In this document: in pieces, positions 1-64,000 of the stretch
Layout of the letters: the number at the start of each line of letters is the position of its first letter
Numbering within the stretch: position 1 is the first letter of the stretch
NCBI RefSeq assembly: GCF_002025255.2
Contig: NZ_CP054587.1
Span: 2,232,001 to 2,296,000 of the forward strand
DNA: 64,000 nucleotides
Source: Halolamina sp. CBA1230
Lineage (GTDB): Archaea; Halobacteriota; Halobacteria; Halobacteriales; Haloferacaceae
Direction of reading: 5' to 3'
The notes under the pieces: generated by a model
Databases searched by the model: none
What the model saw: only the letters and a program-made list of their open reading frames with translations
What the model was told of the DNA's origin: nothing
Program-made: the position numbers and the translations under genes

Positions 1-233
1 CGGACGAACTGTTCTGGGTGATCGAGGGGGAGCTGACGCTCGAACTCCGGGGCGAGCCCGACAAGCAGCTCTCCGGGGGCGAACTCGGCGTCGTCCCGGC
101 GGGCGTCGAGCATCGCCCCGTCGCCGACGGGTTGGCGAAGGTCGTCCTTTTCGAGCCCGCCGGGACGGAGAACACCGGCGACGCCGACGCCGAGGAGCGG
201 AAAAGCGAGGTACGGACGCTGGACGAGAGCTAG
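1..233 (+). CDS. Cupin-domain protein, C-terminal part (start off window)
   Basis: The frame is open from base 3, so the true start lies left of the window. The visible 77 residues show DELFWVIEGELTLEL followed by GELGVVPAGVEHRPVAD, the spacing and P-x-G-x-x-H pattern of a cupin beta-barrel; the motif-2 His that usually binds metal is present. A short acidic tail follows. Small single-domain cupins of this kind bind metals or small ligands, and the substrate cannot be told here. The stop overlaps the stop of the convergent membrane gene (shared CTAG). Confidence 0.75.
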   Translation, partial: DELFWVIEGELTLELRGEPDKQLSGGELGVVPAGVEHRPVADGLAKVVLFEPAGTENTGDADAEERKSEVRTLDES

Positions 234-829
234 AGCGGGTCGACCCCGTCGTCTTCCTCGCCGGGTAGTCGGCCGAGTGCGAGCGCGCTGCCGAGGACGG
301 CCGCGGCGACGACTAGCCCGCCCACCGCCTCGTCGACGGTGTGGGCGTCGGTGGCGATCCGGCTCCAGATGAGCAGCGGCGCGACGAGGAACAGCGGCGC
401 GAACCGTCGATCGACGGCGGTCAGCGCGCCCGCCGGGACGGCGGCGTAGATGACGTGGCTCGACGCGTCCCATAGCGGGACGACGACGAGGTGGAGCAGC
501 GAGGTCGCGACCAGGAGGGCGGCGTACGGCGGCAGCAGCGACCCCCACTCGAACCGTCGCCACGCGAGCGCGATGCCGGCGAAGGCGGCGATCAACCCGA
601 CTGCAGCGAAGAAGTCGTCGCCGCCAGGGATCGCGGTGCCCAGGAGTTCGGGACCACCCTGATAGACGGCGAACGCGACAACCCACGCGCCGGCAACGAC
701 GCCCAGACGCGCGGCGAGTGGTTTCGCTGCGAGGTCGCCGCGTCGCTCGTAGCCGAGAAGCAGCAGCGTCGCGAGGAGGACGAACAGTTCGGGCGCGAAC
801 ACGGTGGCGACGGTGTCGGCGACGCTCAT
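230..829 (-). CDS. PAP2-like (phosphatidic acid phosphatase superfamily) membrane protein
   Basis: A 199-residue polytopic membrane protein with about six hydrophobic segments and a short acidic tail. Two pieces recall PAP2 phosphatases: SSHVIYAAVPAG resembles the central P-S-G-H motif, and SRIATDAHTVDEAVGG fits S-R-x5-H-x3-D/E with Glu in place of the usual Asp. The first K-x6-R-P motif is not obvious. If active it would hydrolyse a lipid or isoprenoid phosphate at the membrane; the degenerate motifs leave activity open. The start is the ATG at 829, and upstream bases are non-coding. Confidence 0.55.
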   Translation of the reverse strand: MSVADTVATVFAPELFVLLATLLLLGYERRGDLAAKPLAARLGVVAGAWVVAFAVYQGGPELLGTAIPGGDDFFAAVGLIAAFAGIALAWRRFEWGSLLPPYAALLVATSLLHLVVVPLWDASSHVIYAAVPAGALTAVDRRFAPLFLVAPLLIWSRIATDAHTVDEAVGGLVVAAAVLGSALALGRLPGEEDDGVDPL

Positions 830-1035
830 ACGCGTGGGGGTGGGGCGAGCCCGAAAAGGCGTTTCGTCACGGCGTGGCTGCAGCTCGTGGGTTTCGAGTG
901 ACGGGGACTACGAAGACCGGCAGAACCGCATCACTCGATCGACAACTGTCAGCCGAAGGTCCCAACTAGATAGCGCCGCTCTGACGACGCGCTCCCGCTG
1001 TGGCGAGAGGACGCGTGCCGTGGTCATCGGTGCGG

Positions 1036-1572
1036 TCAGCCGTTCGTAAACCGGTCCAACCACGGGCTACCCTGGCCACGTATTTGATACGCTATCGACA
1101 CGAGGAGCACGACGAGTGCGCCGGACGCATACGCCGCCGGATCGAGTGTGGCCAGCACCGGCGTATCGATGACGCTGGCGAGCGTAGCGACGAGGCCGAG
1201 TACGACAACCCCGAGATGATACTCGCTCCAGGAGAGATGGCCGCGTTCGACGGCTTCGAGATAGATGTCGATTTCGTTCGCCCGGCCGCCGAGCGCCACC
1301 ATCTTCGACGTATCGTCGTACTGGACGAGATCTAGCGAGTCGAGTTTCGGAAGGTGGTTCTGGTGCAGCGTTACGTAAACGCTTTGTCGTACTTTCCGCG
1401 GCGCGGGCGACTTACCCGATTCGGCGGCGGCGATGTCGTTGGCGAGCGATCGGAGGTCCCGTGGATCTTCGTCGCTGAGGAGATTAAGAACGTGATACCG
1501 ACGGTTGTTACTCAACACATCGTGAATCTCTGCCCGATTTAGCGGCTCGTTCCTTCTTCGTTGTTTGAGCAT
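1036..1572 (-). CDS. DUF7344 winged-helix membrane-anchored regulator
   Basis: A 178-residue protein. The first ~110 residues form a winged-helix domain (IHDVLSNNRRYHVLNLL, RSLANDIAAAE, SVYVTLHQNHLPKLDSLDLVQYD) typical of the haloarchaeal DUF7344 family; two transmembrane helices follow (residues about 120-170). A homologue with the same layout is at 12488-13018, so two such regulators flank the TasA-like gene cluster. The likely role is transcription control with a membrane-sensing or tethering part; no ligand is known. The first ATG at 1572 is chosen. It diverges from the regulator starting at 1769. Confidence 0.75.
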   Translation of the reverse strand: MLKQRRRNEPLNRAEIHDVLSNNRRYHVLNLLSDEDPRDLRSLANDIAAAESGKSPAPRKVRQSVYVTLHQNHLPKLDSLDLVQYDDTSKMVALGGRANEIDIYLEAVERGHLSWSEYHLGVVVLGLVATLASVIDTPVLATLDPAAYASGALVVLLVSIAYQIRGQGSPWLDRFTNG

Positions 1573-1768
1573 TTTGTGTTTTCCTCATATACGGTTCTGC
1601 CTCCCACTTCCCTATCCCAGAGGGACTGGTACTCTTCCCATAATTGTACGTTGAGTAAGAGATTGTATAGTTAATTGCTGAGAGTAGTGTCACCTTGTGA
1701 AATTCCACCCATAATTGGTATGAAATTGACACGAGGAACTATTGCAGGTGTTACAAATATCTTGGGGT
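1573..1768. promoter_or_regulatory. AT-rich divergent promoter region
   Basis: These 196 bases between two divergent regulators are far richer in A/T than the flanks (e.g. TTGTATAGTTAATTGC near 1663). They must hold the promoters of both genes. No clean palindromic operator was found by eye. Confidence 0.45.
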
Positions 1769-2557
1769 ATGGGAGACGGCGATGCGGCTCACATCCTCCG
1801 AACTGCTGCCCGTCGGCAGCGGGTGTTCGCGGAGTTCGAGGAGGGGAACGCGACGCGATCGGATATACAGGACGCGCTCGGCGTGTCCCGTTCGACTGCA
1901 TTTCGCGTCGTCAACACCTTCGAATCTCTCGGGCTGATCTCCCGCCAGAACGGCACCTATGAACTCACCCCGTTCGGCGACGTCGTTCACTGTGAGACTT
2001 CGCGAGCGATAGGAACGATCCGCATCGCCCATAGCCTGTCGCCGCTTCTGGGCGAACTCGAGGAGACCGAGGAACCGATCGAAATCAGCGCGTTCGACGA
2101 TGCGACAGTTACCGAACTCGAACCTGGTGATCCGTACAAACCGATGCGGCGGTTTCTCTCGCTCACCGAGGACACGTCTTTCATCCGAGAGTTCACGCCG
2201 ACAACTCCGGATCCAGCCTATCAGAACACGCTTTACGATCGCGTTCGTGACGATCTCTGGGTCGCCGTGCTCTACCCGCCGTCGGCGGTCGACCAGCTGC
2301 GGCAAGAGGACGACGGTGAGTTCGAACGCGCGCTCGAGGAGGGGGAGTTCCACGTACGCGTCGGCGACCCGCCCGCGTTCCGCCTCGTCGTGACGGACGA
2401 ACGTGTCTACGTCGGTGGGTACAACGACGACGCATCGCTCCTCCAGCTCGTCGCCGACACCGCCGACCCCGACGTACAGGAGTGGGCGACACGCTGTTTC
2501 GAGACCCAGTGGGAGCGGGGGACGCCGTTCGACTCGTACGTCGAGAACCTCCGCTGA
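1769..2557 (+). CDS. HTH transcriptional regulator, FilR1-like sensor domain
   Basis: 262 residues. An N-terminal winged helix (RQRVFAEFEEGNATRSDIQDALGVSRSTAFRVVNTFESLGLI) is followed by a domain of about 170 residues resembling the middle/C-terminal domain of methanogenesis regulator FilR1 and many haloarchaeal HTH proteins (LWVAVLYPPSAVDQL, AFRLVVTDERVYVGGYND). No kinase or membrane part is seen. The ATG at 1769 gives a normal N-terminus (MGDGDAAHILRTAARR); an in-frame ATG at 1742 would add nine unusual residues. Its target is not evident; the neighbouring TasA-like cluster is a candidate by position only. Confidence 0.7.
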   Translation: MGDGDAAHILRTAARRQRVFAEFEEGNATRSDIQDALGVSRSTAFRVVNTFESLGLISRQNGTYELTPFGDVVHCETSRAIGTIRIAHSLSPLLGELEETEEPIEISAFDDATVTELEPGDPYKPMRRFLSLTEDTSFIREFTPTTPDPAYQNTLYDRVRDDLWVAVLYPPSAVDQLRQEDDGEFERALEEGEFHVRVGDPPAFRLVVTDERVYVGGYNDDASLLQLVADTADPDVQEWATRCFETQWERGTPFDSYVENLR

Positions 2558-2589
2558 GGCTACCGAAACGGACGCCAATACGCCTGCAC

Positions 2590-2922
2590 TCACTCGGCCG
2601 GCGTCGTCTCGGTAGCTGTTGAGCTATCTATCGCAGTTCCGTTCGGCGTTTCGGTGGTACTGGGTGTTGCTGTCGCGGTTCCGTTCGGCGTTTCGGTGGT
2701 ACTGGGTGTTGCTGTCGCGGTTCCGTTCGGCGTTGCTGTCGGTGTCGTATTCTGGCCGACTTTACTCGGTGTCGCCGGGGTCTCGGTTGCCGGCGCTTCG
2801 TCGACGCTGACGGACATCCCGACTGTCTCGGTGTCGGCCAACGAGGCGACGGTAAATCCGCCCGTAAACCCGGCCAGCAGGACTACCACAACGATAACGA
2901 GCACGCCGGTCTTACTCGCCAT
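2590..2922 (-). CDS. Thr/Pro-rich single-pass surface protein, last gene of the TasA-like operon
   Basis: 110 residues: one N-terminal transmembrane segment (TGVLVIVVVVLLAGFTGGF), then an extracellular tail rich in Thr, Pro and Asn with N-x-T sequons in a repeated block (ETPNGTATATPSTT). Such tails are typical of glycosylated spacers crossing the haloarchaeal S-layer. The start ATG at 2922 overlaps the end of the signal-peptidase gene (GATGGCGAGTAA), so translation is probably coupled. It ends in ...TETTPAE with no sorting motif. Function unknown; an anchor or stalk for the neighbouring secreted proteins is a guess. Confidence 0.7.
   Translation of the reverse strand: MASKTGVLVIVVVVLLAGFTGGFTVASLADTETVGMSVSVDEAPATETPATPSKVGQNTTPTATPNGTATATPSTTETPNGTATATPSTTETPNGTAIDSSTATETTPAE
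2636..2735. repeat. 42-bp tandem repeat inside the Thr/Pro-rich gene
   Basis: Two identical 42-base units (2636-2677 and 2678-2719) and a partial third (to 2735), each starting GTTCCGTTCGGCGTTTCGG on the + strand. They encode the repeated 14-residue block of the Thr/Pro-rich tail. Exact identity points to recent expansion and likely length variation between strains. Confidence 0.85.
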
Positions 2923-3784
2923 CGTTCTCACCTCTGGACCCGACAGTGCCGACAGCTGCCGGGAGGCTTTCGCCACCGTCGGTCACCTGGCGGTTCCGTG
3001 GCTGGCTACTGGTCGAGGGCGCTTCACGTCCGGCGACGAACACCGCGGCAACGAACGCGACGACAATCGCCGCGCCGGCGAAGACGCCAACGCTCACCGG
3101 CTGGGGGTCCTGGTACGCGATGTAACCACTGTACACCGCGAGGGCGCCGAACCCGACCGTGCTCAGCTGGAGGTCGCGGGTCGTAATCACGAGGCCGTCG
3201 TCGTCGGCCACCTCCGCCGGCGAGCCGAATTCACCGACATGCTGGCGGTCGGCTGGCTCAGGCTGTTCCTCCGGCGCGTCACTTCGCGTGAAGGCGTAGA
3301 GTTCGGAGACCACGAATGCGATCACCGGGAGCCCGATCAGGAGGGCCATCCCCCTCGGCGTGTTCGCGAACATCACCACGTAACCGACGTACGGGAGTAC
3401 CACCCAGACCTCGCCCGTGACGTTCTCGGCGGGGACGAGCGCGGGGTCCGGGTCGTCGTTGGCATCGCCTTTCGTGCGGAACGCCTGGCCCCCCTCGGTT
3501 TCGACGGCTTCTACGACACGGTGTGTCACTGGCGTCGATTCCTCGGCGCGCACGAACGTGATGACGTCACCGGACTCGATGTTCGCGGGGTCGACGCTTT
3601 TCACGATGACGGCATCGCCGGCCGATATCTCCGGCTCCATACTGTCCGAGAGCACGACGTAACTGGCGTCGGCGCCGACTATGCCGGGGACTGCCTGGAC
3701 GACGAAGACGCCGACAATCAGGAGTCCCAGGATGGTGACGGCGATTCCCGCCACGCGCCGAATAGAGGGGATCACGCGGACCAC
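2912..3784 (-). CDS. SipW-like archaeal signal peptidase I
   Basis: About 290 residues from a GTG at 3784 (an in-frame GTG at 3775 is also possible); longer starts would run into the upstream gene. An N-terminal transmembrane helix (IAVTILGLLIVGVFVVQAV) precedes the catalytic Ser in SDSMEP (~48), the His that replaces bacterial Lys in archaeal/ER-type enzymes (TPVTHRVVE, ~88), and Asp residues in KGDANDDPD (~107-113). Three further hydrophobic segments follow, more than in minimal enzymes. It lies directly after seven genes with SipW-type signal sequences, so it is the probable dedicated processing enzyme, as SipW is for TasA in Bacillus. It overlaps the next gene by 11 bases. Confidence 0.88.
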   Translation of the reverse strand: MVRVIPSIRRVAGIAVTILGLLIVGVFVVQAVPGIVGADASYVVLSDSMEPEISAGDAVIVKSVDPANIESGDVITFVRAEESTPVTHRVVEAVETEGGQAFRTKGDANDDPDPALVPAENVTGEVWVVLPYVGYVVMFANTPRGMALLIGLPVIAFVVSELYAFTRSDAPEEQPEPADRQHVGEFGSPAEVADDDGLVITTRDLQLSTVGFGALAVYSGYIAYQDPQPVSVGVFAGAAIVVAFVAAVFVAGREAPSTSSQPRNRQVTDGGESLPAAVGTVGSRGENDGE

Positions 3785-3827
3785 CCCGCAAGCGCCGGTG
3801 CAAGCGACCGTTTTCGGTTGTGTGTAG

Positions 3828-4853
3828 TTACTGCCATGGGTTTCTCGGATTCGTGTGACGGCATTGGCTGGCGAACAGTTCCAGATCGAACGACACCGAC
3901 TCACCGGCGACCGGTTTCGGGTTCGGGAGTCGCCAGTCCAGGGTGAGACACGCCGGCTCGCAGCCGACACAGCTGTCGCCGGCGCACTCGAAGATGACGA
4001 AGTGACTGAGGCCGCTCGGCCTCCCGGCTGGGTTCGATTCGGTGACCAACTCTTTCGCCGTGGCGGCACAGTCAGGCCGGTAGGTCACGACACCCGCATC
4101 GGGCCCCCCGCCGCCTTTCACGTCCACGCGGCAGAACTCGAACGCGTCCGCCCGGAGGTCGACACCACGGACTTCGTCCCCGTCGTCCTTCCAGTGGAGC
4201 CCCGTAATTTCGACGTCGACGGGGCCGTCAGGCCCGTCGAGAGTCAACGTCCCGGGGACGGCGTCGATGGGCAGCGACTCCCCGGTTCCTTCGGCGACGA
4301 ACTCGGCAGGATCCTCGGTGAGCTCGATTTTCCCGAGTTCCCGGCAGTTACCGGCACCGAGCAGGCTGCCCTCCCCGTACGCGTCGAAAAGTTCGGAGAG
4401 GGATCCCTCGTAGAGAGTGTCACCGGCCTCCTCGGCCGCAGGTGCGTACGTGAGCGTGACCTCCATCGCGTCGGCAAGTGTGCCGGATTCGCCGTCCTGC
4501 AGCCGCAACCAGACGCGGCCGGGGTTCTCACACACGCGGAACGCGACGGTCGTCGACCCGGACGTTTGGCCCTGGCTCGGGTCGATAGCCGGGAACGCGA
4601 CGGTGATCGTCGACTCCGGAACGAACGTCGACGGGAACGAGCCGTCCTGTTCCGGGGTGTACGACGTCGTGGACTCGGACTCGGTACGCGTCGCGATCTC
4701 GAGATCGAGCGACCCCCCCGCCATGGCGTTCGAACGGAACAGTTCGCCGTCGGTGAGGTACGCGTACGTGCCGACCCCGGAGGCGCCGCCGAGGCTCGCC
4801 GCCCCAGCGAACGTGACGCCACGCAGGATCGAACGCCGCGAGACGTCAGGCAT
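3828..4853 (-). CDS. TasA/camelysin-like secreted protein, divergent paralogue
   Basis: 341 residues with signal region SRRSILRGVTFAGAASLGGASG then GTYAYLTDGELFRSN, the SipW-type pattern shared with the genes upstream. The core follows the family order: SGSTTVAFRVCENPGRVWLRL, a DAMEVTLTY strand, and C-terminal LTLDWRLPNPKPVAGESVSFDLELFASQCRHTN. It differs in an insert containing several Cys (FECAGDSCVGCEPACL and others), suggesting disulphides. Likely a secreted fibre or matrix subunit. The gene has its own probable promoter and an upstream short ORF overlapping its start, so it and the peptidase may be expressed apart from the first six paralogues. Confidence 0.8.
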   Translation of the reverse strand: MPDVSRRSILRGVTFAGAASLGGASGVGTYAYLTDGELFRSNAMAGGSLDLEIATRTESESTTSYTPEQDGSFPSTFVPESTITVAFPAIDPSQGQTSGSTTVAFRVCENPGRVWLRLQDGESGTLADAMEVTLTYAPAAEEAGDTLYEGSLSELFDAYGEGSLLGAGNCRELGKIELTEDPAEFVAEGTGESLPIDAVPGTLTLDGPDGPVDVEITGLHWKDDGDEVRGVDLRADAFEFCRVDVKGGGGPDAGVVTYRPDCAATAKELVTESNPAGRPSGLSHFVIFECAGDSCVGCEPACLTLDWRLPNPKPVAGESVSFDLELFASQCRHTNPRNPWQ

Positions 4854-4902
4854 CGTCGATTCCCTCCGTTTCTGTCCGGGGCACGCCCACGCGTACGTCC
4901 AT
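4846..4902 (-). CDS. Short upstream ORF (18 codons) overlapping the start of the TasA-like gene
   Basis: An ATG at 4902 opens 18 codons (MDVRVGVPRTETEGIDDA) whose TGA overlaps the ATG of the next gene (ATGCCTGA). It lies ~23 bases after a TATA-like box, so the transcript could start at or near this ATG. It may be a leader peptide that couples or regulates translation of the downstream gene, or simply an accidental ORF; there is no coding evidence beyond its arrangement. Confidence 0.4.
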   Translation of the reverse strand: MDVRVGVPRTETEGIDDA

Positions 4903-4917
4903 TGTTGACATACTTAT

Positions 4918-4932
4918 TGGTCTATTTAGGCG
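4918..4932 (-). promoter_or_regulatory. Probable internal promoter (TATA box) of the distal part of the cluster
   Basis: On the minus strand GCCTAAATAGACC lies about 23 bases before the upstream ORF ATG at 4902 and about 72 before the ATG at 4853. The spacing to 4902 fits archaeal TATA-to-start distance for a leaderless transcript. The 4854-4964 gap is also clearly richer in A/T than neighbouring gaps in this cluster. Confidence 0.5.
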
Positions 4933-4964
4933 CCGAGCTGGCTGTTTAACTGGTCGTGAAACAG

Positions 4965-5648
4965 TCACGTCTCATCACACGGTTCGACCGTGAAGCTGAG
5001 CGACGTCTCGACGCTGTCTCCCTGTATTCGGTTCCCGACCGACCGGGGCAACGACCAGGAGATGCCGACACAGACCGCGCTCGTCGGGTCGAGGCAGTCG
5101 CCGCCGAGCGGAACCCCCTCGGCGAGTGCAGTGTCCGCGTCGACTAGCGACCCGTCCACGAGCACGGTCTCCGCAACGTCCAGGTCCCCGTCACAGCCGC
5201 CGAGCCCGGAGACGCCGAGCGACCCCGTGTCGTACCAGACCGCGACGTCGAGGGCGTCGGCGAGTTCGCCGCGATCGGTGGTCGTGTCGCCGGCGCTCCG
5301 CTCGGGCTCGTTCCGGCCGTTCTCGCTGTTCGCGGTGAGCGCGAGCGACATGCTGGCGCTCACTGCTTGATCGTCGTTTTCCGGCGTCACTCGGAACGCT
5401 AGCGTCCCGGAATCTCCTGGGTGGGCGTTTCCGACGTTGAGGGCCGGTTCGTCGGTCGTCTCGTCACCGGCGTCGACGACCGTGCCGTTGTACGTCTCCC
5501 GCCAGTCCACGCGAACCGACGGGTCGCTGCCGACCGTCGTCGACGACTGGTAGGCGACCGCGTCCGAGGTGAGCGCGGTGAGGCCCGCTACCGACGCCGC
5601 ACCAGCCAGCGCAACGGACCCGAGCAGTCGACGGCGGTTCAACTCCAC
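4965..5648 (-). CDS. TasA/camelysin-like secreted protein, short paralogue
   Basis: 227 residues from a GTG at 5648, three bases from the end of the previous gene (its TAG is at 5651-5653), which implies translational coupling. Signal: ELNRRRLLGSVALAGAASVAGLTALTSDAVAYQ. The core is shorter and more diverged than its neighbours: VGNAHPGDSGTLAFRV replaces the usual VKPGD motif and the protein ends LSFTVEPCDET instead of EQCRNND. GISWSLPRSVGNRIQGDSVETSLSF keeps the family C-terminal signature. Likely a minor or terminal fibre subunit; role inferred only from family and position. Confidence 0.75.
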   Translation of the reverse strand: MELNRRRLLGSVALAGAASVAGLTALTSDAVAYQSSTTVGSDPSVRVDWRETYNGTVVDAGDETTDEPALNVGNAHPGDSGTLAFRVTPENDDQAVSASMSLALTANSENGRNEPERSAGDTTTDRGELADALDVAVWYDTGSLGVSGLGGCDGDLDVAETVLVDGSLVDADTALAEGVPLGGDCLDPTSAVCVGISWSLPRSVGNRIQGDSVETSLSFTVEPCDET

Positions 5649-5650
5649 GG

Positions 5651-6643
5651 CTACGCCTCCGTGAACGGGCTCGTCGCCCCGTCGTTGTTCCGGCACTGTA
5701 CTGCCGCGAACGTGAGGTCGAAGGTCACGCTGTCGCCCTGCACGACGTTCCCGACGCTCGCGGGGAGCGTCCACTCGAAGCCGAGGTACCGGGCCTGTTC
5801 GTCCTCCGGCTGGTCCTGCGGGAAACAGTCGCGGTCGGCAGTTTCGGGATGTCCGTCCAGTGGTATGCCGTCGTCGACTGCCGCGAGCAGCTCCCCGAGC
5901 GTTCCCTCGAAGACGAGCGGGCGCTCGGGCGGCGTCTCGTCGCTCTCGCGGTCCTCGTCGCCGTCGTCGTACCAGAGCGTCACCTCGATGGCGTCGGGGA
6001 GCTCGCCCGCGCTGGAGCCGTCACCGGGGTCGTCCTCGGCCGCGGCGTCGAGCTCCGGCTCCACGACCGCGCCCTCACTGTTGGCGTCCAGCGAGCCGCC
6101 GAGCCAGACGTACCCGGGCTCGTCGAACAGGTGCATGCTGTAGGTGACCGATCCGAAGTCGCCGGGTTTCACGTCGTCGAGGTCGATGACCGGCCCCTCC
6201 ACGACGAAGTTCGGAGAGTTCGCGAACTGTTCGCGGTACGCCTGCTCGACGGCGACGCGGTCAGCCTCGTCGAGATCGCCGTATGCCGTTCCGTGCATAT
6301 CCTCGACCACGTCGTCGCGAGTCCGTATCGGGTCCTGGATGCCGTCGGGCTCCTCGACCGGCGGGCTGTTCGTGTCGAGTTCGTCGGGATTGTTTGGGTC
6401 GTTCTTGTACCGGTCCGGAAACGCGTTGACGTACTCGGTCCCGTTCCCCCGGTCGTACTTCTGTTGCCAGTCCAGTCGCGCGTCCATCGCCCCCGCCGTG
6501 ATCGTGTTGTCCTCGAACGTCTCGGAGTCACTGAGAAGGGCGGTCGTGCCGAGGCCGGCACTAGCCGACGCCAGCCCGACGCCGCCCAGCCCAGCAAGTA
6601 CGGTGCGCCGCGAGAGTCGGTAGTGTTGCCTGTCGTCGCTCAT
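5651..6643 (-). CDS. TasA/camelysin-like secreted protein
   Basis: 330 residues. Signal LSRRTVLAGLGGVGLASASAG then LGTTALLSDSETFEDNTITAG, the most conserved N-terminus in this family. Core landmarks: LDDVKPGDFGSVTYSMHLFDEPGYVWLG, DAIEVTLWYDDGD, and ASVGNVVQGDSVTFDLTFAAVQCRNND near the C-terminus. An insert at about residues 55-125 (rich in Asp, Asn, Pro) is absent from the short paralogues. Exported and cleaved by the SipW-like peptidase by inference. Its leader carries one of the tRNA-like structures (6664-6714). Confidence 0.85.
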   Translation of the reverse strand: MSDDRQHYRLSRRTVLAGLGGVGLASASAGLGTTALLSDSETFEDNTITAGAMDARLDWQQKYDRGNGTEYVNAFPDRYKNDPNNPDELDTNSPPVEEPDGIQDPIRTRDDVVEDMHGTAYGDLDEADRVAVEQAYREQFANSPNFVVEGPVIDLDDVKPGDFGSVTYSMHLFDEPGYVWLGGSLDANSEGAVVEPELDAAAEDDPGDGSSAGELPDAIEVTLWYDDGDEDRESDETPPERPLVFEGTLGELLAAVDDGIPLDGHPETADRDCFPQDQPEDEQARYLGFEWTLPASVGNVVQGDSVTFDLTFAAVQCRNNDGATSPFTEA

Positions 6644-6663
6644 GGTTGCTCCCCGAACGGGAA

Positions 6664-6714
6664 ACCCACCGGCGGAGTCGAACCGCCGTTCCGCGGCCGC
6701 GTACCGACGTGGGT
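6664..6714 (-). promoter_or_regulatory. tRNA-like folded leader A upstream of the 5651-6643 gene
   Basis: On the minus strand the leader reads ACCCAC (6714-6709) ... GGCGGTTCGACTCCGCC (6687-6671) G GTGGGT (6669-6664). The outer stem (6 bp) closes around a T-arm-like hairpin whose loop TTCGACT fits the canonical tRNA T-loop. A second small hairpin (CCCG/CGGG, 6651-6661) lies between this fold and the ATG at 6643. The same plan, with different stem bases, occurs before two neighbouring paralogues, supporting a real RNA structure. Confidence 0.6.
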
Positions 6715-6717
6715 CGA

Positions 6718-6738
6718 TTCGGACCGCTTGGGTCCGAA
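6718..6738 (-). terminator. 8-bp hairpin after the laminin-type paralogue
   Basis: TTCGGACC-CAAGC-GGTCCGAA on the minus strand, 23 bases after the stop of the 6762-8546 gene. It could be a terminator, a processing site or an mRNA-stabilising end between two operon genes. No T-tract follows, so it is not a classic archaeal terminator. Confidence 0.4.
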
Positions 6739-6761
6739 CGATGGTGGTCGATTATGGGTCG

Positions 6762-8546
6762 CTACGGCTGCATCGAGACGTTGTCGAGGTAGCCCTTGTC
6801 GGAGCCAGAGCGGTACTCGCCGCGGATCCGGAGTTCGGTGAGGTCGGCGAGGACTGTCTCAATCTCGGTCTGGGTGGCGGCGCTGCCGCTGACCATCCAG
6901 TTGTCGCTCTCGTCGAGCGTGACGTTGTAGGATGTCCAGTTGCCGGACGTGCCGTTCCCGGGATTCTGGGCCGTATCGTAGGTCAGCGTGAGGCCGCCAC
7001 CGGATAGCGTGATGTCGTCGTTGTCGAACTGACTCGGACTGCCGGAGAACTCCTGCATGAGGTCGAACGACAGGGTTCCGCCGTAGAACCCTGACTTGCC
7101 GCCAAGGAACTTCCCGGGCGCCTCGAAGTACCAGGTCCCGCCCTGGACGTCGTCCGTCGCGGAGATCGATGGAGCCGGGTTGCCCGCCGACGGCTCGTAG
7201 TCTGGGACGGACGCGCCGCCCTGTGCGTCGCCGGTGATCTTCCAGCCGTCGTCGTCCTCATCGAAGGTACTGCTAACCGGACCGGGCGTGGAACTCGGGG
7301 GGACGAGTGTGAGCGTCCCTGGTCCGATTTCTCCGCCGTTGACGTCGACGACGACGGAGTAGTCGTCCGCGGACGAGGCGTTCGTGGCGTCCCGGTATTC
7401 GACGAAGATCGTGTCGCCCGTGGCGACCGTGACGCCGCCAGCCAGAGAGAACTGGATAGCGGTGTCGCTGTCGCTCGCGGTGGTCCCGGTGACGGTGACG
7501 GCGTCGATGCTGCTGTCCGCGCGTTCGACACCCGCACCGAGGACGTCCCCAGTTCCCACGCCGCCCACGTCGAAGTCGCCCGGATAATCCACCGCGAACG
7601 ACGAGAGGGAGTCACCTCCCAGGCCGGAGCCGACGGGCACCTCGACGCGGTGGATGCTGTCGGTCGCGCCGGCGGTGTCCGGTGTCGCGCTGATGGAGAC
7701 GGCGTCGGGTACCTCCTCCTCGCCCGTGCACGGATTGTGCGTGCCGTCGTTGTTTCGGCACTGCTCGGCGTGGAACGCCAGGTCGAACTCCAGTGAGTCG
7801 CCTTGGATCTCGTTGCCGACGGAGGTCGGAACCTCCCAGTCGAGGCAGAGACAGGGGTTGGACGCTTCGGCGGCGCCCGTGCCGGCGAAACAGGCCTGCT
7901 CACCCGGCACGTCGAACCCGCCGTCGCTGGCCGGTTCCCCGTCGCCGTCCAGAGGGACGCCGTTCTGAGTCGACGACATGAGGTCGGCCAAGCTTCCGCT
8001 CCACACCTCCGCGAGCGTCGAGACGTCCTCCGGGTCGAAGCTGTCCCCGACTTCGCCAACGTCGCAGTAGTTGACGGTGACGCTGATGCTCTCGGCCAAC
8101 TCACCCGCACCCTCCGGATCGCCGGGATCGTTGACGTCCCCGTTCTCACTCGTTTCGGGTTCCGGCTCCGTGTACCCGTTCTCGCTGTTCTCGGTGATCT
8201 CCCCACAGAGCCAGAGGTACGCGGGGTTTGTCTCGACGACGGGACAGAACGCCAGGAGCCCACTGTCGCCCGGCTTGACGTCGCCCAGCTCGGCGCTGAC
8301 GGTCCCGCTCCCGTCCTTGCTCCCTTGGACGCTGCCGGAGCCGGCCATCCCTTGGTCCCAGTAGGAGTAGTAGCCGACCAGCAGGTCGAGCGTGCCCGCG
8401 GTGATGGTGTTGTCTTCGAACGATTCGGTGTCGTTGAGATACGCGCTCGTTCCGAGGCCCGCGCTCGCCGACGCGATACCGGCGCCGCCGAGCCCGGCAA
8501 GCACGGTCCGCCTCGAGAGGCGGTATCGGTTGTTACGGTCACTCAT
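6762..8546 (-). CDS. TasA/camelysin-like secreted protein with C-terminal laminin-B-like domain
   Basis: 594 residues from the ATG at 8546. Residues 1-40 carry the family signal (LSRRTVLAGLGGAGIASASAG, TSAYLNDTESFEDNTITAG). The TasA-like core ends near 265 with VGNEIQGDSLEFDLAFHAEQCRNND. A beta-rich domain follows (~275-405; DSLSSFAVDYPGDF, IQFSLAGGVTVATGDTIFVEY). The last ~165 residues look like a laminin-B (domain IV) module: GGTWYFEAPGKFLGGKSGFY, GGTLSFDLMQEF, LTELRIRGEYRSGSDKGYLDNVSM. Laminin-B modules are extracellular matrix parts, so this is probably a large adhesive or capping subunit. The domain call is from pattern memory and needs a profile search. Confidence 0.82.
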   Translation of the reverse strand: MSDRNNRYRLSRRTVLAGLGGAGIASASAGLGTSAYLNDTESFEDNTITAGTLDLLVGYYSYWDQGMAGSGSVQGSKDGSGTVSAELGDVKPGDSGLLAFCPVVETNPAYLWLCGEITENSENGYTEPEPETSENGDVNDPGDPEGAGELAESISVTVNYCDVGEVGDSFDPEDVSTLAEVWSGSLADLMSSTQNGVPLDGDGEPASDGGFDVPGEQACFAGTGAAEASNPCLCLDWEVPTSVGNEIQGDSLEFDLAFHAEQCRNNDGTHNPCTGEEEVPDAVSISATPDTAGATDSIHRVEVPVGSGLGGDSLSSFAVDYPGDFDVGGVGTGDVLGAGVERADSSIDAVTVTGTTASDSDTAIQFSLAGGVTVATGDTIFVEYRDATNASSADDYSVVVDVNGGEIGPGTLTLVPPSSTPGPVSSTFDEDDDGWKITGDAQGGASVPDYEPSAGNPAPSISATDDVQGGTWYFEAPGKFLGGKSGFYGGTLSFDLMQEFSGSPSQFDNDDITLSGGGLTLTYDTAQNPGNGTSGNWTSYNVTLDESDNWMVSGSAATQTEIETVLADLTELRIRGEYRSGSDKGYLDNVSMQP

Positions 8547-8568
8547 GGTTGTACCCCTCTCGGGGGAG

Positions 8569-8656
8569 GCCCACCGGCGGAGTCGAACCGCCGCATCGCG
8601 GCACGGCTGTGGCGCAGCGACTGGCTGCGCGCGCACCGACGAAGGCCGGCGTGGGC
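8569..8656 (-). promoter_or_regulatory. tRNA-like folded leader B upstream of the 6762-8546 gene
   Basis: Minus strand: outer stem GCCCAC (8656-8651) with GTGGGC (8574-8569); inner hairpins GCGCAGC-CAGTC-GCTGCGC (8630-8612) and the T-arm-like GGCGGTTCGACTCCGCC (8592-8576). A further CCCC/GGGG hairpin (8554-8565) sits before the ATG at 8546. It is 88 bases, tRNA-sized, but has no canonical D-loop and no U before a plausible anticodon, so it is not called a tRNA. Confidence 0.6.
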
Positions 8657-8670
8657 GGAGAGAGCCATCG

Positions 8671-9501
8671 CTACGAGCCGCCGAACGGGGCGTCGTTGTT
8701 GCGGACCTGCTCGGCGTCGAACTGGAGCGTGAACGTCACCGAGTCGCCCTGGATCTCGTTGCCGACCTCCGGTGGAAGCTCGAAGAGCTGGTAGTAATGG
8801 ACATCCGCATAGTCGCTGACGCTCCCGACCTCGATCGGCGTGCCACTCGAATCACTGAGCACCACGCCGTCGAGATACTCGCTGTGGGCTTCGTTGAGGG
8901 TTGTGTAGTGCGCCCCGCTGGTCGTGACGCCGTCGAGGTCCGGCGTTTCGTACCCGGACAGCCACGTGTCGTTGTGGTCGGTGGTCTCGTCGAGATCCTG
9001 GAGCCCCCCACGGTCAGACCCGGCCGTGGAGTCCGTGCTTCCCCAGATGGTCGTGAGCAACGCGGCGCCGAGGTCGCCCGGTGCGGCGGTGTCGGTCTCC
9101 GCCTCGGGGTTGGCGCCCTCGGCGTTGCTGTAGTCCTCGTCGACCGACGTGACCTGCACGTAGCCGGGGTTGCCGTCGATCTCGACGTGCCAGTCGAGGA
9201 CGAACCAGTCGCCCGGTTTCATATCGTCGACGGTGACGGTGATCTCGTTCCCGTCGGCCGTGTCATCGGCGGCTTCGTCCGTGGAGTCGACGACTGGGTC
9301 CGGGAGCTCCGGGCTCTTGTCGTGGATGTCCACGGACACGAGCATGTTCAGCGCGCCTGCGGTCAAGCTGTTCCCCTCGAACGACTCGGTGTCGTTGAGG
9401 TACGCAGTCGTACCCAGGCCGGCACCTGCGGACGCGAGTCCGACGCCGCCGACGCCAGCGAGCAGTTTCCGCCGTGTGAGTTCGAGTCGTTTGTCCGTCA
9501 T
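8671..9501 (-). CDS. TasA/camelysin-like secreted protein, W-type paralogue
   Basis: 276 residues from the ATG at 9501. Signal: LTRRKLLAGVGGVGLASAGAG, TTAYLNDTESFEGNSLTAG. It belongs with the 11422-12264 protein in a subgroup where the core motif is MKPGDWFVLDWHVEIDGNPGYVQVT and a segment HYTTLNEAHSEYLDGVVL precedes the C-terminal PPEVGNEIQGDSVTFTLQFDAEQVRNND. Ends FGGS after the conserved motif. Presumed secreted fibre subunit. A longer frame exists upstream but runs through the previous gene and the leader structure. Confidence 0.85.
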   Translation of the reverse strand: MTDKRLELTRRKLLAGVGGVGLASAGAGLGTTAYLNDTESFEGNSLTAGALNMLVSVDIHDKSPELPDPVVDSTDEAADDTADGNEITVTVDDMKPGDWFVLDWHVEIDGNPGYVQVTSVDEDYSNAEGANPEAETDTAAPGDLGAALLTTIWGSTDSTAGSDRGGLQDLDETTDHNDTWLSGYETPDLDGVTTSGAHYTTLNEAHSEYLDGVVLSDSSGTPIEVGSVSDYADVHYYQLFELPPEVGNEIQGDSVTFTLQFDAEQVRNNDAPFGGS

Positions 9502-9527
9502 TTTTGGTCGCTCCCCTGTCGGGGGAA

Positions 9528-9585
9528 GACTCACGAGCGGAGTCGAACCGCTCGGCACGCTGCTCGTGCCGCACCTGCGTGAGTC
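9528..9585 (-). promoter_or_regulatory. tRNA-like folded leader C upstream of the 8671-9501 gene
   Basis: Minus strand three-way junction: outer stem GACTCAC (9585-9579) with GTGAGTC (9534-9528), hairpin GGCACG-AGCAG-CGTGCC (9570-9554), and T-arm-like hairpin GAGCGG-TTCGACT-CCGCTC (9553-9535). A CCCC/GGGG hairpin (9513-9524) follows before the ATG at 9501. All stems differ in sequence from leaders A and B but keep pairing, while the loop TTCGACT is constant. Confidence 0.62.
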
Positions 9586-9620
9586 GAAACCGCCGGAAAG
9601 AAGTTGGGCCCGAGCTTGGA

Positions 9621-11414
9621 TTAGCTCCCTCCTGGGTTGTCGTTGTTCCTGCACTGCTCCGTGTAGAACCCGAGGTCGAAGCTCAGCGAGTCGCCCTGGA
9701 TCTCGTTGCCGACAGTAGTCGGCACCCACCACGCGAACCCGACGTAATGGGTCACGCCTGGCATGAAGCACTCGCGGCTGTCTGCGAACGGGTCGCCGGC
9801 CAGTTCGTCGAACTCGCTCGCACGATTCCCGTCCAGTGCGATTCCTTGCCCGGACTCGAGCAGGTCGAGGTCACCAGCGAGTGTCCCGCGCCGGAACACC
9901 TCGCCGCAATACGCGCCGGCGGTCATGTCGCCGAAGTCGTACTCGTAGGGCTCGTTGTCGAGCGTCATCGCGTACGACTCGGTGATACTGCCGTCGGTCC
10001 GATCGACGACGTGGATCTCGTCGTTGTCGCGGTCGGAGGCGACGAGGTTTCCGGTGCCGGCGTCACGGATGGCCAGTCCGGTGATACGCTCGTCTTTCAC
10101 GCCGATGTTATCCTCGTCGACGGGAACGGCCGTCGGATCGTTGCTCGGATCGTTGACCTGGTAGAGTCCGTCGTCGTCGGTGTTCGCCGTCCAGATGTAC
10201 ATCGTCCCGTCGGAAGAGAACACGAGGTCCGCCCCCGAGAGATCGATACCGGTGTCTCCCTGAGACGTGACCGAGGGAGCCGACGGATCCACGGTGTAGA
10301 GTTCGTCCGTGTCTTGGCTCGCCGCCCAGAGCGTTCCACTCGGCGAGTATCCGGCAAGGACGATTCCGCCGGGGTCGCTGGAAATCGGCCCTTCGTCGGT
10401 GAATGTGTCGCCGTCGATGTCGTACGTTCCCAGGTGTCCGGAGTTCTTGTCGTAGAACAGGATCTTGTCACCGTTGGGTGTCGTGGCGATCGCGTCCGTC
10501 TGATCGAAGTCGTTGTCGCTGTACTCACCGGGACCCAGGAGCTCGGTCAGCTCTGCCTCGCCACTGTCGTCGTCCAGCGTGACCTCGAACAGGGTGGTCG
10601 GACTGGTTCCGCTGTCAGCAAGGTACAGCTTCTCCTCGCAGTCGGTCTGGAGGACGTTGTCGCCCCGCGAATCGTACCACCAGACTGTTTGGATGTTCTC
10701 GGCGAGCTCCGGCATCTCGGACGTCTCGTCGACTTCACCCTCCGGGTCGTTGATGCCGTTCTCCGCCTCGGAGAAGCCCATCGCCTGCAGCCACACGTAC
10801 CCGGGGTTGTCACAGAGGTGGAAGCTCAGTGTTAACTCCCCGAAGTCGCCGGGCTTGACGTCCTCGAGACTGATGAGGGGTTTCGGCTCGCCTTCGGTGC
10901 CGACCGTGCTGTCGTTGTTTGTGCGCGTAGCAGTCCCCTCCTCGCCGGGGTCGAGGTCGTCGTTGAGGTCCGCGCCGTGGTCGCACGGCATGTACGTGAA
11001 CTCTCCGTCCTCGACTTCCTGCACGCCATCGTGGTTTGGGTCCGGGAACGCCTCGATGGACGTGTTCATCATGTACGTCCCGAGGTCGTCCTCGTGGACC
11101 CAGACCTGCGGATTCGATGGGTCGGGCATCCCGACGTAGTTGTCCGGTTCGTCGGGCTCCGAGCGGTGGACACCGTAGTCCAGCCCGTTCTCGGGGTCGT
11201 CGAACCCGTAGAGCTGGGGGTAGGAGTAGTGCTCCTCCCAGTCGACTTTCAGGTCGAGCTCGCCCGCGCTAATCGTGTTGCCCTCGAACGACTCGGTGTC
11301 GTTGAGGTACGCGCTCGTTCCGAGGCCCGCACCCGCGGAGGCGAGGCCGACACTGCCGAGGCCCGCCAGCACCTTGCGGCGGGAGAGTTCGAACGACGTG
11401 GATCTATCACTCAT
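9621..11414 (-). CDS. TasA/camelysin-like secreted protein with inserted beta-propeller-like domain
   Basis: 597 residues. Signal LSRRKVLAGLGSVGLASAGAG, TSAYLNDTESFEGNTISAG. Core: LEDVKPGDFGELTLSFHLCDNPGYVWLQ and C-terminal TTVGNEIQGDSLSFDLGFYTEQCRNND. Between them, about residues 258-490, lies a block of repeated strands resembling propeller blades: AIATTPNGDKILFYDKNSG, AGYSPSGTLWAASQDTDELYTVD, FSSDGTMYIWTANTDDDGLY, RDAGTGNLVASDRDNDEIHVVD. Such propellers usually bind proteins or sugars. The core resumes after the insert (MTAGAYCGEVFRRGTLAGDL). Only eight bases separate it from the gene upstream. Confidence 0.83.
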   Translation of the reverse strand: MSDRSTSFELSRRKVLAGLGSVGLASAGAGLGTSAYLNDTESFEGNTISAGELDLKVDWEEHYSYPQLYGFDDPENGLDYGVHRSEPDEPDNYVGMPDPSNPQVWVHEDDLGTYMMNTSIEAFPDPNHDGVQEVEDGEFTYMPCDHGADLNDDLDPGEEGTATRTNNDSTVGTEGEPKPLISLEDVKPGDFGELTLSFHLCDNPGYVWLQAMGFSEAENGINDPEGEVDETSEMPELAENIQTVWWYDSRGDNVLQTDCEEKLYLADSGTSPTTLFEVTLDDDSGEAELTELLGPGEYSDNDFDQTDAIATTPNGDKILFYDKNSGHLGTYDIDGDTFTDEGPISSDPGGIVLAGYSPSGTLWAASQDTDELYTVDPSAPSVTSQGDTGIDLSGADLVFSSDGTMYIWTANTDDDGLYQVNDPSNDPTAVPVDEDNIGVKDERITGLAIRDAGTGNLVASDRDNDEIHVVDRTDGSITESYAMTLDNEPYEYDFGDMTAGAYCGEVFRRGTLAGDLDLLESGQGIALDGNRASEFDELAGDPFADSRECFMPGVTHYVGFAWWVPTTVGNEIQGDSLSFDLGFYTEQCRNNDNPGGS

Positions 11415-11421
11415 CGTTCAC

Positions 11422-12264
11422 CTAGGTGTCCGTAGTGTTGCCGGTGCTGTTGTCAGCGAACGGATCTCCGTTGTTTCGGGACTGTTCGGTGTCGAAGACG
11501 AGGTCGAAGCTCAGCGAGTCGCCCTGGATCTCGTTGCCGACTTCCGTCGGGATCTCGAGCAGCAGGCAGAACTCTGGATTGAACTCGTCACCGTCGTCCC
11601 CGATCTCCATCGGCATTCCGTCGCTGTTCATCAGGGTAACGCCCGTGCTGTACGTGTCGTAGGCCTCCTGAAGCGTGGTGTAGTGTGGTCCCTCAGTGAT
11701 TTCACCGCCCTCCGAGCGTGACGAGTCCCAGCTGTGGGTCGGTATCGTATCGCCCGCGTTGTTCGTTGTGTCGTCGAGACCCGTGAGGTCACTACGACTT
11801 TCACCGTCGAAGCTCTGCCAGACAGTCGCCAGAATGGCCTCTTCGAGTTCACCTTCACCGTTTTCGTCCTCTTCCTCCGGTTCCGTGTAGCCGTTCTCGG
11901 ACGACGTGAGGTTGGCAGTGCTGACTTGGACGTAACCGGGGTTATCCCCGATGTCGATGTCGAAGCAGATGATCGCCCAGTCGCCGGGTTTGACGTCGTC
12001 GACCACGAGGCCAGTAACGGCCTCGCCGTCGGCCGTTTCGGACATCGGGAATTCTGCTTGGTCCTCCCAGTAACCGTTAGCAGCCTCGATCTGTGCGGTA
12101 ACGCTCATGTCGAGCGTGCCCGCGGTGATTGTGTTGTCTTCGAACGATTCCGTGTCGTTGAGGTACGCGGAGGTGCCGAGCCCGGCGGCGGCACCGGCGA
12201 CACCGATGGTGCCGAGACCGCCCAGGACGCGACGTCGCGTGAGTTCGAGTTTCTTTTTCGACAT
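11422..12264 (-). CDS. TasA/camelysin-like secreted protein, first gene of the cluster
   Basis: 280 residues from the ATG at 12264. Signal LTRRRVLGGLGTIGVAGAAAG, TSAYLNDTESFEDNTITAG. W-type core: VDDVKPGDWAIICFDIDIGDNPGYVQVS, then HYTTLQEAYDTYSTGVTL and PTEVGNEIQGDSLSFDLVFDTEQSRNN. It is the promoter-proximal gene of the run of paralogues and so perhaps the most expressed, a candidate main subunit. Its leader has a GTGGCA-AGGCC-TGCCAC hairpin (about 12285-12301) but no T-arm-like fold. Confidence 0.85.
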   Translation of the reverse strand: MSKKKLELTRRRVLGGLGTIGVAGAAAGLGTSAYLNDTESFEDNTITAGTLDMSVTAQIEAANGYWEDQAEFPMSETADGEAVTGLVVDDVKPGDWAIICFDIDIGDNPGYVQVSTANLTSSENGYTEPEEEDENGEGELEEAILATVWQSFDGESRSDLTGLDDTTNNAGDTIPTHSWDSSRSEGGEITEGPHYTTLQEAYDTYSTGVTLMNSDGMPMEIGDDGDEFNPEFCLLLEIPTEVGNEIQGDSLSFDLVFDTEQSRNNGDPFADNSTGNTTDT

Positions 12265-12487
12265 GGTTTCAGTCGGCCAGCCACCGTGGCAGGCCTTGCC
12301 ACAACCCACTATCCCCCACCCACATAGCTAATCGCGGAATTTGGAGAGAAACGACCGGTTTGGCGCTTCTTAGTCAGATATTGAGGTTTTAATCGGGGGC
12401 TCAGCGCCAGCTAAGTGAACCGCTAGGAGATCGACATAGTGGTAAGACAACCGATAAATAAGCGGGTGGGCGTTTTGGGGTCGGTGT
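12265..12487. promoter_or_regulatory. Divergent promoter region between TasA-like cluster and DUF7344 regulator
   Basis: On the + strand CCGATAAATAAG (TATA near 12453-12460) lies about 30 bases before the ATG at 12488, giving a nearly leaderless regulator transcript. On the minus strand GATTAAAACC and CAATATCTG (about 12376-12395) are candidate TATA elements of the cluster, leaving a ~100-base leader. The region is where the DUF7344 regulator could act on both genes. Confidence 0.55.
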
Positions 12488-13018
12488 ATGAGCCTCTCCC
12501 GGTCGTCGCGGCTCGCGGAGACGGATATTCACGACATCCTTCGCAATGACCGGCGGCGGCGCGTCATCGAGCACCTGCAGGCGTCCGTGGGGACTGTGAC
12601 GCTGCGCGAGCTCGCGGAGACCATCGCCGCCCACGAATCAGGCGACTCGCCGCCGCCGAAGTCGGTCCGGGACAGCGTCTACAACTCCCTCCACCAGACC
12701 CACCTCCCGAAGCTCGACGATGAGGGCGTCGTCGAATACGACGAACACAGGAAGACTATCGAGCTGCGTCCGGGGGCCCGCGACGTCAATGTGTACATGG
12801 AAGTCGTGACGAAGTACGGCATCACCTGGGCGGACTACTACCGGACAGTCGCGACGCTCACGCTCGTGATCGTGGTCGCCACCGAACTCGGTACTCCCGT
12901 CATCGGGGACGTTCCAACGCTCCTCTGGGCGAGTATCTCGCTCGTCGTCGTCGCCGCGTCGACGGCGTATCAGCTGTGGACACGGCGATGGACGTACCTC
13001 AGGGCGCTACTGGACTGA
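12488..13018 (+). CDS. DUF7344 winged-helix membrane-anchored regulator
   Basis: 176 residues: winged helix (DIHDILRNDRRRRVIEHLQ, LRELAETIAAHE, SVYNSLHQTHLPKLDDEGVVEYD) and two C-terminal transmembrane helices (VATLTLVIVVATELG, ISLVVVAASTAYQLW), the same plan as the 1036-1572 protein. It is transcribed away from the first TasA-like gene with a shared promoter region, the usual position for a local regulator. Target and signal are inferred from position only. Confidence 0.78.
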   Translation: MSLSRSSRLAETDIHDILRNDRRRRVIEHLQASVGTVTLRELAETIAAHESGDSPPPKSVRDSVYNSLHQTHLPKLDDEGVVEYDEHRKTIELRPGARDVNVYMEVVTKYGITWADYYRTVATLTLVIVVATELGTPVIGDVPTLLWASISLVVVAASTAYQLWTRRWTYLRALLD

Positions 13019-13047
13019 GTGTCGGCCGGACGTGATGCGGCGAACCC

Positions 13048-13869
13048 CTACGACAACGACTCGTCCGGGAGCTCTGCCTCGAAAATGCGAGCCCCACAGG
13101 ACGTGCAGGACGCTTCGACCACGTTGACGGACCGACAGCACGACTCGACCGTATCCTCGCTGAGTTCGACGCTGCCGTCACAGATCGAACAGCGGTCGAG
13201 CCAGAGGCGGAGTCCGCCGAGCAGTTTCGTCCGTTCCTGGAACCCGCGGTCGGCCCACTTCGAGTCGACCTCGGCGAGCGCGGCGGCGCCTGCGGCGTCG
13301 GCGACGAACGCCGCGCGTGAGGGCCACTCTGCGACGGTCGTTCCGGACACTTGGGTAACGACAGCGCCCCCGCGGAACCCGACATCCACGGAGTCGTCGA
13401 ACGACGACGGAAGCAGACGGTAGATCGCGTCGTCCAGGTCTTCCGCGGCTGGTGCCATCTCTGAGCGCCACGACGTGCGAAACAACGAGTCCAAACAGAG
13501 GTCGTCACGGTCGAGACAGGGAGCCAACGCCCCGGCTGTGAGGAGTTCCGTCTCAGGGTCGAACTCGCTATCGCCGCCGTTCGCTGGGGTGGTCGTTTTC
13601 GGCCCCCCGTGTTCGAAGTACCTGAGCACGGCGTCCGGGAGAAAGCGCTGTGTCAGAACTGGTGTCCCGGGAACAACGTACCCGCGAAGATAGATGAGCC
13701 CGAACCCGACAGTCACTGCGGCGATGCCGACGACTGGTTCGTACAAGGCACCGAAACCGAGGCCGACGGCGGCGACCAACACGACGTTCAGGACAGTACA
13801 GGGGAGACACCGGTTCTCACCCGTGTACTTCGGTTTCCGGAGTGCCTCGACCGCGCGCCGAGCCTGCAT
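13048..13869 (-). CDS. Membrane protein with C-terminal zinc-ribbon-like cysteines
   Basis: 273 residues, not assigned to a named family. CLPCTVLN precedes two transmembrane helices (residues about 25-65). The soluble C-terminal part has CSICDG ... CCRS ... CTSCG, a pattern likely to bind zinc. A further Cys pair (CLDRDDLCLD) lies mid-protein. Convergent with the DUF7344 gene, 29 bases apart. No reaction can be proposed. Confidence 0.65.
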   Translation of the reverse strand: MQARRAVEALRKPKYTGENRCLPCTVLNVVLVAAVGLGFGALYEPVVGIAAVTVGFGLIYLRGYVVPGTPVLTQRFLPDAVLRYFEHGGPKTTTPANGGDSEFDPETELLTAGALAPCLDRDDLCLDSLFRTSWRSEMAPAAEDLDDAIYRLLPSSFDDSVDVGFRGGAVVTQVSGTTVAEWPSRAAFVADAAGAAALAEVDSKWADRGFQERTKLLGGLRLWLDRCSICDGSVELSEDTVESCCRSVNVVEASCTSCGARIFEAELPDESLS

Positions 13870-14018
13870 GCCAGCCTCTTGGTAGGAAACAGTGTTAGGT
13901 ATTAGCGTGCTAAGTCCCCCTGAACAGTCGATTAAACGGCGAATACTGCCGATATTCCGATTCGTGGGATCCGGTACGTGTGCGATTCATCGCTACCGGG
14001 ATAGAGAAAACGCGGGAA

Positions 14019-14089
14019 GCCTAGGCGGGGATTTGAACCCCGGCTCTCGTCCTTACCAAGGACGCGCTTTACCGCTAAGCTACCCAGGC
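14019..14089 (-). tRNA. tRNA-Thr (GGT)
   Basis: Minus strand: acceptor GCCTGGG pairs with CCTAGGC (one G-T), anticodon stem CGTCC/GGACG with loop TTGGTAA giving anticodon GGT, and T-arm CGGGGTTCAAATCCCCG. D-arm AGCTTAGCGGTAAAGC. The CCA end is not encoded. No intron. Confidence 0.95.
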
Positions 14090-14142
14090 GCGCACCTTCT
14101 CGTACTGCGGTTCCGTGTATAGGGATTTCGGTTCGCCCCGAC

Positions 14143-14808
14143 TCATGGATCGGTTCCCGCACCGCGTGGGGCGGATCCGACGACGCCGTCGGAGAACCCC
14201 GCCAGCCGGTCCCGGGTCGGCCCGGCCAGCAGCTCCGGCGCCGACGGGAGCGACCCCTCGTAGGAGCGGGCGAGCTCGGCTGCGAACGCCAGCAGCTCCT
14301 CCGGGGGTGACGCGTCGACGGCGGCGACGCCGGCGACGACTGCGAGTTCGAACACGTCGGCTTCGAGGTTCCGGTCGATGTCGGCCGTCTCCTCCGCCGT
14401 CTCGCGGACGGTCTGGTCGCGGCCGAACGCCCGCACGGTCTCGACCGCACGGTCGGCCGCAGGCGTTCGCGCGAGCAGCGAGAACCCCCGGGAGACCAGC
14501 ACGTCGGCGGCGACGACTGCGAGGTCGGCGTCGATGTCGTTCTCGGGGTCGCTCGCCCACGGCTCGTCGTGGGCCAGCTGTCGGGTGAGCGAGAGCCCTT
14601 CGTAGATGAGCTGGACGCCGGCCGCGAGCTCGCCGAGCGCGGTCACGTCGATCCCGTCGTCGAACGCCCGGGCGGTCGACAGCGTCAGCGCCCCGGGAAC
14701 CATCGACGCTGTCGCCAGCCGTTGGTCGAGCGTCTCACGGAGGGGTTCGGGCTCGATCTCCCCCAGCGCGTTCCGGGCAGAACGGCGGGCCACGGCGGCG
14801 TCGTCCAT
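14143..14808 (-). CDS. Haloarchaeal helical protein of unknown function
   Basis: 221 residues from the ATG at 14808 (DDAAVARRSARNALGEIEPE...). It is almost all alpha-helical, with an acidic surface and Asp-containing segments (DPENDIDADLAVVAADVLVSRG, ADIDRNLEADVFELAVVAGV) that faintly recall the helical trans-prenyltransferase fold, but without clear DDxxD pairs. No signal peptide. Divergent from the DUF3105 gene. Function not assigned. Confidence 0.6.
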   Translation of the reverse strand: MDDAAVARRSARNALGEIEPEPLRETLDQRLATASMVPGALTLSTARAFDDGIDVTALGELAAGVQLIYEGLSLTRQLAHDEPWASDPENDIDADLAVVAADVLVSRGFSLLARTPAADRAVETVRAFGRDQTVRETAEETADIDRNLEADVFELAVVAGVAAVDASPPEELLAFAAELARSYEGSLPSAPELLAGPTRDRLAGFSDGVVGSAPRGAGTDP

Positions 14809-14952
14809 CGTCCCGGATAAGTCGGGGCGGAGCCAAAGGCCTTTGGAAAGCCCCCGAAAGCGCCAGGAACGCCCGCCAGCCACGCCGGCTCGCCGATGCC
14901 GGACGACTGCCAGAGAACGAAGGGTTATGGGCGCCCGGAGCAGTGTAGGGGT

Positions 14953-15678
14953 ATGGTCGAGTGTGAGTACTGCGGGGCAACCTTCGACGACGAGGACGCC
15001 CACCTCGAACACCTCGGCGAGGAGCACGCCAGGGAGCTCGGACCGATCGACCGGCGACGTGTGGAGTCCGCACAGGACGACGACGAGGGGCTCCCGATCG
15101 TCGGCCTGCTCTCCGGCGCAGCGGTGCTGGTGGTGTTCGTGATCGCGATCTGGTTTTTCTTCCTGGCTGGCGGCGACGGCGGCACGGATCTCGACGCCGA
15201 GCCGGCGGGGATGGAGGACGAGCCGCTGCCGAACAGCGGTGCCGACCAGTGGATCTCCGAGGTCGAGAGCTTCGAGAGTCAGGGGCGTGACCACCGCTCG
15301 GGCGATATCGACTACGACCCCGTCCCCCCGCTTTCGGGCCCCCACTGGGACGACTGGGAGACGGCAGGGTTCTACACCGAGACGCCCCGGCTCGAACGGC
15401 TCGTTCACTCGCTCGAACACGGCGCGGTCGTGATCTACTACGACGAGGACGCGCTCGACGACGAGGCGGAGGCCAGCCTGCGCGCCTGGGCCGCGAACAA
15501 GGACGGCCAGTGGCAGAGCGTCATCGTCGCCCCCAACCCCAACGACGACCCGCGCGGTGACTACGTGCTGACGGCGTGGACCCACCGGCTCGTGCTGGAG
15601 GAGGACTACGACGCCGAGGCGGTGCAAGCGTTCGCGGCTGAGTACCTCGGCCGCGGGCCGGAGAACCCAGTGCGGTAG
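14953..15678 (+). CDS. DUF3105 membrane protein with N-terminal C2H2 zinc finger
   Basis: 241 residues from the ATG at 14953. The N-terminus has CEYCGATFDDEDAHLEHLGEEH, a C2H2-type finger; one transmembrane helix (VGLLSGAAVLVVFVIAIWFFFLAG) follows. The C-terminal domain shows the DUF3105 hallmark VHSLEHGAVVIYY and ends near TAWTHRLVLEEDYD. DUF3105 proteins are membrane-anchored with an outer domain of unknown role. The finger-plus-DUF3105 combination is seen in haloarchaea. Confidence 0.75.
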   Translation: MVECEYCGATFDDEDAHLEHLGEEHARELGPIDRRRVESAQDDDEGLPIVGLLSGAAVLVVFVIAIWFFFLAGGDGGTDLDAEPAGMEDEPLPNSGADQWISEVESFESQGRDHRSGDIDYDPVPPLSGPHWDDWETAGFYTETPRLERLVHSLEHGAVVIYYDEDALDDEAEASLRAWAANKDGQWQSVIVAPNPNDDPRGDYVLTAWTHRLVLEEDYDAEAVQAFAAEYLGRGPENPVR

Positions 15679-15758
15679 GCGCGGGGTCCGCTACACAGTC
15701 ACGGCATCGGCTCGGGGACGGCAGCACGGAGACTGCCGTCGCTCGCTCGCTCGCCGTC

Positions 15759-15809
15759 ACCAGAAATCTCCGATTTCTGGTTGGCAGACGAGAGTCTTCG
15801 ACTCTCGTC
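15759..15809. repeat. Paired-hairpin element, intergenic copy
   Basis: Two perfect 10-bp hairpins in tandem: ACCAGAAATC-TCC-GATTTCTGGT (15759-15781), spacer TGGCA, GACGAGAGTC-TTC-GACTCTCGTC (15787-15809). Triloops TCC and TTC. The same layout (two 7-10-bp stems, three-base loop, 5-7-base spacer) occurs twice inside tnpA at 38.8-39.0 kb with unrelated stem sequences. It lies 14 bases past the nadE stop, so it could also serve as a transcript end. Confidence 0.7.
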
Positions 15810-15822
15810 GACGTGACTGGTT

Positions 15823-16656
15823 TCACTCCCGAACCGAGAGCTCCGGCGAGGGCGGCATCGACCGCTTGTGGGCGCTCCCCTCGACCAGTTCGTCGACGCG
15901 CTCGACGTGTTCCTCGGTGACATCGTCGACGTAGCGCACCGTCGCCGCCTTCGACAGCGGGCCATCGACGTGCAGCGCGAGCACGGCGTCGAGGTGGTCG
16001 TAGTTCAGCCCCATCTCTTCCTCGTCGGTCTGGCCCTCCCACATCCCGGCGGTGGGCGTCTGCATCACCAGTTCGTGCGGGACGCCGACGTGGGCGGCCA
16101 GCTGGCGGACCTGCTGTTTGTACAGGTCGCCGATGGGGTTGCAGTCGACGGCCTGGTCGCCGTACTTCGTGAAGTAGCCGGTCATCGCCTCGCTACGGTT
16201 GCCCGTCCCCAGCACGATCCGGTTCTCGGTGTTGGCGACGTAGTAGTTCATCACGCCCCGCGTCCGGACGCGGACGTTCCCGGCGGCGGTTTTGTCCTCG
16301 GTCCCCTCCGGGAACGCCTCGTCGAACTGCTCGGCGATGGGTTCGATCTCGATCACGTCGTAGGGGATCGAGAGCGACTCCGCGACCGCCTCGGCGTCGC
16401 TCATCAGCGCCTCGTCGCTGACGCGGGCGGGCATCGTCAGCCCGTGGAGCCCCTCCTCACCGAGCGCCTCGACGGCGAGGTAGGCGGTCAGCGTCGAGTC
16501 GATCCCCCCCGAGAGGCCGAGCACGGCACCCTCCGCGCCGGCGGCATCGACGGTGTCCCGGATGAACGAGACGATCTCCTCGCGGGCGGTTTCGAGCTCT
16601 GCCTCCGAGAAGCGGATGTCCAGCGGTGCGTTCTCCGTCAGGACGTCTTCGGGCAT
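15823..16656 (-). CDS. nadE: NAD+ synthase (ammonia-dependent)
   Basis: 277 residues. The PP-loop SGGIDSTL (~50) binds ATP for adenylation of nicotinic acid adenine dinucleotide; GTGNRSEAMTGYFTKYGD and the C-terminal TAGMWEGQTDEEEMGLNYDHLD are standard NadE motifs. No glutaminase domain, so free ammonia is the amide donor. Start ATG at 16656 (MPEDVLTENAPLD); a longer frame only runs into the tRNA-Gly region. Confidence 0.95.
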   Translation of the reverse strand: MPEDVLTENAPLDIRFSEAELETAREEIVSFIRDTVDAAGAEGAVLGLSGGIDSTLTAYLAVEALGEEGLHGLTMPARVSDEALMSDAEAVAESLSIPYDVIEIEPIAEQFDEAFPEGTEDKTAAGNVRVRTRGVMNYYVANTENRIVLGTGNRSEAMTGYFTKYGDQAVDCNPIGDLYKQQVRQLAAHVGVPHELVMQTPTAGMWEGQTDEEEMGLNYDHLDAVLALHVDGPLSKAATVRYVDDVTEEHVERVDELVEGSAHKRSMPPSPELSVRE

Positions 16657-16800
16657 GGGTCGGCGTTCTGCCGCAGGCGACAAATAGGCACTCCCCGATC
16701 CCCGGAGCTGGACGTGCGTCCGGTTTCGCCGGCGTCGATGCGCTGGGGGTGGTCGAATCCGAAACCGACTTACCGGACGCGGGCGTTCTGTCGAACGCGA

Positions 16801-16870
16801 GCGCCGTTGGTCCAGTGGTAGGACAGTAGCTTCCCAAGCTACCGGCCCGGGTTCAATTCCCGGACGGCGC
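16801..16870 (+). tRNA. tRNA-Gly (CCC)
   Basis: Acceptor GCGCCGT pairs with ACGGCGC; anticodon stem GTAGC/GCTAC with loop TTCCCAA gives CCC (reads GGG); T-arm CCGGGTTCAATTCCCGG. CCA not encoded. Its 3' end is copied twice downstream. Confidence 0.95.
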
Positions 16871-16905
16871 ATTTCTGCCGAGCGAAGCGAGGCGAAATCG
16901 CCGAC

Positions 16906-16980
16906 GGAATTGAATCCTGCCAGTCGCAGCGCGAGCGGAGCGAGCGACCGTCTGGCTCTGGTTCAATTCCCGGACGGCGC
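16906..16980 (+). repeat. tRNA-Gly 3'-end copy within an inverted repeat
   Basis: GGTTCAATTCCCGGACGGCGC at 16960-16980 is an exact copy of the last 21 bases of the tRNA-Gly at 16850-16870. It is preceded by an inverted T-arm copy, GGAATTGAA (16906-16914), which pairs with TTCAATTCC (16962-16970); GCCAG/CTGGC extends the stem. The unit is therefore a tRNA-derived hairpin. Confidence 0.75.
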
Positions 16981-17048
16981 ACTCTCTCCCTGCGGTCGTT
17001 CGTGCGCCCTCCGTAGTCTCACTCGCTCGGCCTTCGGCCTCGCTCGCC

Positions 17049-17072
17049 TCCCGGACGGCGCATTTCTGCCGA
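17049..17072 (+). repeat. Second partial copy of the tRNA-Gly 3' end with its flank
   Basis: TCCCGGACGGCGC followed by ATTTCTGCCGA repeats, over 24 bases, the tRNA-Gly end plus downstream flank at 16858-16881. The two direct repeats bracket 190 bases, an att-like arrangement. Confidence 0.7.
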
Positions 17073-17110
17073 CCGCGCATTCTTCACACTTCCAACCGAA
17101 AATCCCGAGT

Positions 17111-17440
17111 ATGCACACCGTCTTCCACGCCTCGACCGTCGACGCCTACCGCACCGCGGAGCCGAAAGTCCGGAACCTCCTCGACGACGAGACCGTCGAC
17201 ATCGACGCCGTGGCGGTCGTCGTCGACAGTAGCGAGGTCATCGACGCGGCTGCCGACGCGGAGTCGGCAACGACCGACGCACTCACCGACCTCGGCGCGA
17301 CAGTGAAGCTCTGCTCGAACGCTGCTCGGGGTGCCGACGCTGGCGAGGATGCGTTCGGCGACGGAGTCGAGTTCGTCTCCTCCGGCGTGGGGGAACTGAC
17401 GCGGCTGCAGGATTCGGGCTGGGCGTATATCCGGCTGTAG
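17111..17440 (+). CDS. DsrE/DsrF-like family protein
   Basis: 109 residues from the ATG at 17111. It begins MHTVFHAST, has a central DAVAVVVDSSEVIDAA strand-helix and VKLCSNAARGAD with one Cys, and ends GVGELTRLQDSGWAYIRL, the ending typical of DsrE-like proteins. These small alpha/beta proteins carry sulphur or act in redox sensing; the single Cys fits but the partner is unknown. Confidence 0.7.
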   Translation: MHTVFHASTVDAYRTAEPKVRNLLDDETVDIDAVAVVVDSSEVIDAAADAESATTDALTDLGATVKLCSNAARGADAGEDAFGDGVEFVSSGVGELTRLQDSGWAYIRL

Positions 17441-17453
17441 GATCACCGTCGGG

Positions 17454-17666
17454 TCAACCCTTGTCCTGCGGGTCGAAGAAGTAGTAGGCGGCCGTCATCG
17501 CGATAGCCATCGTGATCGCGTCGAACAGCATCCGCTCGCCCACCAGCGCGCCGAACGCGAGGATCCCGAGCGCCGACCCCAGCCCGACGACGGCCGCGAA
17601 CCCGGCCCGGGAGCGGTTCCGGAGCCACCCGTTGACTCGTTCGTACGCGAGTCGAACGTCGGTCAC
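17454..17666 (-). CDS. Small haloarchaeal membrane protein
   Basis: 70 residues: a short basic N-terminus (RLAYERVNGWLRNRSR) and two hydrophobic helices (GFAAVVGLGSALGILAFGALV; LFDAITMAIAMTAAYYFF), ending DPQDKG. Unknown function; the good initiation context and charge layout favour a real gene. Confidence 0.6.
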   Translation of the reverse strand: MTDVRLAYERVNGWLRNRSRAGFAAVVGLGSALGILAFGALVGERMLFDAITMAIAMTAAYYFFDPQDKG

Positions 17667-17715
17667 GGTCCGGCTACGCGGCCCCGGTGGATAGTGCTTC
17701 CGAGCGACACGTTCC

Positions 17716-18225
17716 TCACTCCTCCCGGGCGGCTTCCAGCGCCGCGAGCAGCTCCTCGGTCGTCGTCTCGCTGTCGGCGTATGGATCGGCCACTACCTCG
17801 AACGGCTCCTCGCCGTTGAGCGCCGCCGCACGCTCGACAGCGTCCTCGAGCCGCGACGAGAGTTCGCCCAGCCGCTCGGCAGCGGTCTCGGGTGTGACCC
17901 ACTCCGCTCGCTCGTGTTCGTCGTTCAACGTGACCTCCCGCTCGTCGGTCTCACAGCGGTAGAGGATCGTCACCATCGGCGTCCCGTCCTCGTCGGCCCA
18001 GAGCCCGTAGTTCGCACCGACTGGCGGACCGATGCGGGCGTCGACGCCCAGTTCCTCGCGGAGCTCTCGTCGAAGCCCGCCGACGAGCGTCTCGCCGAAC
18101 TCGAACGTGCCGCCGGGGGGTTCGGGGCGGTCCACACTCCCGGCGAGGAGCACGTCGCCGTCGGGGCCGAACAGGATCGCCTTCTGGGTGATCTTCCCGA
18201 CGAACGGCTCGTGGTCGTCGCGCAT
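17716..18225 (-). CDS. NUDIX hydrolase
   Basis: 169 residues from the ATG at 18225 (RDDHEPFVGKITQKAIL); an in-frame ATG at 18258 is possible. The Nudix box GGTFEFGETLVGGLRRELREELGV matches G-x5-E-x7-R-E-U-x-E-E-x-G-U exactly, so it should hydrolyse a nucleoside diphosphate linked to another group. Residues after ~125 form an acidic helical tail. The substrate cannot be told from the sequence. Confidence 0.88.
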   Translation of the reverse strand: MRDDHEPFVGKITQKAILFGPDGDVLLAGSVDRPEPPGGTFEFGETLVGGLRRELREELGVDARIGPPVGANYGLWADEDGTPMVTILYRCETDEREVTLNDEHERAEWVTPETAAERLGELSSRLEDAVERAAALNGEEPFEVVADPYADSETTTEELLAALEAAREE

Positions 18226-18285
18226 ACGTTCGGCTCCGGCGGGGGGCGTATCAATCACACGACGGGTGTGGGGCGAAACAGTCCG

Positions 18286-19194
18286 TCAGATGTCGTCGCC
18301 GGGCGGCTGCAGATCGCGCTGGAACTCGTCGAAGTCGTCCAGGTCGTCGGGCAGGTCGTACTCGATCCGGCGCTCCTCCTTGTTGCGCTCCAGTCGGTCC
18401 TCGACCGGTTCGGCGACGTCCTCCCAGCCCGGCTTCACGCGGACTGATTTCGCGGGCTGGCCGACCGCGACGTGGTGGGCGGGGACGTCGCCGTCGACGA
18501 CGGCTTTCGCACCGACGACGGAGTTCTCGCCGAGCTTCGAGCCGGCGCGGACCATCGCGTCGTACGTGAGGCGGGCGTCGTCCTCGATGATCGTCCGGTA
18601 GTTCTTCACCTCGGTCTGGTCGACGATGTCGTGGTCGTGGCTCAACACCTGCGCGGAGTCCGAAATCGAGACGCGGTCGCCGATCTCCAGCGCGCCGCGG
18701 TCGTCGAGGTGGACGTCGTCGTGGACGACCACGTTGTCGCCGACGGAGATGTTGTGGCCGTAGGTGAACGTGATCCCCTTGAAGAAGCGGCAGTTCTCCC
18801 CGACCTCGTCGAACAGGTGTTCGGCGAGCATCTGGCGGAACCGCAGCGCGAACTCGATGTTGTCGGCCATCGGCGTCGCGTCGAACTGGCGCCAGAGCCA
18901 CTGGAGGTGTTTCGACCGCTGGAAACGGTCCTCGTCTTTCTCGGCGTAGTACTCGGACTCCAGCGTCGCGTTGCAGGGGTCGTACCCCTGCAGGCGGACG
19001 CGCTCGGCCGGGCGCACGTCGCCGCCGTCCTGCCAGCGCTCGTAGGCGTCGCGGTCGCCGAACAGGTCCACAAGGGTGTCCTGTACCACGTCGCAGGTGT
19101 CCTCGTCGGAGGCGAGTCGCTCGTCGACGTCCTCGATGAAGGCGTCCACCCCGGCCTCGGCGTCCGGCGGGAGCGAGGCGTGGCGTTTGGTCAT
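18286..19194 (-). CDS. Left-handed beta-helix (hexapeptide) acyltransferase
   Basis: 302 residues from the ATG at 19194. The N-terminal ~130 residues are helical and acidic. The central region has hexapeptide-like repeats (ITFTYGHNISVGDNVVVHDDVHLDDRGALEIGDRVSISDSAQVLSHDHD split over rungs; VRAGSKLGENSVVGAKAVVDGDVPAHHVAVGQPAK), with VLSHDHD carrying the usual catalytic His. It resembles maltose/galactoside O-acetyltransferases; an acetyl-CoA-dependent sugar acetylation is likely. The N-terminal domain is an unusual addition. Confidence 0.78.
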   Translation of the reverse strand: MTKRHASLPPDAEAGVDAFIEDVDERLASDEDTCDVVQDTLVDLFGDRDAYERWQDGGDVRPAERVRLQGYDPCNATLESEYYAEKDEDRFQRSKHLQWLWRQFDATPMADNIEFALRFRQMLAEHLFDEVGENCRFFKGITFTYGHNISVGDNVVVHDDVHLDDRGALEIGDRVSISDSAQVLSHDHDIVDQTEVKNYRTIIEDDARLTYDAMVRAGSKLGENSVVGAKAVVDGDVPAHHVAVGQPAKSVRVKPGWEDVAEPVEDRLERNKEERRIEYDLPDDLDDFDEFQRDLQPPGDDI

Positions 19195-19888
19195 GTCGGG
19201 AGGGTGGAGTGGCGCGGCCATATGGGTTCGGGTGTTCGCATACGGTGGACGACCACGCCGGGTCAGATCTGTTTGGTACTCGCGGGTGGTACGCGATCGA
19301 TGGTCACGGACGAACTGCGACGGGCATGACCTGTGGGAGCTATGAGTCGATCGTCGTCAAGGGCGCCGGTGGTCTTGACGGTGTGAGCTGATACGCGGGA
19401 ACGGGATGCTGAGGTAGGGTTGAGGAATCGTTCTCGAGGCTGTGAGTTTCGGTTTTCGACCGGCGGAACAGCGACCGCGACAGCAACGGGATCTGGATCA
19501 TTGGCTTCCGAAGCAGCAACCGCGACAGCAACGGCATCTCGACGCATGACCACTTGCGACCGCCCAGCACCGCGATGGTCTTCCCCGCATCCTCCCCATG
19601 GGCTCGCCGACCGGTGGCGAGCCCTCGCGTCCACCGCGACCCACCGCTACAGCTGTCGGCGCGAAAGCGGGCGCGGCCCTGTGCCGCGTCTCAGCGCGAG
19701 GGATGAGCGAACGAATGTGAGCGAATCGGCTGGGGAGGCGTGAGGGCTGTGCGGGGCGGTTGCGGTCGCAAGTGGTCTAGCAACGAGATGCTGTTGCTGT
19801 GTCGGTAGCCGTCGTTCTCACTGTCGCATCCGTCGACGACTGATCGCCCGAACACGAGAAACGTCGAGAAAGAGACTCGAAACTCGAC
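19195..19888. other. 694-base gap without a convincing gene
   Basis: No reading frame here looks coding. It holds a 16-base direct repeat ACCGCGACAGCAACGG (19474-19489 and 19519-19534) and an inverted-repeat element (19519-19806). Confidence 0.6.
19519..19806. repeat. MITE-like element with long terminal inverted repeats
   Basis: The left arm from 19519 (ACCGCGACAGCAACGGCATC...) matches the reverse complement of the right arm ending at 19806 over about 45-55 bases. This includes an exact inner match GACCACTTGCGACCGC (19548-19563) with GCGGTCGCAAGTGGTC (19762-19777). Inside is a strong hairpin GGGCTCGCC-GACCGGT-GGCGAGCCC (19600-19624). At 288 bases with no coding frame it looks like a non-autonomous mobile repeat; target duplication was not identified. 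Confidence 0.6.
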
Positions 19889-21355
19889 TCAGGCCAAGAA
19901 CACGTGCCGGGGCCGATCAGCCAGCACGTCACGCCCCCACTGCACCGTGTCACGGAACGCGTCCGAGCGGAAAAAGCCCATCGCGTCCTCCTTCGAGCGC
20001 CACTGGCTCGCGATGAACATGTCGTTCTCGTCGGCGACGTTCACCATCAGGTCCGTCTCGAAGTGGCCGTCCATGTCCGAAAGCAGGTCACCCACGGTGT
20101 CGAACTTCTCGACGAAATCCTCCTGGTGGTCCGGTTTCACGGTGTAGAACATCCCCATCGTCCCGAACCCGGACTCCTCGCCGGCGCGCTCGACCACGCC
20201 CGGCAGGTCCGAGAGAAAGCCCGCCGCGGTCTCGGCGGCGCTTCCGGTGTCCCAGATGCTCACGACCGCGACGCGGTCGGTGTAGGTTCCCTCGTACACC
20301 GCCGTCTTCACGTGGGTGTCGTAATGCTCGAAGTTGCCCCGGAGCCCGTCGACCTCCTCCGTGATCGCCTCGGGGTCGGCCTCGCTGTACAGCACCGTCG
20401 CGTACACGTCCTCGCCGTGGGGCTGGCCCGCGTAGATGTCGAGATCCTCGAGCTCGCCGCGGATGTCGTCCTCGTCGGCGGCTTCGTCCTCCTCGTCGCC
20501 CCCGTCGCCGTGGTGGTCGCTCTCACCCTCGTGGTGGCCTTCACCCTCACCGTGATGGTGCCCGTCGTCGTCGCCGGCCGGGACCGTCTCCCCGCGCAGG
20601 TACGCGCCCAGATCCGCGGGCGGGAACCGCCGACCGATAAAGAAGGAGCCGAACTCGCCGTACTTCGAGGTGGCGTCGTCGAACCGGAGCTCGTAGACGA
20701 TATCCTTGATGTCGGTCGCGTCGCCCGCGAACAGGGTTACACCCCACTCGAAGTCGTCCAGCCCCAGCGAGGAGGAGATGATCTGGTCGACTTTCCCGCC
20801 CCACTTCCGGGCGGTCTCGCCGTGGCCGGCCATCAGGTCCGCGCGCTCGTCGAACGGCAGGTCGTACCAGTTCACCTCCTCGCCGCGGCGCTTGTCCATC
20901 GGGTAGAAGCAGACGTACTCGTCGTCGGGCAGGTCGGGCTTGATCTTCCCCTCGATGTACTGTTTCAGCCCCTCGTCGACCTCCTCCTCGTCCTCCGAGA
21001 AGTAGGCGTCGGAGACGTACCCCGACACCTCGGTCACAGAGACGTAGGAGGTCGCCTGCTCGGTGTACTCCCCCAGCGCGGTGTGCTCGAACCGGCGCTC
21101 GGCCGTCGAGAGGTGGTCCAGCGTCGGCCGGAGATGCAGGATCAGCAGGTCGGCCTTGTCGCCGACGACGCTGAACACCGCCGACGTCCCCTCGTCGGCG
21201 TCGACGACGGCCTCGTGGTCCTCCAGGTACTCGACGCCCTCCGCGATCGCGTGTTCCCGGTCCCGCTCGGGAGCGTCCCGCCATGCGTCCCAATCGACGT
21301 CACGGAAGTCGTGGAGGACGAACCAACCCTCTTCGGTCTGCGGTGGCTCGGTCAT
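19889..21355 (-). CDS. pitA: PitA-type chlorite-dismutase-like/ABM fusion (coproheme decarboxylase-like)
   Basis: 488 residues. Residues ~1-265 are a Cld/HemQ-like domain (GWFVLHDFRDVDW, ICFYPMDK-like YVCFYPMDKRRGEEVNWYDL, GHGETARKWGGKVDQIISSSLGLDDFEWGVTLFAGD, KYGEFGSFFIGRRF). A linker rich in His, Gly and Glu (DDDGHHHGEGEGHHEG) follows. Residues ~310-488 are an antibiotic-biosynthesis-monooxygenase-like ferredoxin fold (FIASQWRSKEDAMGFFRSDAFRDTV). This fusion is known as PitA in Haloferax; the Cld half probably makes heme b from coproheme and the His-rich linker may bind metal. Confidence 0.88.
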   Translation of the reverse strand: MTEPPQTEEGWFVLHDFRDVDWDAWRDAPERDREHAIAEGVEYLEDHEAVVDADEGTSAVFSVVGDKADLLILHLRPTLDHLSTAERRFEHTALGEYTEQATSYVSVTEVSGYVSDAYFSEDEEEVDEGLKQYIEGKIKPDLPDDEYVCFYPMDKRRGEEVNWYDLPFDERADLMAGHGETARKWGGKVDQIISSSLGLDDFEWGVTLFAGDATDIKDIVYELRFDDATSKYGEFGSFFIGRRFPPADLGAYLRGETVPAGDDDGHHHGEGEGHHEGESDHHGDGGDEEDEAADEDDIRGELEDLDIYAGQPHGEDVYATVLYSEADPEAITEEVDGLRGNFEHYDTHVKTAVYEGTYTDRVAVVSIWDTGSAAETAAGFLSDLPGVVERAGEESGFGTMGMFYTVKPDHQEDFVEKFDTVGDLLSDMDGHFETDLMVNVADENDMFIASQWRSKEDAMGFFRSDAFRDTVQWGRDVLADRPRHVFLA

Positions 21356-21512
21356 GCCCGGGAGTCGGGACTGGGGGGGCTTGGGCGTTGCGTGTCACCG
21401 CGCCCACGAACGACCGAGCCGACGGATATTCCCGTTTCCGCCCGAATTAGTCGCTGAACCGGCGATTCCCGGACCGAAACCCTTTCAGAGAGCCCCCTCC
21501 GTACGGGGAACG

Positions 21513-22040
21513 ATGCGGAAGAGCGGCCCCCCGAAAGGCCTCATCTCGTACATCGTGCTCGAACTCCTCGAGGAGAAACCCCGCTACGGCTACGAGATCC
21601 TCAAGGAGATCGGCGACATCAGCGGCGGTCACTGGGAGCCCTCCTACGGCTCCGTCTACCCCATCCTCTATAAGTTCGAGGAGAACGGCTGGGCCGAGCG
21701 GATCGAACGCGAGGACGAGCCCGACCGGAAGTACTTCGAACTCACCGAGGCCGGCGAGGAGGAGCTCGCGGAGAAACGCGTCGAGACCGGCGCGAAAGCC
21801 CGAGAGTTCGCCGACGTGATCCTCGGCTTCTACCACGTCTACGTGGGGTTCGCGACCGACGAGCGCTTCGAGGTCGAACAGCCCGCCGACCACTGGCGCT
21901 TCGACGAGACGTTCTCCCGGTGGATCTGCGAGCAGGTCGTGCGCCACCACGAGTACTACTTCGACGATTTCCAGCGCATCGACGACACGCCCGAGGAGTT
22001 CTACGAGCGGATGGGCGTCGAGGAAGACCCCAACGAGTAG
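21513..22040 (+). CDS. PadR-family transcriptional regulator
   Basis: 175 residues from the ATG at 21513. The N-terminal winged helix has GLISYIVLELLEEKPRYGYEILKEI and GSVYPILYKFEENGWAERI, both PadR hallmarks. The C-terminal ~80 residues are acidic and His/aromatic-rich (VRHHEYYFDDFQ) and probably mediate dimerisation or sensing. It diverges from pitA (157 bases between starts), so control of heme metabolism is possible but unproven. Confidence 0.85.
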   Translation: MRKSGPPKGLISYIVLELLEEKPRYGYEILKEIGDISGGHWEPSYGSVYPILYKFEENGWAERIEREDEPDRKYFELTEAGEEELAEKRVETGAKAREFADVILGFYHVYVGFATDERFEVEQPADHWRFDETFSRWICEQVVRHHEYYFDDFQRIDDTPEEFYERMGVEEDPNE

Positions 22041-22055
22041 GTCGGCGGCGCCAGC

Positions 22056-23921
22056 TCAGTTGAGCAGCTGCGGCCCGAACACCACGAGCAGCAGGCACGC
22101 AAGCATCGCCAGCCCGACGCTGGTCGTCACCGCCCGCGTCGCGGTGTGTTTGTCCTCGATCGGGAGCCGCGCGACCACCGCCTCAACGCAGGCCCGGAGG
22201 ATCCGCCCGCCGTCGAGCGGGTAGCCCGGGATGCAGTTGAAGAAGGCGAGGTTGAGGTTGATCCAGCCGGTCCAAAAGAGGAGGTTCGCCAGCAGGAACA
22301 CCCCGCCGCCGAGCGGTTCGAGCGGTCCGGTGATCTCGTAGAAGTTGCGGTTGGCCGCGACGAACCCCGCGAAGTTGTAGCTTCCGCCGCCGACCGCGCC
22401 GATGAACGGGAGCAGCAGGACGACGAGCACCAGCCCGAGCATCGATCCGCCCGCCGCCACGACGCCGACGCCGCCCTCACCGTTCAGCAGCGAGAGGAAC
22501 CCCTCGGCCGGGTAGTAGTCGACGCCGAGGCTGCTCGTGCCGACGCCGGCGTACTCGCCGCCAGCGATCGGTGCGATACCCAGATAGCCGGACCCGTCCC
22601 CGCGGTAGTCCTCGGCGAGCGTCACCGTCGCCGTCCGGCGTTCGCCCTCGACGACCGCGACGACCTCGACCGACTCACCGGGCTCGCGGCCCTCCAGTGC
22701 GGCGGTCACGTCCGCGGGCGTCTGCGTGGGCTGGCCGCCGAGGCTCACCAGCGTGAACGGCGTTCGGGACGGGAAGCCGGCGGAGTTGTTCAGCGGGTGG
22801 TCGGCCGGCTCGCCGCCGACCCCCGGCAGATCCGGCGCGGTCGCCCGGACGACCACGCCCATCGGCCCGGTCGTCGTGTTCCCGTCCTCGGTCGTGATCG
22901 CTACGCTTGTGCGGTTCCCGACCGCGTCGCGGAACCCCCGCTCGGTGCGGACTGCAGTACCGTTGACCGCGGTGATCGTGTCGCCGACGTCGAGCCCGGC
23001 CGTCCCCTCGCGATCGAACGGCGAGCCGGCCGCGAGCCGGGTCACGAGCAGCGAGCGCTGGACGGTGGTCTCGGTGCCGTCACCGAGCGTGACGCTCAGT
23101 TCACGCTGGCTGCTCTCTGCGAGGTAGGCGTCGAGCTCGCTGCCGTTCGCGATCTCGCGGTCGCCGGCCATCACGATCCGGTCGCCGCCGTCGATCCCGG
23201 CCTCGTCCGCCGCGGACCCCGGGAGGGCGCCGCCGATCGCCGCGCCGGGCGCGAGGGCGATCGAACCCACTATCGGCCCGAGCAGCAGCGCGAACGCGAC
23301 GATCGTCACCACGTAGTTGTTGGTGACGCCGGCGGCGAACATCCGGGCGCGGGCGCCGCGGTTCGCCTCGCGCTGGCTCTCCTCGTCGGGTTCGACGAAC
23401 GCGCCGATCGGGATCACCGCCAGCGTCACCAGCCCCATCGAGTCGATGTCGATGTCGCCGACGCGGCAGAGGAGGCCGTGACCGCCCTCGTGGACCACCA
23501 GCCCGACCAGCAGGCCGATGACGATCTCCGGGGCGACCGACAGCGGGAGGAACTCGTTGACCCCGGGGATCACCAGCACGTTCGCTGGCTCGTTCACCGG
23601 CGACGGCGCGGGCGGGCTCTCGAGGATCAGCTGCCCCTGTCGGAGCAGCAGAACGAACATCCCCACCATCACCACGAGCGTCGCGCCGAGACCGACGTTG
23701 GTCCAGGCCCGCCAGAACCGCTTGGGGCCGGCGAGCCAGTTGAGGAACACCCGGCCGCGCTTGGTGTGGATCGTCGTGATCGGTCCCGAGACGTGGACCC
23801 CCTCGGGGATCAGCCCCTGCCCGTCGAGCCAGAAGGCCACCAGCGAGTAGGCGACGATGCCGACGAGTATCCACGTCAGGGGACCGAACGCGGGAACAGC
23901 CTGTAACAGCCCGTCGATCAT
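22056..23921 (-). CDS. Site-2 protease family (M50) with internal PDZ domains
   Basis: 621 residues. The zinc motif HEGGH (~144) lies in [18 protein letters not shown] and the second metal motif [13 protein letters not shown] (~575) near the C-terminus. Two PDZ-like blocks lie between them ([21 protein letters not shown] and [14 protein letters not shown]). At least six membrane helices. It should cut membrane-embedded substrates after an earlier cut. A second M50 protease without PDZ is at 27982-29127. Confidence 0.9.
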
Positions 23922-24029
23922 CTGTCCGGGAATCCGGTCCCGCCGGGCAAATGCGTTCGGGTACGACGCTGTGACGACCGAGCCACCCGAAACGGGCTGT
24001 GACCCGCTCCGGATCCCCGTTCGAGGGCT

Positions 24030-25730
24030 CTAGCCTTCCCGGCGGAGGCGCTCGACCACGAACGAGCGGTCGAGCTCGCCGAGGAACTCGCCCAGCCGGG
24101 GGCCCTGCTCCTTGTCGAAGAACAGCCGGTAGCCCGCCGCGAACAGGTCGGCCGTCTCCAGGTCGTGTGCCTCCGCGAGCTCGTAGATCCGGCCCTGGAT
24201 AGCTTCGCCGTCGTGGCCCGCCGCGACGAACTCTGCGAGGTCGTCGAGTGCTGCCTGCTCGTCGTCGGTCAGCGCCACGTCGGGGAGGTCGGTCTGGAGC
24301 CGGTAGTTGTAGGCGTTGTCACAGCGCTCCGCCCACGCGCGGGCCCGCTCGACGCGTTCGAGCGCGTCGTCGATCACCCACTCCGGGGCGTCCTCGGGGA
24401 TGTGGCCCTCGTTGCGGGCCATCTGCACGCGCAGGTCGCGGTCGTCGACCATCCCCAGCACCGCGGCGAACGTGTAGGGCAGCCGAACGCGCGACTCGCG
24501 CACCTCATCCATCACGAACGGGTAGGCTCTGTTCGCGAACCGTTCCAGCTCCTCGTCGTCGACTTCGCCGAAGTACGCCCGCTCGAACCGGTCGAAGTCG
24601 TCGACCAGCTGATCCAGCCGGGAGACGTCGAAATCCCGGGCCTTGTTCGGGTCGAGCGCGAAGAAGTACCGCAGCACCTCGGGTTCGAGCAGTTCGAGCA
24701 CTTCGGGCACCGTCACCACGTTCCCCTCCGAGGAGGAGAGCGGTTCGCCGTTGAGCGTGAACCACTCGTACGTCATCGGCACCGGGGGCTCGATGCCGAG
24801 CACTTCGCGGGCGATCTCCTCGCCGGAGGGCCACGACCCCTCGGCGTGGTCCTTGCCGAACGGCTCGAAATCCACCCCGAGCAGGCTCCACTGTGCAGGC
24901 CACTCGAAGCGCCAGGAGAGCTTCCCGTCCCGGAGGGTCGCCTCGCCGTGGTGGCCACAGCCCTCGATGTCGCGGTCGCCCGCGGTGATGCCCGTACACT
25001 CGTACTCCACGAGCCCTTCCTCCAGATCCGCGACGGTCACGTCGGTGGTGACGATGCCACACTCCGGACAGATCACGCGGAACGGCGAGTACGTCTCGTC
25101 GACGGAGTCCTGGTACTTCGCGAGCACCTCGCGGGCGGTGTCGACGTTCTCGAGGATCGTCCGGATCTCGGGCTCGAACTCGCCGGTCTCGTACAGTTCG
25201 GTGTTCGAGAGCACGTCGACGGGCACGTCCACCATCTCGGCGGCCCCCGCGAGCAGGTCCGCGAAGTGCTCGCCGTAGGAGCCGTGGCAGTCGCCGAACG
25301 GGTCGGGGATGTCGGTGTACGGCGTTCCGAGGTTCTTCCCGAGCGCGCCGGCGTCGACCTCGCCCAGTTCGACGACGTTCCAGTCCGCGTCGGCCAGCCG
25401 CCGGGGGAGCTTCCGCAGCGGGTCGCGGTCGTCGGAGGTGAACACCTGCCGGACCTCGTGACCCCGCTCGCGGAGCACCTCCGCGACGAAGTAGCCACGG
25501 AGGATCTCGTTGAAGTGGCCGAGGTGGGGGATGCCGGAGGGGGAGACGCCGCCCTTGATCACGATGGGGTCCTCCGGGTCGCGGGCCTCCACCTCGTCGG
25601 CGACGGCGTCGGCCCAGAACGCGTGGTACGACTCCTCGCCGCCATCCTCGCCGGCGTCGCTGCCCGTGGTCGGGCCGGAGGAGGGGCCCGAAGCGTCGGC
25701 GTCCGGATCGGGGGTCTGCTCGCTACTCAT
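24030..25730 (-). CDS. lysK: Class I lysyl-tRNA synthetase
   Basis: 566 residues. HIGH-type motif SGIPHLGHF, cysteine pairs CPECGIV and CTGITAGDRDIEGCGH, and KMSKS-type SSSEGNVVT mark the class I LysRS of archaea. It charges tRNA-Lys in the cytosol. The first ~30 residues are an acidic, low-complexity extension. Its start overlaps the end of pyrH by eight bases, so the two are probably co-transcribed. Confidence 0.95.
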   Translation of the reverse strand: MSSEQTPDPDADASGPSSGPTTGSDAGEDGGEESYHAFWADAVADEVEARDPEDPIVIKGGVSPSGIPHLGHFNEILRGYFVAEVLRERGHEVRQVFTSDDRDPLRKLPRRLADADWNVVELGEVDAGALGKNLGTPYTDIPDPFGDCHGSYGEHFADLLAGAAEMVDVPVDVLSNTELYETGEFEPEIRTILENVDTAREVLAKYQDSVDETYSPFRVICPECGIVTTDVTVADLEEGLVEYECTGITAGDRDIEGCGHHGEATLRDGKLSWRFEWPAQWSLLGVDFEPFGKDHAEGSWPSGEEIAREVLGIEPPVPMTYEWFTLNGEPLSSSEGNVVTVPEVLELLEPEVLRYFFALDPNKARDFDVSRLDQLVDDFDRFERAYFGEVDDEELERFANRAYPFVMDEVRESRVRLPYTFAAVLGMVDDRDLRVQMARNEGHIPEDAPEWVIDDALERVERARAWAERCDNAYNYRLQTDLPDVALTDDEQAALDDLAEFVAAGHDGEAIQGRIYELAEAHDLETADLFAAGYRLFFDKEQGPRLGEFLGELDRSFVVERLRREG

Positions 25731-26445
25731 GCTGGGTCCAGTAAGTGGGCTCGTCGGTCCCGCCCGTGGGCACGATGTCGGTGCCGCTGTGCTCGCCCCG
25801 GAGCACGGCGTCGACGACGGCCTCGGGGTCGGTGCCGTCGAGAACGATGGTGCGCAGCGACGAGCGCTCGATGAGCTTGGCCGCGAGCAGGTCGACCGGG
25901 GCGGAGGCGCCCGCGCCGCGGTCCATCGGCGCGATCACTTCCACCAGTTCGCTGGGGGTGAGCTGGCCGTACTGCTCGGCGTCGTCGTCGGTCTCCGGGT
26001 CCGCGTTGTACACGCCGTCGGCGCTGGTCGCGAACACCAGCAGTTCGGCGTCGATGTACTCCGCCAGCGCGGCCGCGACGGCGTCGGTGGTCTGGCCGGG
26101 CGTGATCCCACCCATCACGACGGTGTCGCCGCCGCGGATCGCCTCGCCGGCCTCGTCGTAGCTCGTGGCGGGCGTCCGCTGGACGCCGTGGCCCATCGCC
26201 GCGATCAGCAGGCGGGCGTTGAGCCGCGTGACGCCGATGCCGAGCTCGTCGAGCTGGAACTCGTTGGCCGCCAAGTCGCGGGCGGCGCCGATGTACTGTC
26301 GTGCGACGGTGCCGCCGCCGACGACCGCGCCCAGTTCACAGCCCTCCGCCGAGAGCGTGCCGAGGGCGTCGGCGAACCCTTCCACGCGCTCGGGGTCGAG
26401 GCCGGGCGCCAGTACGCTACCCCCGATAGAGACGACGACTCGCAT
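25723..26445 (-). CDS. pyrH: UMP kinase
   Basis: 240 residues of the amino-acid-kinase fold: VVSIGGSVLAPGLD at the N-terminus, GAVVGGGTVARQYIG, GGDTVVMGGITPGQTTDAVAA and FATSADGVYNADPETDDDAEQY. It phosphorylates UMP to UDP. It heads a two-gene unit with lysK. Confidence 0.95.
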   Translation of the reverse strand: MRVVVSIGGSVLAPGLDPERVEGFADALGTLSAEGCELGAVVGGGTVARQYIGAARDLAANEFQLDELGIGVTRLNARLLIAAMGHGVQRTPATSYDEAGEAIRGGDTVVMGGITPGQTTDAVAAALAEYIDAELLVFATSADGVYNADPETDDDAEQYGQLTPSELVEVIAPMDRGAGASAPVDLLAAKLIERSSLRTIVLDGTDPEAVVDAVLRGEHSGTDIVPTGGTDEPTYWTQHE

Positions 26446-26537
26446 TAGGTGAGGTTCCGGGGGTGGCGCTCTTAAGAGCGGTGGTCGGGCGCCGCCGCGA
26501 GAAAAGGCCTAAGCCGGTCGCCCACCCCGATAGAGGT

Positions 26538-27323
26538 ATGCAGCCCCTCTCGATCGTCGGCCCCGGCGCCGCCGACGTGCGCGACGCCGTCGCCGCCCGC
26601 CTGGACGGCCGGGTCGCGACCGTCGGTCGGACCGAGGCGGCCGGCGTCGACGACGCGACCGACGCGAACGCCCGCTTCGAACTCTCGCCGGACGGCGACT
26701 GGACCGCCGCCGGTGACGACCGATCGTTCGCCGACCTGCTTGACGACCTCGCGACCGAGTACGAGTACGCGGTGATCTCGGGGTTCTCGAAGCTCCGGCT
26801 CCCGACGGTCGTGATCGGCGACGAGGACGTTCCGGGTGACGTGCTCCGGCGCGTCGACGACGCGAACGAACTCGACCCCGACGCGCTCGCGGCCGAAATC
26901 GACGAGCTCGACCCCTACGTCACGCTGGAGTCGCTGGTCGCGAAGGCGAAACAGTCGCCGCTCGCGGAACGCTCGGGTGCCATCGCGACGTTCACCGGCC
27001 GCGTGCGGGCGAAGGACTCCGAAAACGACAGCCGCACGACCCACCTCAAGTTCGAGAAGTACGAGGGCGTCGCCGAGCAGCGGATGGCCGACATCGCCGC
27101 GGAGCTGGAGGCGCGCGACGGCGTGTTCGAGGTGCTGTTCCACCACCGGACCGGCGTCGTCGTCGACGGCGAGGACATCGTGTTCGTCGTCGTGCTCGCG
27201 GGCCACCGCCGCGAGGCGTTCCGGACCGTCGAGGACGGGATCGATCGGCTGAAAGACGAGGTGCCGCTGTTCAAGAAGGAGACCACGGAGGACGAGCAGT
27301 TCTGGGTCCACGACCGCGCGTGA
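26538..27323 (+). CDS. moaE: Molybdopterin synthase large subunit with N-terminal MobB-like part
   Basis: 262 residues. Residues 1-~110 resemble a shortened MobB domain (MQPLSIVGPGAADVRDAV, AVISGFSKLRLPTVVIG). Residues ~130-262 are MoaE: GAIATFTGRVRAKDS, LKFEKYEGVAEQRM, FHHRTGVVVDGEDIVFVVVLAGHRREAF, VPLFKKETTEDEQFWV with the catalytic Lys. With MoaD it inserts the dithiolene sulphur of molybdopterin. The GxxGxGKT Walker A of full MobB is replaced by GPGAAD, so the N-terminal part may not bind GTP. Confidence 0.9.
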   Translation: MQPLSIVGPGAADVRDAVAARLDGRVATVGRTEAAGVDDATDANARFELSPDGDWTAAGDDRSFADLLDDLATEYEYAVISGFSKLRLPTVVIGDEDVPGDVLRRVDDANELDPDALAAEIDELDPYVTLESLVAKAKQSPLAERSGAIATFTGRVRAKDSENDSRTTHLKFEKYEGVAEQRMADIAAELEARDGVFEVLFHHRTGVVVDGEDIVFVVVLAGHRREAFRTVEDGIDRLKDEVPLFKKETTEDEQFWVHDRA

Positions 27324-27539
27324 CCCCGCGTCGGGCGACCGTACCCGGCACCGCGGGCGGCACTCGACCCCGATTCGTCGCCCAAACCGGGACGGATCTC
27401 GGATTCGAGATGGAACCGGATTTGCGGCTTCAGATCGGTTTCTAAAACGTCTAAAAGATTCTGAGCGTCTCGTGAACGATCCGTTTTACGCCCGTTTTCG
27501 CTTCGATCCGCCTGAAACGGTTCGAATTTCGGGGCATGG

Positions 27540-27556
27540 TCTGGAGTTTATATCCT
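27540..27556 (+). promoter_or_regulatory. TATA box before the DUF7123-type gene
   Basis: GGAGTTTATATCCTCC about 45 bases before the ATG at 27592. It is the only strong TATA-like sequence in this 268-base gap and predicts a short leader of roughly 15-20 bases. Confidence 0.5.
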
Positions 27557-27591
27557 CCCCTAGGCCGTTGCCCGGAGTGAGGCGAACATCA

Positions 27592-27855
27592 ATGAGCGCA
27601 ACCCGAAACCCCTCCACCGACGGCGTGGCCGCGACCGACGAGCTCTCGAAAGAGGAGCGCCTCACGCGCTACCTGCGCGAGAAGGCCGAGGACGGCGAGA
27701 TGTACTTCAAGTCGAAGTTCATCGCCGACGACGTCGACCTCTCGCCCAAGGAGATCGGCGCGCTGATGGTGAAGCTCAGCGACGCCGCGTCGGATCTCGA
27801 GGTCGAGAAGTGGTCGTACACGAGCGCGACCACGTGGCGCGTCGAGACCGCGTAA
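27592..27855 (+). CDS. Small haloarchaeal protein (DUF7123-like), winged-helix-like
   Basis: 87 residues from the ATG at 27592. ELSKEERLTRYLREKAEDGEMYFKSKFIADDVDLSPKEIGALMVKLS looks like a compact winged-helix domain, and the C-terminus (VEKWSYTSATTWRVETA) a beta hairpin. Such proteins are common and short in haloarchaea; a DNA-binding role is suspected. An in-frame ATG at 27472 would lie upstream of the TATA box and is rejected. Confidence 0.7.
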   Translation: MSATRNPSTDGVAATDELSKEERLTRYLREKAEDGEMYFKSKFIADDVDLSPKEIGALMVKLSDAASDLEVEKWSYTSATTWRVETA

Positions 27856-27981
27856 CCGATCAGTCGCGTCCCGACCCGACTACCGCCGGGCTGCGCGCCG
27901 CCGCCGGCGGTCCCCGCTGACTCCCACCCTCCTTCGGTCCCCGTACCAAGCCTTATGCGCGAGCGTCGGTTATCGCGACCG

Positions 27982-29127
27982 ATGGCAGACAGGTCCGGGT
28001 CCGACGAGATCCCCCGCCCGGAGGCGCTCGACGCGTGGTTCCACCTCACGGCGATCCAGCGCGACGGCGACCGTATCCGCTACCACGGCGAGTCGTTGGT
28101 CCCCCGTTCCCGGCTCGCGGACGAACTGATCCCGGCGTTCGAGGAGGCGGGCTACGAGCTCCGCTTCTCCGTCGACGAGGCCGGCAACGACGTGCTGGTC
28201 GCCCGGCCGATCGGCGCGGCCGCCACGTCCGAGACTAACCCCACGCTCAACGTCGCGCTGCTGATCGCGACGGTGTTCACCACCATGTTCGTGGGTGCGA
28301 CCGTCTGGTACTACATCCCGCTCTCGGCGATCGCCGAGAACCCGCTGCGGGTGCTGGAGGCGTGGCCCTTTACCGCCGCAGTGCTTGGGGTGCTGTTGAC
28401 CCACGAGATGGGCCATTATCTCGCCGGCCGCCGGCACGGCGTCGACGTGAGTCTCCCCTACGTGATCCCGTTCTACGTCCCGTTCGGCACGATGGGCGCA
28501 GTGATCCGGATGCGGAGCCGGGTGCCCGACCGCGAGGCACTGCTCGACATCGGCGCCGCCGGGCCGCTGGCGGGGCTGATCGCGACGATCGTCGTCACCG
28601 CGATCGGCGTCTCGCTCGATCCGATGACGGTCCCCCAGCGCGTGCTCCAGGGGAGCGGCGAGGCGATCATCTTCCACAACCCGCCGCTGCTGGACCTGAT
28701 CGCGAACGCGCTCGGGCAGGAAACCGGCTACGACGACCCCTCGCGCGCGGTCCACCCGGTCGTGATGGGTGGCTGGATCGGGATGTTCTTCACCGTGTTG
28801 AACCTCCTGCCCGTCGGCCAGCTCGACGGCGGGCATATCCTCCGTGCCGTGCTCGGGGACCGACAGGAGACCGTCGCCGCGCTCGTCCCCGGCGCGCTGT
28901 TCGGCCTCGCGGGCTACCTCTGGTACGTCCGCGATATGGGGATGCAGAACTCCGTGGGGCTCTGGCTGCTCTGGGGGTTCATCACGCTGCTCGTCTCCTT
29001 CGGCGGCGCCGCCGACCCGATCGACGAGACCCCGGTGGGGTGGAAACGCGTCATCGTGGCCGGGCTGACGTTCGCGCTCGGCGCGCTCTGTTTCCTCCCG
29101 GTGCCGATCGAGATCGCGACGGTCTGA
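27982..29127 (+). CDS. Site-2 protease family (M50) membrane protein
   Basis: 381 residues from the ATG at 27982. A ~75-residue cytosolic N-terminal domain (LDAWFHLTAIQRDGDRIRYHG...) precedes the zinc motif HEMGH (~143, VLLTHEMGHYLAGRRHGVDV) and the second motif LNLLPVGQLDGGH (~280). About eight membrane helices. PYVIPFYVPFGTMGAVIRMRS is characteristic of this prokaryotic S2P subgroup. Intramembrane proteolysis is predicted; the substrate is unknown. Confidence 0.9.
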   Translation: MADRSGSDEIPRPEALDAWFHLTAIQRDGDRIRYHGESLVPRSRLADELIPAFEEAGYELRFSVDEAGNDVLVARPIGAAATSETNPTLNVALLIATVFTTMFVGATVWYYIPLSAIAENPLRVLEAWPFTAAVLGVLLTHEMGHYLAGRRHGVDVSLPYVIPFYVPFGTMGAVIRMRSRVPDREALLDIGAAGPLAGLIATIVVTAIGVSLDPMTVPQRVLQGSGEAIIFHNPPLLDLIANALGQETGYDDPSRAVHPVVMGGWIGMFFTVLNLLPVGQLDGGHILRAVLGDRQETVAALVPGALFGLAGYLWYVRDMGMQNSVGLWLLWGFITLLVSFGGAADPIDETPVGWKRVIVAGLTFALGALCFLPVPIEIATV

Positions 29128-29151
29128 GCGGCGCTCGGCGCCGGCTCGCTC

Positions 29152-30033
29152 TCACCCGTCGCCGTGGGTGTACCCGCGATCCGGGAGCGGTTCGCCGTCC
29201 GCGGTCACGCCCTCTTCGACGACTTCGCCGACGACGGTCGCGTCAGTGCCGGTCGATTTCACCGCCTCGATCGCCGCTTCCGGGTCCGGTGTCGTGAACA
29301 CCAGCTCGAAGTCCTCGCCGACGTGGGCCGCACACTCCCGGCGGTCGGACTCGCTTTCGGCCACTTCGTCGACGGCCGGGTGGACCGGGAGTCGGTCCCA
29401 CTCGATCGCGAACCCGCAGTCGCTCGCCCCCGCCAACTGGTGGAGCGAACGCGCGAGGCCGTCGCTCGAGTCCATCATCGCGCTCGCGGTACCGCGGAGC
29501 GCCCGGCCGGCGGCGACGCGGGGCGTGAACCGGAACAGCTCGTTGCCAGCATCCGCGTCGCCAGCGGCGAACTTCCGGAGTGCGGCCGCCGTCCGCCCGA
29601 GTTCACCCGTCACACACACCGCGTCGCCGGGGCTGGCGCCGTCGCGGTAGATCGGCTCGTCGACGCGGCCGACGGCGGTCGTGGCGGTCGTGAACTCCGA
29701 GTGTTCGTCGAGGTCGCCGCCGACGTACTCGGCGCCGACCAGCTCACAGACCTCGCTCGCGCCCCGGACGAACGCCGTGAGTTGGCGCTCCTCGAACTCG
29801 GGGGCGGCGTACACCGCGACCGCGCAGGTCGCGTCGGCGCCCATCGCCGCCAGATCCGAGAGCGACGCGCCGACCGCGCGCCAGCCGGCGGTTTCGCGGG
29901 TCGTCCCCGCCGGGAAGTCCGCGCGCTCGTGGAGCATGTCTGTCGTGATCGCGAGGTCGTCGACGACGGCCGCGTCGTCGCCCGCGGCCGGGACCGTCCC
30001 CGAAAGCGCCGCCAGCGCGCTTCGCTCGTTCAT
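29152..30033 (-). CDS. thiL: Thiamine-monophosphate kinase
   Basis: 293 residues from the ATG at 30033 (NERSALAALSG). GDDAAVVDDLAITTDMLHERADF and ASLSDLAAMGA are the metal/ATP-binding motifs of ThiL, followed by GGDLDEHSEF, MDSSDGLARSLHQLA and GEDFELVFT. It makes thiamine diphosphate from the monophosphate. Faces away from the flippase-like gene at 30116. Confidence 0.93.
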   Translation of the reverse strand: MNERSALAALSGTVPAAGDDAAVVDDLAITTDMLHERADFPAGTTRETAGWRAVGASLSDLAAMGADATCAVAVYAAPEFEERQLTAFVRGASEVCELVGAEYVGGDLDEHSEFTTATTAVGRVDEPIYRDGASPGDAVCVTGELGRTAAALRKFAAGDADAGNELFRFTPRVAAGRALRGTASAMMDSSDGLARSLHQLAGASDCGFAIEWDRLPVHPAVDEVAESESDRRECAAHVGEDFELVFTTPDPEAAIEAVKSTGTDATVVGEVVEEGVTADGEPLPDRGYTHGDG

Positions 30034-30115
30034 ATCTCCGGGTGGGCGTGGGGGCCGATAAAGCCCGTCGACCGCCACCGGAGGCTTCAAACGCGTGCCG
30101 GGAGTTCCATCCGGC

Positions 30116-31150
30116 ATGGACACCGACCAGCTCAAGGCGACACTGGTTGGCTTCGCCGGCGCGATCGCCGTGCTCGCGCTCCTGCTCTACTTCGTGGGTG
30201 TCGGTGATCTCATGGTGTACCTCGGTGACGCCGACGTGGGCACCGTCGGTCTGGTCGTCGCTGTCACGGTGGCGTGGCTGTTCGCGTGGGGGCTGGCGCT
30301 CCGGACGGTGCTGGGCGTACTCGGCCGGCACGTCTCGCCGATCAAAACGTTCCTCGTGTTCTCGGGGGCGATGTTCAACAACAACGTCACGCCGTTCGGG
30401 CAGGCGGGCGGCGAGCCGGTGACCGCGCTGCTGATATCGGAGGTGACCGACAGCGACTACGGCACCGGGCTGGCGGCGATCGCGAGCGTAGACACGCTCA
30501 ACTTCGTCCCGTCGATCATGCTGGCGCTGCTCGGGATGGGGTACTTCGCGACCCAGACCACGTTCAACGCGCGCCTGGAGTCGGCGTCGATCGTCGTGGT
30601 CGGACTCACGGCCGTCGTCGTCGGCGGCCTCGTGTTCGGCTGGCGGAACCACGAGCGGGTCGAGACCGCCGTCGTGGGCGTCGGCGCGCGGCTCGCTCGC
30701 TTCGCCGGCGAGTACGTCCCCCGCGTTTCCGATCCGGGCCGGGAAGCGGTCGAGAAGCGCGTCGGGCACTTCTTCGAGGCGATCGAGCGGGTCGCGACCA
30801 ACCCGCGGGGGCTCGTGCTCGCGTTGACGTTCTCCGCGCTGGGGTGGGCACTCCAGATGTCGGGGCTGTGGCTCGCCTTCCAGGCGATCGGGGAACCGGT
30901 AAGTCTGGGCGTGGTGATGTTCGTGGTCCCGATCGGTGCGATCGCCGGAATGACGCCGCTTCCCGGCGGTGCCGGGGGGATCGAGGCGGTGCTCGTCTTC
31001 CTGCTCGTCGCGGCACCGCTCGACGGCGTCACCAAGTCGGTCGCGCTTGCGGCGGTCGTGATCTATCGCGGTGCGGTGTTCTGGGTACCGGTCGTGCTCG
31101 GCGGGATCGTGATGGGGACCGTCGGTGCGGGTGCGCGTGCCGGCCCCTGA
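30116..31150 (+). CDS. UPF0104/flippase-like membrane protein (LPG synthase TM domain)
   Basis: 344 residues, about eight membrane helices. FSGAMFNNNVTPFGQAGGEPVTALLIS and GMTPLPGGAGGIEAVLVFLL are the signature segments of the family related to the flippase half of lysylphosphatidylglycerol synthase (YbhN/AglD type). No aminoacyl-transferase domain is attached. It probably moves or flips a polar lipid or lipid-linked sugar. Start ATG at 30116. Confidence 0.85.
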   Translation: MDTDQLKATLVGFAGAIAVLALLLYFVGVGDLMVYLGDADVGTVGLVVAVTVAWLFAWGLALRTVLGVLGRHVSPIKTFLVFSGAMFNNNVTPFGQAGGEPVTALLISEVTDSDYGTGLAAIASVDTLNFVPSIMLALLGMGYFATQTTFNARLESASIVVVGLTAVVVGGLVFGWRNHERVETAVVGVGARLARFAGEYVPRVSDPGREAVEKRVGHFFEAIERVATNPRGLVLALTFSALGWALQMSGLWLAFQAIGEPVSLGVVMFVVPIGAIAGMTPLPGGAGGIEAVLVFLLVAAPLDGVTKSVALAAVVIYRGAVFWVPVVLGGIVMGTVGAGARAGP

Positions 31151-31164
31151 GGCACACCGATACG

Positions 31165-31178
31165 ATGGGTTTATCCGG
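31165..31178 (+). promoter_or_regulatory. TATA-like box of the rps19e unit
   Basis: GATGGGTTTATCCGG lies about 28 bases before the ATG at 31200, a normal distance for a near-leaderless ribosomal-protein transcript. Confidence 0.45.
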
Positions 31179-31199
31179 AACAGGGCAGAATTCCTCCCT

Positions 31200-31655
31200 A
31201 TGGCAACCCTCTACGACGTTCCGGCCGAGGACCTCATCGAGGCTCTCGCCGAGGAGCTCGACGGCCGTATCGAGGAACCCGAGTGGGTGGAGTTCACCAA
31301 GACGAGTGTCGACCGCGAACTCCCGCCCCAGCAGGACGACTTCTGGCACGTGCGTGCGGCCAGCCTCCTGCGGAAGGTGGCGATCCGCGGCCCCGTCGGC
31401 GTCGAGCGACTCGCGACGGAGTACGGCGGCTCGAAGTCCGGTACGACGCGCTACCGCGTCTCGGGCAACGAACACACCGGCGGCTCCCGCAAGATCATCC
31501 GGACCGCGCTCCAGCAGCTCGAGGACGAGGGCCTCGTGGAGACGGCGAAGGGTGAGGGTCGACGCGTGACCGACGAGGGCCAGAGCCTGCTCGACACCAT
31601 CGCGGGCGAGACGCTCGAGGACCTCGACCGGCCGGAGCTCCAGAAGTACGCGTAA
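31200..31655 (+). CDS. rps19e: 30S ribosomal protein S19e
   Basis: 151 residues. ATLYDVPAEDLIEALAEEL, FWHVRAASLLRKVAIRGPVGVERLATEYGG and GSRKIIRTALQQLEDEGLVE are the conserved parts of archaeal/eukaryotic S19e. Part of the small ribosomal subunit. It heads a cluster with the PDCD5-type protein and the PP-loop ATPase. Confidence 0.97.
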   Translation: MATLYDVPAEDLIEALAEELDGRIEEPEWVEFTKTSVDRELPPQQDDFWHVRAASLLRKVAIRGPVGVERLATEYGGSKSGTTRYRVSGNEHTGGSRKIIRTALQQLEDEGLVETAKGEGRRVTDEGQSLLDTIAGETLEDLDRPELQKYA

Positions 31656-31698
31656 CGACGCCGCAACCGTTTTGCGCCGAGAGCAGTAACACACGCCT

Positions 31699-32052
31699 AT
31701 GAGTGACAACCCCGACGAAGACCGACTCGACGAGCTTCGACAGGAGCGACTCGAGGAGCTACAGGACCAGGCCGGCGGCGAGGACGCACAGCGCCAGGCC
31801 GCCAAGGAACAGCAGGAGCGCGCCAAGGCCCAGCAGGACGCGCTGCTGAAACAGCATCTCACCGACGACGCGCGCCAGCGGCTCAACGCCGTCGAGATGA
31901 GCAAGCCCGAGTTCGCCGAGAAAGTCAAGCAACAGGTGACCGCGCTGGCCCAGAGCGGCCGAGTTCAGGGCCAGATCGACGAGGAGAAGATGAAGCAGAT
32001 CCTCCGCGAGCTGAAGCCCGAGGAGAAGAGCTTCGACATCCGCCGGCGCTGA
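31699..32052 (+). CDS. PDCD5-family DNA-binding protein
   Basis: 117 residues: a charged coiled-coil N-terminus ([44 protein letters not shown]) and the conserved C-terminal three-helix part ([47 protein letters not shown]). Archaeal homologues bind DNA and commonly neighbour rps19e, as here. Its TGA overlaps the next ATG. Confidence 0.93.
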
Positions 32053-32642
32053 TGGAGCTGGCGCTGCTCTACAGCGGCGGGAAGGACTCCTCGCTGGCGG
32101 CGCTCGTTCTCGACCGGTTCTACGACGTCACCCTCGTGACCGCCCACTTCGGCGTGACCGAGGAGTTCGAGAACGCCCGTACGGCCGCCGACGCGCTGGG
32201 GTTCCCGTTCGATACCGTGGAGCTCGACCGCGAGGTGGCCGAGGAGGCCGTCGACCGCATGCTCGAGGACGGCTACCCGCGGAACGGGATCCAGCGCGTT
32301 CACGAGCACGCGCTCGAGGTCGTCGCCGACCGGAACGTGGTCGCCGTCGCAGACGGCACCCGCCGGGACGATCGGGTGCCGACCGTCTCCCGGGCGACCG
32401 CACAGAGCCTGGAGGACCGCCACGGGATCGACTACCTCTCACCGCTCGCGGGGTTCGGCCGCGGCGCGGTCGACCGGCTGGTCGAACAGGAACTCGACGT
32501 CGAGACAGGGCCGAGCGAGGAGATCGCCCGGGCCGACTACGAGGGCGAGCTCCGGGCGCTCATCCGCGAGCGCGGCGGCGAGGACGCCGTCCGGACGGTG
32601 TTCCCCGACCACGACCAGACGATCGTCCGCGGGCTGGCCTAA
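32052..32642 (+). CDS. PP-loop ATPase, diphthamide-synthase/asparagine-synthetase-like
   Basis: 196 residues beginning [20 protein letters not shown], a PP-loop that binds ATP for adenylation. ADGTRRDDRVPTVSRATAQSLEDR and LSPLAGFGRGAVDRLV follow; it ends FPDHDQTIVRGLA. It resembles N-type pyrophosphatases of tRNA or protein modification but lacks a clear substrate domain. Translationally coupled to the PDCD5 gene. Confidence 0.75.
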   Translation: MELALLYSGGKDSSLAALVLDRFYDVTLVTAHFGVTEEFENARTAADALGFPFDTVELDREVAEEAVDRMLEDGYPRNGIQRVHEHALEVVADRNVVAVADGTRRDDRVPTVSRATAQSLEDRHGIDYLSPLAGFGRGAVDRLVEQELDVETGPSEEIARADYEGELRALIRERGGEDAVRTVFPDHDQTIVRGLA

Positions 32643-32679
32643 CACAGGATTCAAGCGCCGGCGCCCGGAACGCTCGGCC

Positions 32680-33990
32680 ATGTACGACCGGCTGAAGGGG
32701 TTCAAAGACTTCTACCCCGACGAGATGGCGGCCCGCCGCGAGGTCATCGACACGACCGAGCGGGTGGCCCGCCGCTACGGGTTCCGGGAGATCGCGACGC
32801 CCGCGCTGGAGGACGTGGGGATGTACGTCGACAAGTCCGGCGAGGAGATCGTCGAGGAGCTGTACAACTTCACCGACAAGGGTGGCCGCGAGGTGACGCT
32901 CACGCCCGAGCTCACGCCGACGGTCGCCCGGATGGTCGTCGCCAAGCAGCAGGCGCTCTCGAAGCCGATCAAGTGGTTCTCCACGCGACCGTTCTGGCGG
33001 TACGAGCAGGTCCAGCAGGGGCGGTTCCGGGAGTTCTACCAGACGAACGTCGACATCTTCGGCTCGAAGGAGCCGGAAGCCGACGCCGAGATCCTCGCGT
33101 TCGCGGCCGACATGCTCTCGGAGCTGGGGCTGCCCGCCTCGGAGTTCGAGTTCCGCGTCTCTCACCGGGATATCCTCGGCGAGCTCCTGCGCTCGTTCGA
33201 CGAGGACGTCGACGTACAGGAAGCCATCCGCGCGGTCGACAAGAGCGAGAAGGTCGACCGCGCGGAGTACCTCGGCCTGCTGGCCGACGCCGGCCTCTCC
33301 ATCGAGGACGCCGAGGCGTTCGACGACCTGCTCGCGGCCGGGAACGAGGACCTGGACGCGCTGCTGGCCGAGACTGACCGGGGGACGCTGACCGACGCCG
33401 TCGAGAACCTCCAGGCGGTGCTGTCGGCGGCCGAGGACTTCGGCGTCCGGGAGCACTGTGCGGTGTCGTTGCGGACCGCACGCGGCCTCGACTACTACAC
33501 CGGCGTGGTGTTCGAGTGCTTCGACACGCAGGATCGCGTCTCCCGGGCCATCTTCGGCGGCGGCCGCTACGACGACCTGATCGAGTCCTTCGGTGGGCAG
33601 CCCACTCCCGCCGTGGGCGTCGCGCCGGGCGTGATGAACTCGACGCTGCCGCTGCTGCTGCAGGAGGCCGGCGTGTTCCCCGAGGAGTCGGTGTCGACGG
33701 ACTACTACGTGCTCACGGTCGGCGACACCCGCGAGGTCGCCTCCCGGATCGCCCGCGAGCTCCGGGCGGCGGGGAACGTCGTCGAGACCGACGTCTCCGA
33801 CCGCAGCTTCGGCGCCCAGATGGGGTACGCCGACTCGATCAACGCCGAAACGGTCGTGATCGTCGGCGAGCAGGATCTCGCGAACGACGAAGTGACCGTC
33901 AAGGAGATGGAAAGCGGGGACCAGACCACCGCGCCCGTCGACGAGTTCCCCGGCGATCGCGAACAGCCACGCTACGAGGACTTCGCGTAG
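32680..33990 (+). CDS. hisS: Histidyl-tRNA synthetase
   Basis: 436 residues, class II fold. Motif 1 region near LTPELTPTVARMV, motif 2 FSTRPFWRYEQVQQGRFREFYQTNVDIFG, the His-specific segments RTARGLDYYTGVVFE and GGGRYDDLIESFGG, then the anticodon-binding domain (DYYVLTVGDTREVASRIARELRAAG). It charges tRNA-His. 37 bases after the PP-loop gene, same strand. Confidence 0.97.
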   Translation: MYDRLKGFKDFYPDEMAARREVIDTTERVARRYGFREIATPALEDVGMYVDKSGEEIVEELYNFTDKGGREVTLTPELTPTVARMVVAKQQALSKPIKWFSTRPFWRYEQVQQGRFREFYQTNVDIFGSKEPEADAEILAFAADMLSELGLPASEFEFRVSHRDILGELLRSFDEDVDVQEAIRAVDKSEKVDRAEYLGLLADAGLSIEDAEAFDDLLAAGNEDLDALLAETDRGTLTDAVENLQAVLSAAEDFGVREHCAVSLRTARGLDYYTGVVFECFDTQDRVSRAIFGGGRYDDLIESFGGQPTPAVGVAPGVMNSTLPLLLQEAGVFPEESVSTDYYVLTVGDTREVASRIARELRAAGNVVETDVSDRSFGAQMGYADSINAETVVIVGEQDLANDEVTVKEMESGDQTTAPVDEFPGDREQPRYEDFA

Positions 33991-33995
33991 CGCCG

Positions 33996-34013
33996 CTGTT
34001 CGTCGGCGAACAG
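33996..34013 (+). terminator. Hairpin after hisS
   Basis: CTGTTCG-TCGG-CGAACAG, a 7-bp stem five bases after the hisS stop. Possible transcript end; no T-tract. Confidence 0.4.
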
Positions 34014-34156
34014 GTGACGGCTGCTACACGTCGGGGGTCGTCACGCTCCCGCCCCGTTCCCGACGCGGTCGGTCTCAGCTCACGGGGGGGCTGGTCGCGC
34101 TTTCATACTTGAAGTCGGCCCCCAGAGTTATGCTGTCGGGCAGCCCACTGCCGAGT

Positions 34157-34360
34157 ATGTCCACCATACTCCCGGCGGCGTCGATGGCGCTGCTGCAGCT
34201 GCCGCTCCCCGACGGGATGCTCGGGCAGGCGCTTCTGGCGTTGCTCGCCATCGCCGTCGTCATCGTCGTCGGCCGGGTGATCCTGAGTATCGCGTGGAAG
34301 CTGGTGCTGATCGCGTCGGTCGTGATCGGCGCGCTCTGGCTGGTGAGTACGGTCCTCTAG
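34157..34360 (+). CDS. Small hydrophobic membrane protein
   Basis: 67 residues from the ATG at 34157 (in-frame alternatives at 34130 and TTG 34109). Two hydrophobic helices around GRVI (GQALLALLAIAVVIVVG; WKLVLIASVVIGALWLVSTVL). No motif. Its stop overlaps the convergent trpG stop by four bases. Probably expressed, function unknown. Confidence 0.55.
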   Translation: MSTILPAASMALLQLPLPDGMLGQALLALLAIAVVIVVGRVILSIAWKLVLIASVVIGALWLVSTVL

Positions 34361-34995
34361 CCGAGTGCGCCGTCGAGGAAGTTCCCGATCACGTCGTGGC
34401 CAACCGCGGTTAGCACCGACTCAGGGTGGAACTGCACGCACTCGATCGGGTGCTCGCGGTGGCGAACCCCCATCACCAGCGCTTCGCTCTCCTCGTTCCC
34501 CGACTCGTCGGGCGTCGTTGCCGTGATCTCGAACTCATCTGGCAGTTCTGTCGCGACGAGCGAGTGGTAGCGGCCGGCCTGGAACCCCTGTTCCAGTCCC
34601 CGATAGACGCCCTCGCCGTCGTGGTCCACCGGGAACGCCTTCCCGTGGATCGGCCGCGGCGCGTGCCCGACGTCGCCGCCGTACTCGAACACGGCGGCTT
34701 CGAGGCCGAGACAGACGCCGAGCGTCGGCGTCTCGGGGCTGACCTCCCGGAGGACGTCCATCGTCAACCCCACGTCGCGCTCGTTTCGCGGGTGGCCCGG
34801 CCCCGGGCTGATCACGACGGCGTCGGGATCGACCGCTCGAACCTCGTCGAGCGAGGCCGTGTTCCTGAGGACTTCCACCTCGGCCTCGGGCGCGCCCTCG
34901 CCGACGTACTCCACGAGGTTGTAGGTGAACGAGTCGAAGTTGTCCACGAACAGCACCGTCGGCGCCTCGCCGCTGTCGGCAGTCGGGGTGCTCAT
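34357..34995 (-). CDS. trpG: Anthranilate synthase glutamine amidotransferase subunit
   Basis: 212 residues. VLFVDNFDSFTYNLVEYVGEG, VISPGPGHP, nucleophile Cys in LGVCLGLEAAVFEYGGDV, and His-Glu in CVQFHPESVLT. It supplies ammonia to TrpE. The usual CLGHQ reads CLGLE, a variation in the oxyanion strand. Overlaps trpE by four bases at the end of the trpDFEG unit. Confidence 0.95.
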   Translation of the reverse strand: MSTPTADSGEAPTVLFVDNFDSFTYNLVEYVGEGAPEAEVEVLRNTASLDEVRAVDPDAVVISPGPGHPRNERDVGLTMDVLREVSPETPTLGVCLGLEAAVFEYGGDVGHAPRPIHGKAFPVDHDGEGVYRGLEQGFQAGRYHSLVATELPDEFEITATTPDESGNEESEALVMGVRHREHPIECVQFHPESVLTAVGHDVIGNFLDGALG

Positions 34996-36629
34996 TCTGC
35001 ACCCCCTTCGATTCGCTCCAGCGCATCCAGTACGCCGCGGACCTTCTGTTCGGTCTCCTCGTACTCGCTCGCGGGGTCGCTGTCGGCGACGACGCCCGCG
35101 CCCGCACGGACGCGGACCGCGTCCGGCTCGTCGCCGTCGCCGTGTTCGACCGTCGCGGTCCGGATCACGATCGCCGTGTCGGCGTCGCCGGTCCAGGAGA
35201 AGTAGCCGACGCCGCCGCCGTACACGCCGCGGGGGTTCACCTCCAGTTCGTCCAGCAGCTCCATCGCGCGGACCTTCGGTGCGCCGGTGAGCGTCCCCGC
35301 GGGGAACGCGGCTCTGGTAGCGTCGAACCCGTCGAAGTCGGGGTGAAGGCGGCCGGTGACGGTCGACTCGATATGCTGGACGTGGCTGTACTTGAGCACG
35401 TTCATGAACTCCTCGACGCGCACCGAGCCCTGCCGGGAGACCTGTCGCACGTCGTTTCTCGCGAGGTCGACCAGCATCGTGTGCTCGGCACGCTCCTTGT
35501 CGTCCGCGAGCAGTTCGCCGGCCAGTCGGCGGTCCTCGACGGGGCTGGCGCCGCGGGCGCAGGTGCCCGCGATGGGGTTCGAGACCACGCGCTCGCCCGT
35601 GACCGAGACCAGGGTCTCGGGGCTGGCGCCGACGACCGAGCGGTCGCCGAAGGAGAGCAGGTACATGTACGGCGAGGGGTTCACCGCCCGCAGCGACTCG
35701 TAGAGGCCGAGCGTGTCCAGTTCGCCGGTGATCTCGTGGCTGCGGGAGACCACGCCCTGGTAGACGTCGCCGTCGAGGACGTGCTCCTGCATCTCGGCAA
35801 CGGCGTCCTCGTACGCCTCGCGGGGGCCGGCGGTGGCCGTCTCGCGTTCGAACCCGCCCGTTTCGGGTGGGATCGCGGCCGCCAGGTCGCCGGCGACGGA
35901 CTCGGCCTCGGCGACCAGTCGGTCGTACACCGTGCCGGCGTCGTCGTCCGCGGCGACGACTGGGGTGAACACCAGTTCGACAGTCCCCTCGCGGTCGTCG
36001 AACGCGAGCGTCCGGGTCGTGAGGACGAACTGCGCGTCCGGGACGACGGGGTCGGGGCGTTCGACGCCCACTTCGTCGAGGTGGAGATCGTAGACGGCGT
36101 CGTAGGCCAGGAAGCCGACCAGCCCGCCGTCGAGACGCTGGCGGTCGCTGGCCTCGAACCCGACGCGTTCGACGCCCGGGAGCGCGAGTCGCAGGCGGTC
36201 GAGCGTGTCGGGATCGTCCAGACCGTCGCCGCAGGTGTCGACCTCCTCGCCCGCGTCGGCGTCGAGGCCGTCGAGGAAATGCGCGGCGGGGCCGAACCCC
36301 TCGACCTCCGTGCGGTCCGGGTAGACGGAGACCAGCGCCTCGGGATCGTAGCCGACGAAGGAGAAGCGGGCGTGGCGGTCGGCCTCGTCGTCGGTGGCGG
36401 CGTCGCTGTGGCCGTCCGCGGGGGCGAACGCGCCCGCAGGGTCGCTGGAGGCGACCTTCTCCGCGCTCTCGAGCAGGAACGTGTGGTCGCTGCGGTCGGA
36501 GAGCGCGGCGTAGGCCGAGAGCGGTTCGGTGTCGGTGTCGAGCGTCGCGGTGAGCCGGGCAACTGCGGGACCGTCGACGTCGGCGAGCAGGTCCTCGAAC
36601 GCCTCCCGGGAGCGATCGAACGACGGCAT
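34992..36629 (-). CDS. trpE: Anthranilate synthase component I
   Basis: 545 residues. The chorismate-binding domain shows DGDVYQGVVSRSHEITGELD, SFGDRSVVGASPETLVSV, NPIAGTCARGASPVEDRRLAGELLADDKERAEHTMLVDLARND (read in parts) and PAGTLTGAPKVRAMELLDELE. It converts chorismate to anthranilate with TrpG. The N-terminal part has LLESAEK, the Trp feedback-site motif, preserved. Start overlaps the trpF stop. Confidence 0.95.
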   Translation of the reverse strand: MPSFDRSREAFEDLLADVDGPAVARLTATLDTDTEPLSAYAALSDRSDHTFLLESAEKVASSDPAGAFAPADGHSDAATDDEADRHARFSFVGYDPEALVSVYPDRTEVEGFGPAAHFLDGLDADAGEEVDTCGDGLDDPDTLDRLRLALPGVERVGFEASDRQRLDGGLVGFLAYDAVYDLHLDEVGVERPDPVVPDAQFVLTTRTLAFDDREGTVELVFTPVVAADDDAGTVYDRLVAEAESVAGDLAAAIPPETGGFERETATAGPREAYEDAVAEMQEHVLDGDVYQGVVSRSHEITGELDTLGLYESLRAVNPSPYMYLLSFGDRSVVGASPETLVSVTGERVVSNPIAGTCARGASPVEDRRLAGELLADDKERAEHTMLVDLARNDVRQVSRQGSVRVEEFMNVLKYSHVQHIESTVTGRLHPDFDGFDATRAAFPAGTLTGAPKVRAMELLDELEVNPRGVYGGGVGYFSWTGDADTAIVIRTATVEHGDGDEPDAVRVRAGAGVVADSDPASEYEETEQKVRGVLDALERIEGGAE

Positions 36630-37297
36630 CAGGCGTCCTCCGCCGTGGGCTCCGGTTCCACTGCACGGGTGGCCTCTTCGACGAACGCCGCCAGCGCGTC
36701 GTGATCCTTCCGGCCGGGTTCGTCGTCGCGTTCGACGCCGCTCGCGACGTCGACGGCGAACGGATCGACCGTCGCCACGGCGTCGCGGACGTTCTCGGGC
36801 GTGAGCCCGCCCGCGAGCACGAGCGGGGTCGAGAGTTCGTCGCGGAGCTCCCGGGTTCGCTCCCAGTCGTGCGTCTCGCCCGTGCCGCCGGCCCCTGACT
36901 CGGTCAGCGAGTCGACGAGCAGTGCGTCCGCGACGCCGTCGAGGGCGTGGGCACGATCAGGTTCGTCAGCGCCGACGGCGACGATCACGTCGACGCCCGC
37001 GCGATCGCGGATCTCCCGGACGTCGTCGGGGCCGAACTCGCCGTGGATCTGGAGCGCGTCCGGGGCCACGCGGTCGGCGACCTCGACGGCCGCGCCGACG
37101 CTCTCGGGGATGGTGACGGCGACGGTCGTGACGAACGGCGGGACGCTCTCGGCGAGGGTGGCGGCGCGTTCCGGCGCGACCTCTCGCGGTGTATCAACGT
37201 CTACGTCCGTGACGAACCCCAGCGCGTCGGCGCCGGCGTCGACCGCCGCCCGGACGTCCGTCTCCGTTCCGAGGCCACAGAGCTTCGCCCGGACCAT
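36629..37297 (-). CDS. trpF: Phosphoribosylanthranilate isomerase
   Basis: 222 residues. Starts VRAKLCGLGTETDVRAAVDAGADALGFV with the catalytic Cys (CG motif). LQIHGEF, STPLVLAGGLTPENVRDAV and FAVDVASGVE carry the catalytic Asp and phosphate sites. (Beta/alpha)8 fold. Overlaps both trpD (one base) and trpE (one base), so translation is coupled. Confidence 0.93.
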   Translation of the reverse strand: MVRAKLCGLGTETDVRAAVDAGADALGFVTDVDVDTPREVAPERAATLAESVPPFVTTVAVTIPESVGAAVEVADRVAPDALQIHGEFGPDDVREIRDRAGVDVIVAVGADEPDRAHALDGVADALLVDSLTESGAGGTGETHDWERTRELRDELSTPLVLAGGLTPENVRDAVATVDPFAVDVASGVERDDEPGRKDHDALAAFVEEATRAVEPEPTAEDA

Positions 37298-38307
37298 CAC
37301 TCGGCCTCGATCGGCTCGCCACAGAGCGCGTCGAACTTCTCGGCGGCGGCACCCTCGTCGATCGCTGCGGCGGCCTGCTCGACGCCGCCTGCGAGGTCGT
37401 CCGCGAGGCCGGCGACGTAGATCGCTGCGCCGGCGTTGGCGAGGATCACGTCCCGCTTCGGCCCGGTGACCGTTCCCTCGACGATCCCCCGCAGATCCTC
37501 GGCGTTCTCCTGGGGCGTGCCGCCCGCGATGGCGTCGACGGGGGCGCTGTCGAGGCCGAGATCCTCGGGCTCGATGGTGTACTCGGTGACTGCCTCCCCT
37601 TCGACCTCGGCGACCGTCGTGGGGCCGTGGAGCGCGATCTCGTCCATCCCGTCGCCGTGGACGACCAGCGCGTGCTCGACGGGCATGTGCGTGAGCGCCT
37701 CCGCGATCTGGGGGACGAGCGCCTCGCTGTACACGCCGAGCACCTGTGCGTCGGCGCCGGCGGGGTTGGTCAGCGGGCCGAGGACGTTGAAGATCGTCCG
37801 CATCCCCAACTCCTTGCGCGGGCCGATGACGGCCTTCATCGCGGGGTGGAACACCGGCGCGAGCATGAAGCCGATCCCGTCGCGTTCGATGGCGGCCTCG
37901 ACGGCGGGCGGTTCGGCCTCCACGTCGGCGCCGGCGACCTCCAGCACGTCCGCGCTCCCGGAGGAGGAGGAGACCGAGTAGTTGCCGTGTTTCGCGACGG
38001 CGACGCCCGCGCCGCCGGCGACGATCGCGCTCGTGGTCGAGACGTTGATCGTGTCGTAGTCGTCGCCGCCAGTACCGCAGGTGTCCACCAGCGGCCCGCC
38101 GTCGGGGTCGATCGTGCGCGCGGCGTCGCGCATCCCCTGGGCGAAGCCGGCGATCTCGGCCTCGGTCTCGCCTTTGGCCCGCAGCGCGGCCAGCAGCGCG
38201 CCGATCTGTGCCTCCGTCGCCTCCTCGAAGACCTGCGTCGCGGCCGTGCGGGCGTCGTCGACGCTCAGGTCCTCGCCGTCTGTCACGCGTCGGATGAGTT
38301 CCTGCAT
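37297..38307 (-). CDS. trpD: Anthranilate phosphoribosyltransferase
   Basis: 336 residues. DTCGTGGDDYDTINVSTTSAIVAGGAGVAVAKHGN contains the PRPP-binding glycine-rich loop, and PVFHPAMKAVIGPRKELGMRTIFNVLGPLTNPA the anthranilate/Mg sites. First gene of the trpDFEG operon. Confidence 0.95.
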   Translation of the reverse strand: MQELIRRVTDGEDLSVDDARTAATQVFEEATEAQIGALLAALRAKGETEAEIAGFAQGMRDAARTIDPDGGPLVDTCGTGGDDYDTINVSTTSAIVAGGAGVAVAKHGNYSVSSSSGSADVLEVAGADVEAEPPAVEAAIERDGIGFMLAPVFHPAMKAVIGPRKELGMRTIFNVLGPLTNPAGADAQVLGVYSEALVPQIAEALTHMPVEHALVVHGDGMDEIALHGPTTVAEVEGEAVTEYTIEPEDLGLDSAPVDAIAGGTPQENAEDLRGIVEGTVTGPKRDVILANAGAAIYVAGLADDLAGGVEQAAAAIDEGAAAEKFDALCGEPIEAE

Positions 38308-38323
38308 GGGTGGGGGATCCGAA

Positions 38324-38349
38324 TGTACGGATTGGGTGTATAGTGTACA
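38324..38349 (-). promoter_or_regulatory. trp promoter with two TGTAC boxes around the TATA box
   Basis: TGTACG (38324-38329) and TGTACA (38344-38349) lie 20 bases apart on either side of the minus-strand TATA (ACTATACAC, 38336-38344), about 30 bases before the trpD ATG. TGTACA is the TRP-box consensus bound by TrpY in Methanothermobacter, so a tryptophan-responsive repressor is likely. Confidence 0.5.
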
Positions 38350-38458
38350 ACTCTGTTCATCGACTTAACGCTGTCGTGTGTCGGAGTAGCACGCGACTGC
38401 GAGGCTGCCGAACACGTTCGGCCCAATGAGTTTGGCCGTGGCGGCTCGTGAGGTAGTG

Positions 38459-38536
38459 ATGTCTCAGCAGTCTCTCTACGCGGAGATCGGTGGACGGGAA
38501 GCGGTCGAAGCGGTGGTCGACGACTTCTACAGATAA
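38459..38536 (+). pseudogene. Truncated haemoglobin, 5' part, cut by IS200/IS605 element
   Basis: ATG at 38459 opens MSQQSLYAEIGGREAVEAVVDDFY, the start of a group I truncated globin including the B10-type Tyr. The element begins at 38531, adds one codon and a TAA (38534-38536). The rest of the gene resumes in frame at 40607. Confidence 0.85.
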
Positions 38537-38825
38537 GCAAGGCGAGTGCCCCGGGGCTTGACCCCGAGGGTGAAGCCGACACTCAAACGTGTTCTGTACG
38601 TTCGATATACTGTTCAATCGTCCCGCTAGAAACCTGACCCGCCGTCCCGATGCAGTACGACTGTTCCCAGAACCCACCACCCCACAGATACTCCTCCAAG
38701 TACGACTCATGCTGTTCCCACATTTCCCGCGCCGTGATGCTCTTAACAGTCCGTGCAATCTCGCTCGGCGCGTGTTTCGGGTGGGAGGAGAGGAACAGGT
38801 GTACGTGGTCGGGTGAGATGTGGAG

Positions 38826-38879
38826 TCGTTCGAGAGACTTCGTCTCTCGTGATCACGAAAATCGAAGATTTTCGGACGA
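38826..38879. repeat. Paired-hairpin insertion B in tnpA
   Basis: 54 bases. CGAGAGAC-TTC-GTCTCTCG (38831-38849), spacer TGATCA, CGAAAATC-GAA-GATTTTCG (38856-38874). Both stems are perfect 8 bp with a GAA/TTC triloop. The length is a multiple of three, but the spacer supplies the stop codon that breaks tnpA. Confidence 0.8.
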
Positions 38880-38969
38880 CGACAGTATCTCGTAGTCGTA
38901 CTCGTCGCACACGTCGCGGAAACTCGCTTCCAACGAATCTTCGATTGGTTCGAGAATCGCGTGGCGGTA

Positions 38970-39020
38970 CTGAGCGGGATCTTCGATCCCGCGAGGTACG
39001 CAAAGCTTCGCTTTGCTTGA
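38970..39020. repeat. Paired-hairpin insertion A in tnpA
   Basis: 51 bases, in frame. GCGGGATC-TTC-GATCCCGC (38974-38992), spacer GAGGTAC, GCAAAGC-TTC-GCTTTGC (39000-39016). The insertion separates CPK from YRH, which are adjacent in IS200-type transposases. GGTAC occurs both in the left flank (38966-38970) and in the spacer. Confidence 0.8.
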
Positions 39021-39139
39021 CTTCGGGCACCACACGAAGTGGTAGTTGACGTTGTACACCGTGTGATTCGACCGCTTCTCACCCATATCGAACCCACTCC
39101 ACCAACACAGTTAAGTATATCCAAAATATATACTCTTGT

Positions 39140-39295
39140 ATGACGAATCGTTTTGAAATCGACGGCGAGGAAGTTCTTGACGGCGAAGTCAAACCGTTCG
39201 GGAACAGCGCCCACGTCACCGTCCCCAAACGCTGGCGTGGAGCCGACGTGAAAGTCGTCCGAACCTCAGAACCTACCGAACAAGACGAAGAATGA
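39140..39295 (+). CDS. DUF2080 transposon-associated protein
   Basis: 51 residues: TNRFEIDGEEVLDGEVKPFGNSAHVTVPKRWRGADVKVV. This AbrB-like DUF2080 protein commonly precedes tnpB in haloarchaeal IS elements. It may autoregulate the element. Its TGA overlaps the tnpB ATG (ATGA). A TATA-like CAAAATATATAC lies ~17 bases before its ATG. Confidence 0.85.
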   Translation: MTNRFEIDGEEVLDGEVKPFGNSAHVTVPKRWRGADVKVVRTSEPTEQDEE

Positions 39296-40566
39296 CCGAC
39301 TCACAGGCACTCGTCAAGACTCTGGACTTCCAACTCGACATCCAGAGTGACAACGAGAGCCTGCTGTACGACGCCACGCTCGAAGCCCGCAAAGTGTACA
39401 ACGAAACCATCCGTCTCGCCAAAGAAGGCGTAGACTGGAACGTGATTCCTGACCGCGTGGCCGACGACGCCAACCTCGTGAAGAACACGACTCAGCGCGT
39501 TGTCGCCAAGGCTCTCGGTGCGATGGAGAACTACTACGAGTACGACGACTTCAGGCTCCCGAGTCACACCAAGGTCGGTGCGTACCCGCTCCGAGCGAAC
39601 TACGAGGAGGGGTACAACCTGTCGCTCACCGACGATGGCGACGTGGCGTTCCGAATCAGCGCAAAGCCGTACAAACACGTCAAGGGTGTCCTTGAAGGAA
39701 GTGATGCTCACCTCGATATTCTCAAGACCGCACTCGAAAGCGATGAGTGGAAGATTGGGACGGCAGAATCCCTGTTCCACAACGACAACGCCGAGTTGCA
39801 CGTCAACATCACCAACACCGAACAGACCGTTCGGGACAAACACAACTCACGGACGGTCATCGGTGTGGACGTGAACGAAGACAACGTGGCTCTCACCGCA
39901 CTCTCTGAGAACGGTGTGAAAGACACGTTGGTTATTGACTTTCCCGAAATTAAGTTCGAGCGTCACCGCTATTTCACGATGCGGAAGCGCGTCCAGAACG
40001 CGGGGAAAGATAGCATCCACAACACACTCGAAGGGCGCGAAGAACGGTTTGTCCGTGATAGACTCCACAAGGTATCTCGGCACATCGTGGCGTGGAGCCA
40101 GCAGTTCGAGAAGCCGTGCATCGTCTTTGAAGACCTCAAAGAGATGCGCGACAGTATCGACTACGGCACGCGGATGAACCGACGCTTGCACCACCTCCCG
40201 TTCCGCGCCCTTCAGTTCTATACATCGTACAAGGCCGCGTTCGAGGGGATTCCGACTACGTGGATTAACCCCGAATACACGAGCCAGCGGTGTCCGATGT
40301 GCGGGCATGCGGAGCGTGCGAACCGCAACAAGAAACGGTTCAAGTGTCGGTCATGTTCTCATCAAGACCATAGCGACCGTGGTGCAAGCGTCAATATTGC
40401 CGTGAAAGGCGTCAAGAAACTCGATTGGAATGTGCCTGCTCTCAACAGCCTTCCCGTTGTTCGGAAGGTGCGACGGCAGGCATCGGGGGCTGTGGACGCC
40501 CCGACCGTGACCCAACCGACCGTTCGAGGCTATCAGGCCGATGGTCGGATGGGAGTGTCCGACTAA
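39292..40566 (+). CDS. tnpB: TnpB RNA-guided endonuclease of the IS element
   Basis: 424 residues, intact. RuvC-like motifs: IGVDVNEDNVALTA (first Asp), PCIVFEDLKEMRD (Glu), and QDHSDRGASVNIA (third Asp). Zinc finger CPMCGHAERAN...CRSCSH lies between the last two. TnpB proteins use an RNA from the element's right end to cut the donor-type site and keep the element in the population. The right end (40567-40606) would hold the guide scaffold and the globin sequence would act as guide. Confidence 0.92.
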   Translation: MTDSQALVKTLDFQLDIQSDNESLLYDATLEARKVYNETIRLAKEGVDWNVIPDRVADDANLVKNTTQRVVAKALGAMENYYEYDDFRLPSHTKVGAYPLRANYEEGYNLSLTDDGDVAFRISAKPYKHVKGVLEGSDAHLDILKTALESDEWKIGTAESLFHNDNAELHVNITNTEQTVRDKHNSRTVIGVDVNEDNVALTALSENGVKDTLVIDFPEIKFERHRYFTMRKRVQNAGKDSIHNTLEGREERFVRDRLHKVSRHIVAWSQQFEKPCIVFEDLKEMRDSIDYGTRMNRRLHHLPFRALQFYTSYKAAFEGIPTTWINPEYTSQRCPMCGHAERANRNKKRFKCRSCSHQDHSDRGASVNIAVKGVKKLDWNVPALNSLPVVRKVRRQASGAVDAPTVTQPTVRGYQADGRMGVSD

Positions 40567-40606
40567 ACCACGGGAAGCCTCGGGGCTTGACCCCGAGGCA
40601 GTTCAC

Positions 40607-40897
40607 GATCGCGTGCTCGACGACGAGCTCCTGGCGCCGTACTTCGAGGGGGTCGACATGGACGAACTGTACGCCCACCAGGTGCAGTTCGTGAGCGCCG
40701 TCGCCGGCGGGCCGGTGGAGTACGACGGCGCGGATATGCAGACCGCCCACGAGGGGATGGGGATCACCGAGGAAGCGTTCTCCCGTGTGGCGACCCACCT
40801 CGACGCCGCGCTGCGCGCCAACGGCGTCGACGACGAGGCAGCCGAGGCCATCATCAGCGAGGTGGCGGCGCTGGAGGACGACGTGGTCGGGCAGTAG
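40607..40897 (+). pseudogene. Truncated haemoglobin, 3' part
   Basis: Continues the globin as DRVLDDELLAPYFEGVDMDELYAHQVQFVSAVAGG... with MQTAHEGMGI carrying the proximal heme His. Joined to the 5' part without the element it gives a 120-residue group I truncated haemoglobin with no frameshift, so the insertion is recent or reversible. These globins bind O2/NO. Confidence 0.85.
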
Positions 40898-40991
40898 CGC
40901 TCGGGGAACGGGCGAGAATCACCTGCGGGAGCGGACTTTCGAAACCTTCAACTAAGGCCACCGGGTAGTGAGGGTGGAGGCAAGCCCGGTC

Positions 40992-41065
40992 GGGTTGGTA
41001 GTCTAGTCCGGTTATGACACCTCCTTGACATGGAGGAGGCCGGCGGTTCAAATCCGCCCCAACCC
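40992..41065 (+). tRNA. tRNA-Val (GAC)
   Basis: Acceptor GGGTTGG pairs with CCAACCC; anticodon stem CCTCC/GGAGG with loop TTGACAT gives GAC; T-arm GGCGGTTCAAATCCGCC. CCA not encoded. Confidence 0.95.
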
Positions 41066-41544
41066 ATCTTCTTCCGACGCCCAACGACGAGCGACGCGAC
41101 TGTAAGGAGCGAGCGAGGAGCGGGCGTCGGATGTGATGGTCTCGAAGGATTTGAACCCAGAGGACGAGCGCCAGCGAAGTCCTCGCGGTTCAGAATCCGC
41201 CCCAACCCACTTTCTGATTCCTCGCAACGACGAGCGACAGCGAGGGGTCCACTTCGCCCACGCACTACGACTCGTTACTACCCGACGAGTCAAGCAGTAA
41301 CTGCCCCCTCCCACCACCTTCTCCACCAACCGCACCGCCAACGGCTCCTCGACGCGAATCTGGCAGGAGGGACGCGGATACTCAAAGTACGCCGTTCTGC
41401 CTCAATCGCCACACCACACTCCAGCCGCCCCAGTCGGCGTGGTTCGAGACGTGCACACTACGAGCGCCGAACACCGACGCCCAACCACCCGAGCCGTGCG
41501 TGTATCGTGGAAGCTTTACCCGCTCCGCCGCTCCGTATCCAGTA
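41066..41544. other. 479-base gap after tRNA-Val
   Basis: No convincing gene. It contains a degenerate copy of the tRNA-Val 3' end in an inverted repeat (41147-41209) and, further right, the promoter area of the peptide transporter. Confidence 0.55.
41147..41209 (+). repeat. tRNA-Val 3'-end copy within an inverted repeat
   Basis: GCGGTTCAGAATCCGCCCC followed by AACCCA (41185-41209) repeats the tRNA-Val 3' end (41042-41066) with small changes in the T-loop. It faces an inverted T-arm copy GGATTTGAACC (41147-41157); GAGGAC (41160-41165) pairs with GTCCTC (41179-41184) inside. This is the same plan as the unit after tRNA-Gly. Confidence 0.7.
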
Positions 41545-43170
41545 ATGCAGGGCGAGGACACCGCGACCGGCCGACGCACGTTCCTCTCGGCGGTCGGCGG
41601 CGCGGCGGCGGCGGCGATGGCCGGCTGTACCGGCGGCGACGGCACGCCCACCGAGAGCGGCGTGCCGTCCGGCACCGCGACCGAGGCGTCGACGCCCGAG
41701 GGCGGCCCCCAGTCCGGCGGCACGCTCCGGGTCGGCTTCGAGTCCGAACTCACCGGGCTCGACCCCCACCAGACCGAGAGTGTCGTCTCGTGGGTCGTCG
41801 TGTTCAACGTCTGCGAGACGCTGATCACGTTCGAGGACGGCGCGCCCGCGAGCCGGCTCGCGACCGACTGGGAGATCGGCGACGACGGCCGCACGTACAC
41901 GTTCACGCTGACCGAGGACGCCCGGTTCCACCCGCCGGTCGACCGCGGGATGACCGCCGAGGACGTCGTCTACTCCTTCGAGCGGATGAACCAGGACACC
42001 GCGATGGGCTCCGATCTCGCCGCCCTCGAGAGCGTCGAGGCGACCGGCGAGTACGAGGTGACGTTCACCCTCTCGGAGACGTTCGCCCCGTTCTTCAACT
42101 TCCTCGGGCGCGTCCCGTGGGTGGTCGTCCCCGAGGAGGCCGTCGAGGCACAGGGCGGCGAACTCGGCGACTTCCAGGAGCCCGTGGGGACTGGCCCGTT
42201 CCGGTTCGAGGAGCACCAGCCCGGCGACCAGCTCACGCTCGCGGCGTTCGAGGAGTACCGCGAGGACGACACCCCGCTGCTGGACGGGATCGAGATCACG
42301 CCCATCCCCGACGCCGACTCCCGCGTCGCCGCGCTGCGGGGCGACGACGTGGACATGGTCCGGGGCGTCTCCGGCAGCGACGCGGGGACGCTCCGCGAGG
42401 ACCCAGAGACGAAGCTGTCCCGCCAGCGCGGCACCGAGTGGGGACAGGTCCACATCAACTGCAGCGAACCCCCGTGGGACGAGCCCGCGGTCCGCCGCGC
42501 GGTCGCCCACGCGATCGACCGCGAGTCGATCGTTCAGGCCGCCGTCTCGGGGTACGGGCAGGCGGCGTGGCAGCCCTACGCCGAGGACAGCATCTGGCAC
42601 TACGACCTCGGCGACAGCCGGCGCACCCACGACCCCGAGCGCGCCCGCGAGATCCTCGACGAGGCGGGCAACCCACTCGACGGCGAGACGCTAACGATCA
42701 AAACCAACTCACGGTACCAGCTGATGGAGACCACCGCCGACCTGCTGGTCGCCCAGCTCGCGGAGGCCGGCGTCGACGCCGAGACCGAGACGCTGGAGTG
42801 GGCGACCCAGCTCTCGGACTTCGTCGGCGGGAACTTCGGCGCGATGGCCTTTTCGGTGCCGTTCAAGATCGACCCTGATCGACACTACTTCGGCTTCGTC
42901 CACCCCGAGGGGACGCAGTTCAACCACTACGGCGAGGACCAGCCCGACGCCGAACGGATGTACGAACTGCTCGAACGCGGCCGCAGCGAGACCGACGAGG
43001 ACGCCCGCGTCGAGGCGTACACCGAGTTCGAGAAGCTGGTGAACAAGAACTGCCCGTGGATCTCGGTCGCGCGCGCGGACGGCATCTCCGGCCTGCGCTC
43101 GAACGTCTACGGGATCCAGCCGTGGCTGCTGCCGTACACACGCTACTGGACGATGTGGAAGGGGGAGTGA
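41545..43170 (+). CDS. Peptide/nickel-type ABC transporter substrate-binding lipoprotein
   Basis: 541 residues from the ATG at 41545. Tat-like GRRTFLSAVGG and lipobox MAGCTGG, then a Thr/Ser linker and a family 5 solute-binding fold (GGTLRVGFESELTGLDPHQTES, YTFTLTEDARFHPPVDRGMTAEDVVYSFERM, VRRAVAHAIDRESIVQ). Anchored outside the cell by lipid, it captures oligopeptides or similar. First gene of a five-gene transporter operon. Confidence 0.92.
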   Translation: MQGEDTATGRRTFLSAVGGAAAAAMAGCTGGDGTPTESGVPSGTATEASTPEGGPQSGGTLRVGFESELTGLDPHQTESVVSWVVVFNVCETLITFEDGAPASRLATDWEIGDDGRTYTFTLTEDARFHPPVDRGMTAEDVVYSFERMNQDTAMGSDLAALESVEATGEYEVTFTLSETFAPFFNFLGRVPWVVVPEEAVEAQGGELGDFQEPVGTGPFRFEEHQPGDQLTLAAFEEYREDDTPLLDGIEITPIPDADSRVAALRGDDVDMVRGVSGSDAGTLREDPETKLSRQRGTEWGQVHINCSEPPWDEPAVRRAVAHAIDRESIVQAAVSGYGQAAWQPYAEDSIWHYDLGDSRRTHDPERAREILDEAGNPLDGETLTIKTNSRYQLMETTADLLVAQLAEAGVDAETETLEWATQLSDFVGGNFGAMAFSVPFKIDPDRHYFGFVHPEGTQFNHYGEDQPDAERMYELLERGRSETDEDARVEAYTEFEKLVNKNCPWISVARADGISGLRSNVYGIQPWLLPYTRYWTMWKGE

Positions 43171-43182
43171 GCGTCGAGGGCG

Positions 43183-44139
43183 ATGGTCTCACGGCTGCAG
43201 GCGTTCCTGGTCCGGCGGCTGCTCTGGGCGCTGCCGGTGCTCGCGCTGGTGTCGGTCACGATCTTCGGGCTGATCAGGCTCGTCCCCGGCGATCCGGCGA
43301 TCGTGATGCTCGGCGCCGACGCTCCGCCCGAGCAGCTAGCTGCTGTCAGGGCCGAACTCGGGCTGAACGACCCCCTACCCGTACAGTACGTCGACTACGT
43401 CACCGACGCCGTGCAGGGTGACCTCGGACGCTCCTACGTCAACGACCGCGCGGTCAGCGCCGCTATCGCCGACCGCCTGCCGACGACGCTGTTTCTCACG
43501 CTCGCGGGCTTTCTGGTCTCGCTGACCATCGCGATCCCTGCGGGCCTGCTGAGCGCGACCAACCGCGGCGAGTGGCTCGACGGCGTCGGCCTCGGCTTCG
43601 GCCTGCTGGGCGTTTCGATCCCGAACTTCTGGCTGGGGATCCTGCTCCTACTCCTGTTCGGCGTCAACCTCGACTGGCTCCCCGTCGCGGGCTACACCTC
43701 GCCGCTGAAGGATCCGATCGCGGGGATCCGCTACCTGATCCTGCCCGGAATCACCCTCGGCACCGCGATGGCCGCCGTCGTCACCCGGATGCTTCGCTCG
43801 GAGCTCCTCGAGGAACTGCGCCGGGAGTACCTCGACGCCGTCCGGATGAAGGGGACCAGCGAACTCCGGGTGCTGGCCCACGCGACGAAGAACGCGTTCA
43901 TCCCGGTCGTGACGGTGATCGGGATGCAGTTCGGCTACCTGCTCGGCGGCTCGATCGTGATCGAGCAGGTGTTCTCCATCCCCGGGATGGGCCGCCTGTT
44001 GATCGACGCGATCGGGAGCCGGGACTACATCATGCTCCAGGGCGTGGTGCTCGTCTACACCACGTTCTTCGTCGCCGTCAACATCGTTGTCGACGGCGCG
44101 TACTTCTACCTGAACCCGAAGCTGCGGGGTGAAGAATGA
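43183..44139 (+). CDS. Peptide ABC transporter permease (DppB type)
   Basis: 318 residues, six membrane helices. FLVRRLLWALPVLALVSVTIFGLIRLVPGDPA is the DppB N-terminal signature; the EAA loop is EYLDAVRMKGTSELRVLAHATKNAFIP. Pairs with the DppC-type permease, which overlaps it by four bases. Confidence 0.93.
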   Translation: MVSRLQAFLVRRLLWALPVLALVSVTIFGLIRLVPGDPAIVMLGADAPPEQLAAVRAELGLNDPLPVQYVDYVTDAVQGDLGRSYVNDRAVSAAIADRLPTTLFLTLAGFLVSLTIAIPAGLLSATNRGEWLDGVGLGFGLLGVSIPNFWLGILLLLLFGVNLDWLPVAGYTSPLKDPIAGIRYLILPGITLGTAMAAVVTRMLRSELLEELRREYLDAVRMKGTSELRVLAHATKNAFIPVVTVIGMQFGYLLGGSIVIEQVFSIPGMGRLLIDAIGSRDYIMLQGVVLVYTTFFVAVNIVVDGAYFYLNPKLRGEE

Positions 44140-45053
44140 GCGAGCGTGACGCCGCTACCGACGCCGCAAGCGAGAACACCCCCGACCGCCCCGACTCCCC
44201 GCTCGTCCGCCGCGCCCGGACGTTCGCCGCGCGGTTCCGCCGGAACAGCCTCGCGATGGGCGGGCTGATCGTCACGGTCGGCTTCCTGCTGATCGCGCTG
44301 CTGGCGCCCGTGATCGCGCCGTACGATCCCGCGGCCGTCGACGTGCCCGCGCGGCTGCAGGGGCCGAGCCTCGCCCATCCCTTCGGCACCGACCGCTACG
44401 GCCGGGACCTGTTCTCCCGCGTGCTGTACGGCGCCCGGATCGCGCTGCAGGTCGCGGTCGCCACGCCGCTGCTCGCGGCGACGGTCGGCGTCCCAATCGG
44501 CCTGACCGCGGGCTACGTCGGCGGCCGCGTCGACGACGCGCTGATGCGCCTGATGGACAGCATCTTCGCGTTCCCGGCGATCCTGCTCGGCCTGACGCTC
44601 GTGGCGGTGTTCGGCCAATCGCTGACCAACATCGTCGCCGCGCTGGGGATCGTCTACATCCCGCAGTTCGCCCGCGTCACCCGCGGCAGCGCGGTCTCCG
44701 TCGTCGAGGAGGAGCACGTCCGCGTCGCGCGCTCGCTGGGCGCCTCCCACGTCCGGATCGTGCTCGTCCACGTCCTGCCGTTCTGCCTCTCGGCGATCCT
44801 CGTGCAGGCGACAGTGACGGCCGCGCTGGCGATCGTCCTCGAATCGTCGCTCTCCTTCCTCGGCGTCGGCGTCCCCTCGCCCCGGCCCTCGTGGGGGTCG
44901 ATCCTCCGGGTCGGGAAGGGGTACGTCGACAGCGGCGAGTGGTGGTACAGCGTGTTCCCGGGCGTGGCGATCGTGATCGCCGTCCTCGGGTTCAATCTGC
45001 TCGGGGACGGCCTGCGCGACGTGCTCGACCCCCGAACCGACCCCAACAGGTGA
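44136..45053 (+). CDS. Peptide ABC transporter permease (DppC type)
   Basis: 305 residues. FRRNSLAMGGLIVTVGFLLIALLAPVIAPYDP and HPFGTDRYGRDLFSRVLYGARIAL are DppC signatures; the EAA loop is EEHVRVARSLGASHVRIVLVHVLPF. Forms the pore with DppB. Confidence 0.93.
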   Translation: MSERDAATDAASENTPDRPDSPLVRRARTFAARFRRNSLAMGGLIVTVGFLLIALLAPVIAPYDPAAVDVPARLQGPSLAHPFGTDRYGRDLFSRVLYGARIALQVAVATPLLAATVGVPIGLTAGYVGGRVDDALMRLMDSIFAFPAILLGLTLVAVFGQSLTNIVAALGIVYIPQFARVTRGSAVSVVEEEHVRVARSLGASHVRIVLVHVLPFCLSAILVQATVTAALAIVLESSLSFLGVGVPSPRPSWGSILRVGKGYVDSGEWWYSVFPGVAIVIAVLGFNLLGDGLRDVLDPRTDPNR

Positions 45054-45059
45054 CTCACG

Positions 45060-46175
45060 ATGGCTGACTCCCACTCCACGACCGACGAACGCACCGCCCC
45101 CGCGAGCGACGAGCCACTCCTCCGCGTCGAGGACCTCCGCACCAGCTTCGGCCGTCGCGACCCGCTCGTCGCCGTCGACGGGATCAGCTACGAGCTCGGG
45201 GCCGGCGAGACCCTGGGGATCGTCGGCGAGTCCGGCGCCGGGAAATCCGTCTCGGTGCGCTCGCTCGTGGGACTGATCGACGAGGGCGAGGTCGAGGGAT
45301 CGGTCGAGTGGCGCGGCGAGGAACTGGTCGGCGCCCCGCAGCGGAAACTCCGGTCAGTCCGGGGATCGGGGATCGGGATGGTGTTCCAGAACGCCGAGGC
45401 GGCGTTCGACCCCACCGAGACCGTCGGCGCCCAGATCGTCGAGGCGGTCCGGGCCAGCCGCGATCTCTCGAAGCAGGAAGCCCGCGCCGAGGCAGTCGAG
45501 CTGCTCGAGGAGGTGGGGATCGGCGACCCCGAGGGGCGGTTCCGGGACTACCCACACGAGTACTCCGGCGGGATGGCCCAGCGCGCGGTGATCGCGATGG
45601 CGCTGGCGGGCGAGCCGGACCTGCTGATCGCCGACGAGCCGACGACGGGGCTGGACGTCAGCGTCCAGGCCGGCATCGTCGACCTGTTCCGCGAACTCGT
45701 CGCCGAGCGGGAGATGTCGCTGCTGCTGATCAGCCACGATCTGGGGATCGTCTCCCAACTCTGTGAGCGGATCATGGTGATGTACGCCGGCCGGATCGTC
45801 GAGCGCGGCAGCCGGAAGGCGCTGCTCGGCTCCCCCCGCCACCCCTACACGCAGGCGTTCCTCCGGAGCGTCCCCGACGTCGACGAGCGCCGCGACCTCG
45901 AACCGATCGGCGGCTCGCCGCCCAGCCTCGACGACCCACCCGAGGGCTGTCGGTTCCATCCGCGCTGCCCCGCCGCTGAAACGGGGCTCTGCGACGGCGA
46001 GGCGCCGCCGACGGTGCGGTTCGCCGACGAGGAGGCGGACGCCGGCGGGCGCGACGCCGACCGCCACGAGGCGACCTGCTACGCCTACACCGACGCCCAC
46101 CCCGGCGGCGAGGCGTACGACCGCTCGGCGGTCGAGTCGATCGACTGGGACGACGGAACGGAGGGCGAGCGATGA
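45060..46175 (+). CDS. Peptide ABC transporter ATP-binding protein (DppD type)
   Basis: 371 residues. Walker A GESGAGKS, signature YSGGMAQRA, Walker B LLIADEPTTGLD, H-loop SHDLGIV. The C-terminal oligopeptide-transporter domain has PEGCRFHPRCPAAETGLCDG, whose four Cys often bind a cluster. Overlaps the next gene by four bases. Confidence 0.94.
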   Translation: MADSHSTTDERTAPASDEPLLRVEDLRTSFGRRDPLVAVDGISYELGAGETLGIVGESGAGKSVSVRSLVGLIDEGEVEGSVEWRGEELVGAPQRKLRSVRGSGIGMVFQNAEAAFDPTETVGAQIVEAVRASRDLSKQEARAEAVELLEEVGIGDPEGRFRDYPHEYSGGMAQRAVIAMALAGEPDLLIADEPTTGLDVSVQAGIVDLFRELVAEREMSLLLISHDLGIVSQLCERIMVMYAGRIVERGSRKALLGSPRHPYTQAFLRSVPDVDERRDLEPIGGSPPSLDDPPEGCRFHPRCPAAETGLCDGEAPPTVRFADEEADAGGRDADRHEATCYAYTDAHPGGEAYDRSAVESIDWDDGTEGER

Positions 46176-47224
46176 CCGACCCCCTGCTCTCGGTCCGTGA
46201 CCTGAAGCGCCACTACCCGGTTCGCTCGGGCATCCTCAAGCGACAGACCGGCGCAGTCCGGGCGGTCGACGGCGTGAGCTTCGATCTCCAGCGCGGGGAG
46301 ACGTTGGCGGTCGTCGGCGAGTCGGGCTGCGGGAAGTCGACGCTCGCGGAGACGGTGATCGGGCTGGACGAACCCACTGCTGGTGAGGTGACCTTCGACG
46401 GAGAACCGATCGCCGGCACGCAGTCAGGCGGCGGGTGGAAAACCATCTCGGGCGGCGCCGACAAGGCGTTCCGCCGCCGGGTCCAGATGGTGTTCCAGGA
46501 CCCGTTCTCGACGCTGAACGAGCGGATGACCGTCGGCCGCATCGTCGCCGAACCGCTGGTGATCCACGGCGAGCGCGAGGACGACCGTACGGGGTACGTC
46601 CGGGAGCTCCTCGAGACGGTGGGGCTCGACCCGGAGCACCACTACGACGCGTTCCCCCACGAACTCTCGGGCGGGCAGCGCCAGCGCGTGGGTATCGCTC
46701 GGGCGCTCGCGCTCGACCCCGACCTGCTCGTGCTCGACGAGCCAGTCTCCGCACTGGACGTGAGCGTCCGCGCGGGCATCCTGGAACTGCTCCGGGACCT
46801 GCAGGCGGAACGCGGGCTGACGTACCTGCTGATCAGCCACGACGTGAGCGTCGTCCGGCAGGTGGCCGACCGCGTCGCGGTGATGTATCTCGGCGAGTTC
46901 GTCGAACTCGGCCGGCTCGGCGACGTGCTCGACGAGCCGGCCCACCCCTACACCGAGGCGCTGCTGTCGAGCGTCCCACGGGTCCGCGCCGAACCGGAAC
47001 CGGACGAACGGATCCACCTCCCCGGCTCGCCGCCGGACCCCGCGGACCCGCCCGAGGGCTGTCGGTTCCACCCGCGCTGTCACCTGCGCGAGCGGCTCGG
47101 CGACGACGACGCCGCGCGGTGTGTGGCCGAAGATCCGGAACTCACAGAACGCGAAGACGGCGGGGAGCCCCGGCGCGGGGCGGACGACGGTCGGACGGTC
47201 GCGTGTCACTTCCGGCCGGAGTAG
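46172..47224 (+). CDS. Peptide ABC transporter ATP-binding protein (DppF type)
   Basis: 350 residues. Walker A GESGCGKST, signature LSGGQRQRVGIARALA, Walker B LLVLDEPVSALD, H-loop SHDVSVV. The C-terminal part PEGCRFHPRCHLRERLGDDDAARC matches the oligopeptide-transporter domain. It completes the dpp-like operon. Confidence 0.94.
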   Translation: MTDPLLSVRDLKRHYPVRSGILKRQTGAVRAVDGVSFDLQRGETLAVVGESGCGKSTLAETVIGLDEPTAGEVTFDGEPIAGTQSGGGWKTISGGADKAFRRRVQMVFQDPFSTLNERMTVGRIVAEPLVIHGEREDDRTGYVRELLETVGLDPEHHYDAFPHELSGGQRQRVGIARALALDPDLLVLDEPVSALDVSVRAGILELLRDLQAERGLTYLLISHDVSVVRQVADRVAVMYLGEFVELGRLGDVLDEPAHPYTEALLSSVPRVRAEPEPDERIHLPGSPPDPADPPEGCRFHPRCHLRERLGDDDAARCVAEDPELTEREDGGEPRRGADDGRTVACHFRPE

Positions 47225-47294
47225 CGACGGCCGGCAGTTGTGAACCGTTCGCGAGGCACGCTCGGATTGCCTTCGCACAGTCATCCACCCGACG

Positions 47295-47438
47295 ATGAGC
47301 GAGCACGCCGACCCCGAATCGTTCTACCACGAGTACGACGTCGCCGAGCGGGACCGCATCGCCGAACTCCGGGCCGATCCCGCACGGATCTCTCGGTCCA
47401 CGTGCTGGCGGTCGGGCACGCGCCGGACGGGTAGCTCG
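47295..47438 (+). pseudogene. Remnant of a methyltransferase-like gene with internal deletion
   Basis: ATG at 47295 opens MSEHADPESFYHEYDVAERDRIAELRADPARI, typical of the N-terminus of haloarchaeal class I SAM methyltransferases. Thirty-odd codons later, in another frame, comes SVHVLAVGHAPDG and a stop (47438), which looks like the C-terminal strand of the same family. The SAM-binding middle (~200 residues) is absent. Assignment is from short pieces only. Confidence 0.45.
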
Positions 47439-47667
47439 GTCGCCGAGCGACGCCACGATCTTCCCATCGCCGACGATGCGGCTGCTGTCGGGTCAGTACG
47501 AACACCGTACCCGCCGACAACGTCCCCCTGCCCGGCGGCCGGCCGAGCCGAACCACCCGTTCGGTCGAGGGGTGTCCACTCGTAACTAATCCCGTCGGGG
47601 GGGAGGTCAGCAGCAACCGATCGGGGCCGACGGTCGACGGCGACCCCACCCCGTTCGGACACCAACA
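47439..47667. other. Gap upstream of the lone TasA-like gene
   Basis: 229 bases with no gene and no strong TATA box seen by eye. No T-arm-like leader of the type found at 6.7, 8.6 and 9.5 kb. Confidence 0.4.
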
Positions 47668-49023
47668 ATGACCGACGACAACCCAATCAAACTGTCTCGA
47701 CGGAAGGTACTCGGCGGTGTCGGAGCGATCGGGCTCGCGAGCGCGGGCGCCGGACTCGGCACGACTGCCTACTTCAACGACACCGAATCGTTCGCCGGGA
47801 ACAGCCTCGAAGCGGGCGAACTCGACCTGTTCGTCCACGTCGACTACACCGAAGACCAGGGCGACTACGCCCAGTGGAGCACGCCGCCGGGCACGTTCAT
47901 CGACGGTGATGTCGTCGGTGGCGGCGACGGCGAGCCCCTCAGCATCGAAGTGACCGACCTCAAGCCCGGCGACTCCGGGGAAGGGGAGTTCTGTTTCTCG
48001 ATCGTCGACAACCCCGCCTACCTCTGGATCTGTGGCGGGCTGACCGAGAACGCCCAGAACGAAACGACCGAGCCCGAGGAAGACGCGCTCGAGGAGCTGT
48101 ACGGCTCCACACCTGCCGACGGCCAGCTGGCCGACGCGATGACGGTCACGCTCTCGTACTGCACCACCGAGCTGGACGAGGAAACCGAGGAGGAGACCAC
48201 GGTGATCGGCGACGAGGTCGTCTCGGGCTCGCTCGCGGAGGTCATGGCGATGCTCGCCGCCGGCGTTCCGCTCGCGGGCGACGGCGACGGCGAGGCGCCC
48301 CTCGCGGACCGCCCCGTCTTCGAGGGCGTCGACGATCAGACCGACACCGCCGAAACGTGCCTCTGCTTCGAGTGGTCGGTCCCCACCGACGTCGGCAACG
48401 AGATCCAGACAGACTCCGTGGCGTTCGATCTGGAGTTCTACGCCGAACAGGCCCGCCACAACGACGGCACGACCAACCCCTGCATCGACGCCTCCTACAG
48501 CGCCGACTACGTCAACCCCGACGGGATCGCCCAGCCGATCCCCGAGGGCGCGGCCCGGGTCGACGTGACCTACGGCGACGAGAACGTCGTCTACGGCGTC
48601 ACGTTCGACGAACCCGACGGCAGCCAGCACAGCCTAGCCGACCCGAACTTCGCGAACGCGAACTTCTCGCTCCCGTTCGACGTCGAGGACGACGGCGCCT
48701 ACGACTTCCAGGTGGCCTGGAATGCCGAGGGGAACGACGCGTTCCGGTACTCCGGCGTGGAGAGCGGCCCCAACTGGGAGAAGGACACCTCGGCCGGCTG
48801 GTCCGCGCTCCCCTCGGGGTTCACCGCCGTCAAGTCGGGGTCGCAGGCGTTCATCAGCGTCCCACGTTCCCAGCTCGAGACCGGTGGGGCCGCCTACGGC
48901 TTCGGATTCAACGCAAGCGCCGGCGGCGAGCAGCCCTCGGTGTCGATCCCCAGCGGCGGTCCGTACTCCTCGAACGCGAACTGGACGTCGAGCGAGAACA
49001 GCCAGGAGGAGACCGTCCAGTAG
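47668..49023 (+). CDS. TasA/camelysin-like secreted protein, eighth paralogue, with C-terminal beta domain
   Basis: 451 residues. Signal LSRRKVLGGVGAIGLASAGAG, TTAYFNDTESFAGNSLEAG. Core: VTDLKPGDSGEGEFCFSIVDNPAYLWICG, DAMTVTLSYC, and PTDVGNEIQTDSVAFDLEFYAEQARHND near residue 270. An extra C-terminal region of ~170 residues (YSADYVNPDGIAQPIPEG..., RVDVTYGDENVVYGVTFDEP, GAAYGFGFNASAGGEQPSVSIP) looks like a beta-sandwich. It sits 35 kb from the main cluster with no peptidase next to it, so it probably shares the SipW-like enzyme. Confidence 0.85.
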   Translation: MTDDNPIKLSRRKVLGGVGAIGLASAGAGLGTTAYFNDTESFAGNSLEAGELDLFVHVDYTEDQGDYAQWSTPPGTFIDGDVVGGGDGEPLSIEVTDLKPGDSGEGEFCFSIVDNPAYLWICGGLTENAQNETTEPEEDALEELYGSTPADGQLADAMTVTLSYCTTELDEETEEETTVIGDEVVSGSLAEVMAMLAAGVPLAGDGDGEAPLADRPVFEGVDDQTDTAETCLCFEWSVPTDVGNEIQTDSVAFDLEFYAEQARHNDGTTNPCIDASYSADYVNPDGIAQPIPEGAARVDVTYGDENVVYGVTFDEPDGSQHSLADPNFANANFSLPFDVEDDGAYDFQVAWNAEGNDAFRYSGVESGPNWEKDTSAGWSALPSGFTAVKSGSQAFISVPRSQLETGGAAYGFGFNASAGGEQPSVSIPSGGPYSSNANWTSSENSQEETVQ

Positions 49024-49090
49024 GCCGGACCGTGGTTCACCCACCGACGGTTCCCCCTCGCCCGGACTCGCGACAGCCTGAGGCGGCGGC

Positions 49091-49231
49091 ATGAAGCCGT
49101 GCCGGCGGTTGGCCGGCCGTATCGCGCCGTCTCTCGCTGCTGGTCGCGGCGTCCAGAAACGAACGGTACTCCTCGCGCTCGCGGCGTTGTTCCTCCTGCT
49201 GCTCGTCGTCGGGTGGCTCGTACGACTCTGA
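49091..49231 (+). CDS. Very small single-pass membrane protein
   Basis: 46 residues: a basic start (KPCRRLAGRIAPSLAAGRGVQKR) and one helix (TVLLALAALFLLLLVVGWLVRL). The charge layout fits a real small membrane protein with the N-terminus inside; no motif. It could be chance. Confidence 0.4.
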   Translation: MKPCRRLAGRIAPSLAAGRGVQKRTVLLALAALFLLLLVVGWLVRL

Positions 49232-49247
49232 CCCCGCCCGACGGTCG

Positions 49248-50138
49248 TCAGTCCTCGCCGAGGTACGCCGCGATCTCCTCGTCGTCGATCGCGTCCAGCA
49301 CCGCGGTCGTGTCCAGGTGGCCGGCGAGCCGACGGTGCCCCTCGTGGCGCAGTTCCTCGATCTCCTCGGGCGAGCGTTCGGTGGCGAACGCGCGGTCGAT
49401 GTAGCGCTCCCGGAGCCGTTCGATCGCCTCGTCGTCGAGGTCGCTGTCCTCCATCTCGTTGTCGAACCACGTCTCCCAGCGCTCGCGCTCGGCCCAGTCG
49501 CCGCTGAACTCGCTTTCGGGCCGGAGCCAGTCGTAGACGGGCGCGACCTCGCCCGCCAGCCCCTCGGCCTCCCGGCGGTCCTGCAGCAGCGTCCGGGCGA
49601 CGTGGGCGCCGTGGCCGGCGGCGGTGATCGCTTGTGCGTTCCGGTGCTCGGTCGGGGCGGCGACGTACAGCCCCTCGATCGGCGTGCTGCCGTCGCTGTC
49701 GGGGAACGACCGGTCGAGCAGTTCGTGCTCCTCGCCGTGGTGCTCCTCGGTCTCGAACATCCCGCCGTCGGTGTCGAGCGGTTGCAGGTACGAGGCGTCG
49801 TACCACGCGGCGGCGACGACGTAGCGTGCCGTCAGTTCCTCGCCCTCGGCCGTCTCGACGCGGAACGCCTCGCCGTCGCGCTCGACGGACTCCACGAGAT
49901 CCGGGACCCGTGTCGCGCCGACGGCGTCGATGTGGTCGTGAAACAGGTCAGTCAGCGTCTCGGGATCGATCCCCCCAGGGAACCCGGGGTAGTTCTCGAC
50001 GAACGCTGCGCGGGCCAGCGCCGCGTTCCCGCGGTCGTAGACGACGGTGTCGAGCCCGTACCGCGCGGTGAACACGGCGGCCGCGCTCCCGCTCGGGCCG
50101 CCGCCGACAATCACGACGTCGCGGTCGGGCTCACTCAT
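49248..50138 (-). CDS. FAD/NAD(P)-binding oxidoreductase, thioredoxin-reductase-like without CxxC
   Basis: 296 residues. Dinucleotide motif VVIVGGGPSGSAAAVFTARYGLDTVVYD at the N-terminus and GLYVAAPTEHRNAQAITAAGHGAHVA at ~180 as in TrxR-like flavoproteins. The redox CxxC is absent and the NADPH domain is largely missing; residues ~205-296 form an acidic helical tail instead. It overlaps the siderophore-type binding protein gene by eight bases, so a role in reducing or releasing iron is plausible. Confidence 0.72.
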   Translation of the reverse strand: MSEPDRDVVIVGGGPSGSAAAVFTARYGLDTVVYDRGNAALARAAFVENYPGFPGGIDPETLTDLFHDHIDAVGATRVPDLVESVERDGEAFRVETAEGEELTARYVVAAAWYDASYLQPLDTDGGMFETEEHHGEEHELLDRSFPDSDGSTPIEGLYVAAPTEHRNAQAITAAGHGAHVARTLLQDRREAEGLAGEVAPVYDWLRPESEFSGDWAERERWETWFDNEMEDSDLDDEAIERLRERYIDRAFATERSPEEIEELRHEGHRRLAGHLDTTAVLDAIDDEEIAAYLGED

Positions 50139-51267
50139 CGAACTCTCCGGTGACGATGTCGGCGACGCGCTGACGGTCGAACAGCTCCTCGCCGCCGAAC
50201 TCCTCGGGGTAGAGCCCCCGGGCGGCGTTCTCGAGCTGGAACAGGTGGATGATCGGACCCTGATACGTCAGGCCGCCGTAGATCACGCGGTCGTTCTTCA
50301 CCGCCGTGAGTTCGCTGGCCACGTCGTCCTCCTCGAGCGGTTTGCGGATGTTCTCGTCGAAGTACTCCTCGGAGATCTCGCCCTGGAGGCGGATCGCGAG
50401 CGCGTCGGGGTCGATCTCCAGCAGGCGCTCGAAGTCGATCGTGCCGCCGCCGGCCTGCGCGTCGGTGACGCCGTTCCGGGCGAGCGCGTCGCCGACGCCC
50501 AGATCCCGCCACTGCTTGGCCTGGGTCCCCTCGCCGATCAGGTACGGGTAGAACGACTCCGGCGGGATGCCCGCCGGGTACAGCAGCGCGATATCGGGAC
50601 GCTCCTCGGGGAGTCGCTCCTCGACGTCGGCGAGCACCTCGTCGTGCAGCGCCGCGAACGCCTCGTAGCGCTCCCGTTCCTGGAAGATCTCGGCGACTTT
50701 CTCGAACGCCTCGTACATCGTGTGGTACTCGTAGTCGTGCCAGCCGTAGGCCCGTGAGAACGTCGTGTTGCCCGCGAACGGGGCGACGTTCTCGCCGATC
50801 TCGGTCACGTCGTCCCGGTTCCAGCCGAGCCGGTTGACCATGAAGTTCGGGTCGATCACGTGGACGTCGGCGCCGACCTCGTAGAAGATCTCCTTGTCCG
50901 TCCCGTTGTCGTACAGCGCTGTCAGTTCGTCCTCGTCGACGGCGACGCCGGGCAGGTCGTCGTAGTAGTGGGTGCCGTAGCGGGCTTTGAGTCCGATCCC
51001 CTCCAGCCCGTCGGCCTGCCCGAGCGCGACGCCCATGTCGGCGTAGTCGCCCGTGTACGGCAGCCAGTCCTCGGGCACCTCGTCGAACGTGACCTCACCG
51101 ACGGGCGCCATCGTCACCGAGTGCCCCTCGTCGGGCGTCGCCGTCGCGGTTCCGGTCTCGCTCGGCGTCTCCGTCGAGGAGCCGCCGATACAGCCTGCGA
51201 GCAGCCCCGCGCCGACGGTGGCGCCCGCCCCCAGCAGTTCGCGTCGCGTCGGTCCGAACTCGTCCAT
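50131..51267 (-). CDS. Iron-siderophore-type ABC substrate-binding lipoprotein
   Basis: 378 residues from the ATG at 51267. Tat-like TRRELLGAGATVGAG and lipobox LLAGCIGG, then a Thr/Pro linker and a periplasmic-binding fold of the FecB/BtuF class (VGEVTFDEVPEDWLPYTGDYADM, VGADVHVIDPNFM, YPAGIPPESFYPYLIG, RVIYGGLTYQGP). No permease or ATPase is adjacent, so transport partners must be encoded elsewhere. The promoter carries CCTAA-type palindromes. Confidence 0.8.
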   Translation of the reverse strand: MDEFGPTRRELLGAGATVGAGLLAGCIGGSSTETPSETGTATATPDEGHSVTMAPVGEVTFDEVPEDWLPYTGDYADMGVALGQADGLEGIGLKARYGTHYYDDLPGVAVDEDELTALYDNGTDKEIFYEVGADVHVIDPNFMVNRLGWNRDDVTEIGENVAPFAGNTTFSRAYGWHDYEYHTMYEAFEKVAEIFQERERYEAFAALHDEVLADVEERLPEERPDIALLYPAGIPPESFYPYLIGEGTQAKQWRDLGVGDALARNGVTDAQAGGGTIDFERLLEIDPDALAIRLQGEISEEYFDENIRKPLEEDDVASELTAVKNDRVIYGGLTYQGPIIHLFQLENAARGLYPEEFGGEELFDRQRVADIVTGEFDE

Positions 51268-51278
51268 ACGCTTTTTGG

Positions 51279-51323
51279 CCGCCCTAAACGAATTTAGTCG
51301 TTGCGGTCTTTCGGCCGGCCTAA
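51279..51323. promoter_or_regulatory. Possible iron-regulator (DtxR/Idr-like) operator
   Basis: CTAAACGAATTTAG (51284-51297) and TTCGGCCGGCCTAA (51310-51323), two palindromes built on TTAGG/CCTAA-type half-sites, lie just upstream of the binding-protein ATG. DtxR-family regulators bind such half-sites; the neighbouring iron-type binding protein supports the idea. Confidence 0.45.
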
Positions 51324-51369
51324 TCCTCTCGAACACGGGCCGTTATTACCTAAAGGAATATATCTGAGT

Positions 51370-51382
51370 AACAATTATTAAG
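51370..51382 (+). promoter_or_regulatory. TATA box of the methionine synthase pair
   Basis: AACAATTATTAAGC about 30 bases before the ATG at 51407, in an AT-rich stretch; predicts a very short leader. Confidence 0.5.
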
Positions 51383-51406
51383 CTACTGCATGCACTACCG
51401 ACCTCC

Positions 51407-52423
51407 ATGACCGAACGAGTCGCGACCACGCTGGGGCTGTACCCGCTCCCGGACTGGGCGAAAGACGAGCTCTCGGACCTGAAAGGACACCAGAAGGGTG
51501 ACCTCGTCGACGGCAGCGAGGGCCCCGAGATCCGCGAGGCGTACGGGCGCGTCCGCGAGGAGTTGATCGACGACCAGCGCGACGCCGGCCTCGACCGGAT
51601 CGTCGAGGGGCAGGGCCGCTGGGACGACTTCCTCGCCCACCCGCTCGCGGTCCACGACAGCGTGGAGACCGGCGGCATCGTTCGCTACTACGACAACAAC
51701 AACTTCTACCGCGACCCGCAGGTCGTCGACGAACTCACCCACGACAGCGATGTGGCCGCGGAGTTGGACGCCGCGACGGGGCTCCTGCACGACGACGAAC
51801 CGCTCCAGGCCGTCCTCCCCGGCCCGTACACGCTCGCGGAGCTCGCGACTGACGAGTACTACGGCGACGAGGCGGAGTTCCTCGCCGCCATCGCGGAGTT
51901 CCTCGCCGGCGAGGCCGAGGCGCTGCCCGCCCACGAGACGCTGTTCCTGCTCGACCCGTCGCTGGTGACCGACCCGCCTGAAGACGACGAGAACGAGCGC
52001 GTCAGCGACGCCGTCGACACCGTCGCGAGCGCCACGGACGCCGACGTCGTGCTCCAGAGCTACTGGGGCGCCCACGAGGAGAGGACCTACGCCCACCTGA
52101 TGGACGCCGACGTGGACGCGTTCGGCTTCGACTTCGTCGCCGGCGACCGCGACGCCCACCTGTACAACGTCACGGAGTTCGGCACGAAATCGGACGTCTC
52201 GCTCGGCCTCGTGGACGGGCAGAACACCGCCGTCGAGAGCGCCGACACCGTCGCCGAGCGGATCGAGTGGGTTCAGGACCAGATCCCGAGCCAGACGTTC
52301 GACACCGTCTACGCGACGCCGAACACCGAACTCGCCTACCTCCCGACCTCGACGCACCGCGAGAAGCTCTCGGTGCTGGCTGAGGCGGCCGAGATCGTGC
52401 CGGAGACGGAGGTGAGCGCCTGA
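51407..52423 (+). CDS. MetE-like protein, N-terminal-type partner
   Basis: 338 residues of the UROD/MetE-like (beta/alpha)8 fold: TTLGLYPLPDWAKDEL, IVEGQGRWDDFLAHPLAVHDSV, GPYTLAELATDEYYGD, VLQSYWGAHEERTYAHLMD, LGLVDGQNTAVESADTV. The catalytic zinc ligands found in the next protein are not conserved here. Directly followed by, and overlapping, the catalytic MetE half. It may bind substrate or form a heterodimer. Confidence 0.8.
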   Translation: MTERVATTLGLYPLPDWAKDELSDLKGHQKGDLVDGSEGPEIREAYGRVREELIDDQRDAGLDRIVEGQGRWDDFLAHPLAVHDSVETGGIVRYYDNNNFYRDPQVVDELTHDSDVAAELDAATGLLHDDEPLQAVLPGPYTLAELATDEYYGDEAEFLAAIAEFLAGEAEALPAHETLFLLDPSLVTDPPEDDENERVSDAVDTVASATDADVVLQSYWGAHEERTYAHLMDADVDAFGFDFVAGDRDAHLYNVTEFGTKSDVSLGLVDGQNTAVESADTVAERIEWVQDQIPSQTFDTVYATPNTELAYLPTSTHREKLSVLAEAAEIVPETEVSA

Positions 52424-53502
52424 TGGCCCGCGACGCCGACAACCGCGAGCAGTTCCGCCCCGACGACCACGAGCACGACCACTTCCTGCTGACCAGCGTC
52501 GTCGGCTCCTACCCCAAGCCGACGTGGCTCAACCGCGCCGACGACCTCGTCGACGACCCCGAGTCCTCCTTCGACGAGGACGACCTCGAAGAAGCCCACG
52601 ACGACGCCTGCCGGCTCATCACCGAGGAGCACGAGCGCAGCGGGCTGGATACGGTCGTCGACGGCGAGATGCGCCGCAACGAGATGGTGGAGTTCTTCGC
52701 CGAGCGCATCGACGGGTACGAGTTCAACGGCCCCGTGAAGGTGTGGGGGCACAACTACTTCGACAAACCGAGCGTCGTCGAGGCGGTCGAGTACGACGAG
52801 CCGTGGCTGGTCGACGAGTTCGAGTTCACCGACGCGGTGGCCGAGCGCCCCGTCAAGGTCCCGATCACGGGGCCGTACACGCTCGCCAACTGGGCGTTCG
52901 ACGAGCACTACGGCGACAGCGAGGCGCTCGCCTACGACCTCGCCGATCTCGTAAACGAGGAGATCGAGAAGCTCGTAGATGCGGGCGCCCGCTACATCCA
53001 GATCGACGAGCCGGCGCTGGCGACGACGCCCGACGACCACGCCATCGTCGGCGGCTGTCTCGAACGCATCGTCGACGGCGTGCCCGACGAGGTCCGCGTG
53101 GGCGTCCACGTCTGCTACGGCGACTACTCGCGGATCTACCCCGAGCTCAACGAGTTCCCGGTCGACGAGGTCGACCTCGAACTCTGCAACGGCGACTACG
53201 AGCAGATCGAGACGTTCGCCGACGGCGAGTTCGCGCCTGACCTCGCGCTGGGCGTCGTCGACGCCCACACCGCCGATGTCGAGAGCGTCGAGGAGATCGA
53301 GGCGAACATCCGACAGGGGCTGAAGGTGGTCCCGCCGGAGGAGCTCACGATCTCGCCGGACTGCGGGCTGAAGCTCCTCCCCCGCGAGGCCGCCTACCAG
53401 AAGACCGAGAACCTCGTGACGGCCGCCCGGAACGTGGAGGCCGACCTCGACGCCGGGGAGATCGACGTGCCGGTTCGGTCCGCCGCGACCGCAGACGACT
53501 GA
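52423..53502 (+). CDS. Methionine synthase, catalytic (MetE C-terminal-type) half
   Basis: 359 residues. VVGSYPKPTWL, DGEMRRNEMVEFFAERIDGYEF, ITGPYTLANWAFDEHYGD and YIQIDEPALATTP are MetE signatures. Zinc ligands are visible: HVCYGDY (His and Cys), the Glu of DLELCNGDYEQ, and ISPDCGLKLLP (Cys). It methylates homocysteine, in archaea probably from a corrinoid or other methyl carrier. Its ATG overlaps the preceding TGA. Confidence 0.9.
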   Translation: MARDADNREQFRPDDHEHDHFLLTSVVGSYPKPTWLNRADDLVDDPESSFDEDDLEEAHDDACRLITEEHERSGLDTVVDGEMRRNEMVEFFAERIDGYEFNGPVKVWGHNYFDKPSVVEAVEYDEPWLVDEFEFTDAVAERPVKVPITGPYTLANWAFDEHYGDSEALAYDLADLVNEEIEKLVDAGARYIQIDEPALATTPDDHAIVGGCLERIVDGVPDEVRVGVHVCYGDYSRIYPELNEFPVDEVDLELCNGDYEQIETFADGEFAPDLALGVVDAHTADVESVEEIEANIRQGLKVVPPEELTISPDCGLKLLPREAAYQKTENLVTAARNVEADLDAGEIDVPVRSAATADD

Positions 53503-53530
53503 TCCGCCCGGCACGCGGTCAGCCGGGCGG

Positions 53531-53683
53531 GGCGACTGATCTCGCCGGCGAAGTGAGCCGGCGAGGACGACTGATCGTCACGGTGCCGGTCTGCCGCGAC
53601 GGACGACTGACCGTCGCGGTGCCGGTCTGCCGCGCCGGACGACTGATCGTCGCGGCGCCGGTCTGCCGCGACGGACGACTGAC
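53531..53683. repeat. Tandem stem-loop array, 36-base units
   Basis: Between methionine synthase and the symporter are three 36-base units starting at 53565, 53601 and 53637, with a related unit before (from 53531) and a partial one after. Each has a constant linker GGACGACTGA(T/C) and a hairpin: CTCGCCGGC-GAAGTGA-GCCGGCGAG (53541-53565), then CGTCGCGG-N10-CCGCGACG variants. The third unit is a perfect 8-bp stem; units one and two have one mismatch each. There are no spacers between units, so this is not CRISPR. Confidence 0.75.
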
Positions 53684-53748
53684 GCCGACGCCCTCTGCGT
53701 TTCGGGCCAAACAAATTTACCTGTGATCCGTCAACGAGTGAAACGACT

Positions 53749-53892
53749 ATGCCAGCGATGAGCACGCTCGACTGGCTCGGAGTCGTCGGACCGTACGCGA
53801 TCTTCTTCGTGATGTTGATCGTGTACTACGTCTGGGAGGGGCGCCGTGAACGCGCGCTTCGGGAACAGTACGAGGAGGGGGAGCATGCTTAG
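53749..53892 (+). CDS. Small membrane partner of the sodium:solute symporter
   Basis: 47 residues: one helix (VVGPYAIFFVMLIVYYVWEG) and a charged C-terminus (RRERALREQYEEGEHA). Its stop overlaps the symporter ATG at 53885. Small subunits in this position are common next to SSS-family symporters; function unknown. Confidence 0.7.
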   Translation: MPAMSTLDWLGVVGPYAIFFVMLIVYYVWEGRRERALREQYEEGEHA

Positions 53893-55615
53893 CGGCCTCC
53901 CCCTCCAGGGCGGCGGTATCGCGGGCGGGGCAGGGGTCTGGGTGCTCGGCACGTTCGCGCTCTACCTCGTCGTACTCGTCGGGATCGGGCTGTGGGCCTC
54001 CCGCTTCATGGACTCCGTCGGCGACTACGTCATCGGCGGACGGGAGATCGGGCCGGTGGTGACCGGCTTCTCCGAGCGCGCCTCCGAGATGAGCGGCTGG
54101 CTCACGCTCGGCGTGCCCGCGGACGCCTACGGCACGGGGATCATGGCGTTCCTCAACGGGCTGGGGATGGTCCCGGCCGACCTGTTCGCGTGGGCCGGCA
54201 TCGCCAAACGCCTGCGGAAGTACACCGAACTCGTCCGGTCGGTGACGCTGCCGACGTTCTTCGAGACACGGCTGGGCGACGACACCGGTTCGGTGAAAGC
54301 CGTCTCGGCGATCGTCCTGATGCTGTTCGAGGGCGGCTACGTCGGCGCCCAGATCGTCGCCGCCGGCACGCTGCTCCAGGTGCTGACCGGGATCCAGCCC
54401 TGGGTCGGTATCATCGTCGGCGGGATCATCGTGATCGGCTACACGTTCCTCGGCGGCTACTTCGCGGTCGCGTGGTCGGACTACTTCCAGGGGGCGATCA
54501 TCCTGATCGCGTTCATCATCCTACCCGTGCTCGCGTTCGCGGAGATGGGGCTGCCGTTCGAGGCGGTCGCGGCCACGGCGGGCGAGTCGGCGACCAGCAT
54601 CACCGCCGGAATGGCGGGCTGGGCCGCCGTCTTCGGCGTGATCAGCTACGCCGCCATCGGGCTGGGCATCCCCGGCAACCCTCACATCATGGTCCGCTTC
54701 ATGGGGATCGACAGGGTACGGAACATCCGGCTCGCGGCGCTGGTCGCCCAGCTGTTCATGTTCGTCGCCTACATCGGCGCCGCGCTCGTGGGGCTGTACG
54801 CCATCGCCATGTTCGGTGACGGCGCGCTCGCGGACCCCGACAACGCGATGCCCCGGCTCACGCTCGACCTGCTGCCCGGCGTGATCGCCGGGATCGTGCT
54901 CGCGGCCGCGCTGGCGGCGATGATGTCCAGCGCCGACTCACAGCTGCTCGTTGCGACGAGCGCGGTCGTCGAGGACGTCTACCACGGGTTCCTCGACCGC
55001 GACGCCAGCCAGGAGCAGCTGGTTCGTTACTCCCGCTACGTCACCTTCGCGCTCGGTGCCGCCAGCGTGGCGTTCGCCTTTATCGCACAGGGCACGCCGA
55101 TCTACACGCTGGTGCTCGACTACGCGTGGGGCGGCCTCGGCGCGGCCATCGGGCCGACCGTGATCGCGACGCTCTGGTGGAAACGCGTCACGGCGAAGGG
55201 ATCGGTCGCCAGCATGATCGTCGGCACGGCGACGATGGTGCTCTGGACGCAGCTCTCGACCGTCCTCGGCTGGCTCGGGATGATGCCGCCGGAATCCGCC
55301 GCGTTCTGGTACGGGCTCGTGACGGTGTACGGGCTGTTCCCGGCCTTTATCCTCTCGGTGATCACGCTGGTCGCCGTGTCGCTGGCGACCGAGCCACCCG
55401 AGAACGTCGACGAGCATTTCGACGCGTTCGACAAGCCGCTCTCGGCGATCGTCTCCGAGAACGATTCGGCGGGCACGCCCGAGTACGTGGCCGACGGCGG
55501 GACGAGCGTCGACAGCCCCGCCGCGGCGACGGACACCTCGCCGAAGGTGCTGACCGAGAGCGACAACATCCGCGCCCACGTCGCCGCCTCGGGTTACTGG
55601 AACGATGACGACTGA
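53885..55615 (+). CDS. Sodium:solute symporter (SSS/PutP family)
   Basis: 576 residues from the ATG at 53885, about 13 membrane helices. YVIGGREIGPVVTGFSERASEMSGW and GYTFLGGYFAVAWSDYFQG are hallmarks of PutP-type proline/solute symporters; AAALAAMMSSADSQLLVATS matches the second Na+-site region. A cytosolic acidic tail of ~75 residues ends it. It imports proline or a similar organic solute with Na+, useful for osmotic balance. Confidence 0.9.
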   Translation: MLSGLPLQGGGIAGGAGVWVLGTFALYLVVLVGIGLWASRFMDSVGDYVIGGREIGPVVTGFSERASEMSGWLTLGVPADAYGTGIMAFLNGLGMVPADLFAWAGIAKRLRKYTELVRSVTLPTFFETRLGDDTGSVKAVSAIVLMLFEGGYVGAQIVAAGTLLQVLTGIQPWVGIIVGGIIVIGYTFLGGYFAVAWSDYFQGAIILIAFIILPVLAFAEMGLPFEAVAATAGESATSITAGMAGWAAVFGVISYAAIGLGIPGNPHIMVRFMGIDRVRNIRLAALVAQLFMFVAYIGAALVGLYAIAMFGDGALADPDNAMPRLTLDLLPGVIAGIVLAAALAAMMSSADSQLLVATSAVVEDVYHGFLDRDASQEQLVRYSRYVTFALGAASVAFAFIAQGTPIYTLVLDYAWGGLGAAIGPTVIATLWWKRVTAKGSVASMIVGTATMVLWTQLSTVLGWLGMMPPESAAFWYGLVTVYGLFPAFILSVITLVAVSLATEPPENVDEHFDAFDKPLSAIVSENDSAGTPEYVADGGTSVDSPAAATDTSPKVLTESDNIRAHVAASGYWNDDD

Positions 55616-56129
55616 GCAGGGGGCGGACGACCCGCTCCCGCCCGCCGACCACCCGCTGGTCGGCGACCGGCACGAGGCGGTCGACCTCCCGGTGATCGAG
55701 CCCAGTGTCGCGCGCGAGTCGGTCGATTCATCGGGCCGCGTCGGCGCGGTCGCGTACCCGTTCCGGGTGTACGAGACGGAGATCGAGGTCGACAGGCCGC
55801 TGTTCGCCCCGCGGAAGGATCGACGGGTGATCAGCGTCGACCGCTCGCGGCGACTCGCGGTCCGGGCCGACACGCTCCCCGAGGTCGCGGAGAAACGGGT
55901 CGAGGACGTGCTGGTACTTCCCGGGGAGCTGTCGCCGGAGCAGGCCGACGAGAAAGCCGAGGAGGCCGCCTTCCAGTGGACGCTCCGGGGGTCGATCCTC
56001 GCGGAGGCACCGGAGATCGAGTTCGAGGAGGTCGTCGACGCGTACAAGCTGTTCTGGCTGGCCGAACGCCCGGACGGCGACGTGATAATCGACAGCGTGC
56101 GCGACGACCAGCGGCCGTTCGAGGGGTAA
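55605..56129 (+). CDS. Conserved soluble protein coupled to the symporter
   Basis: 174 residues overlapping the symporter by 11 bases. No known motif: an acidic N-terminus, ISVDRSRRLAVRADTLPEV, LVLPGELSPEQADEKAEEAAFQWTLRGSIL, EVVDAYKLFWLAERPDG. No signal or membrane segment. Coupled translation suggests an accessory or regulatory role for the transporter. Confidence 0.65.
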   Translation: MTTEQGADDPLPPADHPLVGDRHEAVDLPVIEPSVARESVDSSGRVGAVAYPFRVYETEIEVDRPLFAPRKDRRVISVDRSRRLAVRADTLPEVAEKRVEDVLVLPGELSPEQADEKAEEAAFQWTLRGSILAEAPEIEFEEVVDAYKLFWLAERPDGDVIIDSVRDDQRPFEG

Positions 56130-56143
56130 TAGCCGAGAAAATC

Positions 56144-56428
56144 TCAGTCGTCGCTCGACTCGATCACGTCGACGACGGGACCCGGCTCGGCCGCGTCGTC
56201 GTCCTCATCTTTTTCACTCCCCGGCGTCGGCAGGAACGGCGCGATCAGCGCGGCGACGGCCAGCAGCACGGCGACGTACCGGACGGCGTCGACGTACCAC
56301 TCCTCGGGTTCGAGCTCCTCGGGGTTCTCGTAGCCGACGAGCATCGAGCGGTTCCCGATCTCGATCGCTTTCTCGGGGAGGGCGGCGCCGGCGACGCCGG
56401 CGACGAACGCGAAGGCTCTCTTGAGCAT
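56144..56428 (-). CDS. Small membrane protein with acidic tail
   Basis: 94 residues. An N-terminal hydrophobic stretch (FAFVAGVAGAALP), a polar middle (ENPEELEPEEWYVDAVRYV), a second helix (VAVLLAVAALIAPFLP) and an Asp/Glu-rich end. Typical short haloarchaeal membrane protein of unknown role. Confidence 0.65.
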   Translation of the reverse strand: MLKRAFAFVAGVAGAALPEKAIEIGNRSMLVGYENPEELEPEEWYVDAVRYVAVLLAVAALIAPFLPTPGSEKDEDDDAAEPGPVVDVIESSDD

Positions 56429-56569
56429 ACACCGGGCGTTCGGGCGCCGGACAGGTGGCGTTTGTGGTTCCAGTTCCCCAGCCCGGCAGACTATCGATCC
56501 ACGACCCGATTAGCGACCTCGGCTGCTAACCCCCATCTCGGGCGGGCATTGGGTTGTTTTAGGTGGGCC

Positions 56570-56592
56570 AAAATAATGGGCAGATTTTTAAC
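56570..56592 (+). promoter_or_regulatory. Possible promoter of the giant subtilase gene
   Basis: AAAATAATGGGCAGATTTTTAACC is the only AT-rich patch in the 56429-56742 region; it would leave a leader of 90 bases or more. No other element is seen in this gap. Confidence 0.4.
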
Positions 56593-56742
56593 CTGTGAAC
56601 TGCCGATACGGTTCGTGCTACGAACAGAATCGAGGTCGGGTCGGCAGAGAGATCGGCAGAAACTGGCGGACTGTCGACGATGGGGCGGAACCGCGGCAGG
56701 GATCGGGGCGGCAACGCCATCGAGTCCGAACGAGGACGAGGG

Positions 56743-59700
56743 ATGAGTTCGTCGGTGGTCACCCGAGCGCTCGCGGTCGTGTTCGCCCTCCTGATGGTCT
56801 CGGGGGCAGCCGCCCCGGCGATGGCGGCCGGCGGAATCGAGTCGACGACGGATGATCCGGTCGTCGACGCTGTTTCCGGGTTGTTCTCTTCGCAGAACGA
56901 TACTCGGGACAACGCATCGACTGAGACGCCGAACGCTACGGCGACGGCGACCGCTACGGCGACGGCGACGCCGACCGCTACGGCGACGGCGACAGCCAGC
57001 AATACGTCGGCCGAGTCGTCGAACGATACGTCGACGGCGAACACCTCCGTCGGGACGTCCGAGGTCGACGGATCCCTCTCGACGCTCTCGAACGCCACTG
57101 TGGCTAACGACACGGAGTCCGGCGTCGTTGAAGTCATCGTCCGCGTTGAGGAGTTCGAGGTCCCCGAGGTCTCGACGATGACCAGCGAGGACGTCGTCGA
57201 GGGGATGAAGAGCCACGCCGAGACCACCCAACAGCCCATCGTCGACTACGCTGAGTCGACCGACGGCGTCGCTCTCCTCAATCAGTACTGGATCACGAAC
57301 GCGGTGTTGCTGCGCGTCGACACGCGGACCGTCGACGCGGAGTCGATCGTCGGCCAGCCGGGCGTCACTGGCGTCCACAGTAACTTCCAGGTGAACGCGC
57401 TCGCCGGGAGCGAGAACGGGACCGCGTCCGGGGGGGCCAACACCACCGACGCTCCCACCGGGAACGTCACCTACGGTCTCGACCAGTTGAACGTACCGGA
57501 GGTCTGGGAGGAGCACGGCACCCGCGGCGCTGGCGTGAAAGTTGCCGTGCTGGACACCGGGATCGACGCCGGGCATACGGATCTGAGCCTCTACACCGAG
57601 AACCCCAGCGACGAGACGTACCCGGGTGGGTGGGCGGAGTTCGACGATGACGGCGAGCGTGTCGAGGGGTCGACACCACACGCGACCAGCCAGCACGGGA
57701 CCCACGTCTCCGGCACCGTCGCCGGAGGTGACGCGAGCGGCGCGGCCATCGGCGTCGCGCCGGACGCGCAGTTGATGCACGGACTGGTGATCCCCGGCGG
57801 GAGCGGTTCCTTCGCTCAGATCATCGGCGGTATCGAGTGGGCAGTCGAGGAGGACGCCGACGTGATCGGCATGAGCCTCGGCGCGGAAGGGTACTACACC
57901 GCGATGATCGACCCGATCCGGAACGCCGAGGACGCCGGGACGATCGTCGTCGCGGCCTCCGGGAACGCGGGGCCTGAGACGGTCTCGTCGCCGGGCAACA
58001 TCCACGACGCGCTGTCGATCGGCGCGTCCGGCCCGGACCGCGACATCGCGCGCTTCTCCAGCGGCGACGTGGTTCAGACTGACCGCGACTGGGCCGACGC
58101 CGCGCCAAGCGACTGGCCGAGTTCCTACGTCGTTCCGGACGTTTCGGCGCCGGGTGTCGACACCTACAGTACGCTGCCCGGCGACGAGTACGGCGAGAAG
58201 TCCGGCACGTCGATGGCGACACCCCACATCGTCGGCGTCGTGGCGCTGATGGAGTCCGCGGCGGGCGGGGAGATCTCCGCGAACGAGGTCAAAGCCGCAC
58301 TGAAGGAAACCGCGACCAAGCCCGACGGCGCGCCCGCCGGACAGGATAGCCGATACGGACACGGGATCGTCGACGCGCTCGCAGCCACCACCACGGTCGC
58401 CGCCGATCAAGGGATCGATGGAACGGTCACGAACACCGACGGAACGCCGTTGGTCGACGCGACGGTGACCGTGGACAACGGTGCCGAAACGACGACCAAC
58501 GAGACCGGTCAGTACTTAGTTCGGACTCTGCCGGGCACGTACAACGTAACCGTCTCCGAGTTCGGTTACGAGACGGCGAACACGACGGTGTCGGTGAACG
58601 ACAGTCTACTGGCGACCCGAGACGTGAGCCTCGCGCCCACGCTCGCTGCCGGAGTGATCGACCCGCAGGACGACCAGGTCGAGTCGGGCGGCGAGGCAAC
58701 CGTGACCTACCACACCGCCCACGCCGACTCGCTGACCGTGACGCGGGTGGGGACGATGGACGGGAACGCGACGCTGTTCGTCGACGGGACCGAGTACGCC
58801 TTCGGCGAACCCATCGATCTCGACCCTTCGGACGACACGACCGTCAGCGTGCGGGTCGAGATGTCGGCCGAGGCGAGCGGCGAACTGATGCTCGATAACA
58901 CCGTCACTGGCGACGGTGAGACGACGACGCTCACCACCGGACCGACCGACGTGGTCCCCGACCCGACCTACGTCGGCATCGTCGACAGTACCGGGTCGCA
59001 GTACGCCGACCAGCTCTCCAGCGCCGTCGAGGCGAACGTCCCTGGTGAGTACTTCGTCTCGGTCGTCGACCCGTCGGCGGCGATGACGAACACCGACCAG
59101 TACGACGTGCTCGCAGTCCATCGCGTCGGGTCGGAGATCGACCTCGGAGCGTTCGTCGCGGCGACGAGCGACCCCGACACTGGGGTCGTCTACCTCGACC
59201 AGTGGGGTGTCGCGAGCAACGGCATCACGGCGCTGTCGGACGCGACACAGAACCCTGTCGTGACCGGTCAGTCGACGGAGACCGACGGCGCGGTGTACGA
59301 CGTTGTCCGGAACCACACGCTGTTCGACGGCGTCGCGTCAGCGGGCGGGACGATCACGATCCACAACCAGTCCCGCGGCGACATCGCGTGGTTCCAGCGC
59401 TACGACGGCACGACGCTCGCGACGGCGACCGACGGCGGCGACGAGGTGCTCGGAACCGGCGTCGCTGTCGACGAGTCGACCCAGACCGTGCTGCTCTCCT
59501 CGCTCGGGCGCAGTTCGACGGTCCGGAACCAGCAGATAACCGACGACGCGAACGCGCTGTTGGGGAACGCGATCACGTACGTCGACTCGCTCCCACCGGC
59601 GTGGTTCGAGTCCGAACAGCCTGCCCACGTGACACCGGGTGAGTCGTTCACCGTCGACGTCGTCGACGACGATCTCGAACGCCTCAACGTCACGCTCGCG

Positions 59701-61836
59701 GACGACTCGACCGTCGATACGGCGAACCTCACGCTCACCATCGGCGGTACCGAGCGCGAGTTCGGCGAGTCCTACGCGGTGAACGGGAGCGGCGATCCCG
59801 TCCCGGTCGAGGTCACCACCTCGACGGGCATGGTCGGGACCGCGGCGCTCTCGATGGCAGCGGAAGGCAGCAACGAGACAGTCGAACTCCGCAGCGGCGA
59901 GACGGCAGTGTACGCCAAACCGCTGGTCGTCCCGGAGGACGTGGGGACGATCCAGCAGGCGGTCGACCTCGCGCCCGCGGGAGCGACCATCGAGATCGCG
60001 AACGGCACGTACACCAACCCCGTCGAGGTGACGACGCCGGGCGTGACGCTGACTGCCCACGGCGACGAGCGCCCGACGATCGAGACACGGATCAGCGGCT
60101 TCTACGAGCCGGTCGTCCACGTCAACGCACCGGACGTCACGGTCGAGCGACTCGACGTCGTCGCACAAGGGATCGCACCCGACGGGATCGCCGTCGAGCG
60201 GTCGAACGCAACCATCCGACACGTCTCCGTCGGCGGTGCGGCCAACGCCATTCTGATCGGTGGCGCCGGCTCGACCGCCGACGGCGCGGTCGTCCACGAC
60301 GTGACCGTCACGGAGGGCTCCGACCTCCTCGCACGCGGCGTCTCGGTCGGCGAGGCCGACGACGCTCACGTGTACAACGCGACGATATCCGGACAGAACT
60401 CCGGGATCGACGTGTACGACTCCGCGAACACGGTGATCGAGAACAACACTGTCACCGACAGCGGCGTCGGCTACGCATCGTTCGAGACGGACAACCTCCG
60501 GCTGGTGAACAACCAGGTGTACGACGGCGACGGGACGAAGACGCGGGCGGCCACCGTCGGCATCCAACTCGAAGCGTTCGTCACTTCGGCGACCGTCGAG
60601 GGGAACCGGATCGGGAACGTCGAAGAGGGAATCTTCGTGAGCGGGGTGAACACCGGCGCGGAGATAACACGGAACGAGGTGACCGGCGCCGAGTACGGCG
60701 TCTGGATCGAAGGCGGCGACCTCCCGGCGCTCGACGTGCAGTACAACGACCTCGCGGCCGCGAACGTCTCGGTGGGCAGTAATCTCGACCGGACACTGTC
60801 GGCCACGCTGAACTACCACGGCGACCGCGACGACGAGGCGTTCGTCGAGGGTGACGTGGCCTACGAGCCGTTCCTGACCGCGCCGCCCGAGCAGGTGGAC
60901 ACGAACGAGACCCGGCGTTTCGGCGTCGATCTGACGCTCGAAGCCGGCAACGTCTACGGTGTCGGCGTCCCCGGGGCGACTGATCAGACGGTTTCTGAGC
61001 TGTTCAGCGACGGCTTCGAGGGTGCCGTTTACGGCTTCGACGCGACCGACCAGTCGTGGACGCTGCTCTCCGGTGACGACCCGGTCGGCGCCCTGCAGGG
61101 GCTCGCGGTCGTCGCCGACAGCGACGGGCGGATGACGATCACTCACCACGTGGGGACGGGCTCCCCGACCGCACCCGGACAACAGACGCTGACCGAGGGG
61201 TGGAACTTCGTCGGGGCACCCGAGTACGACGGCCTGAACGAGGCGTTCGGGGCCGGGACGGTCGACCCGACGCTCGCGATGTCGCCGTTCGCCTCGCCCG
61301 AGACCCAGCCCGGTCCGAGCGGAGGCTTCGACGGCGTCTACCGTTTCGACGGATCGGCGAGCACGGCCCCGGAGGCGAGCGCCTACCAGGGCTACTTCGT
61401 CTTCGTCGAGGAGGAGAGTACGCTGCCGTCCTACGTGGTCCCGAACCCCTCGGTGACCGAACTCTACCAGGGGATCGGCGTCTACGACTCGAACGCCACC
61501 GCTGATGCGAACACGTCGGCGAACGGCTCGACGACCGCGACCGCGTCGGTCGAGAGCGTCCTCGCCAATGCGAACGGAACTGACCGTGATCTGACTCGGG
61601 AACTGCTCTCACAGGTGATCTCCCGTGAGATCCAGGCGCAACTCGGCGGCGAGATCGACTCGCAGGCGGAGCTCGACGCCGCTGTCGACGCGATCGTCGA
61701 CGACGCACCCGCCGACCGACGGGATCTGGTCGCGGCGGCGGCAGCGGACGCGATCGAACGACTCCGCGGAGGGACGAGCGAACGCCGTGACGCGGTTGTC
61801 GACACATCGACGACCGCGATCCCCATCACCGGCTGA
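56743..61836 (+). CDS. Giant secreted subtilase (S8) with carboxypeptidase-regulatory-like and beta-helix domains
   Basis: 1697 residues from the ATG at 56743, directly before a Sec signal (VVTRALAVVFALLMVSGAAAPAMAAGG); an in-frame ATG at 56680 would add 21 residues. After a Thr/Ala-rich spacer comes an I9-like propeptide (VVEVIVRVEEFEVPEVSTM), then the S8 domain with Asp (VAVLDTGIDAGHTD, ~271), His (QHGTHVSGTVAGG, ~318) and Ser (SGTSMATPHIVG, ~490). Next are a carboxypeptidase-regulatory-like fold (VTNTDGTPLVDATVTVDNG), beta domains, a right-handed beta-helix (GTIQQAVDLAPAGATIEIANGTY to ~1370) and a C-terminal surface-type domain. No C-terminal sorting motif. Likely cell-surface protease or adhesin-processing enzyme. 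Confidence 0.88.
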   Translation: MSSSVVTRALAVVFALLMVSGAAAPAMAAGGIESTTDDPVVDAVSGLFSSQNDTRDNASTETPNATATATATATATPTATATATASNTSAESSNDTSTANTSVGTSEVDGSLSTLSNATVANDTESGVVEVIVRVEEFEVPEVSTMTSEDVVEGMKSHAETTQQPIVDYAESTDGVALLNQYWITNAVLLRVDTRTVDAESIVGQPGVTGVHSNFQVNALAGSENGTASGGANTTDAPTGNVTYGLDQLNVPEVWEEHGTRGAGVKVAVLDTGIDAGHTDLSLYTENPSDETYPGGWAEFDDDGERVEGSTPHATSQHGTHVSGTVAGGDASGAAIGVAPDAQLMHGLVIPGGSGSFAQIIGGIEWAVEEDADVIGMSLGAEGYYTAMIDPIRNAEDAGTIVVAASGNAGPETVSSPGNIHDALSIGASGPDRDIARFSSGDVVQTDRDWADAAPSDWPSSYVVPDVSAPGVDTYSTLPGDEYGEKSGTSMATPHIVGVVALMESAAGGEISANEVKAALKETATKPDGAPAGQDSRYGHGIVDALAATTTVAADQGIDGTVTNTDGTPLVDATVTVDNGAETTTNETGQYLVRTLPGTYNVTVSEFGYETANTTVSVNDSLLATRDVSLAPTLAAGVIDPQDDQVESGGEATVTYHTAHADSLTVTRVGTMDGNATLFVDGTEYAFGEPIDLDPSDDTTVSVRVEMSAEASGELMLDNTVTGDGETTTLTTGPTDVVPDPTYVGIVDSTGSQYADQLSSAVEANVPGEYFVSVVDPSAAMTNTDQYDVLAVHRVGSEIDLGAFVAATSDPDTGVVYLDQWGVASNGITALSDATQNPVVTGQSTETDGAVYDVVRNHTLFDGVASAGGTITIHNQSRGDIAWFQRYDGTTLATATDGGDEVLGTGVAVDESTQTVLLSSLGRSSTVRNQQITDDANALLGNAITYVDSLPPAWFESEQPAHVTPGESFTVDVVDDDLERLNVTLADDSTVDTANLTLTIGGTEREFGESYAVNGSGDPVPVEVTTSTGMVGTAALSMAAEGSNETVELRSGETAVYAKPLVVPEDVGTIQQAVDLAPAGATIEIANGTYTNPVEVTTPGVTLTAHGDERPTIETRISGFYEPVVHVNAPDVTVERLDVVAQGIAPDGIAVERSNATIRHVSVGGAANAILIGGAGSTADGAVVHDVTVTEGSDLLARGVSVGEADDAHVYNATISGQNSGIDVYDSANTVIENNTVTDSGVGYASFETDNLRLVNNQVYDGDGTKTRAATVGIQLEAFVTSATVEGNRIGNVEEGIFVSGVNTGAEITRNEVTGAEYGVWIEGGDLPALDVQYNDLAAANVSVGSNLDRTLSATLNYHGDRDDEAFVEGDVAYEPFLTAPPEQVDTNETRRFGVDLTLEAGNVYGVGVPGATDQTVSELFSDGFEGAVYGFDATDQSWTLLSGDDPVGALQGLAVVADSDGRMTITHHVGTGSPTAPGQQTLTEGWNFVGAPEYDGLNEAFGAGTVDPTLAMSPFASPETQPGPSGGFDGVYRFDGSASTAPEASAYQGYFVFVEEESTLPSYVVPNPSVTELYQGIGVYDSNATADANTSANGSTTATASVESVLANANGTDRDLTRELLSQVISREIQAQLGGEIDSQAELDAAVDAIVDDAPADRRDLVAAAAADAIERLRGGTSERRDAVVDTSTTAIPITG

Positions 61837-61861
61837 TGCACGACGACGTGACTCACCTACC

Positions 61862-62665
61862 ATGACTCGGAACACTCGAACGCTCGTCGCCGTGGCGGCC
61901 CTCAGCATCGCGCTCGTCGCGGCCGGCGGCGTGCCCGCGGTCGTCGCGGCCCAGGACGACGGTCCGCCGCCGACGCCGGCGGCGTACTACGGCGACCTGA
62001 CGGTCGACGGTGACCCGGCACCCGCCGGCACCGTCGTCACCGCGGAGATCGACGGCGAACTCCGCGGTCGGCTTGTCACCGAAGAACGGGGCGCCTACGG
62101 CGGTCCGGGCGTCGGCGACGAGAAACTCACGGTGAACGGCACCAGCGGCGACGATGGCGCGACCGTCACGTTCTACGTCGACGGCGAGCGGGCGACGTCG
62201 ACGGACGAGTGGTCGTCCGGGGAGGTCACCGAACTCGACCTGAGCACGTCCGAGGGCGGGGATCCGACGCCAACGCCGTCCCCGGCGCCCACGCCATCCC
62301 CGACACCAACGCCATCCCCGACGCCCACGCCGTCCCCGACGCCAACCCCGTCATCGACACCGACGTCAACACCGACACAGACCGCCACACTGCAACCGGG
62401 TAACGGCGGCGGTGGCGGCGGTGGCGGAGACACTTCGTCGACACCGACCGCCACGCAGTCGTCGACGGGATCCGCGACACCAGCGCCGACGGCGACGCCG
62501 GAAACGACAGGAACGACGGCCGGCACCGAAACGGCGGCCGCCACACGGACGCCAACGGCTACCGCGACATCGACGTCTGATCCGACGAGCACCACCGTAC
62601 CCGGGTTCGGTGCAGTGACCGCGGTACTCGCCTTCGTGGCGCTCCTCGTTCGGGCGCGGCGCTGA
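61862..62665 (+). CDS. PGF-CTERM-anchored surface protein with Pro/Thr spacer
   Basis: 267 residues from the ATG at 61862. Sec signal (TLVAVAALSIALVAAGGVPAVVAAQ), a ~100-residue beta domain (YGDLTVDGDPAPAGTVVTAEIDGEL), a long Pro/Thr/Ser spacer with TPTPSP repeats, and the ending TVPGFGAVTAVLAFVALLVRARR: a PGF-CTERM signal cut by archaeosortase A and replaced by lipid. Lies 25 bases after the giant subtilase, probably the same transcript. Confidence 0.9.
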   Translation: MTRNTRTLVAVAALSIALVAAGGVPAVVAAQDDGPPPTPAAYYGDLTVDGDPAPAGTVVTAEIDGELRGRLVTEERGAYGGPGVGDEKLTVNGTSGDDGATVTFYVDGERATSTDEWSSGEVTELDLSTSEGGDPTPTPSPAPTPSPTPTPSPTPTPSPTPTPSSTPTSTPTQTATLQPGNGGGGGGGGDTSSTPTATQSSTGSATPAPTATPETTGTTAGTETAAATRTPTATATSTSDPTSTTVPGFGAVTAVLAFVALLVRARR

Positions 62666-62776
62666 GCCCCGCGTGGGCCTTCGTCAGGATCGACCCGCTT
62701 TCGGCCCGACTCGGCGGACGACGGCGACGGGGCTATTGCACCGAAGGGAACGGAAGAAGCAGCACTGCAGAACGGT

Positions 62777-63241
62777 TTACTCGTACAGCCAGGCTTCGTT
62801 CGGGCGCTCGTAGTCGTACAGCTCCTCCTCGTCGAAGAAGAGGTCGATCTCGCGCTCGTTCGAGCCCGGGTCCTCGTGGTCCGAGGCGTGGATCACGTTG
62901 CGCCCGAGATCCAGGCCGAGGTCGCCGCGGATCGTGCCCGCGGGCGACTCGGCGGGGTCGGTCTCGCCGACCATCTTCCGGACCTGCCGGGTCGCGTCCT
63001 GGCCCTCCCAGACCATCGCGAAGACGGGACCGGAGGTGATGAACTCGACCAGGCCCTCGAAGAACGGCTTGTCCTCGTGCTCGCCGTAGTGCTCCTCCGC
63101 GAGGTCACGGTCGATCCGCGTGAACTTCCCGGCGACCAGCTTCAGGCCGCGGTCCTCGAACCGGGAGACGATCTCGCCGATCAGCCCGCGCTTGACGCCG
63201 TCGGGCTTGACCATCACGAACGTGCGCTCGCGGTCGCTCAT
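62777..63241 (-). CDS. ndk: Nucleoside diphosphate kinase
   Basis: 154 residues. [26 protein letters not shown] and the active-site segment [23 protein letters not shown] with catalytic His. It exchanges gamma-phosphates among NTPs. Overlaps rpl24e by four bases, in the usual archaeal rpl7ae-rps28e-rpl24e-ndk order. Confidence 0.97.
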
Positions 63242-63654
63242 TCCTCGTCCTCCTCGTCGTCGTCAGCCGCGGACTCCTCGTCCTCGGCCTCCTCCGCTTC
63301 GACTTCTTCAGTCTCGGATTCGGCGTCCTCGTCCGCTTCGTCGGCTTCGTCAGCCTCCTCGGCTTCCTCCTCGACCGCCTCGGTCTCGGACTCTGCCGCT
63401 TCGGCTTCCGCTTCTGCTTCTTCAGCCGCTTCAGCTTCTTCCGCTTCGTCTTCGGCGGCCGCCTCGGCTTCGACGCCGTGGTCGCCGCCTTCCTCGGTCC
63501 ACTCGAGATCTCGGGGCTCGCGCCCGAGGTCGGCGTTCTTCTCGCATTTCGCCGAGCAGTAGTGGACGACGCTACCGTCGGTGTGGACGAACATCGTGCC
63601 CGTGCCGGGCTCGACGTCGTCGCCACAGTAGTCACAGTTTCGGTTCTGGGGCAT
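63238..63654 (-). CDS. rpl24e: 50S ribosomal protein L24e with long acidic extension
   Basis: 138 residues. The first ~58 are L24e: [49 protein letters not shown] with the four zinc Cys. The remaining ~80 residues are almost only Glu, Ala, Asp and Ser. Archaeal L24e is usually 55-70 residues, so the tail more than doubles it. Overlaps rps28e and ndk. Confidence 0.95.
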
Positions 63655-63881
63655 CAGGCACCTCCGATGGAGTCGGCGTCACGCTGGGTCTCCCGCAGCT
63701 GGAGGATGTCGCCCTCCCGCACGGGACCCAGCACGTTCCGCGTGATGATTCGGCCCTGGTTCGAGCCGTCCTGGATCCGGCACTTGACCTGCATGGCTTC
63801 GCCGTGCATGCCGGTCTTGCCGACGATCTCGATCACCTCGGCCGGCGTCGATTCCGTGCCGTTCTCCTCTTCTGCGCTCAC
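63654..63881 (-). CDS. rps28e: 30S ribosomal protein S28e
   Basis: 75 residues from GTG 63881 ([23 protein letters not shown]), which gives the usual N-terminus; an in-frame GTG at 63890 is possible. [41 protein letters not shown] is the conserved core. One-base overlap with rpl24e. Confidence 0.96.
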
Positions 63882-63964
63882 GCGAACCACCCCTGGTGAG
63901 CGTGAGTAAACGAGTCACAGCCCGCGAGCGCACGCGAGCCGGAATGTCTCGTGGAACTCATAAG

Positions 63965-64000
63965 TTATCGAAGTTCCTCGACCTTCTCGGAGATGTCCTC
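63965..64000 (-). CDS. rpl7ae: Ribosomal protein L7Ae, last residues (continues off window)
   Basis: The minus strand encodes EDISEKVEELR then TAA, the typical ending of archaeal L7Ae, in the expected position before rps28e. Only 11 residues are visible. Confidence 0.8.
   Translation of the reverse strand, partial: EDISEKVEELR

Follow-up and report, generated by a model that had tools for sequence, protein, structure and literature searches.

Monomers of TasA are self-complemented prior to assembly (PMC9674648, PMC9715654), and the TasA residues P62 and Q232, which touch one another in the protomer interface, are among the most conserved camelysin positions (PMC10151520). Tat usage is common in haloarchaea, accounting for 39–55% of secreted proteins (PMC2945643), and the haloarchaeal Tat-fimbriae (tafi, TafA) are thin surface fibres exported by Tat, as cited in PMC12687288. 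In Haloferax volcanii, a tRNA-like structure upstream of the 5S rRNA is cleaved by tRNase Z (PMC4326828), and such t-elements serve as substrates of RNase P and tRNase Z in that host (PMC4326828, PMC4946936). We analysed a window of 64,000 nucleotides from the 3.47 Mb genome of the haloarchaeon Halolamina sp. CBA1230, in which seven contiguous minus-strand genes (g1–g7, 3828–12264) all code for homologous secreted proteins and are followed by g8 and g9. The best joint explanation of this locus, and one that we consider rather probable, is a secreted TasA/camelysin-type filament whose message is punctuated by tRNase Z and RNase P. Gene calls are those of the first-pass annotation of this DNA with refined starts, and coordinates are window positions:

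11422..12264, minus strand: g1, short TasA-like subunit (280 aa) with Tat and SipW-type signal and Y34 as mature start; PF12389 26.9 bits, TIGR04088 32.5 bits
9621..11414, minus strand: g2, TasA-like subunit (597 aa) with two insertions; TIGR04088 29.9 bits, core match split, AF2 pLDDT 80.4
8671..9501, minus strand: g3, short TasA-like subunit (276 aa); PF12389 23.4 bits, TIGR04088 25.6 bits
6762..8546, minus strand: g4, TasA-like subunit (594 aa) with a C-terminal extension; TIGR04088 29.3 bits
5651..6643, minus strand: g5, TasA-like subunit (330 aa); TIGR04088 24.4 bits, core profile 210 bits
4965..5648, minus strand: g6, conserved, putatively accessory TasA-like subunit without the DTESF donor motif; GTG start, hhalign of the core against the g6 family E 1.7e-23
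3828..4853, minus strand: g7, divergent, putatively accessory TasA-like subunit with an inserted KGG-containing domain; hhalign E 1.2e-24 and alignment
2912..~3784, minus strand: g8, archaeal-type signal peptidase I (SipW-like); TIGR02228 126.4 bits, start codon uncertain
2590..2922, minus strand: g9, hydrophobic N-terminal segment and Thr/Pro-rich tail in its sequence; candidate anchor
47668..49023, plus strand: solo TasA-like paralogue with a C-terminal extension, not in the operon

The first-pass annotation had read a single signature across all seven paralogues, which holds in full for g1–g5 (DTESF, KPGD..NPGY and GNEIQGD..EQxRNN), while g6 is without the DTESF block and the terminal EQCRNN and g7 carries degenerate forms. 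The same division was seen with TIGR04088 (SipW-type signal, cut-off 19 bits), on which g1–g5 score 24–32 bits and which gave no match to g6 or g7 in a profile search of g1–g7. Membership in the TasA/camelysin families, for which a profile search had been proposed, was borne out by the Pfam camelysin profile PF12389 (cut-off 22.5 bits) in g1 and g3 only, with g2 and g4 just below the cut-off and no match to g5, g6 or g7 in a Pfam search of the seven proteins. A profile of the mature core matches both the g6 and the g7 family at the E-values listed, so that the homology of g6 and g7 is independent of the signal peptide. The g3 product scores 14.9 bits on the NCBIfam TasA equivalog NF046066 (cut-off 450 bits) and is not a Bacillus TasA orthologue. 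PDB sequence-profile searches did not reach TasA, and alignment of a profile with the single TasA sequence was limited to the KPGD region (prob 10); the link to TasA came from fold comparison only. The best PDB sequence match of the TasA-like proteins, 9p0a ‘Pilin’, was set aside because it matched mainly through the Tat signal.

We then compared predicted structures. An AlphaFold2 model of mature g1, computed as a monomer from an input of 29 sequences and of moderate confidence (pLDDT 76.2, pTM 0.77), retrieved TasA at rank 1 with Foldseek (5of2, prob 1.00). VIA-align placed it on the TasA fibre 8aur with Z 8.6 (rmsd 3.4, 148 aligned) and on the TasA crystals 5of1 and 5of2 with Z 8.5, compared to 5.6 for the best unrelated chain. 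As modelled, the core fold of the operon proteins is the TasA fold, in line with the earlier reading, which had staked its claim on this comparison. The match to the Pyrobaculum bundling pilin AbpA (7ueg, Z 5.2) is unconvincing alone because it lies below the best unrelated chain, and AbpA gave no PDB sequence-profile match from the Halolamina proteins. Residues 1–18 of the g1 model (the YLNDTESFEDNTITAGTL segment) are without secondary structure, with nearly all of residues 1–14 at pLDDT < 50, and the N-terminus is free in the AF2 monomer models of both g1 and g2, leaving the DTESF segment free as a donor strand would be and as had been anticipated from its sequence. Across 29 relatives, D4, E6, F8, N11, A15 and G16 of the donor segment, P60-G61-D62 and Q228 are invariant, and P60 of KPGD and Q228 correspond to the TasA interface residues P62 and Q232. 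The TasA fold, an N-terminus left free in the model and conserved interface residues lead us to infer a TasA-like mode of assembly in which a donor strand would enter the neighbouring subunit.

The signals of these proteins carry an RR pair and a Leu three residues on, both invariant in all 13 paralogues of the genome, and those of g1–g5 add the SipW-type motif. The RR motif suggests Tat export; the Tat profile TIGR01409 scores 14–15 bits, just under its cut-off of 16.7, and TatC has three matches in the genome. Because monomeric TasA is self-complemented before assembly, a folded subunit could traverse Tat and polymerise afterwards. The proposal of a dedicated signal peptidase is supported, with g8 passing the archaeal signal peptidase I profile TIGR02228 (cut-off 51.85 bits) and a similar 3′ peptidase present in most related clusters; on the Bacillus SipW equivalog NF046067 it scores 103 bits, below the cut-off of 190. 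Three signal peptidase I genes of the genome score above cut-off, two of them within TasA clusters. The earlier sequence reading was without the Tat class of the signals, the propeller, Laminin_B, domain swapping at a common site, DUF7344 and the tRNA-like spacer elements.

The same genome holds a second cluster (L021) in the same order, with TasA-like subunits (two with vWA domains), a g6-type and a g7-type gene, a peptidase and a Thr-rich protein, the last being a g9-like gene after the peptidase. One genome scan yielded 67 loci, nearly all from Halobacteria, in which gene order is strikingly constant, with the subunits first and then g6, g7 and the peptidase: the g6-type gene lies upstream of the g7-type gene and the peptidase in most, and the peptidase forms the 3′ end in 53 of the 58 testable clusters. 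At E 1e-5, a threshold at which other family members are included, a g6-type profile has matches in 60 of the 145 genomes from this class and in 33 of 58 genera. The seven adjacent minus-strand paralogues are confirmed, and the predicted fold, the profiles and this recurrence in relatives support their TasA/camelysin relationship, a peptidase of their own and several subunit types. Phase-variable coats are less favoured, because gene order kept over many genera points instead to fixed roles (core, display and g6/g7 accessory). A divergent gene accompanies the operon:

12488..13018, plus strand: divergent DUF7344 gene; PF24035 104 bits, probable regulator

A divergent DUF7344 homologue adjoins 54 of 60 clusters, and DUF7344 probably regulates the operon.

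We next examined the spacers between the genes. Gaps measure 7 nt between g1 and g2, 119, 124 and 118 nt before g3, g4 and g5, 2 nt between g5 and g6, 111 nt between g6 and g7 and about 43 nt between g7 and g8, and g8 and g9 overlap. The three gaps of 118–124 nt share a layout on the minus strand, consisting of a closing stem, a T-arm-like hairpin with a TTCGACT loop, a short GC hairpin and the start codon:

9528..9585, minus strand: tRNA-like element before g3, with acceptor GACTCAC/GTGAGTC, an internal hairpin and T-arm GAGCGG-TTCGACT-CCGCTC; cmscan tRNA-Sec 23.8 bits (below gathering), R1 19.3 bits, fold z -2.8
9502..9527, minus strand: CCCC-GACA-GGGG hairpin in the sequence between the element and the g3 start, whose G-rich arm may be the Shine-Dalgarno
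8568..8614, minus strand: tRNA-like element before g4; R1 32.6 bits, E 0.002 genome-wide; its 5′ acceptor strand may lie upstream to ~8656 (alternative 57-nt linker)
8547..8567, minus strand: CCCC-GACA-GGGG hairpin of the same type, from sequence, before g4
6663..6715, minus strand: tRNA-like element before g5; R1 41.7 bits, E 1.5e-5, top match of the genome
6644..6662, minus strand: CCCC-GACA-GGGG hairpin of the same type, from sequence, before g5

The closing stems differ in sequence yet pair (GACTCAC/GTGAGTC, GCCCAC/GTGGGC and ACCCAC/GTGGGT), and the elements have the features of haloarchaeal t-elements, namely an acceptor stem and a T-arm with a TTCRANN loop. When 101 cases from relatives were picked by the loop core GGTTCGANNCC alone, with no outer stem demanded, each of the four outer positions of the T-stem was paired in 91–101 of them, and G-C, A-U and G-U pairs all occurred. 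Over the whole 13-bp structure, two-sided changes occur at 10 pairs, and the paired fraction of cells is 95.6%, compared to 83.1% for shuffles, none of which did as well in 500 trials; the acceptor half of this count is biased upward since the acceptor partner was picked by pairing. A less biased test of the acceptor found 40 perfect stems versus 16.7 expected with left halves swapped, an excess that is real but modest because most stems share CCCAC/GTGGG. An early GG is present in 75 of 86 linkers and could stand in for the GG of the D-loop, which in tRNA meets the T-loop. The distance from element to start codon is near-fixed at about 20–26 nt, CCA follows the acceptor in 0 of 101 cases, a CCC..GGG hairpin follows the element in 89 of 101, and the T-arm-like hairpin lies upstream of about one-third of TasA-like genes in relatives. 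Covariation in relatives shows a tRNA-like t-element fold for the spacers preceding g3, g4 and g5, and fold stability against shuffles is convincing for one of the three in the window (z -2.8; the others -0.6 and -0.1). True tRNA genes were rejected (best Rfam tRNA or tRNA-Sec score 23.8 versus 47 bits, linkers of 8–13 nt), and mir-598 matches in the same cmscan were judged to be chance.

To survey these structures we used a covariance model (R1) made from 30 pilin-spacer elements, whose E-values are rough owing to a short calibration. The elements that went into it were N-padded and had short linkers, because MAFFT failed on the acceptor 5′ strand, the linker being variable. All 86 matches in 940 kb of loci lie on the operon sense strand, and the top three matches over the whole Halolamina genome precede g5, a DUF1102 Tat pilin and g4. 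A weaker match at rank 7 (19.5 bits) directly adjoins the 5S rRNA of the same genome. At E 0.001, matches were found in 45 of 145 surveyed genomes, with 5S-adjoining elements in two further genomes, giving three that include Halolamina sp. CBA1230. The genes after 104 surveyed elements comprise 69 TasA-like genes, 13 DUF1102-type pilins, 5 others with RR signals, 12 other genes and 5 unassigned. A DUF1102 pilin encoded after one of the elements shows homology to the solved chain 9p0a (E 1.8e-9), and the same element is present in operons of both TasA-like and DUF1102 Tat pilins, which are unrelated families. Among internal genes, elements precede 83 of 126 of the SipW type and 8 of 95 of the g6/g7 type; among first genes the count is 9 of 61. 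None was found in gaps of less than 40 nt in the surveyed operons or in 69 of the 158 internal spacers of 80–300 nt, and the second Halolamina cluster has a similar-looking spacer without an R1 match.

These data bear on whether the elements are cut. It is possible, although we regard it as unlikely, that the filament is of TasA type and the elements act uncut as translation or stability devices, in which a T-loop/elbow and the hairpin would mask or present the Shine-Dalgarno; their position before internal genes, near-fixed start-codon distance (~20–26 nt) and frequent CCC..GGG hairpin (89 of 101) fit such a role, but R1 also detects the 5S t-elements, known as sites of tRNase Z cleavage, and CCA, which disfavours tRNase Z, is never found after the acceptor. 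A tRNase Z gene is present in the genome. By analogy with the 5S precedent, we infer that the elements are cut and that cutting would affect subunit dose.

Two of the subunits carry additional domains:

9906..10640, minus strand: beta-propeller at insertion site 2 of g2 (mature residues 224–468); VIA-align Z ~14–16 to propellers, Foldseek prob 1.00
6768..7130, minus strand: Laminin_B domain at the g4 C-terminus (residues 473–593); PF00052 74 bits

Insertions into the core concentrate in a hotspot, with 99 of 136 at profile positions ~155–195, and a Pfam vWA domain is present in 31 of 78 long paralogues. Among the 22 members of the g2 scaffold group, 14 carry a vWA domain with a DxSxS MIDAS motif, 4 a propeller-type insert like that of g2 and 4 a third domain. 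Compared to g2, a Halobellus protein (L076) is 86% identical in the insert and 66–71% in the scaffold, and a Halodesulfurarchaeum protein (L025) is 62–69% identical in the scaffold with an unrelated insert (20%). On the scaffold tree, the propeller label must have changed at least twice along well-supported branches, and the cassette that is exchanged sits within the gene rather than between spacers. By sequence, this looks like the swapping of heads as cassettes on a common fibre subunit; a vWA domain fused to TasA/camelysin was not reported among the top matches of a literature search. Propeller, Laminin_B and vWA domains could also work singly, as expected if the proteins were separate secreted surface or matrix proteins sharing an old TasA-like domain and forming no filament, but we judge this improbable given a predicted fold and interface residues as in TasA and many paralogues with one peptidase in constant gene order. 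Least credible is a reading of the spacers as DNA sites for recombination or insertion (attachment sites resembling tRNA) by which display subunits would be swapped: display domains are exchanged between lineages and tRNA genes are frequent integrase targets, but the stems vary on both sides with pairing retained, orientation and start-codon distance are nearly fixed, and the swapped cassette lies within the gene.

Under the favoured reading of a TasA-type filament with a punctuated message, the subunits would fold in the cytoplasm and leave via Tat, as their invariant RR signals suggest, and the operon's peptidase would cleave before Y/L-x-x-DTESF, as the SipW-type motif suggests, releasing an N-terminal segment that would enter the groove of the next subunit. 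Plain core subunits would be supplied by g1, g3 and g5, and display subunits with exchangeable binding domains by g2 (propeller) and g4 (Laminin_B); g6 and g7 would be conserved accessory subunits that might act as starter, cap or base, and DUF7344 would probably regulate the operon. tRNase Z and RNase P would most likely cut the elements to yield four messages (g1-g2; g3; g4; g5-g6-g7-g8-g9), the last three beginning with a stable hairpin 19–26 nt ahead of the start codon, with the cut about 20–26 nt before it. One promoter could in this way supply core, display and accessory subunits in differing amounts. A broader claim, that mini-tRNAs punctuate the multi-pilin messages of both the TasA-like and DUF1102 families to set message and dose by subunit and that the TasA-like scaffold exchanges propeller, vWA and laminin-type heads, we hold to be evenly balanced between right and wrong.

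Punctuation by tRNAs is the mitochondrial type of message processing, and its proposed use on pilin messages appears to be new. It would give tRNA-processing enzymes a part in setting the dose of surface-fibre subunits, in a mitochondrial style but on archaeal mRNAs, make a t-element role beyond 5S rRNA directly testable and offer a compact natural message-cutting element for haloarchaeal genetics. The operon is also a concrete candidate TasA-type filament for haloarchaea with a head-swapping adhesin layout, which to our knowledge has so far been seen in bacterial pili only. In Gram-positive pili, the tip adhesins RrgA and GBS104 carry vWA domains, and the vWA domains with MIDAS on TasA-like subunits resemble them by analogy only; those pili are assembled by sortase and their subunit fold is unrelated to the TasA-like proteins.

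The locus is most like the Bacillus subtilis TasA/TapA/SipW and B. cereus TasA/CalY/CapP filaments in predicted fold, in the KPGD and Gln interface residues, in the SipW-type signal and in the in-operon signal peptidase, and B. cereus likewise has more than one camelysin. Unlike the Bacillus systems, the Halolamina operon has twin-arginine type signals, seven paralogues and intergenic tRNA-like elements, and the family includes inserted propeller, Laminin_B and vWA domains. The AbpA bundling pili of Pyrobaculum calidifontis, compared through PMC9674648 and PMC10151520, are likewise archaeal and form a TasA-like donor-strand filament, with the weak structural match noted above; the Halolamina system differs in being a multi-subunit operon with display domains. 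With the haloarchaeal Tat-fimbriae, the subunits share a proposed Tat-type export. Finally, the spacer elements are like the Haloferax volcanii 5S t-element in that one covariance model fits both, with an acceptor stem, a TTCGANT T-arm and a short linker with GG, but they differ in location, being found in mRNA spacers ahead of internal pilin genes and several times in the same operon, and each has a GC hairpin and then a start codon after it.

The domain bearing the C-x-V-x-x-KGG motif is internal to g7, the divergent accessory TasA-like subunit (window 3828-4853, minus strand), and to its closest relative, and forms a C-terminal extension in many other members of the g7 family (alignment A7); it is another movable domain. 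Two further genes lie just 3' of the operon:

Window 1036-1572, minus strand: second DUF7344 gene
Window 1742-2557, plus strand: FilR1-type regulator

In contrast to the divergent DUF7344 gene, the FilR1-type regulator is seldom close to the operon in relatives.

The same genome carries a second TasA-type cluster, with its own peptidase and Thr-rich protein, vWA on two subunits, and an additional subunit with a C-terminal extension:

L021 4447-13112 (G000:C1:1020447-1029112): second TasA-type cluster

In one Amesbacteria assembly and one Archaeoglobus assembly (L084 and L086), a signal peptidase adjoins a TasA-like gene, pointing to a wider spread of this pair.

Two additional secreted families are preceded by tRNA-like elements and are perhaps more fibre types: proteins beginning MQSRRTVLGLV (L106 and L121), and Sec-type proteins of about 490 aa (L107 and L178). 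Such elements also occur at the following locus, where one lies 15 nt upstream of the second gene (39.9 bits) and a weaker one 3' of the third gene:

L103 4542-9840 (G000:C1:2170542-2175840): operon encoding four Tat pilins of the DUF1102 type

One of these four pilins contains a right-handed beta-helix, and all are homologues of the solved chain 9p0a ('Pilin').

Follow-up and report, generated by a model that had tools for sequence, protein, structure and literature searches.

Three leaders within a cluster of surface-protein genes of Halolamina sp. CBA1230 carry a hairpin with the loop TTCGACT, a sequence that fits the T-loop of tRNAs, raising the question of what a tRNA-like element does in front of protein-coding genes. 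The locus was analysed within a window of 64,000 nucleotides (contig NZ_CP054587.1, positions 2,232,001 to 2,296,000; coordinates below are those of the window) and was compared with related haloarchaeal genomes.

Gene cluster and anatomy of the leader elements

The genes and elements of the cluster are all encoded on the minus strand (Table 1), and the gaps that contain an element are 118-124 nt long. The junctions before genes 1, 2, 6 and 7 lack the element, in agreement with the first-pass annotation, which had reported it as absent from the other leaders of the cluster. A family search with gene 6 yielded no match.

Table 1. Features of the surface-protein gene cluster and its leader elements
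Feature	Coordinates	Strand	Remarks
Gene 1	11422..12264	-	TasA-like SipW-type cargo, TIGR04088; leader without element
Gene 2	9621..11414	-	TasA-like; 7-nt gap to gene 1; without element
Element before gene 3	9528..9585	-	acceptor 9579-9585/9528-9534; GG 9574-9575
Element before gene 3, inner parts		-	middle hairpin 9554-9570; T-arm 9535-9553; loop 9541-9547 TTCGACT
C/G hairpin, gene 3 leader	9513..9525	-	directly 3' of predicted cut; bears Shine-Dalgarno-like GGGGAG
Gene 3	8671..9501	-	TasA-like; element in leader; ATG at 9501
Element before gene 4	8569..8656	-	acceptor 8651-8656/8569-8574; GG 8646-8647; long middle
Element before gene 4, T-arm	8575-8593	-	loop 8581-8587
C/G hairpin, gene 4 leader	8554..8566	-	upstream of ATG
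Gene 4	6762..8546	-	TasA-like with C-terminal Laminin_B domain; element in leader; ATG at 8546
Element before gene 5	6664..6714	-	acceptor 6709-6714/6664-6669; GG 6704-6705
Element before gene 5, T-arm	6670-6688	-	loop 6676-6682
C/G hairpin, gene 5 leader	6651..6661	-	short; upstream of ATG
Gene 5	5651..6643	-	SipW-type cargo; element in leader; ATG at 6643
Gene 6	4965..5648	-	RRRxxLG-type leader; 2-nt gap; without element
Gene 7	3828..4853	-	RRSILRG-type leader; 111-nt gap including an AT-richer stretch; without element
Signal peptidase I	2912..3826	-	archaeal/SipW type; TIGR02228, 126 bits

The core of each of the three elements consists of an acceptor-like stem of 6-7 bp and a T-stem of 6 bp that closes the T-loop TTCGACT, together forming a T-arm/acceptor stack of 12-13 bp. 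The outer stems read GACTCAC/GTGAGTC, GCCCAC/GTGGGC and ACCCAC/GTGGGT before genes 3, 4 and 5, respectively, while the inner stems read GAGCGG/CCGCTC before gene 3 and CGGCGG/CCGCCG before genes 4 and 5. The outer stem, TTCGACT hairpin and C/G hairpin that had originally been described for these leaders were thus all recovered. The three-way junction also proposed there was a good fit for the gene 3 element and a loose fit only for the gene 4 element, and the third arm of the gene 5 element is weak. As a general shape it was dropped, since the third arm is often missing in relatives, many of which have a hairpin-free middle of 9-11 nt.

The CM R1 scores of the elements before genes 3, 4 and 5 were 65.7, 71.9 and 67.9 bits, respectively. 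Nearest-neighbour folding preferred the t-element fold only for the gene 3 element (predicted pair probabilities of 0.99); the other two have near-equal alternative folds, such that their predicted structure is not robust. T-hairpins with a TTCGAYT loop and a 6-bp closing stem occur four times in the window (the three elements and one other), whereas 60 Markov-1 random sequences average 0.05 per window and never exceed 1. The exact 15-mer GCGGTTCGACTCCGC has three copies in the 3.47-Mb genome, all at this cluster.

Distribution and compensatory changes in haloarchaea

Of the 392 genomes of the order that were scanned with a 3'-half model, 103 contain strong matches (E<=1e-7); they represent 41 of 95 genera. 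Within a 59-genome sample, 16 genomes encode TIGR04088 cargos, of which eight are without a strong element. For further comparison, 199 elements were collected, comprising non-redundant CM hits (TTCGA loop, >150 nt upstream) and exact-pattern matches, and including one spirochaete tRNA (L213). The loop was TTCGACT or TTCGATT in 124 of the 132 CM hits, one of which (L039, loop CTCGACT) is a probable coding-region false hit that lies outside the 199; the collected set is skewed to TTCGAYT, since seeds and pattern carried TTCGACT and only TTCGA loops were retained. A G-C pair adjoins the T-loop in all 199 elements. The middle shrinks to 9 nt in relatives, with the GG 2-3 nt after the acceptor retained; among the 88 elements with an exact 6-nt acceptor partner, the first GG lies at offset 2-3 in 72 (~13 expected). 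Folding probabilities above 0.5 were obtained for the T-stem in 76% and for the acceptor core in 56% of 152 elements.

The next gene downstream encodes a SipW-type signal peptide in 166 of the 199 cases (155 TasA-type and 11 GAFTSV-type), with a median of 24 nt between the end of the 12-nt stack and the start codon. In 148/155 TasA-type leaders the stack is directly followed by a hairpin of 4 bp or more, compared with 252/1550 shuffled segments. The C/G hairpin was nonetheless rejected as a core part, being missing before 5S rRNA and in nine of the 166 SipW-type leaders (7/155 TasA-type, 2/11 GAFTSV-type); in L008 and L017 an unrelated hairpin takes its place. A same-strand, coding-like ORF lies upstream of 165 of 189 assessed elements. 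About a dozen of these 189, judged by eye, are located in the leader of a first gene, so the strictly inter-cistronic position implied by the first-pass annotation does not hold generally, a restriction to intra-operon gaps was rejected, and the separation of cistrons can be at most part of what the element does.

Compensatory stem changes were sought in 72 distinct elements (alignment A7), i.e. the 77 with a short middle or an unusual core, minus five with a middle of at least 30 nt. Across 13 pairs, 94.8% of cells were paired, compared with 88.2% in shuffles, and double-sided changes occurred in 61 cells, compared with 14.9 in shuffles and at most 13 in slid structures. T-stems also switch, for example from GGCGG/CCGCC to GACGG/CCGTC. 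At the two outer acceptor positions, 25 and 20 of the 72 rows are unpaired. MAFFT misplaced some rows in alignment A5 and one row in A6. An exact partner of the 5-nt acceptor core was present in 162 of the 199 elements and absent from 37; the sixth acceptor pair covaries weakly (Watson-Crick in 84/162, 63.6 in permutations).

As the 72 rows had been preselected for a paired acceptor core, unusual cores provide the fairer test. When an unusual core was followed by N1-4GG, 16 of 22 own leaders contained its partner; among the 193-198 other leaders examined per core, only 9-16 did. Unusual cores were used because most acceptor cores are identical, which left a fixed-offset acceptor test with a modest excess over swapped partners and likewise explains a high earlier swapped-partner control (at least 6 bp in ~30%, against ~56% for own partners). 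The double-sided changes and the unusual-core partners therefore bear out the covariation expected of relatives' leaders and, with the T-arm/acceptor stack, the description of a tRNA-like RNA element.

Relationship to 5S rRNA t-elements and tRNAs

Both 5S rRNA genes of the same genome are directly preceded by ACCGAG-CTTGGTTTGC-TCGCGG[TTCGATT]CCGCGA-CTCGG, in which 13 nt separate the loop from the 5S start and a GG is found at offset 3. The loop TTCGAYT is present in 19 of 20 5S T-arms among the relatives' rows listed, and in none of the 42 tRNAs of the same genome. In common with this 5S type, the leader elements have stacked stems, a 3' strand of ~11-13 nt after the loop, a TTCGAYT loop closed by G-C and, 2-3 nt past the acceptor 5' strand, a D-loop-like GG; the 5S type itself has an acceptor of 5-7 bp, a linker of ~10 nt, a T-stem of 5-6 bp and an edge that abuts the released RNA. 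This haloarchaeal 5S t-element, reportedly described by Hoelzle et al. (2008; as cited in PMC3296008 and PMC4326828), is one of the closest known counterparts of the leader elements. Unlike the 5S t-element, the leader elements precede protein genes in mRNA, occur in multiple copies, usually have a C/G hairpin behind them that bears a Shine-Dalgarno-like sequence, and often contain an extra middle hairpin; their cleavage is inferred only.

In Haloferax volcanii, tRNase Z cuts the 5S t-element, both RNase P and tRNase Z accept t-elements as substrates, and t-elements have been used to release crRNA in vivo (PMC3296008, PMC4326828, PMC4946936). RNase P cleavage at the 5' side is stated for t-elements in general (PMC4326828), and half-tRNA minihelices suffice as substrates of both enzymes (PMC3714273). 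The 5S counterpart in the same genome, being of the type cut in H. volcanii, lends partial support to the link to the tRNA-processing machinery that the first-pass annotation had proposed, in which RNase Z, RNase P or T-loop modification enzymes may act on the message and may set subunit levels.

The leader element resembles half-tRNA minihelices in its acceptor stem stacked on a T-arm (12-13 bp) with a T-loop elbow, but is natural and recurrent, whereas minihelices are laboratory constructs. Plant mitochondrial t-elements are tRNA-like structures at mRNA ends that are cut by tRNA-processing enzymes; they belong to another domain of life, and unlike them the leader elements are tied to one exported-protein class. 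Genome-encoded tRNA-like elements of H. volcanii, meant as tRNase Z/RNase P substrates, are reportedly the subject of Hoelzle et al. (2012, Biochimie) and may overlap with the mRNA leaders. The kind of element is therefore already known, while its place before surface-protein genes and its scale are apparently new: titles and abstract openings in the literature, with Hoelzle 2008 and 2012 outside the comparison, yielded no description of this mRNA element.

Proposed cleavage and alternative explanations

Given the established anatomy, conservation with compensatory changes, order-wide placement before SipW-type genes and match to the 5S t-element, the three leaders are probably mRNA t-elements, half-tRNA mimics of the 5S class that tRNase Z would cleave. 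The GG occupies a place suited to the docking of a D-loop GG; tRNase Z would bind the elbow and cleave where the acceptor stack ends, ~13 nt downstream of the T-loop, and RNase P may cut at the 5' side of the element. The downstream cistron would then start with a leader of ~23 nt, beginning with the C/G hairpin that holds the Shine-Dalgarno-like sequence, and the upstream cistron would end in the stable element, to which CCA may be added. The subunits of one surface filament would in effect be made from separate messages, with stability and translation particular to each.

A structured leader that stays uncut is unlikely, though it has parallels in the tRNA-like operators that control translation in bacteria. 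In this reading a T-loop modification enzyme, a synthetase or a dedicated regulator would attach to the tRNA mimic, which would govern how each cistron is translated, together with the C/G hairpin that covers the Shine-Dalgarno-like sequence. The fixed distance to the start codon, the frequent hairpin after the stack and the elements in first-gene leaders are consistent with it; the hairpin is missing from some TasA- and GAFTSV-type leaders, however, the same element class precedes untranslated 5S rRNA, and the geometry is that of a known minimal substrate of end-processing enzymes. A 3'-end element, whose stack would stabilise the upstream message or terminate it (CCA-tailed or not) and would affect the downstream gene secondarily, would suit the position close behind the upstream stop and the very stable, G+C-rich stacks, but is improbable, as spacing is fixed to the downstream start codon and less so to the upstream stop, and a subset of elements has no upstream gene.

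Two further readings dispense with a function in RNA. Since the 3' halves of tRNAs often serve as attachment sites and the element recurs at borders of paralogous genes, a site derived from a tRNA T-arm might act at the DNA level in attachment or cassette recombination, shuffling surface-protein genes with the fold as a by-product; compensatory changes on both helix sides, strict strand and start-codon spacing and the occurrence before 5S rRNA render this highly improbable. An origin as tRNA-gene remnants or chance hairpins is scarcely credible, and conservation and covariation refute it as a full account. In its favour, the sole non-haloarchaeal exact match among the matches listed (80 of 82), from a spirochaete MAG, is an apparent real-tRNA 3' half that is letter-for-letter identical to the 3' half of an element. 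Against it stand the strong matches across the order and the chance level of only 0.05 T-hairpins per window, and a plain tRNA remnant was rejected: the genome's own tRNAs lack TTCGAYT, ARAGORN did not report the elements as tRNAs, Rfam 15 families gave no element match above the gathering score (only three true tRNAs were reported), and a canonical tRNA (RF00005), a cloverleaf with D-arm and anticodon arm, was likewise not recognised, the only scores being tRNA-Sec-like ones of 23.8 and 16.8 bits (gathering score 47).

Extending the preferred reading of tRNase Z cleavage, we lean slightly towards an order-wide, hitherto undescribed class of mRNA t-elements that punctuates operons for SipW surface fibres (TasA-like and Taf/DUF1102-like), in which tRNase Z would routinely cut coding messages, an upstream CCA tail may occur and TTCGAYT would set cut signals apart from real tRNAs. 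A 5'-phosphate would then be expected at the acceptor edge, possibly with CCA on the upstream message, which existing RNA-seq could show, and the loci in the 103 genomes form a ready set for in vivo study of tRNase Z. If true, tRNA mimicry combined with tRNase Z cutting would be a widespread way to divide archaeal coding messages, beyond 5S rRNA, and message division would be tied to one functional class, an unusual form of gene control. It would also offer a concrete answer to how the genes of one operon yield different amounts.

Architecture and setting of the leader elements

The first-pass annotation had described three leaders, each with a TTCGACT hairpin, a closing stem and a C/G hairpin before the ATG, and this observation was confirmed. 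Along the message, from 5′ to 3′, the element comprises an acceptor-like strand, a middle, a T-stem strand, the loop TTCGACT, the second T-stem strand and the second acceptor-like strand, and is followed by a C/G hairpin with GGGG(A/T) and then the ATG. The 6-bp T-stem and the 6- or 7-bp acceptor form a stack of 12–13 bp, and the minimal forms are CCCAC-TCGGAGCAC-T-arm and CCCAC-ACGGTGTAC-T-arm. The loop-closing G-C pair was invariant in 199/199 collected elements (a joint set of non-redundant model hits with TTCGA loops and exact-pattern matches); the acceptor partner was absent in 37 of these. Where the acceptor partner was an exact 6-nt match (88 elements), the first GG downstream of the acceptor lay at offset 2 or 3 in 72, compared with ~13 expected from shuffled middles. 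In tRNA, G18-G19 dock on the T-loop, and we infer by analogy that the D-loop-like GG may do the same. Energy-based folding, performed without tertiary contacts or high salt, was decisive for 9528-9585 only, with equally good alternatives for the other two elements.

The cluster contains seven genes whose leaders are of SipW/TasA type or similar, together with a signal peptidase gene of the archaeal SipW type, and a family profile search matched TIGR04088 to genes 1–5. Among its three junction kinds, elements were confined to the long G+C-rich gaps, bearing out the earlier claim that the other leaders of the cluster lack them. In gene 4, a TasA-like front is joined to a Laminin_B domain at the C-terminus. 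Before gene 1, a motif around ATTAGCTAT (one occurrence in the window versus 0.01 expected) is followed by a G-rich stretch; it also precedes the first genes of related clusters (loci L118, L150, L153, L161, L187 and L227) and may be a promoter or regulator site that these clusters share.

Features of the minus-strand gene cluster
Feature	Position	Gap	Remark
Cluster	2912-12264
Gene 1	11422-12264
Gene 2	9621-11414
Gene 3	8671-9501
Gene 4	6762-8546
Gene 5	5651-6643
Gene 6	4965-5648
Gene 7	3828-4853
Element before gene 3	9528-9585
Element before gene 4	8569-8656
Element before gene 5	6664-6714
ATTAGCTAT motif	12324-12332
Junctions 1-2, 5-6		2-7 nt	no element
Junction 6-7		111 nt	holds an AT-richer stretch; no element
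Junctions 2-3, 3-4, 4-5		118-124 nt	G+C-rich; element in each

Covariation and distribution among relatives

A protein search within the genus led to loci with eleven further element copies. R1, a covariance model built on the 3′ half of the element only, identified hits in 103/392 genomes of the order (41/95 genera) at E<=1e-7. At E<=1e-6, a phylum-wide draw, whose share outside the order is not given, yielded 28/392 genomes, every one labelled as the window's own genome or as from the same genus, family or order. The exact pattern GRCGGTTCGACTCCGYCGGTGGG matched 82 stretches in an 84,980-species collection; among the 80 matches listed, all were haloarchaeal except for one spirochaete MAG, in which the match corresponds to the 3′ half of a sequence reading as a true tRNA.

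The covariation check proposed for homologous leaders revealed compensatory changes. Across 72 distinct elements, 61 cells were changed on both sides; shuffles gave 14.9, and sliding the partners gave no more than 13. Since these 72 rows were pre-selected for a paired acceptor core, a partner test on unusual cores was added: 16/22 such elements carried their own partner upstream (CTCAC 3/3, CTCGC 3/3, CCCGC 4/6, CCCGG 5/6, CCCGT 1/1, two others 0/3), versus just 9–16 of 193–198 elements with another core. The tRNA-like reading of the leaders is strongly supported by comparative evidence.

Genes downstream of the elements

A candidate start codon followed 127 of the 132 non-redundant model hits, and a SipW-type signal (regular expression) followed 114 of these hits and 87 of the 107 distinct exact-pattern matches. 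In the joint set, 166/199 elements preceded such a signal (155 TasA-like and 11 of the GAFTSV type), and several genes behind the others were clearly related by eye. Two GAFTSV-type cargos of the window genome match the NCBIfam TafE/TafA fimbrial models with scores below cut-offs. Elements precede DUF1102 proteins at loci L217 and L149, and at L228 (3236-3860, reverse strand) the gene immediately after the element encodes a signal peptidase I instead of a cargo. In a 59-genome draw, TIGR04088 cargos were present in 8/9 genomes with a strong element, and 8/16 genomes with such cargos had no strong element. Because about a dozen elements, as judged by eye, have no gene upstream, a purely inter-cistronic role is too narrow.

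The window genome's DUF1102/Taf-like cluster holds a second element (L289:5862, 0-based; loop TTTGACT) with no intact gene shortly 3′ of it; the gene there has perhaps decayed. A further t-element-like hairpin pair of this genome, with loop TTCGATT, lies immediately 3′ of an ORF stop (L238, near 1500, reverse strand), apart from the SipW clusters observed.

The 5S rRNA counterpart and a proposed mechanism

Immediately upstream of both 5S rRNA genes, the window genome carries two hairpins arranged to the same plan: the acceptor is CCGAG/CTCGG, the linker is CTTGGTTTGC, and the T-stem TCGCGG/CCGCGA closes the loop TTCGATT, with 13 nt between loop and 5S start. These t-elements and the mRNA elements are alike in acceptor/T-arm plan and TTCGAYT loop class. 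Among 29 5S loci examined, this loop was found in 19 of the 20 T-arm rows listed (repeats removed), the remaining loci being incomplete or devoid of T-loop or T-arm; in two relatives (L294 and L303), the element before 5S rRNA retains its stems and lacks the T-loop. None of the 42 tRNAs of the window genome above the Rfam score (L247-L288) carries TTCGAYT; their T-loops are TTCRAAT or close variants (TTCAAAT in 26, TTCGAAT in 12, four others). Position 59 therefore distinguishes tRNAs from t-elements in this genome.

According to published work, tRNase Z cuts the 5S t-element in H. volcanii, RNase P and tRNase Z both act on t-elements, and t-elements free crRNAs in vivo (PMC3296008, PMC4326828, PMC4946936); a half-tRNA minihelix suffices for both enzymes (PMC3714273). 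Given the shared plan and this processing, we read the leaders as mRNA t-elements, with tRNase Z as the putative processing enzyme, supported by close analogy. By that analogy, the cut would fall ~13 nt after the T-loop and would leave a leader of ~23 nt on the downstream message. The distance from the end of the 12-nt stack to the start codon has a median of 24 nt. Among TasA-type leaders, 148/155 have a hairpin of 4 bp or more after the stack, compared with 252/1550 shuffled segments, and 133/155 have an SD-like 4-mer before the start. Conditional on the loci listed in Hoelzle et al. 2012, the leaders would extend the known t-element class to mRNA.
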